Of a DNA stretch of 27,107 bases, positions 1-27,107 are shown one piece after another; the stretch's first letter is position 1, and every line of letters begins with the position of its first letter. A program made the position numbers and the translations under genes. The stretch spans positions 1 through 27,107 of the IMG/VR virus record IMGVR_UViG_3300030419_002026. The stretch is one strand, 5' to 3'. The stretch is from a virus. The notes under the pieces were generated by a model. The model was not told the origin of the DNA. It saw nothing but the letters and a program-made list of their open reading frames with translations, and did not search any database.

Positions 1-852
1 CCTGGCGGCGCGATTGTTTTAGTCATGACACGTTGGTCAGTAAAGGATCTTACTGGCAAGTTGCTCGAGGCCCAGGCTAAAGACCCAGCTGCGGACCAAT
101 GGGAAGTAGTTGAGTTTCCTGCAATCATAAATGACAAACCGATGTGGGGTAACTTTTGGTCCATGGAGGGCTTACAAGGGGTCAAGGCTTCCATACCACT
201 AACCAAGTGGCAAGCACAATGGATGCAACAACCAACCTCCGAGGAAGGTGCACTTATAAAACGTGAGTGGTGGAAAACATGGGAGTCAGAAAATATTCCT
301 AATTTAGAGTTTATTATACAATCTTACGATACAGCATTTAGCGCTAAAGAAACAGCTGACTTCTCTGCTATTACAACATGGGGGGTATTTGATCCTGATA
401 ATGGTAAAGGAAAGGGGTTAATTCTTCTTGATGCAAAACGTGATCGGTGGAATTTCCCTGAATTAAAGAAAGAAGCAATGGAGCAATATAAATACTGGGA
501 ACCAGAAATGGTATTAATCGAGGCAAAAGCATCTGGCATGCCACTTACCCACGAATTACAAAAAATGGGTATACCTGTAATTAACTTTACACCCTCAAAA
601 GGAAATGATAAACATACAAGGGTTAACAGTGTAGCTCCACTATTTGAAGCAGGAGCAATTTGGGCACCAAAAAAGACTTTCGCTGAAGAGGTCATAGAAG
701 AATGCGCTGCATTCCCTTTCGGTGATAATGATGACTACGTGGACTCTACCACGCAAGCTCTAATGAGATATAGACAAGGCTATCACGTTACGTTAAAAGA
801 TGACTTTGAAGATGAACCAGTAGATAATGCTAAGAGGAGGGCATACTATTAA
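1..852 (+). CDS. terL: Terminase large subunit, C-terminal part (5' end outside window)
   Basis: This is the DNA-packaging motor ATPase/nuclease, which threads genomic DNA through the portal and cuts it. The reading frame is open from base 1, and the first residues (PGGAIVLVMTRWS) match the end of the ATPase domain of large terminases, so the ATG at 25 is internal and the Walker motifs lie upstream of the window. The rest is the RNase H-like nuclease. Counting from the ATG at 25, likely metal ligands are Asp102 in SYDTAFS, Glu166 in LIEAKASG and Asp240 in DDYVDS, in the family order. About 283 residues are present, roughly the C-terminal half of a normal terminase. GC content looks higher than in the next gene. 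The stop overlaps the next start as TAATG. The identification is firm; the packaging type (headful or cos) cannot be told from this part. Confidence 0.95.
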   Translation, partial: PGGAIVLVMTRWSVKDLTGKLLEAQAKDPAADQWEVVEFPAIINDKPMWGNFWSMEGLQGVKASIPLTKWQAQWMQQPTSEEGALIKREWWKTWESENIPNLEFIIQSYDTAFSAKETADFSAITTWGVFDPDNGKGKGLILLDAKRDRWNFPELKKEAMEQYKYWEPEMVLIEAKASGMPLTHELQKMGIPVINFTPSKGNDKHTRVNSVAPLFEAGAIWAPKKTFAEEVIEECAAFPFGDNDDYVDSTTQALMRYRQGYHVTLKDDFEDEPVDNAKRRAYY

Positions 853-2300
853 TGGTTACTGTAACAATTAAAGAAAAACCACAGCCAGACAAACGCCCTG
901 TAGGACCAGTAGGTTCTGATGTGATACCACAACGCCCTACTTGGTATGATAGAAGTAAAGATTCTGTTATGTCAGCTTCTGATTGGATAGCTGAAAAAAC
1001 TGGTGCTAGAAATTTTTTTAATAACCTTAGTGATTTTTACGATGCACGTAACCAATATTCTAAAGATAAAGGATTAGGTTTTTTAGAAGAAAATTGGAAA
1101 AACCCTTACACAAAAGATCAATATAGATGGGCCGGAAATGTTGGCTATAATATTGCTGAAGGAATGGGTGATTTATTTGAATTAGGTTGGCGTATTCCTC
1201 CAGCTGCTGCTGGCTATGATACAATTCCTGGTGATGAAGGTGTATTAGGAAGTTATTGGGCGAATAAAGAATTTGACCCTACGTGGAATTTATTTGGTTT
1301 TGATGTCCCTAACCCATTTAGAGATGATTTAAAAATTGGACAATTAGAAAAAGCTATTCCAGAACTGGAAAGAGAATTAGGATTTTTAACGGGAGCTGAA
1401 AATGAAAACCCATTAGATATACTTAATTTTCAAAATCACTTAAGAAATTATAACTTAGATCTTTCAGACTTAAATGCAACTGAAAGAGCTGCGGCTTTTG
1501 AAAACTGGATGTCAGATCAATTTTTTGGTCAATACGACCAAAGTATTAATCCTGATGCAAAATATGACATCATGAATGATGCAAATGCTTGGAGGCAAAT
1601 TGGAGATCAATATATACCAAAAGAATATTTAGAGGGATTAAATTATTATGATCCTTATTTAAATCTTAACCAAAAAATGATTAATAAAATTGTAGATGAT
1701 TATAGTAGTGATTATTCTGATTTTCAAAATACAACAATGTCACCTATTTTAGAAAGCTATAACGAAAATTTAATAAATCAGCGTAATCAAGAATTAATGA
1801 ATGAATTTGGTTTTAAAGATGAAGCAGAACTTGTTTATGCAATGAGCAAAGGTAATGTTCATCCAATGGATGCGCTGTATTTAGCTGAAAAAGGACTTGA
1901 GCTTCCTGAACATATGGGATTGTTTAATGATCTTTTAGCAGAAAGCACAATGCCTTTTATAGAAGATGATTTTAGATTTGATTATGAAACTGATGAAGCA
2001 AATAAATTAGCAATGGAAAATCCAATGTGGTCTGAAGGTCTAGCATCATTACTTGGTTGGAGTCAAGCAATAAAAGGGTTTTCACTTCCATCAAAAATAA
2101 AAGGAAATCCAGGTATCTTAAGAAGTTCATATTATAATATGTATCCTGGACTAAGTAAAACTGGTGGAACTGGTATTCCAGTCTTTAATTTTCCAACAAG
2201 AACATTTACTGGGCAATCTTTAAATATTCCAAGCAGAGGTTGGTGGCAAACTCCAGCATTAACTTACGCAGCTGCTGCGCAGGAAACTGGAGATGAATAA
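852..2300 (+). CDS. Hypothetical protein, AT-rich, between terminase and portal
   Basis: I do not recognise this 482-residue protein. It starts with a basic, proline-rich stretch (to about residue 30), followed by a long soluble region rich in Asn, Asp, Tyr, Trp and Phe. There is no clear membrane segment, signal peptide or catalytic motif. The last 15 residues include a short Ala run. The start at 852 is supported by the TAATG overlap with terminase. The DNA is very AT-rich (hand counts: 18 G/C of 60 at 1021-1080, 15 of 60 at 1741-1800, against 28 of 60 in terminase at 121-180). Its position in the head module and co-linear translation suggest a virion or morphogenesis role, but that is inference only. 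It could equally be an accessory cargo protein. Confidence 0.8.
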   Translation: MVTVTIKEKPQPDKRPVGPVGSDVIPQRPTWYDRSKDSVMSASDWIAEKTGARNFFNNLSDFYDARNQYSKDKGLGFLEENWKNPYTKDQYRWAGNVGYNIAEGMGDLFELGWRIPPAAAGYDTIPGDEGVLGSYWANKEFDPTWNLFGFDVPNPFRDDLKIGQLEKAIPELERELGFLTGAENENPLDILNFQNHLRNYNLDLSDLNATERAAAFENWMSDQFFGQYDQSINPDAKYDIMNDANAWRQIGDQYIPKEYLEGLNYYDPYLNLNQKMINKIVDDYSSDYSDFQNTTMSPILESYNENLINQRNQELMNEFGFKDEAELVYAMSKGNVHPMDALYLAEKGLELPEHMGLFNDLLAESTMPFIEDDFRFDYETDEANKLAMENPMWSEGLASLLGWSQAIKGFSLPSKIKGNPGILRSSYYNMYPGLSKTGGTGIPVFNFPTRTFTGQSLNIPSRGWWQTPALTYAAAAQETGDE

Positions 2301-3456
2301 ACCTTTATCATGGGCTTTTAAACGACCTGTAACCCCAATAAATCCAGGGTCATCTAAAATTGTTTCTCGTCCTTTCATGGGACCATACGTTACTCAACGT
2401 CAAATTAATATAGCTAATAATCCAGGTTATTGGTTAAATACCAGTACAGGATTACCTGTCACCGATAAATATACTAAACAATTGTTTCCAGGTAAAAAAA
2501 CAATTCTTAATGATCCTCTTACAAGAAAAAATTATTTAGATAAAGGTATTTCAAGGTTATTTGTTGAAAGACAAAATCCACATCTTAATTTTCCTAAAAT
2601 TGGACCATTACCTAAAGATATGTATGAGCCTTACATAAGTTCTAAAGGAGAATTAACTAAATTTAAAAAATACGAAGCATTGAAAAAAAATGCCATAGAC
2701 GCTGCCCATCCTTTAATGGATTTTAAAACAATGTATGGAGGTAGGGATAAACTTCCATCATGGTTATTACCATATGTTGAACACCCTTCTTTTTTAACAA
2801 CAGGATTTAGGAATAAAAGTTATCACAAAGCATATGAAAAACAATTAGACACTTTACTTAATGCTCCTTTTGACCCTAAAGCTGGTGTTGGAAAGTTTGA
2901 TTTAGTAAAACAATTTAATGAAGGTAAAATGTCTAAAGGAAAATTTTTAATGGCTAATGAAGCAATTGATGCTAAAATTAAAAACGTAACTCGTGATATG
3001 CGTAAACTTGGTTTACAATCCATGATGTTTGATCATGCCAATAATAAATTTAGATACTACGGTGGATTATATGATAATTTAGCTCACCTTTATAAAAATA
3101 TGGGGGATGATTATTTTTTAAGAAGCCCTGGAGATTTAAATTCAGCGTATTTTGAAAAAATAATGGGTTTTCCTAAACCATCTTTAGCTGGATCTGTTGA
3201 TAAATATGGAAATCCAATTCGAAAAGATCATCCAGAAGCACGTAAAATAGGAACAGGCCAATGGTGGTCTGATAGAGGAAGAGATAATTTCGGCGGTTAT
3301 TGGAGAACTAGAGAACCATATATGAAAAACAAAGGAAGTAAGTATAACTTTAATTTTGGAGGACTTGCGTCTCTTATTGGTAATGATACCCTTCAAAAAA
3401 TTGCTTCTAAATTATCACCAAAAGAATTAAAATTTTTATCTAAAGGAGCACAATAA
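2293..3456 (+). CDS. Hypothetical protein with C-terminal Gly-Gly motif
   Basis: This 387-residue protein is not recognised. It is basic and rich in Lys, Asn, Tyr and Pro, with many aromatic residues and no membrane span. Near the C-terminus is the segment NFNFGGLASLIG (about residues 349-360), resembling the ends of other proteins in this window. After it comes a short amphipathic, Lys- and Leu-rich tail. The start overlaps the previous gene by 8 bases, with AGGAAA six bases upstream as a weak ribosome site, so translation is probably coupled. Asn is encoded by AAT in 24 of 27 cases, unlike the capsid gene. The long N-terminal part contains scattered conserved-looking aromatic blocks (for example DFKTMYGGRDKLPSW) but no motif I can assign. 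Confidence 0.8.
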   Translation: MNKPLSWAFKRPVTPINPGSSKIVSRPFMGPYVTQRQINIANNPGYWLNTSTGLPVTDKYTKQLFPGKKTILNDPLTRKNYLDKGISRLFVERQNPHLNFPKIGPLPKDMYEPYISSKGELTKFKKYEALKKNAIDAAHPLMDFKTMYGGRDKLPSWLLPYVEHPSFLTTGFRNKSYHKAYEKQLDTLLNAPFDPKAGVGKFDLVKQFNEGKMSKGKFLMANEAIDAKIKNVTRDMRKLGLQSMMFDHANNKFRYYGGLYDNLAHLYKNMGDDYFLRSPGDLNSAYFEKIMGFPKPSLAGSVDKYGNPIRKDHPEARKIGTGQWWSDRGRDNFGGYWRTREPYMKNKGSKYNFNFGGLASLIGNDTLQKIASKLSPKELKFLSKGAQ

Positions 3457-5057
3457 TGGTATTACCTAAAGTTATTGGAGCAATACAGCAATATGCGCCA
3501 AGAATACCGGCACCAAAAGGTAAAGGATCACCTACAAAGCTTGATTTAGAAAAAGCAACAGCAAAATTTGCTGAAAAACTTCCAAAAAATGCTCCGGCGC
3601 TTTTTTATAACTCACGCGAAAAGATTGTAGAAGCTCCATTTGAGAAAAATGCCCCTCAAAATTGGATGAATTACTTAAAAAACAGAGGAGTAAAGGACAA
3701 AGAGCTTTATGATACCTCTACAACGTTTTTTTTATCGGATTTAGTCGAAAAAGGCAAAAAATCTTTAACTAAACAAGAATTTCTTAAGGAATTTGACGAA
3801 TTTGCCCCTAAAATGGACGTCGTGGCCCTTGGCCAACCAGGTCCTGTAGATATTATTAGAAATCTTACAAAACAAATTAATAAAATAGACCCAAAAACAC
3901 AAGATCCACGTGTTGAAGGTTTTATGTCTTATCTTCAAACTACCTTACCTAATCTTGTCAATGAATCTAATAAAATTAACCCTAAAGCTTTAGAAAAAAT
4001 GTCTTCAAATATTGATAAATATATGAAAGATGTTTTTGGTATTGAAAGCGCAATGGAAAAAGGCATAGCTTTAACGGCGGAAGTACCTTTTGCCATAAAA
4101 GAACCATTAGTAGCTTTATCAAGTATTTTGGAAAAAAGAGGTGTAGGGTTAAAAGCAAAAGATTATGCAGCTCAAGCACGTTATAAAGGCGAGCAAATGA
4201 TGGATGGTGGAGATAACTATAGAAATTTTTTATTTAAATATACTCCTGGTAAATTTCGTTTAGATGAACCTGTATATCCTTATTCAAGCCATGATTTTGG
4301 TTTGCCTGAAAAAGCAAGACAGAATGCTTTTGTTCATGCAAGAGTGTCTGATAGAACAGATGAATTTGGAAGAAGAGTTTTATTTGTAGAGGAAATTCAA
4401 TCTGACATGCATCAAAAGATACAAAGTGCCATGAGAGCAGCAAAAGAAGAAGGAAGAACTTTAGGAAAAGGTGAAGGTTATGCTATGCGTGGGGATATGA
4501 TTCCACCAAGAGAGTTATATGCCAATAAACAACAATTAGATTTAATTAACCTTAAAATTGAAAATTTATTATCTACAAACCCAAGATCTTCAGCATTACC
4601 TAAATTACAAGAAGAAAGAGAAAAGATTAGAAAAATTTTAAGTGAAGCTATGGAAAATAAAAAAATTGGTTCAGGGGGTAATGTTCCTGAAGGACCATTT
4701 CAAACTTCCCAAGAATACATGGAATTTGTTGCAAAATACTTAATGCGTATAGCAAAAGATGGTAAATATGATGGAGTAGCATTTGCTAATCCAGCTGTTA
4801 AAAATAAAAATATAACGCCTGGTAATAGGGATTATGTTGGTAATTTAAGTGCTTATGGACCTATTTTAAATAACGCTTTACAAAAAACAGCAAAAAAAAC
4901 AGGTGCAAATTTATTAAATACTGTTATAAAGGATGGTAAGGGGCAAATATTCGGAAACATAAAAATGTTAAATTTAAAGGGCAATAAAATGGCAGAAGAA
5001 ATAATTACAAAAGGCGTGTCTGCTTGGCAACAAGGAGGTACAGTTAATGGTAGATAA
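3456..5057 (+). CDS. Polyvalent-type domain protein (EEIQSD motif), function unknown
   Basis: This 533-residue protein has a C-terminal half resembling a domain that recurs in large polyvalent proteins of phages and mobile elements. Visible signatures are an Arg/Asp-rich lead-in (RVSDRTDEFGRRVLFVEE), then EEIQSDMHQK at about residues 312-321, then VPEGPF (about 410-415), a helix before KYDGVAFANPA (about 437-447), and a Tyr-Gly block near 468-472. The order and spacing match that family as I remember it; in the usual form the motif reads EIQSDWHQ. The biochemical activity of this domain is not known to me. The N-terminal 200 residues are Lys-rich and unrecognised. The protein ends in QQGGTVNGR, a Gly-Gly tail. 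The start overlaps the previous stop (TAATG) and the end overlaps the portal by 11 bases. Virion delivery into the host is possible but unproven. Confidence 0.75.
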   Translation: MVLPKVIGAIQQYAPRIPAPKGKGSPTKLDLEKATAKFAEKLPKNAPALFYNSREKIVEAPFEKNAPQNWMNYLKNRGVKDKELYDTSTTFFLSDLVEKGKKSLTKQEFLKEFDEFAPKMDVVALGQPGPVDIIRNLTKQINKIDPKTQDPRVEGFMSYLQTTLPNLVNESNKINPKALEKMSSNIDKYMKDVFGIESAMEKGIALTAEVPFAIKEPLVALSSILEKRGVGLKAKDYAAQARYKGEQMMDGGDNYRNFLFKYTPGKFRLDEPVYPYSSHDFGLPEKARQNAFVHARVSDRTDEFGRRVLFVEEIQSDMHQKIQSAMRAAKEEGRTLGKGEGYAMRGDMIPPRELYANKQQLDLINLKIENLLSTNPRSSALPKLQEEREKIRKILSEAMENKKIGSGGNVPEGPFQTSQEYMEFVAKYLMRIAKDGKYDGVAFANPAVKNKNITPGNRDYVGNLSAYGPILNNALQKTAKKTGANLLNTVIKDGKGQIFGNIKMLNLKGNKMAEEIITKGVSAWQQGGTVNGR

Positions 5058-7587
5058 AACTAAAAATCAAATTGATAAAGCAATGGCTGCTGTAGAAGCG
5101 GCATTAGAAATTGAACCTATTGGTGAAGAAGTACAAATTGACAATAAGAACGTAGAGTTTGATGGTTTTGAGATTATGCAAGATGGAAGTGCAGAAGAAA
5201 TTTTGACAGAACAAACAATTGATCAATCACAAATACCATTTGACTCAAATTTAGCTGAATATATTTCAGATGACAAGTTATCCAAATTCTCATCGGATTT
5301 GGTAAATGCATTCGAAGCGGATAAAGATTCAAGGAAAGATTGGGAAGATACCTATATCAAAGGCCTTGATATGTTAGGTTTTAAATATGAAGACCGAACA
5401 CAGCCCTTCGAAGGTGCATCAGGGGTCGTTCATCCTTTATTAGCGGAATCTGTTACGCAGTTTCAAGCCCAAGCTTATAAGGAACTCCTCCCCCCAAGCG
5501 GCCCCGTTCGCACCCAAATAGTTGGTGCTATAACACCAGAAATTGAACAACAATCAGAACGTGTAAAAGAATACATGAATTATTACATTATGAATGTAAT
5601 GGAAGAGTTTGATCCAGAAATGGACCAACTATTATTTTATTTACCACTTTCTGGTTCTGCATTTAAAAAAGTTTATTACGACGAAATGTTAAAACGTTGT
5701 GTATCTAAATTTGTAACCAGTGAAGATTGCGTTGTTAATTACATGGCAACAGATTTAGAACAAGCTGAACGTATTACACACTGTATTAAAATGTCTGGCA
5801 ACGAAGTTAAGAAAAATCAAGTGTCTGGTTTTTATCGTGATGTTGCTGTAGCTTCTGGACAAGTAGATGTTACAAATGAAGTAAGAGAAAAAGTAAATGA
5901 ATTAGAAGGTGTTTCAGCTACTAACCAAGGAGAAGATGATGAGCATTTAATTTTAGAAATGCACGTTAATGCTGATGTACCTGATTTTGAAGACACAAGT
6001 GGAATTAAACTTCCTTACATTGTTACTATTGATAAATTTTCATCTCAGATTTTATCTATACGTAGAAACTGGACAGAGGGTGATTTAAGTTTTAAAAAGA
6101 AAGCATACTTTGTTCATTTCAAATTCCTCCCAGGATTAGGCTTCTACGGATTTGGCCTAATTCATATGCTAGGTGGATTGTCAAGAACTGCAACAAGTGT
6201 TTTGCGACAATTAATTGATGCAGGTACTCTTGCCAATCTTCCAGCAGGTTTTAAAGCTAGAGGCATGCGTATACGTGATCACGATGAACCTTTACAACCA
6301 GGTGAATTTAGAGATGTAGATGTAACAGGACAATCAATAAAAGAATCTTTATTACCTCTTCCTTATAAAGAACCATCACAAACTTTGTTTGCGCTATTAG
6401 GTTTTGCAGTTGATGCTGGAAAATCATTTGCAGCAATAGCTGATATGAAAATGGGTGAAGGTAATGAACAAAATCCTGTTGGAACTACTTTAGCTTTACT
6501 AGAACGTGGAACTAAAGTGATGAGTGCAATACAAAAAAGATTACACTATTCACAAAGAAAAGAATTTAAACTTTTAGCAAATTGTATACAAATGTTTACT
6601 CCACCAGAGTATCCATATCAGGTTGTTGGTGGTGAAAGAATGATTAAACAATCTGATTTTGATGATCGTGTTGATATTCTTCCCGTTAGTGATCCAAATA
6701 TATTCTCAATGTCACAAAGAGTTATGTTGGCGCAACAGCAATTACAATTAGCAAGTTCTAATCCACAGATGCATAATATGCGTGAAGCATATAGAAGAAT
6801 GTATCAAGCAATGGGAGTTGATAATATTGATGCAATATTAAAAAATGATGAAGAAAATGAACCACAACCTTTAAGCCCTGCAGTTGAAAATGCTGCAGCT
6901 ATGAAAGGTTCACCATTAAAAGCTTTTATTCAACAAGATCATCCAGCGCATATGAAAGCGCATGCTGAATTTATGTTTACAAGAATGGTGCAAATTAACC
7001 CACCTCTTTATTCTATGTTGCAAGCCCATGTTTCTGAACACGTGGCATTAATGGCACAAAAACAAGTTCAAGAACAATTTGCTGAAATGGAACAAGATAT
7101 GCAGCAAAAGATGCAACAAGCACAAATGAATCCGCAAGAGATGCAACGTTTAAATGGTTTGGCACAACAAATGATGATTGATAAAACAAATGCCATTGCA
7201 AATCTTGAAGCACAAATGACTGCACAACTTGCACAAGACGAAGAAAAACGTACAGCAGCAGAACAAGCTGATCCTCTAGTTAAACTTAAACAAAGAGAGA
7301 TTGATTTAAGAGCAGCTGAAGCAATGATGCGTCAACAAGAAATGCAAACTAAAGGAACTCATGAAGCAGAAAAACTTGACATGGAACGTGATAAAATAGA
7401 AGCTGATACAACTATTAAATTAATGGAAACAGCTAGTCGTATTGATCAAGAAGCTGCTAAAGATGCTTTAGGAGAGCTAAAAGAAAATGTTGCTTTAACT
7501 AAAGAAGCAATGAAGAATGAAAAAGACATAACTACTGCGAGGATAAATGCCGGATCGAGAGATAAAAAAAGTAAAGATAATAAGTGA
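5047..7587 (+). CDS. Portal protein (head-tail connector, P22-like long form)
   Basis: This forms the dodecameric portal ring through which DNA enters and leaves the capsid. It is 846 residues long, close to the long P22-type portals and larger than T7-type ones. Recognisable segments are the N-terminal helical part ending in RTQPFEGASGVVHPLL (about 117-132), the AYKELLPPSGPVRTQ segment (about 146-160) and the central LPLSGSAFKKVYYD block (about 198-211). The middle resembles stem and crown regions of portals. From about residue 670 to the end it is a long Gln/Met/Ala/Glu-rich coiled coil, like the barrel extension of P22-type portals. A strong AAGGAGGT lies seven bases before the ATG. Around 5481-5520 the codons are unusually GC-rich for this genome. 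The family assignment is strong; the exact subclass is inference. Confidence 0.9.
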   Translation: MVDKTKNQIDKAMAAVEAALEIEPIGEEVQIDNKNVEFDGFEIMQDGSAEEILTEQTIDQSQIPFDSNLAEYISDDKLSKFSSDLVNAFEADKDSRKDWEDTYIKGLDMLGFKYEDRTQPFEGASGVVHPLLAESVTQFQAQAYKELLPPSGPVRTQIVGAITPEIEQQSERVKEYMNYYIMNVMEEFDPEMDQLLFYLPLSGSAFKKVYYDEMLKRCVSKFVTSEDCVVNYMATDLEQAERITHCIKMSGNEVKKNQVSGFYRDVAVASGQVDVTNEVREKVNELEGVSATNQGEDDEHLILEMHVNADVPDFEDTSGIKLPYIVTIDKFSSQILSIRRNWTEGDLSFKKKAYFVHFKFLPGLGFYGFGLIHMLGGLSRTATSVLRQLIDAGTLANLPAGFKARGMRIRDHDEPLQPGEFRDVDVTGQSIKESLLPLPYKEPSQTLFALLGFAVDAGKSFAAIADMKMGEGNEQNPVGTTLALLERGTKVMSAIQKRLHYSQRKEFKLLANCIQMFTPPEYPYQVVGGERMIKQSDFDDRVDILPVSDPNIFSMSQRVMLAQQQLQLASSNPQMHNMREAYRRMYQAMGVDNIDAILKNDEENEPQPLSPAVENAAAMKGSPLKAFIQQDHPAHMKAHAEFMFTRMVQINPPLYSMLQAHVSEHVALMAQKQVQEQFAEMEQDMQQKMQQAQMNPQEMQRLNGLAQQMMIDKTNAIANLEAQMTAQLAQDEEKRTAAEQADPLVKLKQREIDLRAAEAMMRQQEMQTKGTHEAEKLDMERDKIEADTTIKLMETASRIDQEAAKDALGELKENVALTKEAMKNEKDITTARINAGSRDKKSKDNK

Positions 7588-7801
7588 TGCCATGCAAGAG
7601 ATTGACACCCTTGCAAGATCCCTTATAAAGAAGCCCGAAGATGCACTATTAGTTTGTGCAGCTTTGATGGCTGTAACGCGTCAGCATTATGTTGATGCTT
7701 TAGGGCCAGATCAAACGTCGTTTATATTTCAATCTGTTGTAGAATCTTTTGATTATATAGCAGAACTGGAACAAGAAGCGGCAAGTATAACTATACATTA
7801 G
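7547..7801 (+). CDS. Small conserved-looking hypothetical protein
   Basis: This 84-residue protein is mostly helical, with a core reading TLARSLIKKPEDALLVCAAL followed by a second acidic helix. No membrane segment or catalytic motif is visible. Two starts are possible. The ATG at 7547 overlaps the portal end by 41 bases and has GAGG four bases upstream. The ATG at 7592 is four bases after the portal stop but lacks an evident ribosome site. I favour 7547 slightly. The gene sits directly after the portal and before a strong AGGAGG for the next small gene. Its size and helical character would suit a small connector-associated or regulatory protein, but no function can be assigned. Confidence 0.7.
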   Translation: MPDREIKKVKIISDAMQEIDTLARSLIKKPEDALLVCAALMAVTRQHYVDALGPDQTSFIFQSVVESFDYIAELEQEAASITIH

Positions 7802-7810
7802 GAGGACCAA

Positions 7811-7942
7811 ATGAATCTATTAAAAGATGTTTGGGCACACATAAAAGAATGGAATGAGTGGAAAATGAAGGACTGGATTAAGGCCGGCATTGTAGCCATT
7901 GTAGTTCTTATTGTGCTTCAAGCTATGATACCTGGTGCATAA
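7811..7942 (+). CDS. 43-residue single-span membrane protein
   Basis: This is a short gene between two larger ones. It starts five bases after a strong AGGAGG (7800-7805) that overlaps the previous stop, and its own stop overlaps the next ATG as TAATG. The product begins with a Trp- and Lys-rich amphipathic helix (residues 1-24), followed by one hydrophobic span (about 25-40, AGIVAIVVLIVLQAM) and a short PGA end. There is no lipobox or signal cleavage site. A tiny inner-membrane protein in a phage late operon is often a holin, antiholin or spanin-like lysis factor, and a clearer holin lies 1.6 kb downstream, so a lysis-accessory role is a reasonable guess. Codons look more GC-rich than in the following gene. 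Confidence 0.75.
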   Translation: MNLLKDVWAHIKEWNEWKMKDWIKAGIVAIVVLIVLQAMIPGA

Positions 7943-8622
7943 TGGTTGAATTAGACCGACAAGGTTTTGCAGACAGGCAATCTAAATGGAATCTAGCTGC
8001 ACGTGAACAACGTGCAGCTAAACGTAATGAACATGATTATTTCATGCGTTCATTTAATCCTAACACTGCAACGCGTAACGATTTTACAAGATTTAGAGAA
8101 GGTTTAAAAAGACAAGCTGCAGAATTAGTTGGTGCAAAATTTAATCCAAGCGGAAGTATTGGAATTATGGGTTCTGATAATGCAGCTAAGTTTCATGCAT
8201 TATATTCTACTCCATATAGAAAAATGATGAATCAATACATGATGACTAATCCTGATAGTTATAAATCTCATTTTCCAAAATCTTATCTTGCTCAAAGAGC
8301 ACTTCCTAATCTAATGAAAATGGGTATTGGTGCTGTAACCGGAATTCCAGGACTATCAAAAATGTTTGGAGATTCTGATAAAGCAAATGAAGAAATTTTA
8401 GGAGATTATAGTTATTTAAAAAGTCGTCCGGTAAGATTTGAAACACAACCAAACGATATGAGTGACGAAATGTGGGAAATAATTATGGATGCTAGTAATC
8501 AAGGATTTAAAACTTCTCCTTATGATAAATGGTATGATGAATTTTATCCAATGCAAGTACCAGATTATTTTTACCAATTTATGGATGATGAAATGTTGCC
8601 TTATAAATTAGGTATTAAATAA
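7942..8622 (+). CDS. Hypothetical protein, AT-rich
   Basis: The 226-residue product is not recognised. The N-terminal 45 residues are charged and probably helical (many Arg, Lys, Gln, Ala). The middle has a modestly hydrophobic Gly-rich stretch (about 131-148, LMKMGIGAVTGIPGLSKM). The C-terminal 50 residues are acidic and aromatic (Tyr, Trp, Asp, Phe), ending in YKLGIK. There is no convincing membrane span. The start is fixed by the TAATG overlap with the 43-residue gene, and the stop forms another TAATG with the next gene, so these three are translationally linked. Composition resembles the AT-rich block at 852-5057. A virion-associated protein is possible, but I see nothing that proves it. 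Confidence 0.75.
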   Translation: MVELDRQGFADRQSKWNLAAREQRAAKRNEHDYFMRSFNPNTATRNDFTRFREGLKRQAAELVGAKFNPSGSIGIMGSDNAAKFHALYSTPYRKMMNQYMMTNPDSYKSHFPKSYLAQRALPNLMKMGIGAVTGIPGLSKMFGDSDKANEEILGDYSYLKSRPVRFETQPNDMSDEMWEIIMDASNQGFKTSPYDKWYDEFYPMQVPDYFYQFMDDEMLPYKLGIK

Positions 8623-9554
8623 TGAATTACCCTGGCAATTATACTAAAAGTGAAATTTTAGAAGTACCACGATTTTTAAAAACTCGTCCAAATGCTCCAC
8701 GAACAAAATTAGCTTATATAACACCTGAAGAAGAAGGTATATTAGCTGCATTAAAGCCAGGAACTCCACATAAAGGTCCAGAAAATATTCCCAATTATGA
8801 TACTTGGGCTTGGTCAGGAGATAAAAAAGATCCTGTAACAGGTGGAAGCACTGCAGGATGGGCTAATGATAGGCCAGAAGTTCCAAAACCTCATTCTTAT
8901 CAAGATAAAGATCAAATGTCTTCCCCTAGAGATAGAGAAGCATTTAGAGAAAAAACTGGATCTCAAGTTATAACTCCATCAGAAAGAATTGCTCGTACAA
9001 AAAATTGGGTTACAGGAAAAGATAAATTTCTTAATAAACCTATTTTTGTAACTCAAGATTTATCTTATGATGAATTATCGGATATAGCGACATATGGTGA
9101 AAAATTAAAAGCAGAAGAACAAGCTAATTTAGAAGCTGGGATAAAAGCTGGAAAATCACCGGAAGACATAGGATGGCAATCTGAAGAGTGGAGTGATTGG
9201 TTTGATCAATTATCTGGATTAACTAGCATAACAGGTGATAGTTGGGCTGATACTTCTAAAGGTTGGTATTTTGAAGGTGAAGTTGATGAATTTGGTAATC
9301 CTATTGCACCTGGACCTAGTGGACCTGTAGGATTTAGTGGCGTTGATTATGGTGGTGCATATGGCGATGCTGCAGCTTATTATGGTGCAGGCCTTACATC
9401 TAATCAAGGACCATTAGGGGATGAAGAATTTGTCCCTGGACAAACACCATTAATGGAGTATATGATAACTGTAAATAAATCTAATCCATATACACAATTA
9501 GCTATGGGAAATGTTTCAGTTAATAATGGTGGATTATTAAGTTTAGTGAGGTAA
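8622..9554 (+). CDS. Hypothetical protein with Gly-Gly C-terminus
   Basis: This 310-residue protein of unknown function starts at a TAATG overlap. The N-terminal 120 residues are rich in Pro, Lys, Asp and Trp and look extended or disordered. A central region (about 150-190) is helical and acidic. Residues about 215-260 are a low-complexity Gly/Tyr/Ala/Pro stretch, which suggests flexibility. The protein ends VNNGGLLSLVR, resembling the NFGGLASLIG segment of the 2293-3456 product. No membrane span or enzyme motif is visible. The gene is AT-rich (17 G/C of 60 at 9481-9540), in contrast to the holin-like gene that follows. Like its neighbour it may belong to an accessory set inserted in the structural region; that is inference. 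Confidence 0.75.
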   Translation: MNYPGNYTKSEILEVPRFLKTRPNAPRTKLAYITPEEEGILAALKPGTPHKGPENIPNYDTWAWSGDKKDPVTGGSTAGWANDRPEVPKPHSYQDKDQMSSPRDREAFREKTGSQVITPSERIARTKNWVTGKDKFLNKPIFVTQDLSYDELSDIATYGEKLKAEEQANLEAGIKAGKSPEDIGWQSEEWSDWFDQLSGLTSITGDSWADTSKGWYFEGEVDEFGNPIAPGPSGPVGFSGVDYGGAYGDAAAYYGAGLTSNQGPLGDEEFVPGQTPLMEYMITVNKSNPYTQLAMGNVSVNNGGLLSLVR

Positions 9555-9556
9555 GC

Positions 9557-9943
9557 ATGTGGCAACTATTAGCAAAACCATTATTGGGTGTAGTAGCAGA
9601 TGGAGTTAAAGGCTTCGTGGCTACGAAGAAAATGAAGGGTGAGTTAAAACTTACTGAACTAAAAGCAGCTAAGAAATTAAAAGAAGATCAAATAGCCGGA
9701 AAAGTGAAATGGGAGCAAAGTGCCGTGGACCAAATGAAAGGTTCGTGGAAGGATGAGGTAAGTCTCATTGTCCTACTTTTGCCTGCCGTTTTAGTCTTCA
9801 CGCCTTTTCAAGAACATATACACAAAGGGTTTATCGCCCTCCAGGATTTGCCGTCGTATTACCACAATTTGTTGTACATTGCGATTTCTGCGAGCTTCGG
9901 CATCAAGGCCGGTGCTGGTGCAATTAATATGTTTAAAAAATAA
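9557..9943 (+). CDS. Holin-like protein (3TM holin superfamily)
   Basis: The product would form lesions in the inner membrane at the end of infection so that the endolysin reaches the cell wall. Its 128 residues match the usual plan of this family: an N-terminal segment (WQLLAKPLLGVVADGVKGF) that can form an amphipathic or first membrane helix, a charged Lys-rich linker with a conserved-looking SWKDE (about residues 62-66), a hydrophobic span at about 67-82 (VSLIVLLLPAVLVFTPF) and another at about 102-122. I recall similar proteins as 3TM holins of phages and gene transfer agents. No endolysin lies in this window. GAGG precedes the ATG by five bases. Base composition differs sharply from the flanking unknown gene (28 G/C of 60 at 9841-9900 against 17 of 60 at 9481-9540). 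Confidence 0.7.
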   Translation: MWQLLAKPLLGVVADGVKGFVATKKMKGELKLTELKAAKKLKEDQIAGKVKWEQSAVDQMKGSWKDEVSLIVLLLPAVLVFTPFQEHIHKGFIALQDLPSYYHNLLYIAISASFGIKAGAGAINMFKK

Positions 9944-10134
9944 TGCCTTTTAGATCAGAAAAACAAAGAAGATATTTATGGGCTAATGAGCCTGAAATAG
10001 CAAAAGATTGGACGAAAGAATATGGCAGTAAAATTGTCAAAAAGAATGTAGGTGGCAGTGTCCAAAGAACAGTTAAACCAAGAGGATTTAACTTGATGTT
10101 ACCTAATAAAAGACCTATAACAAAAATCTATTAA
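9943..10134 (+). CDS. Small conserved phage protein (SEKQRRYLWANEPEIA type)
   Basis: This 63-residue basic protein has an N-terminal half, MPFRSEKQRRYLWANEP, of a pattern I have seen in many small phage proteins (forms such as MPFKSEAQRR). Its function is not known to me. The second half is Lys-rich with VGGSVQRTV (about residues 36-44), another Gly-Gly motif, and a hydrophobic end. The start is at a TAATG overlap with the holin-like gene. The stop is followed at once by AAGGAGGA for the next gene. The basic character would fit nucleic acid or membrane-surface contact. Recognition of the family pattern is fairly secure; any role is not. Confidence 0.75.
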   Translation: MPFRSEKQRRYLWANEPEIAKDWTKEYGSKIVKKNVGGSVQRTVKPRGFNLMLPNKRPITKIY

Positions 10135-10144
10135 GGAGGATATT

Positions 10145-10432
10145 ATGGTTGGAAAAGTTACAGTTCGTGGCCAAGGCAAAATTATGCCAGGAAAAAGACA
10201 AACTACTACTACTTTTGCAAAAGGTGGAAGAGTTAAAAAAATGGGCGGCGGCGCTATGAAACAAGGTTACAATGCTAGACTAGATGAATCTTTAGGTGCA
10301 AGACATGGTAAAAAATCACAGTCTTTAAAATCTAGAAGAAATGAATCTAAAGGCATGGAAAAAGCTATGGGTAAAGGTGCGTATTCAGGTGCTTCTACTA
10401 TGGCTAAAAAAGGTGGCTTAAAGAAGAAGTAA
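10145..10432 (+). CDS. Very basic Gly/Lys-rich small protein
   Basis: The 95-residue product is dominated by Lys, Arg, Gly, Ser and Met, with almost no acidic residues outside the middle and no hydrophobic core. Motifs include FAKGGRVKKMGGGAMK (about 21-36), GYNARLDESLGARHGKK (about 38-54), SRRNESKGMEKAMGKGAY and a final KKGGLKKK. I recall closely similar strings in uncharacterised proteins of marine phages, so it is conserved, but no function is known to me. Such a charge pattern suits a disordered DNA- or RNA-binding protein packaged with the genome, or one binding acidic membrane surfaces; both are guesses. A strong AAGGAGGA lies four bases before the ATG. It precedes the co-chaperonin and scaffold block. 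Confidence 0.8.
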   Translation: MVGKVTVRGQGKIMPGKRQTTTTFAKGGRVKKMGGGAMKQGYNARLDESLGARHGKKSQSLKSRRNESKGMEKAMGKGAYSGASTMAKKGGLKKK

Positions 10433-10437
10433 ATTTT

Positions 10438-10641
10438 ATGCGAGATGAAACCGCGATTTATTTAATCTTAAAAAAGATTAGATCGCGCAAAAATGAATTA
10501 AAAGAAGTTATAGCTCAAGGCTTGCCAACTATGGAAGAATATGTTAAAGCAGTTGGCGAGCATAAAGCTTACACTATAATGGAACAGGAGATTCAAGACC
10601 TGCAGAAAGAGGAAGATAATGACGGAGACAGTAATACCTAA
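10438..10641 (+). CDS. Small coiled-coil protein upstream of co-chaperonin
   Basis: The 67-residue product is helical throughout. A first helix reads DETAIYLILKKIRSRKNELK, a second contains YVKAVGEHKAYTIMEQEIQDLQ, and the end is acidic. I recall similar small proteins just before head genes in other phages, without known function. The ribosome site is weak (AAGAAG, 10422-10430 region, then an AT-rich spacer). The end overlaps the next gene by 23 bases, in which its last codons carry the ribosome site of that gene (AGAGGA), so the two are likely coupled. It could be a small assembly cofactor. I cannot exclude a regulatory role. Confidence 0.75.
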   Translation: MRDETAIYLILKKIRSRKNELKEVIAQGLPTMEEYVKAVGEHKAYTIMEQEIQDLQKEEDNDGDSNT

Positions 10642-11122
10642 ACGTAAATTTGCGTTAGAAGAAAAAGATTTAGCTGTTGAGGCTGATGAAAATAATAAAG
10701 TAGCAGAAGATAAAGAAAACAGATTTCTGGCTAAATTACAAGCAGAAGCTACTAACAATATAGAACATTTACCAACAGAAAAAGTATTAGAGCGTTTACC
10801 TGATCCAACAGGTTGGCGTATGTTAGTTTTACCTTATAAAGGACAAGGTAAAACAAAAGGTGGTGTATTATTAACAGATGAGACAATGCAAGAACGTGGC
10901 TATACAACAGTCACTGGTTTGGTTCTTAAAATGGGACCGGATTGTTATACAGATAAAACAAGGTTTCCAAATGGACCCTGGTGCAAATTAAACGATTGGA
11001 TTATATTTGGTCGTTATGCTGGATCAAGGTTTGGAATAGAAGGTGGTGAAGTGAGAATACTTAATGAAGACGAGATAATTGCTGTGGTAAAAGACCCAGA
11101 GGATATCTTGCAATACAAATAA
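10619..11122 (+). CDS. GroES-like co-chaperonin (phage Cpn10)
   Basis: This is probably a phage-encoded lid for the host GroEL chaperonin, analogous to T4 gp31. The 167-residue protein has a 58-residue charged N-terminal extension not found in bacterial GroES (about 97 residues), followed by a Cpn10 fold: the first strand in PTGWRMLVLPYK (about 63-74), a mobile loop GQGKTKGGVLLTDE (about 75-88) whose GGVLL corresponds to the GroEL-binding GGIVL of GroES, then GLVLKMGPDCY, the DWIIFGRYAGSRF barrel strand, and a C-terminal EDEIIAVVKDPEDI (about 149-162) like the ESDILAIVE end of GroES. It sits immediately before the scaffold, decoration and capsid genes, which fits assistance in capsid folding. 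The fold assignment is by eye but several motifs agree in order. Confidence 0.85.
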   Translation: MTETVIPKRKFALEEKDLAVEADENNKVAEDKENRFLAKLQAEATNNIEHLPTEKVLERLPDPTGWRMLVLPYKGQGKTKGGVLLTDETMQERGYTTVTGLVLKMGPDCYTDKTRFPNGPWCKLNDWIIFGRYAGSRFGIEGGEVRILNEDEIIAVVKDPEDILQYK

Positions 11123-11135
11123 ACAGGAGTAAAAT

Positions 11136-12104
11136 ATGCCTGCAGAAGAAGCTAAAAAAGTAGAATCACAAGCAGAAGCTGATGCCAAGATGGTTGATTT
11201 ACCATCTGAAGGAGACTCTGTTGATGTAAAATTAGACTCAACAGAAAAAAGAATTAATAAAGAAGATGATATTGAAGTAGTCAATGAATCTAAAGAAGTT
11301 GTTATAGAAGATAAAGCTGAAACAGCTTCTGAAGGTGAAATGGATGATTACGGGAAAAAAGTTCAATCTCGTATTGATAAATTAACTAAAAAAGTTAGAG
11401 AAGCAGAAAGAAGAGAACAAGCTGCAATTGAATTTGCTCAAGGAGTTCAGCAAAAACAAGCTGAATTACAAAGAAAAGCGCGTCAATTAGATACAGGTTA
11501 TGTAAAAGAATTTGCTACACGTGTTGAGGCTCAAACTGCTGAAGTAAAAAAACAATTAAAAGAAGCTATGGATTTAGGTGATTTTGATAAGCAAGTAGAA
11601 GCTCAGCAAAAATTAGCTAGATTATCTGTTGAAGGAGACAGAGCTAAAAAAAGCATAGAACAGCGTGAAAGGTTAAAAAAGGAAATGGAGGCAAGAGGTG
11701 TCGATCCTGAACAACCTAGAATGCCTAATCCTCAACAAATGCAGCCACCAGCAGCACCACCGCCACCGCCAGATCCAAAGGCAGAGGCTTGGGCTGAAAA
11801 GAATGACTGGTTTGGTAAAGATGAACCTATGACCTTGACTTCTTTCTCAATTCATCGTAAACTAATGGAAGAAGGATTTGACCCGACGTCCGATTCATAT
11901 TATAGTGAAATAGACAAAAGGATGAAGGATACATTTCCTCATAAATTTGAACAACAAGTTTCGCCAACTCAAACGGTTGCTTCTGCTAATAGAGGTGGAC
12001 CTGTTAGGCGCAAAGGCACAGTGAGACTCACACCATCACAAGTAGCCATCGCAAAAAAATTAGGTGTGCCACTAAGCGAATATGCGAAATACGTGAAGGA
12101 GTAG
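11136..12104 (+). CDS. Capsid scaffolding protein
   Basis: This is probably the internal scaffold on which the major capsid protein assembles and which leaves before or during packaging. The 322-residue protein has an acidic, disordered N-terminus (1-70), a long Lys/Glu/Gln/Ala coiled coil (about 75-185), a Pro-rich linker with a run of proline (about 190-215), then a compact C-terminal domain. That domain carries AWAEKNDWFGKDEPMT (about 218-233) and EGFDPTSDSYYSEIDKRM (about 244-261), a pattern I associate with scaffolds of this phage type, and ends in a basic segment that could bind the shell. CAGGAG precedes the ATG. The position between co-chaperonin and capsid genes supports the call. 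No protease domain is seen. Confidence 0.85.
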   Translation: MPAEEAKKVESQAEADAKMVDLPSEGDSVDVKLDSTEKRINKEDDIEVVNESKEVVIEDKAETASEGEMDDYGKKVQSRIDKLTKKVREAERREQAAIEFAQGVQQKQAELQRKARQLDTGYVKEFATRVEAQTAEVKKQLKEAMDLGDFDKQVEAQQKLARLSVEGDRAKKSIEQRERLKKEMEARGVDPEQPRMPNPQQMQPPAAPPPPPDPKAEAWAEKNDWFGKDEPMTLTSFSIHRKLMEEGFDPTSDSYYSEIDKRMKDTFPHKFEQQVSPTQTVASANRGGPVRRKGTVRLTPSQVAIAKKLGVPLSEYAKYVKE

Positions 12105-12108
12105 GCAT

Positions 12109-12579
12109 ATGAATGATAAAGTAATGAAAACTAAACTACCATCACGCGAGTCAGAAACTAGGGCTAAACAAGAGCGTCCTAAAGTATGGACTCCACCGTC
12201 ACAACTAGACGCACCACCTGCACCCGAAGGCTTTAAGCACAGATGGGTAAGGGCCGAATCAGTAGGACAGATGGATCAAAAAAATGTATCCGCTAGACTA
12301 CGAGAAGGATGGGAATTTGTCAGAGCTGATGAATATCCAACCAACGAATGGCCTCAAATTGATTCAGGTAAATATGAAGGTGTTATAGCTGTTGGAGGTT
12401 TAATGCTAGCAAGAATCCCTAATGAGATTGTTGAGCAGCGTAAACAATATTTTGCGAAAGTTACGCAAGATAAAGATGATGCGATTGCAAATGATCCTCT
12501 TAAGGAACAACATCCTAGCATGCCAATCTCGAAAGAGAGAAGCTCTCGCGTAACATTTGGTGGCAAGAAACCTAGTTAA
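12109..12579 (+). CDS. Conserved hypothetical phage protein, pre-capsid
   Basis: The 156-residue protein has a Pro-rich start (residues 22-41) followed by a compact core: GFKHRWVRAESVG, then NVSARLREGWEFVRADEYP (about 62-80), then GVIAVGGLMLARIPNEIVEQR (about 90-110), and a basic, probably flexible C-terminus. I have seen this arrangement in other marine phages next to scaffold and capsid genes, without a known function. A small head-assembly factor is plausible. AAGGAG lies eight bases upstream of the ATG, and a second in-frame ATG at 12124 is possible. The stop is followed by the first real intergenic gap of this stretch, containing a terminator hairpin. Confidence 0.75.
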   Translation: MNDKVMKTKLPSRESETRAKQERPKVWTPPSQLDAPPAPEGFKHRWVRAESVGQMDQKNVSARLREGWEFVRADEYPTNEWPQIDSGKYEGVIAVGGLMLARIPNEIVEQRKQYFAKVTQDKDDAIANDPLKEQHPSMPISKERSSRVTFGGKKPS

Positions 12580-12610
12580 TAAGTTTCCTAACACATAGTT
12601 ACACAATTTT

Positions 12611-12636
12611 AACACACTCGCGGTGAGTGTGTTTTT
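12611..12636 (+). terminator. Rho-independent terminator upstream of decoration gene
   Basis: AACACACTC (12611-12619) pairs perfectly with GAGTGTGTT (12625-12633) across a five-base loop. The second arm runs into five T, then AAAAA and a further six T. This has the shape of an intrinsic terminator. It lies in the 82-base gap before the decoration gene and only about 12 bases upstream of that gene's ribosome site, so upstream transcription would either stop here or read through at a set level. Confidence 0.75.
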
Positions 12637-12661
12637 AAAAATTTTTTCAGGAGAAAAAATC

Positions 12662-13234
12662 ATGGCTAATAATGATGCGCCATTTGGTTTAAGACCTGTA
12701 GGCGAATTAGGAAGCGGCATTCAAAATGGCGGTACTTCTAAATACAAAATTGCAGATGGCTATGCTACTGCGATTTACAAAGGAGATATCGTTAAGTTAG
12801 TTGCTGCAGGAACTATACAAGTTAGTGGAAACGCTGACACTGCGAACGTTGGAGTTTTCAACGGTTGTTTCTACAATGACCCTACTACACAAAAACCAAC
12901 ATGGTCAAACTACTACCCTGGTAGCATAACACCTACTGTGGGCGATATAGACGCGTTCGTTTACGATGATCCAAACATGCTCTTCGAAATTCAAGATAAT
13001 GCAACTCTAGGACAAACTGCTGTTGGCGATAACGCTGACCAAGTTTATGCTGCGGGTTCTACTATCAATGGTCAATCTAAATCTGAGTTAGGTGCTGCTG
13101 CAGGCGGTGCTGCTCAATTAAGAATCATCAGAATTTCTGAAGATCCTGAAAACAGTGACATTGCTAGTGCTAATGCTAACTGGATTGTAAGATTCAACGA
13201 GCATCTGTACTATAACAATGGCACTGGCGTATAA
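12662..13234 (+). CDS. Probable capsid decoration / head structural protein
   Basis: The 190-residue protein begins MANNDAPFGLRPVGELGSG and is mostly beta strand, with small residues and few charges. The segment GCFYNDPTTQKPTWSNYYPG (about 68-87) and a DPENSD motif near residue 161 match a family that I recall lying next to major capsid genes in marine phages, usually considered a head or decoration protein. I start it at the ATG at 12662, which has CAGGAG nine bases upstream; an in-frame GTG at 12623 falls inside the terminator hairpin and is unlikely. The C-terminus contains ANWIVRFNEHLYY. Asn codons are 10 AAC to 8 AAT, intermediate between capsid and unknown genes. It likely binds the outer shell; a vertex role is also possible. 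Confidence 0.75.
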   Translation: MANNDAPFGLRPVGELGSGIQNGGTSKYKIADGYATAIYKGDIVKLVAAGTIQVSGNADTANVGVFNGCFYNDPTTQKPTWSNYYPGSITPTVGDIDAFVYDDPNMLFEIQDNATLGQTAVGDNADQVYAAGSTINGQSKSELGAAAGGAAQLRIIRISEDPENSDIASANANWIVRFNEHLYYNNGTGV

Positions 13235-13254
13235 ACCTAAGGAGATATTGAACA

Positions 13255-14160
13255 ATGGTTATTTCAAGAATGCAATTGGTCAAAGAACTCGAACCTGGTT
13301 TGAACGCCCTGTTTGGTTTAGAGTACGACCGATACGAAAATCAAGACAAAGAAATATTCGATACAGAATCATCTGATCGTGCTTTCGAAGAAGAAGTAAT
13401 GCTTGGCGGTTTCGCTAACGCAGCTGTAAAACCGGAAGGTCAAGGAGTATCATATGAAGATGCTCAAGAAACTTACACTGCTAGGTACACCAACGAGACT
13501 ATTGCTTTAGCTTTTGCACTTACAGAAGAAGCTGTAGAGGATAATCTTTACGACAAACTTAGCACTCGCTATACTAAAGCATTAGCGCGTTCTATGGCTA
13601 ACACTAAACAAGTTAAAGCTGCAAACATTCTTAACAGAGCGTTTAACAACTCTTATCTTGGTGGGGATGCAAAGGAGCTTTGTGCGACTGACCACCCAAC
13701 TCTTAGTGGCGACCAAAAGAACGAGCTATCAACTGCAGCTGACTTAAACGAAACTTCGCTTGAGCAGATGTTAATTGATATTGCTGACATGAAGGACGAA
13801 AGAGGAATGAAAATTGCTCTTAGAGGTATGAAAATGATTATACCAGTAAACCTTCAGTTTGTAGCTGAGAGACTAATGAAATCTGCTGGTAGAGTAGGCA
13901 CTGCTGATAATGATATCAACGCAATCAAATCAATGGGTATGGTACCTGAAGGATATGTTGTAAACAACTTCCTTACTGATACTGATGCGTTCTTCATTAA
14001 AACAGATGCACCTAATGGACTTAAACACTTTGTAAGAGCTCCAATTAGAACTGCTATGGAAGGCGATTTCGATACTGGTAATGTTAGATACAAAGCTAGA
14101 GAAAGATACAGCTTCGGCTGGTCTGACTGGAGAGGTATCTTTGGTTCACCAGGAGCTTAA
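13255..14160 (+). CDS. Major capsid protein (HK97-fold, gpT-like)
   Basis: The 301-residue protein is the main shell subunit. It follows the scaffold and decoration genes. The signature ATDHPTLSGDQKNE (about 144-157), followed by SLEQMLIDIADMKDERGMK (about 168-186) and the strand KMIIPVNLQFVAERLM, is characteristic of Mu gpT-like major head proteins with the HK97 fold. The N-terminus (RMQLVKELEPGLNALFG) is a helical arm, and FDTESSDRAFEEE looks like an E-loop region. There is no long N-terminal delta domain, in keeping with a separate scaffold gene. AAGGAGAT lies eight bases upstream of the ATG. Asn is AAC in 14 of 19 cases, which suggests selection for high expression. A strong hairpin follows within 10 bases of the stop. 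Confidence 0.9.
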   Translation: MVISRMQLVKELEPGLNALFGLEYDRYENQDKEIFDTESSDRAFEEEVMLGGFANAAVKPEGQGVSYEDAQETYTARYTNETIALAFALTEEAVEDNLYDKLSTRYTKALARSMANTKQVKAANILNRAFNNSYLGGDAKELCATDHPTLSGDQKNELSTAADLNETSLEQMLIDIADMKDERGMKIALRGMKMIIPVNLQFVAERLMKSAGRVGTADNDINAIKSMGMVPEGYVVNNFLTDTDAFFIKTDAPNGLKHFVRAPIRTAMEGDFDTGNVRYKARERYSFGWSDWRGIFGSPGA

Positions 14161-14168
14161 TTAATCTT

Positions 14169-14197
14169 TAAAGGGGCGAAATTAGTTCGCCCCTTTA
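14169..14197 (+). terminator. Strong hairpin after major capsid gene
   Basis: An uninterrupted 12-base stem, TAAAGGGGCGAA (14169-14180) against TTCGCCCCTTTA (14186-14197), closes a five-base ATTAG loop directly after the capsid stop. The T tract is short (TTT, inside the stem), so it may act as a weak terminator or as a 3'-end stabiliser of capsid mRNA. The same shape reads on the other strand. Confidence 0.7.
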
Positions 14198-14210
14198 TCC
14201 TAGTAAAACA

Positions 14211-14270
14211 GTTACGTAGACTGGCTAGGCAGACGGTATAGAGACGACGTAACAAAAGGCCTATACAGCC
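14211..14270 (+). promoter_or_regulatory. Possible folded leader RNA before next virion gene
   Basis: This 60-base segment has no open frame but several matching arms: GTTACGT (14211-14217) with ACGTAAC (14247-14253), GTATAG (14236-14241) with CTATAC (14261-14266), GGCT (14223-14226) with AGCC (14267-14270), and TAGGC (14226-14230) with GCCTA (14259-14263). Some of these exclude each other, so alternative folds are possible. The ribosome site AAAGGAG starts at 14271, immediately after. It could be a regulatory leader, a processing site or chance; no known riboswitch is recognised. Confidence 0.3.
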
Positions 14271-14282
14271 AAAGGAGTACAA

Positions 14283-15203
14283 ATGGGTACAACAACTTTT
14301 CAGGGTCCGGTTAAAACGGGTCCAGTAATTAGCGGAGCCACATCAGGTGGTTATCGTGGTAAAGATTTAACAGACACTAACTGGGTAACCAACTCATTAG
14401 CTCGTTATTTTCAAGAACCAGCAGCGGCAGATACAGACGGTATTTGCGCTTCACAAACAACTTCAGCGGCAGCTAACTTGACATTAAATGGCGCTTTATG
14501 TGCTACTGTTAATGGCAATTCAATTTATGCACCAGCTCTTGGAAGTGCAGTTTCAACAACTGCTGACGCAGCGTGGGCAAGAAAAATTGGCGTTACAAGT
14601 GATGGTAATGATTCAGGAATCACCTTCACTATCACTGGAACAGATGTTAATGGTAAAGCTTTAAGTGAAACTATAACAGGACCAAATAGTGGAACTGTTT
14701 ATACTACTAATAGCACAGCAGCTAACTTTAAAAGTGTAACTAAAGTTGCTACAAGTGGTGCTACCACTGGGAATATTACAGTGGGAACAGCGGCTGTGGC
14801 AGCAGATGTTTATTGCAGAGCGTTAGGAACTATTCCTTACCAATCTACCATTACTGGTATCAAGGTATGGGTAGCAGAAGCGTTTAATGCTGGAACAGCA
14901 GATCCAATGGAAATTGGAAAATCTGATGATCCGGATTATTTAGCAGACATTGCTACTGCTGTCATGCGTGCAGTTACAACTACTGGTAATACTGGTGGAG
15001 CTGTAACTGTGGATGCTACACAAAATGCAGTGTGGAAAAGTGTATCTCAATCAGAGACTGGTGCAGACGGAGTTTCTTATGACTCAGATGTACAAGCAGT
15101 ATTGACTTATACTCCAACTGGAGCATTATCTACAGCTGGTCAAGCATGGATCAAGATTGACTTTATGCAAGGTAAAAACCTTGCTTCGGGAGATACTTGG
15201 TAA
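14283..15203 (+). CDS. Virion protein with Ig-like/beta repeats
   Basis: The 306-residue protein is rich in Thr, Ala, Gly, Ser and Asn, with a predicted all-beta character typical of phage surface proteins. The central part (about 112-170) includes GITFTITGTDVNGKALSETI and TTGNITVGTAAV, a pattern I associate with Ig-like or fibre-like decoration domains in phages. The C-terminal part (about 185-300) has alternating strands ending in WIKIDFMQGKNLASGDTW. It follows the major capsid gene, so a capsid-surface fibre or minor head protein is the best guess; a tail role is the alternative. AAAGGAG lies six bases before the ATG. No enzymatic motif is seen. Confidence 0.7.
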   Translation: MGTTTFQGPVKTGPVISGATSGGYRGKDLTDTNWVTNSLARYFQEPAAADTDGICASQTTSAAANLTLNGALCATVNGNSIYAPALGSAVSTTADAAWARKIGVTSDGNDSGITFTITGTDVNGKALSETITGPNSGTVYTTNSTAANFKSVTKVATSGATTGNITVGTAAVAADVYCRALGTIPYQSTITGIKVWVAEAFNAGTADPMEIGKSDDPDYLADIATAVMRAVTTTGNTGGAVTVDATQNAVWKSVSQSETGADGVSYDSDVQAVLTYTPTGALSTAGQAWIKIDFMQGKNLASGDTW

Positions 15204-15217
15204 AATAATATAACCGT

Positions 15218-15241
15218 GGGTGGGGAGTAATGGCCCCACCC
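15218..15241 (+). other. GC-rich hairpin in intergenic gap
   Basis: GGGTGGGG (15218-15225) and CCCCACCC (15234-15241) form a perfect eight-base GC-rich stem with an eight-base loop. The sequence after it is TTGTACAAGGGG, not a T run, so it is not a standard intrinsic terminator. It lies just upstream of the AAGGGG ribosome site of the next gene. It may stall polymerase, protect an mRNA end or mark an RNA cleavage site. Confidence 0.55.
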
Positions 15242-15261
15242 TTGTACAAGGGGAATTAAAA

Positions 15262-15675
15262 ATGGCACAATACGTAAAAAAATTATTTGATGGAGATAGA
15301 AAAGCTATCTTTTCATTCACCGCTAAAATAGCATCTACTACAGCTGAAACATATAAAGTTGACGCATCTAATTTAAATGCAAGAGCTGATGGAACAGCTT
15401 GTACTTATGTAAATATAAATAGAATGTGGTGGAGTTCTAGTGTAACTGCTCCTGCTAAACCACTTATAATAGAGTGGGATAACAGTGGAACAAATCCAGT
15501 TGCATGGTCTTGTAATCATGCTCAGGATGTGGACTTTAGTTCTATAGGAACTTTACAGAACACAAAAGCAACTAACTATTCTGGCGATGTTATGATTAAC
15601 TTTTCTTCTGTTACTAACGATGATACTGCTAGTATAGTTATTGAGTTTATAAAAGAATACGACGCTATCTCGTAG
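15262..15675 (+). CDS. Small virion-like beta protein
   Basis: The 137-residue product has KKLFDGDRKAIFSFTAKIAS at the start, then alternating strands, a WWSSS segment (about 51-55) and a C-terminal VIEFIKEYDAIS. It has the look of a small phage structural protein, but I cannot name the family. I chose the ATG at 15262, which has AAGGGG nine bases upstream; an in-frame GTG at 15220 lies within the hairpin and is unlikely. It sits between a probable capsid-surface protein and a probable connector, so a head or neck component is reasonable. No membrane or signal sequence is visible. Confidence 0.7.
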   Translation: MAQYVKKLFDGDRKAIFSFTAKIASTTAETYKVDASNLNARADGTACTYVNINRMWWSSSVTAPAKPLIIEWDNSGTNPVAWSCNHAQDVDFSSIGTLQNTKATNYSGDVMINFSSVTNDDTASIVIEFIKEYDAIS

Positions 15676-15683
15676 AGGTTTAA

Positions 15684-16433
15684 ATGGCTTATTCAGGTAC
15701 GAGAACATTTAACCTCTCGATAGAGGAAATTATAGAAGAAGCATTTGAAAGATGCGGTCTTGAAGTAAGAAGCGGTTATGATTTAAGAACTGCTAGAAGA
15801 TCTTTAAACCTTATGTTTTCTGATTGGGCTAATCGTGGTTTAAATTTATGGACCATTGATTACGCAACACAAACAATGACTGCTGGTACAAATTATTATG
15901 CTGTTGATCAAAAAGTTGTAGATATTATTGACGCAACAATAACAACAACAGCTAATGCAACTGCAAATTTAGATGGTGATCAAAATACTACAGATGTAGC
16001 AATTACTAAAATTTCCAGAACAGAATACATGAATTTAAGCAGAAAGAGAGAAACTAATACAGGTGATGCTAGACCAACACAATTTTGTTTAATTAATGGT
16101 CAAGTGACTGTTAATGGATCTACTAGCACAGGAAGACCTGAACATGACATGACTATGTTTGTTTACCCTAACCCCGATAAAGCTTACATAATGAAATATT
16201 TTTATGTAAATAGAATTATGGATGCAGGTGCTTATTCAAATACTGCAGATGTGCCTTTCTATTTTCTTCCTTGTTTAGTTTCTGGATTAGCTTATTATGT
16301 TTCTTTAAAAAGAGCACCGCAGATGGCTGCGGGATTAAAAGCGGTATATGATGAAGAATTTGAGAGAACCGCTGATGCTAACCGAGAAAGAGTCTCGTTT
16401 AGAGTTAAACCGGCGCAAGCGTATATACCATAG
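15684..16433 (+). CDS. Probable head-tail adaptor / tail accessory protein
   Basis: The 249-residue protein starts with FNLSIEEIIEEAFERCGLEV (about residues 9-28), then RTARRSLNLMFSDWANRGL (about 35-53), a helical plan seen in portal-proximal adaptors. The middle is beta-rich, and the C-terminal half contains DVPFYFLPCLVSGLAYYVSLK (about 194-214) and a final helix with FERTADANRER. I compare it with P22 gp4-like tail accessory factors and with adaptors of other short-tailed phages, but the match is by general pattern, not by a diagnostic motif. AGAGG precedes the ATG by five bases. Its position after the head genes and before a second adaptor supports a neck function. Confidence 0.6.
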   Translation: MAYSGTRTFNLSIEEIIEEAFERCGLEVRSGYDLRTARRSLNLMFSDWANRGLNLWTIDYATQTMTAGTNYYAVDQKVVDIIDATITTTANATANLDGDQNTTDVAITKISRTEYMNLSRKRETNTGDARPTQFCLINGQVTVNGSTSTGRPEHDMTMFVYPNPDKAYIMKYFYVNRIMDAGAYSNTADVPFYFLPCLVSGLAYYVSLKRAPQMAAGLKAVYDEEFERTADANRERVSFRVKPAQAYIP

Positions 16434-16441
16434 GAGGTAAT

Positions 16442-16549
16442 ATGCCAATATGTAAACATTGTGACCATGAATGTCATTGTAGCAACGGCGGATCATGCTG
16501 TGGTGGACAATGCAGTTGTGGAAACTGTGAATGTAAAAAGGAGGACTAA
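16442..16549 (+). CDS. 35-residue protein with ten cysteines (metal-binding type)
   Basis: This is a tiny gene between two structural genes, with AGGAGGT four bases upstream of the ATG and a TAATG overlap with the next gene; both support real translation. The 35-residue product has ten Cys (positions 4, 7, 11, 13, 19, 20, 24, 26, 29 and 31), arranged as CxxC, CxC and CC pairs, plus two His (6 and 9 in HCDH, another at 12) and a Lys/Glu/Asp end. This spacing resembles metallothioneins or tight zinc clusters, which bind Zn or Cu through thiolates. There is no signal peptide, so disulfide bonding in the cytoplasm is less likely. Possible roles are metal buffering, a metal-stabilised connector part, or modulation of a host protein. 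No family is recognised. Confidence 0.75.
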   Translation: MPICKHCDHECHCSNGGSCCGGQCSCGNCECKKED

Positions 16550-16830
16550 TGAGTAACCCACATTGGAATAAACAAACAACTAATACTCGTGATGCATCTA
16601 CTAAAAAAATAGGTCATTATGGTAGAGGTCAAATAAGTACACCTTCTATTATTAAAAATGTTGGAGCAGCAACTGATAAAGGAAATGCACCAACAGGAAC
16701 TAATAGAGAGTTAGGTGGAAAAGAGATTAAAATTGCTAAAGGGACTATTAGTGGAACGGCTCAAGGAATGGGTGCTGCTAAAAAAGGTGGTAAATATCAT
16801 TGGGTTGGACCTAACGATAGTAAATGGTAG
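16549..16830 (+). CDS. Small basic Gly/Lys-rich hypothetical protein
   Basis: The 93-residue protein is basic, rich in Gly, Lys, Asn and Thr, and without hydrophobic segments. It contains IGHYGRGQISTPSIIKNVG in the first half and GTISGTAQGMGAAKKGGKYH (about 64-83) near the end, followed by WVGPNDSKW. It resembles the 10145-10432 product in composition but has no aligned motif apart from Lys-Gly-Gly. I do not recognise it. The start is fixed by the TAATG with the cysteine-rich gene, with AAGGAGG ten bases upstream inside that gene. It could be a small virion or nucleic-acid-binding protein. Confidence 0.7.
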   Translation: MSNPHWNKQTTNTRDASTKKIGHYGRGQISTPSIIKNVGAATDKGNAPTGTNRELGGKEIKIAKGTISGTAQGMGAAKKGGKYHWVGPNDSKW

Positions 16831-16838
16831 TATAATAA

Positions 16839-17387
16839 ATGGCTTACGCTAAAGGAAAATATGCAATAGCTATTTCCGATCGTAGTGGATTACAATTTCC
16901 CTACAACGAAATGGTGCAAGAATGGAATGGTATGTGGGTACATACAAGTGAGTATGAACCTAAGGCACCTCAATTGATGCCACATGAACATTCTCCAGAT
17001 CCTCAAGCGTTAGAACATCCAAGACCTGCACGTATAGCACCAGAAACCACTCAATTACTTCCACCAGATCCGTTTAGATTTACGGCTGGAAGTAAAAGTG
17101 TTTCTATTTTTGCTCCAGGTCATCCTTATACAACTTCTGATACAATTATGTTTTGGGATGCAGCAAATAGTGGAACTGAAGGAACCACAACCCAGTTTCA
17201 AGGAATGGGTGTAACGGGCACTAATCGTTTTGGTGTACCATCTTCAGAATTAACAGCAGCTGCAGGATTTACTCCAACAAGTGTAACGGATGATTTTATT
17301 AATATAACAATTACTTCTACTCCTTCTGCCACTGGTGCAGGTGGAGGAAATGTGGCATTTATTGGACCAACTACGGTGAGCGCATGA
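16839..17387 (+). CDS. Conserved phage structural protein (ISDRSGLQFPY type)
   Basis: The 182-residue protein has an N-terminal module, YAKGKYAIAISDRSGLQFPY (residues 3-22), then EMVQEWNGMWVHTSEYEPK (24-42) and a Pro/His-rich segment, which I have seen in many phage proteins annotated as virion-associated. The second half (about 85-180) is Thr/Ser/Gly-rich beta sequence, with SVSIFAPGHPYTTSDTIMF as the start of a small domain. Its enzymatic or binding role is unknown. The upstream ribosome site is weak (GGTAG). The gene overlaps the next adaptor gene by four bases (ATGA), so the two are coupled. A neck or tail component is likely from context. Confidence 0.7.
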   Translation: MAYAKGKYAIAISDRSGLQFPYNEMVQEWNGMWVHTSEYEPKAPQLMPHEHSPDPQALEHPRPARIAPETTQLLPPDPFRFTAGSKSVSIFAPGHPYTTSDTIMFWDAANSGTEGTTTQFQGMGVTGTNRFGVPSSELTAAAGFTPTSVTDDFINITITSTPSATGAGGGNVAFIGPTTVSA

Positions 17388-18112
17388 CAACTTACACTGA
17401 ATTAGTACAACAAATAAGAGATTACACTGAAACATCTAGTGATGTTTTAACTGATACTATTGTCAATGATATTATTGAGCACACTGAAAATAAAATTTTA
17501 AGAGATATAGATTTACCTGTTTTTAGATCTTATCAATATTCTAACTTTACAGTAGGAAATGGTTTTATAACTTTACCTGGTGGAGGAACTACAATTCCTA
17601 CTCAGTTTTCTGTTATAAGAAGTGTTATGATATATCCTGCTGCTGGCACAGGAGATAGAACATATTTAGAACAAAGAGATGTTACATTTATGAATGAATA
17701 TTGGCCAGATAGAGATGCTACAGGAACACCAAAATATTATTCACAATGGGATTATAATACTATATATGTAGTTCCAACGCCAGCTACTGCTAATTATGTA
17801 GAAGTAGGGTTAATTAAATTGCCTGACAGATTAACTTCTACTAATAGCAATACTTGGCTTGGTGATAACGCACCTGCACTTATGTTGTATGGCTGCCTTG
17901 TCGAAGCTTTCAAATATTTGAAAGGTCCAGCAGAAATGCTGCAAATGTATAATCAATCGTATGAAATGGCTTTACAAGAAGTCGCTGCGCAACAAATGGG
18001 TCGCGGAAGACGTGATGAACATCAAAGTGGGGTTATTAGAATGCCACGTCCATCATTCTTACCAGGCTTTAGTAAACCAGGTCCAACAGGACCTATAGAA
18101 GGAGGACAATAA
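17384..18112 (+). CDS. Phage adaptor protein (portal-tail connector, gp11/SU10-like)
   Basis: The 242-residue protein is probably the ring that joins the portal to the tail. The pattern is that of short-tail adaptors: an N-terminal helix (TELVQQIRDYTE), the helix IIEHTENKILRDIDLPVF (about 30-47), a strand TLPGGGTTIP, a FMNEYWPDRDATGTPKYYSQW segment (about 102-122) with the typical PKYY, a strand TIYVVPTP, and the C-terminal helical NTWLGDNAPALMLYGCLVEA (about 156-175). These features agree in order with T7 gp11-like and SU10-type adaptors. The Pro/Gly-rich end includes FLPGFSKPGP. The last codons carry AAGGAGG, the ribosome site of the next gene. Confidence is good for the class, moderate for the exact homologue. 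Confidence 0.7.
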   Translation: MTTYTELVQQIRDYTETSSDVLTDTIVNDIIEHTENKILRDIDLPVFRSYQYSNFTVGNGFITLPGGGTTIPTQFSVIRSVMIYPAAGTGDRTYLEQRDVTFMNEYWPDRDATGTPKYYSQWDYNTIYVVPTPATANYVEVGLIKLPDRLTSTNSNTWLGDNAPALMLYGCLVEAFKYLKGPAEMLQMYNQSYEMALQEVAAQQMGRGRRDEHQSGVIRMPRPSFLPGFSKPGPTGPIEGGQ

Positions 18113-18113
18113 A

Positions 18114-18554
18114 ATGGCAATATCATCATCAACTGTAACAACAAGTTTTAAAACTCAGGTGTTACAAGGAACGCACAATTTCACTGCTTCCAGTGGTGAT
18201 ACTTTTAAAATTGCTTTGTACACTAACTCTTCATCTTTAGCTGCTTCAACAGCTACTTATGGTGATGGTACAGCAACTAACGAAGTATCCGGTTCTGGTT
18301 ATTCAGCAGGTGGCAATACTTTAACAAGTGTTACACCAGTAGCAGATGGAACAACTGCGGTATGTGATTTCGCAGATACGTCTTGGACTTCAGCAACTAT
18401 TACAGCTTATGGCGCTTTGATCTATAACAGTTCAGAGAGTAATAAATCTGTATGTGTGTTGAATTTCGGTGGGGACAAAACTTGTACAAGTGGTACTTTT
18501 ACAATTCAATTCCCAACAGCTGACGCATCTAATGCTATATTAAGATTAGCATAG
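18114..18554 (+). CDS. Small tail/fibre structural protein
   Basis: The 146-residue protein is rich in Thr, Ser, Ala and Gly and predicted all-beta. Segments such as SFKTQVLQGTHNFTASSGDT (11-30), FKIALYTNSSSLAAS and VLNFGGDKTCTSGTFTIQFP (about 115-134) match a family I recall from marine phage virions near tail fibre genes. The Gly-Gly turns and uniform length suggest a compact domain, perhaps the base of the fibre array or a tail decoration. AAGGAGG lies eight bases before the ATG, inside the preceding gene. It begins the run of fibre-like genes that continues to the end of the window. Confidence 0.65.
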   Translation: MAISSSTVTTSFKTQVLQGTHNFTASSGDTFKIALYTNSSSLAASTATYGDGTATNEVSGSGYSAGGNTLTSVTPVADGTTAVCDFADTSWTSATITAYGALIYNSSESNKSVCVLNFGGDKTCTSGTFTIQFPTADASNAILRLA

Positions 18555-18561
18555 GAATAAC

Positions 18562-19056
18562 ATGGCGTTAGTATTAAACGATCGTGTAAAGGAAACGACG
18601 ACAAGCACTGGCACAGGCACTATAAATTTAGCAGGCGCTGTTTCAGGGTTTGAAGGTTTTGTAGCTGGAATAGGTAATTCAAATACTACCTACTACGCTA
18701 TTGCACACCAAAGTGCAAATGAGTGGGAAGTAGGACTAGGAACTATTACAGACGCATCACCGGACACTTTAACAGGTAGATCTGTAATCTCTAGCTCTAA
18801 CAGCGATAGTGCTGTTGATTTTAGCGCAGGGACAAAAGATGTATTTTGTACGTTTCCAGCAAGTAAAACAATGGACATGACACTAACTACTGCAGGAGAT
18901 ATTTTGTATGCCTCCGCAAATAATACACCAGCAAGGTTAGCGAAAGGTTCAGCACTCCAAGTTCTACAGATGAACGCAGGAGCAACAGCACCAGAATGGG
19001 CAACATCAAGTGGCGTAAGTGCCGGCTTTGTAATTGCAATGTCTGTGGCGCTATGA
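18562..19056 (+). CDS. Tail fibre-type protein (RVKETTTSTGTGTINL)
   Basis: The 164-residue protein starts with a domain of a kind common in phage fibres: RVKETTTSTGTGTINLAGAV (8-27), then an aromatic strand with TTYYAIAHQSANEWEVGLGT (about 41-60), then RSVISSSNSDSAVDFSAGTK (about 73-92). After it comes a shaft-type segment with TAGDILYASANNTPARLAKG (about 110-129), which resembles the repeating attachment or shaft sequence of tail fibres. It ends in a short hydrophobic stretch (FVIAMSVAL). It has no receptor-binding head of its own, so it may be a stem piece to which others attach. AGGAAT is the only weak ribosome site seen. Confidence 0.65.
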   Translation: MALVLNDRVKETTTSTGTGTINLAGAVSGFEGFVAGIGNSNTTYYAIAHQSANEWEVGLGTITDASPDTLTGRSVISSSNSDSAVDFSAGTKDVFCTFPASKTMDMTLTTAGDILYASANNTPARLAKGSALQVLQMNAGATAPEWATSSGVSAGFVIAMSVAL

Positions 19057-19068
19057 TATAGGTAAGGT

Positions 19069-19425
19069 ATGGCACAGGATTTTGAAAGAGCTGTTGCAGC
19101 GGATGGTTCGGGAGACGTAGCTATTGGTACAACTGCACGTACTATAATAACTTCTAACTCAGACGACGCTATAATAGGCATAAGATTAGCAAACATCGTA
19201 ACACAAACAATTCAAGCAGATGTCTATATTACTAGCACAGCTAGTGGTGGATCAGCTGATTCTTACATTGTAAAAAATGTAAGCATTCCTCAAGGATCTA
19301 GTATAGAATTGATTGATGGCGGTTCAAAAGTTGTGCTTCAAAGCACTGACGTTTTGAAGGCAAAATCGGATACAGCGAATAGTTTGAATGTTTGGGTATC
19401 GTATATAGATAGTATAAGCACGTAG
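19069..19425 (+). CDS. Small beta-rich fibre-region protein
   Basis: The 118-residue protein has a likely single beta domain: VAIGTTARTIITSNSDDAII (17-36), TIQADVYITSTASGGS, a SYIVKNVSIPQGSSIELIDG segment (about 65-84), and LKAKSDTANSLNVWVSYID near the end. The hydrophobic/polar alternation is typical of small phage virion proteins. I recall similar proteins in fibre regions of other marine phages but have no name for them. The first ATG is preceded by AGGTA (19063-19067), a weak ribosome site. It sits between a stem-type and an adaptor-type fibre protein and could be part of the same complex. Confidence 0.6.
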   Translation: MAQDFERAVAADGSGDVAIGTTARTIITSNSDDAIIGIRLANIVTQTIQADVYITSTASGGSADSYIVKNVSIPQGSSIELIDGGSKVVLQSTDVLKAKSDTANSLNVWVSYIDSIST

Positions 19426-19432
19426 GAGAGTC

Positions 19433-19876
19433 ATGGCGTATATAGGTCCAGGTAGTTCAAGTGAATTTAAATCAATGGCAACTCAGACTATCACTGGTGA
19501 TGGTTCTGCTCAAAGCTTTTCTTTAAACCAATCAGTTTCTGATTCTTCTTCTGTAAGATTCGTAGTTAATAACGTTGTTCAAAAACCAGATGTAGATTAC
19601 ACTGCAAGTGGTACAACATTATCTACTGGATCTAGTACATTAGCAGGATCTGATGCAGCATATGTAGTATTTATTGGAGCAGCTGTAGGTTACCAAACAC
19701 CAGCTACTGGTAGTGTTGACCATACTGCAATTAACCCAAGCTTTAACGGTATGTATTTAAACTTAGCAACAATTACTTCAGACGTAACAATAACAGCAAC
19801 ACAAAATGCTTTTGTGGCTGGACCAGTTAATTACACTGGAACAGTGACAGTAGCAGGAACATTAACGGTGATATAA
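19433..19876 (+). CDS. Fibre attachment-type protein, AYIGPG family (cassette 1)
   Basis: The 147-residue protein begins MAYIGPGSSSEFK and continues with a beta domain of the kind that starts phage tail fibres: an AQSFSLNQSVSDSSSVRFVV segment (26-45), VVQKPDVDYTASGTTL and SDAAYVVFIG (about 73-82). Its end is DVTITATQNAFVAGPV followed by strand repeats. A second protein with the same start and ending lies at 22754-23227; the two share MAYIGPG, a GS-rich strand and the AxVAGP motif near the end. It probably anchors or spaces a fibre. AGGAG precedes the ATG, and the stop overlaps the next gene as TAATG, so it is translated together with the C1q-like protein that follows. Confidence 0.7.
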   Translation: MAYIGPGSSSEFKSMATQTITGDGSAQSFSLNQSVSDSSSVRFVVNNVVQKPDVDYTASGTTLSTGSSTLAGSDAAYVVFIGAAVGYQTPATGSVDHTAINPSFNGMYLNLATITSDVTITATQNAFVAGPVNYTGTVTVAGTLTVI

Positions 19877-20445
19877 TGGGAACTTTATTCGTAGACAAAT
19901 TAGATCCACAAAGTGGAACTTCATTAGAGATTGGTAGTTCAGGGGACACCATGACGGTGCCTTCAGGCGCTACATTTAATGTTGCTGGAACATTACAAAG
20001 TGGTGGAGCTACTGTAAGTAATGCTCCTATGTTTCGTGTTTTTAGAAGCACAGATCAAAGTGTTGCAAATTCAACATATACTAAAATTCAATACAATTCT
20101 GAAAGTTATGATACTGATGCAGCTTTTGATAGTTCTACTAACTATCGTTTTACTGCACCATCTGCAGGAAAATATTATTTTTTATCACAATTACAGTACA
20201 CAGCTACTACTGATGGAGGTCAACTGCGTGCTCAATTTTATGTTAATGGAAGTGCTTTTCATTCTTCGTTAAGAATGCAGCATACTTCTCCAAACACATC
20301 AGATAATTTTATGGTTATGGCTGATGTACTAAGTTTATCAGCAAGTGATTATGTTGAAGTTTTTGGTTATCAAAGTGAAAGTGGAAGTAGAAACTTTGAG
20401 TCTTACAAAAATTATTTTTTAGGATATAAATTAATAGGAACATAA
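19876..20445 (+). CDS. C1q-like fibre/adhesin protein
   Basis: The 189-residue protein has an N-terminal beta-solenoid-like stretch, EIGSSGDTMTVPSGATFNVA (18-37), and a C-terminal domain of the C1q/TNF jelly-roll type: a FRVFRSTDQSVANSTYTKIQ strand region, FTAPSAGKYYFLSQLQYT (about 94-111), RAQFYVNGS, then DVLSLSASDYVEVFGYQS (about 148-165) and a closing NYFLGYKLIG. The GKYYF, DYVEV and FLGYKLIG positions are the usual C1q-like signatures. Such domains trimerise and often bind glycans or proteins, so it is likely a receptor-binding piece. It starts at a TAATG overlap with the AYIGPG gene. Similar proteins follow at 20820, 21417, 23224 and 23854. Confidence 0.75.
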   Translation: MGTLFVDKLDPQSGTSLEIGSSGDTMTVPSGATFNVAGTLQSGGATVSNAPMFRVFRSTDQSVANSTYTKIQYNSESYDTDAAFDSSTNYRFTAPSAGKYYFLSQLQYTATTDGGQLRAQFYVNGSAFHSSLRMQHTSPNTSDNFMVMADVLSLSASDYVEVFGYQSESGSRNFESYKNYFLGYKLIGT

Positions 20446-20472
20446 TGATAACAATTTTAAAAGGAGGTCTAT

Positions 20473-20808
20473 ATGGCAAGTCTATCAACTAAAGTTAAGC
20501 TTTACTGTGAAGCGAACAGCAAAACTGCTGATTTCGGTCCAAACGGTAATGTAGCTTTACAGGATGATTCGGACGGTAAAGGCCCGTATATAGCGAGCTG
20601 GAGCGTCGATGGTTTAGATAAACCAACTGATGCACAACTAGCAGCACATGATACGGCTGGCGATACTGAAGAGTCAAACAACGCTGTAAGAAGTACAAGA
20701 AAGGGACTTTATGGTGATATTGGCGATCAGCTTGATGAGATATATAAGGATATCGACGCGTGGAAGGCAAGAATCAAGAAGATCAAAGATGATAATCCAA
20801 AGTCTTAA
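20473..20808 (+). CDS. Tail-fibre assembly chaperone-like protein
   Basis: The 111-residue protein has a beta-rich start (VKLYCEANSKTADFGPNG), PYIASWSVDGLDKPTDAQL in the middle (about 38-56) and a helical end (LYGDIGDQLDEIYKDIDAWK, about 79-98). The last part resembles the DIGDQLDxIY ending of small fibre-assembly or XkdW-type proteins found beside fibre genes. Such proteins help fold or attach fibres and are usually not in the final virion. AAGGAGGT lies five bases before the ATG, the strongest ribosome site of the fibre region. It lies between two C1q-like genes. Confidence 0.65.
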   Translation: MASLSTKVKLYCEANSKTADFGPNGNVALQDDSDGKGPYIASWSVDGLDKPTDAQLAAHDTAGDTEESNNAVRSTRKGLYGDIGDQLDEIYKDIDAWKARIKKIKDDNPKS

Positions 20809-20819
20809 AGGAGTAATAA

Positions 20820-21416
20820 TTGAGTAAGATTCAAGTAGATACTATTGATACTAGATCTGGTACGTCTACCATGCAAATTGGTAGCACGAACACGACTACA
20901 ATCACGTTAGGGGTTTCAGGTGACACGATAAACGTGCCGTCTGGAGTAACCATTGCTAACGCAGGTACAGCTACAGGCTTTGGTGGAGATAATACTCCAT
21001 CATTTATGGTTTATAACGCTAGCAACCAAAGTTTATCAACTAGCACTTGGACTAAAGCAACTTTAGGCGGAGAAGTTTGGGATACTGATAATGCTTTTGG
21101 AAGTTCAAAGTTTACTGTACCAAGCGGAGAAGGTGGCAAGTATCACTTTACTGCTGGTATTCATATTCAAGACCACACATCTGGTAGAACGCAAGCGGCA
21201 TTTTATAAAAATGGGTCAATAGTAGCTACTGACACTGGAATGGCACAACTTAGGACAATACACCATGAAGGAGATACGACTTATGCTTTTATGTCTTGGA
21301 ATGGTAATTTAGCAGCAGGCGATTATATGGAATTATATTGTGAACAAACAGGTGGTAGCACAGAAAATATTATGCTTGGCACTTGGTTTAGTGGTTTTAA
21401 ATTAATAGGGGTATAG
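20820..21416 (+). CDS. C1q-like fibre protein, TTG start
   Basis: The 198-residue protein begins at TTG (20820), with AAAGGAG seven bases upstream; no in-frame ATG is nearby, and the predicted start aligns residue for residue with the ATG start of the paralogue at 23224. The N-terminal module has TMQIGSTNTTTITLGVSGDT (17-36) and VTIANAGTATGFGG (43-56), sharing 52 of 65 residues with the 23224 product. The C-terminal C1q-like domain shows FTVPSGEGGKYHFTAGIHIQ (about 98-117), AAFYKNGS, DYMELYCEQT (about 169-178) and a final FSGFKLIGV. The codons of the N-terminal module differ widely from those of the paralogue. It is likely a receptor-binding tip. The next gene starts immediately after the stop. 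Confidence 0.75.
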   Translation: MSKIQVDTIDTRSGTSTMQIGSTNTTTITLGVSGDTINVPSGVTIANAGTATGFGGDNTPSFMVYNASNQSLSTSTWTKATLGGEVWDTDNAFGSSKFTVPSGEGGKYHFTAGIHIQDHTSGRTQAAFYKNGSIVATDTGMAQLRTIHHEGDTTYAFMSWNGNLAAGDYMELYCEQTGGSTENIMLGTWFSGFKLIGV

Positions 21417-21986
21417 ATGAGCACACTGAAAGTAGACGAGATACTCAAGAGAACCGGGACAGGTACCATTACAATTGGGCAGTCAGGGGATACCATTAGT
21501 ATTCCTTCAGGGGCTACGCTTAATAGTGCAGGTACGAATACATTAACGGGTATTGACAATACTCCTAGTTTTGGTGCCGTAAGTGCTGCAAATCAAACAG
21601 CTTCTTATGATGCTAACACAAAGGTTGTTTTTGGTACTGAACAATGGGATTCAAATAGTGCTTTTGCTGATTCAAGATTTACAGTTCCTTCTGGAGAAGC
21701 AGGTAAATATTTATTTTTAACTGGTGTCCGTTTTAATGCAGTTGCATCAAATAAAGATATACAATTAGTTTTTAGAAAAAACGGAACACAATTAGATTAT
21801 GGTATGTCAAAAATTAAAAGTTATATATCAAGTGGTACAGCCACACAAAGCATGATTGCACATATTACATTAGATTTATCAGCTTCAGATTATGTTGAAA
21901 TTTATGTATATACAAGTGATAGTAGTGGAAATGTATTACCAAGTGGTTATGCTTTTTTTTCAGGACATAAATTATTAGGAGTATAA
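21417..21986 (+). CDS. C1q-like fibre protein
   Basis: The 189-residue protein has the same plan as its neighbours: an N-terminal GTITIGQSGDTISIPSGATL segment (about 15-34), then a jelly-roll with FTVPSGEAGKYLFLTGVRFN (about 88-107), LVFRKNGTQLDYG, DLSASDYVEIYVYTSDSS (about 154-171), and the close FFSGHKLLGV. Compared with the 20820 product it shares the plan rather than close sequence. The ATG follows the previous stop without spacing, so translation is probably coupled. Its likely role is receptor binding, with ligand unknown. Confidence 0.72.
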   Translation: MSTLKVDEILKRTGTGTITIGQSGDTISIPSGATLNSAGTNTLTGIDNTPSFGAVSAANQTASYDANTKVVFGTEQWDSNSAFADSRFTVPSGEAGKYLFLTGVRFNAVASNKDIQLVFRKNGTQLDYGMSKIKSYISSGTATQSMIAHITLDLSASDYVEIYVYTSDSSGNVLPSGYAFFSGHKLLGV

Positions 21987-21987
21987 C

Positions 21988-22566
21988 ATGGCATTTGCAA
22001 CGATAGATGTAACAAAAGGAATCACAGGAACAATCCCTGTAGCTAATGGCGGTACAGGCATAGCGTCTGGTACATCAGGACAGTTTTTAAAATTTACTGG
22101 TAGCACGACACTTGCTAGTTCTGCTGTCGACGCTGGAAAAATTGCACAAGTTATTCAAACAATTTTTTCAACAGATACAGATTTTGCCGCATCAAGTTTT
22201 GGAGATATAACTGGTGGTGGAAACACACTAGCCGCTACTATTACTCCAACTGCATCAGATTCAAAAGTTTTAATTAATTATACTATACAAGCACAGCATG
22301 GTAGTAATAGAGGATATAAAACTCAAATAGAAAGAGCAATAAGTGGTGGAGCAACATCTAATATTTTTACACAACCAAACCAAAAAGATACTTACGGAGA
22401 TGGCGATACAAATGCTAGTAGAAGTTCAGTACAATATTTAGATTCTCCAAGCACAACTTCAGCAACAACTTACACAATACAAATTGGAACTGACGGAGCC
22501 CAAACAGTTACTATAGCAAATGGTGGTTCACAATGTATGATTACACTTATGGAGGTTTTAGCATGA
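21988..22566 (+). CDS. NGGTG-type tail fibre protein (cassette 1)
   Basis: The 192-residue protein starts with ITGTIPVANGGTGIASGTSG (about 12-31), the attachment motif common in phage fibre and baseplate-linked proteins. A beta domain follows, with ATITPTASDSKVLINYTI (about 83-100) and SSVQYLDSPSTTSATTYTIQ (about 145-164), ending in QCMITLMEVLA. A paralogue at 25488-26054 has the same order and a similar end (QVILMEISA). I see no C1q signature here; the fold is probably a different jelly roll. The small gene at 22563 overlaps its end by four bases (ATGA) and could be its chaperone. Confidence 0.68.
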   Translation: MAFATIDVTKGITGTIPVANGGTGIASGTSGQFLKFTGSTTLASSAVDAGKIAQVIQTIFSTDTDFAASSFGDITGGGNTLAATITPTASDSKVLINYTIQAQHGSNRGYKTQIERAISGGATSNIFTQPNQKDTYGDGDTNASRSSVQYLDSPSTTSATTYTIQIGTDGAQTVTIANGGSQCMITLMEVLA

Positions 22567-22754
22567 CTTATACACCTAAACCAACAATAGGAGCGGCTAT
22601 AAAAGCTATCAATGCAGATGCAGAATTTTCATGTCCATCACATGACACTGCAAAGTTGGATAATATTGTATGGTATAACAATACAACACCAATAGCTAAA
22701 GAAGATATTATTACAAAATATAATGAATTAGTTACCACATGGGAGAGTAGTTAA
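22563..22754 (+). CDS. Small helical protein after NGGTG fibre
   Basis: The 63-residue protein is acidic to neutral and mostly helical: GAAIKAINADAEFSC (10-24), LDNIVWYNNTTPIAKEDIITKYNEL (about 32-56, given here in two parts: LDNIVWYNNTT and KEDIITKYNEL). I start it at the ATG at 22563, because that gives the ATGA overlap seen at other junctions and TATGGAGG-like sequence lies upstream; a start at 22533 would require the upstream gene to be read in another frame. The motif with IVW...ITKYNEL resembles short proteins beside fibre genes in other marine phages. A fibre-assembly chaperone role is a guess. It overlaps the next gene as TAATG. Confidence 0.6.
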   Translation: MTYTPKPTIGAAIKAINADAEFSCPSHDTAKLDNIVWYNNTTPIAKEDIITKYNELVTTWESS

Positions 22755-23227
22755 TGGCATATATTGGACCAGGATTAGCATTTGGCGCGTTCCAGAAGCT
22801 CGATGATATTAGCTCAGGATTTAACGGATCCAATACTGATTTTAGCCTTCAGGTAGGTGGAAGCACCGTGGAGATGGCATCATTGAACCAATGTATTATT
22901 TCTATATCAGGAGTAATTCAGGAGCCTAATAGCGCATTTACTTTTGGATCAACTAGATCTAGTATTGCTTTTACAGCACCACCAGCAGCTTCAGATACGT
23001 TCTTTGGAATTTTACTTGGTAACTCATTTGACGCTGGCACTCCAGCTGATTCTAGTATATCATACGATAAGTTAACAACAATCAACGGTGTGTATAGAAA
23101 CGTACAGACCTTGACACAGAATTTAACGCTAGCAGCAAGTGATAATGCACTTGTAGCTGGGCCATTCACGGTACAGTCTGGCAAAACTTTAACCGTACCA
23201 TCAGGAGCAACGTTTGTTATCGTATGA
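22754..23227 (+). CDS. Fibre attachment-type protein, AYIGPG family (cassette 2)
   Basis: The 157-residue protein is a paralogue of the 19433 product. It starts MAYIGPGLAFGAFQKLDDIS, then GFNGSNTDFSLQVGG (about 23-37) and SISGVIQEPNSAFTFGS (about 50-66), a typical fibre N-terminal beta domain with a VIQEP-type strand. A helical linker (SSISYDKLTTINGVYRNV, about 100-117) follows, with an end like LAASDNALVAGPFTVQSG and TLTVPSGATFVIV. It overlaps the preceding small gene as TAATG and the following C1q-like gene as ATGA, so the set is read as one unit. Confidence 0.7.
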   Translation: MAYIGPGLAFGAFQKLDDISSGFNGSNTDFSLQVGGSTVEMASLNQCIISISGVIQEPNSAFTFGSTRSSIAFTAPPAASDTFFGILLGNSFDAGTPADSSISYDKLTTINGVYRNVQTLTQNLTLAASDNALVAGPFTVQSGKTLTVPSGATFVIV

Positions 23228-23853
23228 GTAAGATTGAAACAAATACAATAGATACAATTTCAGGATCTAATACAATGCAGATTGGCAGTACAAATACTGC
23301 TACGATAAATCTTGGTGTATCAGGAGATACAATCAATGTACCTGCTGGCGTAACGATTGCCAATGCAGGAACTGCTACTGGCTTTGGTGGTAATAATGCT
23401 CCATCATTTAATGCTTACATGAGTGCAGTGCAAGCAATAAGCAATACAACAAGAACAATTTTAGCATTTGATAATGATAGTGGAACAACTGGTGGTAAAA
23501 AAGCATATGATACAGATAATGCTTTTGACACTAGCACATATAAATTTACTCCACAAACAGCAGGATATTATTATGCATGGATGTATATGGGGTTACAAGA
23601 TTTAAACAGCGGTAATTTTTATCAAATAAATTTATGTAAAAATGGGTCAGCTGACGGTGATAAATTTTCACAAAATTATTTTAGACAAAATGGCACTGAC
23701 AGTATTTATGCAACTTCTGTAGGAGTAACTTATTTAAATGGTAGTTCCGATTTTATATGCGCTGTTATACAACACAATCACGGATCAAACAGAAACACAT
23801 CGGACACTTACAATACAGGTTTTGGTGCTTGGAAATTAAATGGAGTTTCATAG
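23224..23853 (+). CDS. C1q-like fibre protein (paralogue of 20820)
   Basis: The 209-residue protein shares 52 of its first 65 residues with the 20820 product, including TMQIGSTNT, LGVSGDTINVP and GVTIANAGTATGFGG, then diverges. The C-terminal domain has AYDTDNAFDTSTYKFTPQTA (about 99-118), AGYYYAWMYMGLQD (about 117-130), INLCKNGSADGDKF and a close reading GFGAWKLNGVS. The GYYYA and final WKLNG positions match a C1q-like fold, though the last strand is altered. It is likely a receptor-binding piece with different specificity. It overlaps the AYIGPG gene by four bases. Confidence 0.72.
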   Translation: MSKIETNTIDTISGSNTMQIGSTNTATINLGVSGDTINVPAGVTIANAGTATGFGGNNAPSFNAYMSAVQAISNTTRTILAFDNDSGTTGGKKAYDTDNAFDTSTYKFTPQTAGYYYAWMYMGLQDLNSGNFYQINLCKNGSADGDKFSQNYFRQNGTDSIYATSVGVTYLNGSSDFICAVIQHNHGSNRNTSDTYNTGFGAWKLNGVS

Positions 23854-24435
23854 ATGGTATCACAAATTAAAGTAAACGAAATCATCAAGCAGTCTGGATC
23901 ATCAATTGGTATTGGTGAGTCAGGAGACACTATTACATTAACAGGCGACACAATTAATCTTGGAACAACAGGAAATACTATAAACCTTGCAGGGTCAGCT
24001 TATTCATCAAGTGTTTTATGTGATCCTTTTTTTCATGCTACTAGATCAGGCTCTCACAATATAGCAGATCAAACAGATTCTGTAATACCATTTAACGCTG
24101 AAGTTGCAGATACAGATGGTGCTTTTGACACATCTACATATCGTTTCACAGTTCCATCAGGAAAAGGGGGTCGTTATTTCTTTTCTACATTCATTGGATC
24201 TGATGATGGTAATTCATTTAATTATTATATGACTAAAATTAGAAAAAATGGTAGCGTTATCGCTGATTGGATAAATTATCATGGTCCAAATTCTTCTGGT
24301 TTTTGCCAAGCAGTAATAACTTTAGTAGCTGGCGACTATATGGATGTTGTTGTTTATCAAAATAGAGGTACAACAAGCGCGTTAAATCCAGCAGCAGCTA
24401 ATACATATTTTTTAGGATATAGGTTAACAACATGA
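23854..24435 (+). CDS. C1q-like fibre protein
   Basis: The 193-residue protein begins IKVNEIIKQSGSSIGIGESG (5-24) with repeated GDTITLTGDTINLGTTG strands, a short solenoid-like stem. The jelly-roll part has DTDGAFDTSTYRFTVPSGKG (about 86-105), GRYFFSTFIG (about 106-115), IRKNGSVIADW, then LVAGDYMDVVVYQNRG (about 157-172) and a close YFLGYRLTT. All C1q-like positions (GRYFF, DYMDV, FLGYRL) are present. It starts directly after the previous stop and overlaps the next gene by ATGA. Its function is likely receptor binding. It is the last clear C1q-like gene of the array. Confidence 0.73.
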   Translation: MVSQIKVNEIIKQSGSSIGIGESGDTITLTGDTINLGTTGNTINLAGSAYSSSVLCDPFFHATRSGSHNIADQTDSVIPFNAEVADTDGAFDTSTYRFTVPSGKGGRYFFSTFIGSDDGNSFNYYMTKIRKNGSVIADWINYHGPNSSGFCQAVITLVAGDYMDVVVYQNRGTTSALNPAAANTYFLGYRLTT

Positions 24436-25169
24436 CAAGTGAAATAAAAGCAGATAAATGGTCACCAGCGTCAGGTACCGCCGGTACAATTGGTGACTCA
24501 GGTGATACGTTTACTTTAACTGCAGGAGCAAATTTAACTCTAGGTGGAGCAAGTACAACAGTCAGTGTTCCTTCAGGCGCTACACTTGATGTAGCATCTG
24601 GTGCAACATTTGATGCAACTGGCGCTACGGTTACAGGAATAAGTGGTGGTTTAGTTCCTGTTGGACAAGTTAATGGAGGAAGTGCCGCTGCAGTAAATTT
24701 AGATAGTATTTTTTCAGCCACATATAAAAACTATATTATTATAGTTGATAAATTAGTTCCAGATAGTGGTGGTGCTAGTGTGTATATGCAGTTTAGAGAT
24801 GAAAGTGGTGATTTAGGAGGTAGTAATTATGGATATTCTGCTAGATCATTAAATGCAGATACTGGTGGTGAAGATAATACTGACAATGATGGACACACTT
24901 TAGCTAGATTTGAGGGTTCTGGTGTAGCGGGTGACGCAAATAAACTTGGTATGAGAATGGTAATGAATGTTCAAGATCCTTACACAAGCACAGTTTATAC
25001 AGGTTGGCATGGAACATTTGGTTTTATAAATAATTCTGGATATGTAAATTCTGGTTATTTTGGAGGGTTATATCATGATAATGATTCTGTAAGAGGAATT
25101 AAATTATATTTAAATACAGGTGGTAATCTAACTGCAACGATTAGAGCATATGGAGTGGTAAATAGTTAA
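24432..25169 (+). CDS. Fibre protein with distinct jelly-roll-like tip
   Basis: The 245-residue protein has an N-terminal stem of IGDSGDTFTLTAGANLTLGG (about 20-39) and PSGATLDVASGATFDATGAT repeats, followed by NLDSIFSATYKNYIIIVDKL (about 90-109), a pattern I recall as the start of a phage fibre tip domain (IF...YxNYxI). The rest is Gly/Asn-rich beta sequence with a DDNDSVRGIKLYLNTGGNL-like end (written here from YHDNDSVRGIKLYLNTGGN) and IRAYGVVNS. It differs from the C1q-like neighbours. It is probably a receptor-binding or shaft protein. The following gene is chaperone-like. It overlaps the previous gene as ATGA. Confidence 0.65.
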   Translation: MTSEIKADKWSPASGTAGTIGDSGDTFTLTAGANLTLGGASTTVSVPSGATLDVASGATFDATGATVTGISGGLVPVGQVNGGSAAAVNLDSIFSATYKNYIIIVDKLVPDSGGASVYMQFRDESGDLGGSNYGYSARSLNADTGGEDNTDNDGHTLARFEGSGVAGDANKLGMRMVMNVQDPYTSTVYTGWHGTFGFINNSGYVNSGYFGGLYHDNDSVRGIKLYLNTGGNLTATIRAYGVVNS

Positions 25170-25170
25170 T

Positions 25171-25488
25171 ATGAGTAAAATAAACGTTAACGGAATATTA
25201 AGAGATGCAACACCAGAGGAGCAAGCTAAAATAGATGCTTTAAAAGCAGAGTATATTAATGATGCGCCTAATAGAAAACTTGCAGAAATAAGAAAAATTA
25301 GATTAACAAAATTACAAGAAACAGATTTTTATGCACTAGGAGATGTAACAATGAGTGACGAGATGAAGACCTGGCGTCAAAGTTTACGCGACATCCCTGC
25401 CAACCACACGGATGAAGCAGCATATGATTTGCTTTTAGCAAGAGACGCTTCAGGAAAATTAACACACAGCGTATGGAGTAAACCGTAA
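25171..25488 (+). CDS. Tail assembly chaperone-like protein (Phage_tail_APC type)
   Basis: The 105-residue protein has a helical N-terminus (ILRDATPEEQAKIDALKAEY, about 9-28) and the block IRLTKLQETDFYALGDVTMS (about 43-62) followed by DEMKTWRQSLRDIPANHTDE (63-82). The order RLxxTDW/F, then WRQxLRDIP, is the signature of phage tail assembly chaperones of the APC kind, though here Phe replaces the usual Trp. Such proteins help fibre or tail proteins fold and are often next to fibre genes. It starts two bases after the previous gene and its stop overlaps the next start as TAATG. Confidence 0.7.
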   Translation: MSKINVNGILRDATPEEQAKIDALKAEYINDAPNRKLAEIRKIRLTKLQETDFYALGDVTMSDEMKTWRQSLRDIPANHTDEAAYDLLLARDASGKLTHSVWSKP

Positions 25489-26054
25489 TGGCACTAACTA
25501 GATTAAACACAAACGCATATGGCTCTACAATAAATTTAGCAAGCAATGTTACAGGTACGCTTGCTACAGCTAATGGTGGTACAGGTGCTACAAGTTTTAG
25601 CCCTGGTAAAGTTTTACAAACTCAATCAGCTTTATTTACAAGTCAATCTTCACACACTACAGAAAGTTATACTGCTACTAATTATACTGACCAAATAACT
25701 CCAAGTGCAACTAATTCAAAAATTTTTGTTCTATTTAATTTTAGAAGTCATATTTATCTATCTAGTGGCACAGCGGCTAGAAGTAGATTATCTGTTTTTA
25801 GACAAATTAATGGTGGTGGCTACTCTCAAATGTTTCCAAATACAGCAGATATTTGTTGGGGTATTGGAGTTAGTAGTGGTGAAAGAAGTTTATATTCTAC
25901 ACCACAAATTAGTTTTTTAGACACAACACATAATACAACAGATGCTATTGATTACAAATTATACGCAAGAAGAGACACTTCATCAACTGGAACTGTAAAT
26001 GTAGGTGGTAGTTTGCATCAAGCACAAGTTATACTTATGGAGATTTCAGCATGA
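25488..26054 (+). CDS. NGGTG-type tail fibre protein (cassette 2)
   Basis: The 188-residue protein is the counterpart of the 21988 product. It has LASNVTGTLATANGGTGATS (about 17-36), a Ser/Thr-rich stem, then TDQITPSATNSKIFVLFNFR (about 67-86), ISFLDTTHNTTDAIDYKLYA (about 141-160) and VNVGGSLHQAQVILMEISA at the end. The two proteins agree in these positions (ITPTASDSK/ITPSATNSK and LMEVLA/LMEISA) but otherwise differ. It is likely a receptor-binding or adaptor fibre. The TAATG start follows the APC-like gene; the small gene at 26051 overlaps its end by ATGA, as in the first cassette. Confidence 0.68.
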   Translation: MALTRLNTNAYGSTINLASNVTGTLATANGGTGATSFSPGKVLQTQSALFTSQSSHTTESYTATNYTDQITPSATNSKIFVLFNFRSHIYLSSGTAARSRLSVFRQINGGGYSQMFPNTADICWGIGVSSGERSLYSTPQISFLDTTHNTTDAIDYKLYARRDTSSTGTVNVGGSLHQAQVILMEISA

Positions 26055-26275
26055 TTGATTTAGATAAATTTAGTAAAGCTATGCACACATTAAAACCTTC
26101 AGCACAATGGACTTTAATAGATGATACTGATGAAACATCATTAACAGAAGAATTATTTAATAATGTAGATTGGGTTACTGGCGAAGATAGTAATGGCATT
26201 GCTATAACAACTAAAACAAATCCTCATTCAGAAATAAGCTACGCAGCTGTCAAAGCTGAAATAGATAAACTCTAA
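26051..26275 (+). CDS. Small acidic protein after NGGTG fibre
   Basis: The 74-residue protein has a helical start (IDLDKFSKAMHTLKPSAQW), an acidic centre with IDDTDETSLTEELFNNVDW (about 23-41) and a C-terminal SEISYAAVKAEIDKL (about 60-74). It takes the same position relative to the NGGTG fibre as the 63-residue gene at 22563, and both have a TAATG overlap with the next gene and an ATGA overlap with the fibre. I do not see a close match of sequence between them, so they may be functional equivalents rather than homologues. A fibre-chaperone role is a guess. Confidence 0.6.
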   Translation: MIDLDKFSKAMHTLKPSAQWTLIDDTDETSLTEELFNNVDWVTGEDSNGIAITTKTNPHSEISYAAVKAEIDKL

Positions 26276-26910
26276 TGACTTTCGCTGCCGCATCATTCGG
26301 TGAGCGTGCCTTTTCCGAAGACGTTTTTCAACATACTTTTGTAACACCAACAGGTGTTGCAGGCACTTTTTCTTTAGGCACAACGACGGTAACAGGGACA
26401 GCGCTTGTTACACCAAGTGGTGTTCAAGCAACTTTTTCTGTAGGATCTGTCACTGTTAGTGTAGTCACTGAGGTTCCAGTTACAGGTCTTGGTATGACCA
26501 TGGGCCTTGGAACAGTCACCGTCACTGGTACGGCTGTAGTTTCACCAACTGGTTTAGCTATTACCTCGTCTCTTGGAACAGTTACTGTTTCAGGTTCTGC
26601 TGTTGTAGAACCAACAGGTGTTGCAGCTACATTTAGCTTAGGGGATGTAAGTGTTAGTGGTACAGCTGAAGTATCACCAACTGGAGTTTCCTCGACATTT
26701 AGTGTTGGAGATGTTACATTAGAATCTAGGTATTTTCCTACTGGTGTTCAAGCAACCTTTGGTCTTGGCACAGTTACTGTTACAGCTTCGGCAGTTGTAA
26801 TTCCAACTGGGGTAGCAATAACTTCTGCTGTAGGTGACCCTAAACTAACAATCTGGAATGGTGTAGATGATTCCAGCACAAACACATGGACTGTCGTTCC
26901 AACAGGATAA
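26275..26910 (+). CDS. Tandem-repeat virion protein, eight about 22-residue units
   Basis: The 211-residue protein has a short N-terminal segment (residues 1-21) and then eight imperfect repeats of about 22 residues with the pattern V-x-P-T-G-V-x-A-T-F-S-L-G-T-V-T-V-x-G-x-A. The sixth and seventh are slightly shorter. Each unit could supply two strands of an elongated beta structure. The end (GVDDSSTNTWTVVPTG) lacks the pattern. I recall PTG/LG repeats like this in marine phage fibre-region proteins. It may be a spacer or stalk. It starts at a TAATG overlap with the small acidic gene. The C-terminal tail might connect to another protein. Confidence 0.7.
   Translation: MTFAAASFGERAFSEDVFQHTFVTPTGVAGTFSLGTTTVTGTALVTPSGVQATFSVGSVTVSVVTEVPVTGLGMTMGLGTVTVTGTAVVSPTGLAITSSLGTVTVSGSAVVEPTGVAATFSLGDVSVSGTAEVSPTGVSSTFSVGDVTLESRYFPTGVQATFGLGTVTVTASAVVIPTGVAITSAVGDPKLTIWNGVDDSSTNTWTVVPTG
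26338..26850 (+). repeat. Degenerate in-frame tandem repeat, about 66-base period
   Basis: The segment encodes eight copies of a PTGV...SLGTVTV unit, seen as repeated CCAACTGG-like and TTGGAACAGTTACTGTT-like blocks. The copies differ at many third positions, so the protein pattern is conserved more than the DNA. Ends are approximate. Confidence 0.7.
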
Positions 26911-26919
26911 GGAGATAAT

Positions 26920-27107
26920 ATGGCTGATTCGACAATATTAAATTTAGACCTCCAGACCACTGGTGCAAACGCTGGTACATGGGGATCTAAAACAAACGAT
27001 AACTTAGAAAAAATAGAAAATGCAATTAAGGGGTATACATCTGTATCTATTACAGGAACATCTCAGGCGTTAACTGTTGCTAGTGGTGGCACAGGTGACC
27101 AACAAAG
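26920..27107 (+). CDS. Tail fibre protein, N-terminal part (3' end outside window)
   Basis: An open frame starts at ATG 26920, preceded by AAGGAGAT seven bases upstream, and continues to the window end without a stop (62 complete codons). It begins MADSTILNLDLQTTGANAGT (1-20), then WGSKTNDNLEKIENAIKGYT (21-40), a start I know from many phage fibre proteins (forms such as TGxxxGTWGxxTNxNL), and a VASGGTG motif (53-59). The C-terminal part, where the receptor-binding region would be, is outside the window. It is probably a longer fibre than the small ones before it, but that cannot be judged here. Confidence 0.7.
   Translation, partial: MADSTILNLDLQTTGANAGTWGSKTNDNLEKIENAIKGYTSVSITGTSQALTVASGGTGDQQ

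Follow-up and report, generated by a model that had tools for sequence, protein, structure and literature searches.

Anchor-branched receptor-binding systems have been described in phages of E. coli and Klebsiella, among them K1-5, G7C and CBA120 and the Klebsiella phages KP32, Menlow, phiK64-1 and RaK2, where a conserved anchor carries up to 11 receptor-binding proteins that are attached by conserved N-terminal peptides and whose C-terminal parts are exchangeable (PMC6872550, PMC10253068). For pelagiphages, receptor-binding genes that pair a conserved N-terminus with a hypervariable C1q domain were reported in 2014 (PMC3909814), and the accessible part of that study describes metaviromic islands in which the C1q domain lies near tail fibre genes together with XkdW and tail fibre assembly genes. 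Both features, a C1q domain as such and a conserved N-terminus joined to a hypervariable C1q part, and the same gene neighbourhood are found in the 27,107-nt stretch of viral DNA analysed here (the window). The accessible part of the 2014 study treats these genes singly and does not mention the two anchors, the eight positions, the slot-specific N-terminal plugs or the exchange of C-terminal heads between slots that are seen in the window and its relatives. The limited open-access literature that we searched contains no description of a two-anchor, eight-plug array with heads moving between positions, nor a pelagiphage virion structure. We consider it likely that the locus encodes an adsorption module in which a two-anchor docking platform carries eight slot-specific plugs with interchangeable lectin-like heads.

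The window encodes a terminase, a portal, a major capsid protein and neck proteins, and behind these genes comes a series of small ones, all on one strand. By its portal, the closest isolates are the Pelagibacter phages HTVC027P and HTVC023P (51-52% identity). In a related record of 60,427 nt, the homologue of T0 (gene 17384) lies at the end and that of t3, the next gene of the window, at the start, so that the window genome probably measures about 60 kb, like those of HTVC027P and HTVC023P. The source is a tailed marine phage, probably a relative of about 60 kb of the HTVC023P-type pelagiphages, and its host probably belongs to the SAR11 bacteria; the best evidence for the host is the H protein, whose 11 matching phage records are all Pelagibacter phages (78% identity in HTVC115P). 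All genes from 19433 to 26275 are open at the coordinates in Table 1 and share one strand; adjoining genes nearly always overlap slightly or are separated by less than 30 nt.

Table 1. Genes of the two-cassette locus, with coordinates in the window
Feature	Coordinates	Strand	Length (aa)	Description
t5	19069..19425	+	118	Conserved structural gene, directly 5' of A1; possible docking partner
A1, first anchor	19433..19876	+	147	AYIGPG protein; fibre domain without a tip of its own
Tip, slot 1.1	19876..20445	+		Plug MGTLFVDKLDPQSGT...; C1q-like head; plug common to 26 loci
H, XkdW-like	20473..20808	+	111	Pfam PF09636, 32.3 bits (cut-off 24.6)
Tip, slot 1.2	20820..21416	+		Plug SK(V/I)QVDTIDTRSGTSTMQIGSTNT...; C1q-like head; paralogue of the other C1q tips
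Tip, slot 1.3	21417..21986	+		Plug MSTLKVDxILKRTGTGTITxGQSGDT; C1q-like head in the window
Tip, slot 1.4, NGGTG gene N1	21988..22566	+		Plug MAFATIDVTKGITGTIPVANGGTG; predicted TNF/C1q-like jelly-roll head, residues about 51-192
X1, small accessory protein	22563..22754	+	63	Probable start 22563, same position in relatives
A2, second anchor	22754..23227	+	157	AYIGPG protein
Tip, slot 2.1	23224..23853	+		Plug MSKIETNTIDTxSG...; C1q-like head
Tip, slot 2.2	23854..24435	+		Plug MVSQIKVNEIIKQSGSS...; C1q head
Tip, slot 2.3	24432..25169	+		Plug MTSEIKADKWSPASGT...; R-type head; plug common to 12 loci
C, tail assembly chaperone-like	25171..25488	+	105	Phage_tail_APC, PF16778, 29.1 bits (cut-off 26.6); PHROG 4912, tail fiber assembly
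Tip, slot 2.4, NGGTG gene N2	25488..26054	+		Plug MALTRL...; N-type head; paralogue of N1
X2, small accessory protein	26051..26275	+	74	Counterpart of X1 by profile comparison and position
P, repeat protein	26275..26910	+	211	After the second cassette; apparatus member by position only

The original prediction of two successive fibre sets (19433-22754 and 22754-26275) is borne out by paralogy and by gene order, as A1 lies upstream of A2 in 24/24 contigs that hold both. Each set does contain an AYIGPG protein, C1q-like tips, an NGGTG tip and a small accessory gene, and neither outcome named beforehand as speaking against the proposal was observed: the pairs 19433/22754 (A1/A2; 32% identity over 153 aa, E 1.6e-13, shuffle z-score 20) and 21988/25488 (N1/N2; 26% over 202 aa, E 2e-12, z-score 12) are related by sequence, and the order is kept in related phages. 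The products of 19876, 20820, 21417, 23224 and 23854 are mutual C1q-like paralogues (E 1e-12 to 2e-41), and the likeness of 24432 to them lies mainly at its N-terminus. Some details needed correction: the small helical gene placed at 22533 exists, but its start more probably lies at 22563, at the stop codon of 21988, and the chaperone-like gene expected in each set is present in both, yet the two are unrelated, 20473 being XkdW-like and 25171 of the Phage_tail_APC type. Direct BLAST of X1 against X2 returned nothing, and the likeness of this pair (22533/26051) is visible by profile alone; X1 is similar to both H and X2 in such comparisons, with no match in control comparisons with C. Iterated HMM families had lumped A1 together with A2, and likewise Q with R, and hhalign gave implausible Q-A1 matches at 4% identity; strict families were rebuilt after this merging, and profile comparisons were kept for X1, X2 and H alone.

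Related loci were gathered by scanning viral contigs with T0, A1 and A2. With small variations, their usual order is t5, A1, tip, H, tip, tip, NGGTG tip, X, A2, three tips, C, NGGTG tip, X and P. Anchors, t5 and H are conserved far better than the tips: A2 is 96-97% identical in several contigs, H 80-96% in most relatives, and t5 94-97% in several contigs whose T0 is just 30-66% identical. The arrangement is not peculiar to this phage, as the two-anchor plan is old and common to cultured pelagiphages, with the first anchor fused. HTVC115P, Lederberg EXVC029P and HTVC203P resemble the window in carrying a t5-like gene, an A1-type anchor, H, X or C genes, an A2-type anchor and a number of small tips, of which some have the window's plugs; the plug of HTVC115P gp59, encoded directly 3' of its A2, shares 77% identity with the consensus for slot 2.1, and HTVC115P gp56 and Lederberg g69 have their best plug match in slot 2.4. 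By eye, t5 resembles HTVC115P gp65, Lederberg g6 and HTVC203P gp43, which occupy the same position before the anchor. Unlike in the window, the A1-type anchor of the isolates carries a fused C1q or N head and the tips are fewer; A2 is fused as well in HTVC203P and HTVC010P, the latter being a phage in which the A2-type anchor alone was identified.

To compare the two parts of the tips, 138 complete tips from related contigs were divided into a plug (the first 24 residues) and a head (residue 60 to the end). Slots were numbered by gene order from each anchor, or by neighbouring genes in two incomplete contigs; tips were counted only if they are untruncated and start with a known plug type, no type being tied to a slot, and the slot test omits five divergent contigs (L139, L142, L149, L178 and L239). 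The nearest plug in another contig came from the same slot for 137/138 tips (permutation mean 20), a count that partly reflects common descent of the locus, because the contigs are related to one another and the counts are not independent. For heads, the corresponding figure was only 38/138 (permutation mean 19), still above all 500 permutations. Mean plug identity is 87% within a slot and 21% between slots, compared with 28% and 23% for heads. Plug conservation falls to background after residue 25-55; the plugs are 25-45 residues long. At the nucleotide level, homology to relatives covers A1 and about 95 nt of the slot 1.1 gene, breaks off, resumes at the end of that gene, spans H and the first 80-190 nt of the following tip, and goes on in this repeating pattern interrupted by the heads. 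The TTG start codon of 20820 is kept in 23/23 loci with the slot 1.2 plug.

Each slot thus keeps a fixed plug, and block replacement of heads occurs between phages, between slots and between cassettes. The informative evidence is the contrast between plug and head within the same genes, together with hops of heads to unrelated plugs. Thirteen head pairs at least 60% identical sit in different slots, the clearest being slot 2.2 of contig L170 and slot 1.3 of L115, whose heads are 97% and whose plugs are 21% identical, with 91% nucleotide homology from nt 113 and 110, respectively, to the stop codon. Six further hops were inspected, and in five of them homology is confined mainly to the part behind the plug. 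The window's own heads are involved as well: the one in slot 2.2 shares 83% identity with a head that L221 carries in slot 1.1, and the one in slot 1.4 shares 82% with a head in slot 2.4 of L167. Heads are not entirely free of their slot: only C1q heads occur in slots 1.1 and 1.2, and nearly all those in slots 1.4 and 2.4 are N heads, while slots 1.3 and 2.3 are mixed, with N-type heads in 7/19 loci at slot 1.3, and five R and seven C1q heads on the slot 2.3 plug. One might suspect that such mosaics are artefacts of metagenome assembly, strains being joined at conserved plugs, as assembly could plausibly switch between strains within the conserved 5' stretches of about 100 nt. Collapse at a shared plug cannot, however, place a moved head on an unrelated plug with the correct downstream genes on both sides, and cultured isolates share the general order and some plug types; we therefore regard this explanation as very improbable.

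A simple tandem duplication, in which block copying of one ancestral cassette was followed by drift of the copies, leaving redundant tips without slot logic, would agree with the homology of A1/A2, N1/N2 and X1/X2, and the plug consensuses do pair in the same order in both cassettes (1.2-2.1, 1.3-2.2 and 1.4-2.4, that is, 20820-23224, 21417-23854 and 21988-25488), beside A1-A2 and X1-X2. The parallel order proposed earlier stands to this extent, but the pairing is shifted, no clear partner exists for 19876 or 24432, and H shows no relationship to C; the sets are related and not full copies of each other. Moreover, drift alone does not leave plugs 87% and heads about 28% identical within one gene, and 97% identical heads on unrelated plugs, like block exchange between slots, contradict duplication as the full explanation, which makes it unlikely in this form. 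Block duplication may nevertheless be the origin of the locus, without explaining the present pattern. The gene content fits an old, undated block duplication with later additions, putatively 19876 and H in the first cassette and 24432 and C in the second. That the paralogues are diverged and have long been retained, as predicted, agrees with the two related sets and with anchors that fall into separate old clades.

A tree of anchor domains separates a first-position and a second-position clade, each with support of 100/100. Alongside A1 are the N-terminal domains of the fused fibres HTVC115P gp64, HTVC203P gp42 and Lederberg g5, and alongside A2 are HTVC115P gp60, Lederberg g2, HTVC203P gp39 and HTVC010P; since cultured isolates occur in both clades, both anchors are old. 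A2 also matches the tail fiber family PHROG 18673 (1.5e-36). A1 had no relatives in phage records at single-sequence sensitivity and none in genome contigs. We read A1 and A2 as docking domains mainly because the A1-type domain elsewhere forms the N-terminal end of longer fibres (about 260-530 residues), each with its own C-terminal part, both in isolates and in sister contigs (L101, L102, L103, L128, L139, L142 and L149). The combined A1 and A2 profile matches residues 580-672 of gp28, the fibre of cyanophage P-SCSP1u (PDB 8i4m, E 2.3e-11), in which the N-terminal part was the clearly resolved portion (PMC10575957); this match is internal and thus supports a fibre domain, not specifically a virion-binding one. 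An AlphaFold anchor model built from 19 rows (pLDDT 40) was too poor for a fold search, and no socket was identified.

In its conserved N-terminal peptides and exchangeable C-terminal parts, the window resembles the G7C/CBA120 type at the level of genes. A1 and A2, which are conserved and share homology with the N-terminal domains of fibres that are fused in pelagiphages, may act as the virion anchor that this type has. The array may work in analogy to an anchor-branched system. The described systems carry large depolymerase spikes and T4 gp10-like branching domains, in contrast to the small lectin-like heads and two separate anchors of the window; no Pfam match to a gp10-like domain turned up in A1, A2 or any of the tips, nor has a complex been seen, and for these reasons we do not claim membership in the G7C/CBA120 type.

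The N1 model has a mean pLDDT of 83, with most head blocks above 90, and the best solved neighbours of its head are the TNF-like lectins PLTL (Z 15.3, 126 residues, 2.2 A) and BC2L-C (Z 14.8), both crystallised with blood-group type glycans, ahead of C1q domains (Z about 10.5-10.9). The NGGTG head is accordingly predicted to be a lectin-like jelly-roll of the TNF/C1q type, and glycan binding by the heads would be in keeping with this fold. Together with the C1q homology of the other tips (the 23854 product scores 24.1 bits against the Pfam C1q cut-off of 23.7), the N-head fold places 7/8 window tips in one superfamily (C1q/TNF); no fold could be assigned to the R-type head of 24432. The N-protein profile also matches the C-terminal 159 residues of the solved chain orf22, present in 18 copies in PDB 9efk (E 3e-13), an entry named by no paper in the open-access literature searched.

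We propose that A1 and A2, which carry no tips themselves, serve as docking domains of the fibres and that the four small tips encoded after each anchor, each probably a trimer, would join a position-specific N-terminal plug to a C-terminal head of the C1q/TNF lectin or R type. Each plug may bind a matching site on the anchor or an adjoining tip, so that each of the two anchors could form a branched fibre; folding or assembly of the tips may be assisted by the XkdW-like and APC proteins, and the heads presumably bind SAR11 surface glycans. Alternatively, the tips could be stacked end to end on A1 and A2 as two composite fibres in the manner of T4 long tail fibres, with the last head alone exposed. 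A fixed operon order and an SGDTxTVPSGATL-like motif common to A2 and the plugs would suit such sequential assembly, the C-terminal end of A2 (TLTVPSGATF) resembling the distal part of the tip plugs; yet every tip ends in a head that varies like a receptor-binding domain, where internal shaft pieces should be conserved, and we consider stacking improbable. Under the branched arrangement, recombination among conserved anchors, plugs and accessory genes would import new heads while leaving assembly undisturbed. Taken further, the virion would show eight different lectin heads at eight mutually specific plug-socket positions, and several SAR11-phage lineages would share one pool of heads moved between positions, cassettes and lineages by recombination and not by mutation machinery, an extension that we put forward tentatively and with some doubt.

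That one phage encodes several different tips, as originally predicted, is supported. Switching between them is not, as no RVT_1 (reverse transcriptase) match was found in 17 records, mostly fragments, in a search that rang in 3/14 control genomes, and no phase-variation device was seen; there is hence no sign of a diversity-generating retroelement, and the replacement observed is one between genomes. Recent copying of heads between slots of one genome was not found either (best within-genome pair 43%), an absence that is not significant at the low overall rate. The anchor region itself has probably moved between lineages. Contig L156 is 97% identical to the window in t5 and 99% in A1, with synonymous-difference proportions of 0.22 and 0.26, as against 66% in T0 and 58% in t3 with proportions of 0.46 and 0.67, a contrast pointing to transfer and not merely to stronger selection. 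In contig L163, the anchors are 93-97% identical to those of the window and T0 is 30% identical; the portal was not found in this fragment, for which reason we claim no different virion type for it.

If these assignments hold, related phages may alter binding by swapping heads between positions and between phages. Fixed plugs allow a tip to be recognised and its head to be delimited from sequence alone, so that head repertoires could be read slot by slot from metagenomes, and the locus offers a direct test of whether the many-headed adsorption complexes of large enterobacterial phages also occur in small marine phages with lectin folds. Behind the second cassette, P is found in most relatives, its repeat copies lying 60-66 nt apart. 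A promoter scan stayed at chance level (27 sites seen, 32 expected), and terminator-like sites numbered 8 where 4.2 were expected.

The tip gene in slot 1.2, one of the eight slots for small receptor-binding proteins, begins with a TTG codon that is kept in all 23 related loci, and ATG is the start in nearly all of the other slots. Initiation from TTG could possibly lower the translation rate of this tip. Gene P is made up of repeats of about 22 residues with the consensus PTGVxxTFSLGxVTVxGxAxV, and in most relatives it is likewise positioned 3' of the second fibre cassette. ORFs of 59 aa were observed in contigs L119, L132-L136 and L158, the only part common with the AYIGPG anchors being a C-terminal AGPVxxTGTVTVxG motif; their products are perhaps a minimal form of the tip-receiving part of the anchor.

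Outside the cassettes, the three large genes in the terminase-portal interval of the window had no PHROG match. A 167-aa gene occupies the place taken in the cultured Pelagibacter phages HTVC023P and HTVC027P by genes annotated as GroES co-chaperones.

The 60,427-nt contig L171 is listed as linear; since T0 (window gene 17384) lies at its end and the gene normally following T0 at its start, the contig probably represents an almost complete genome in circularly permuted form.

Coordinates of the features discussed
Feature	Sequence	Position	Strand	Product (aa)
Three large genes	window	852-5057		482, 387, 533
Gene at GroES position	window	10619-11122		167
Slot 1.2 tip	window	20820		
Gene P	window	26275-26910	+	211
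L171	L171	1-13510
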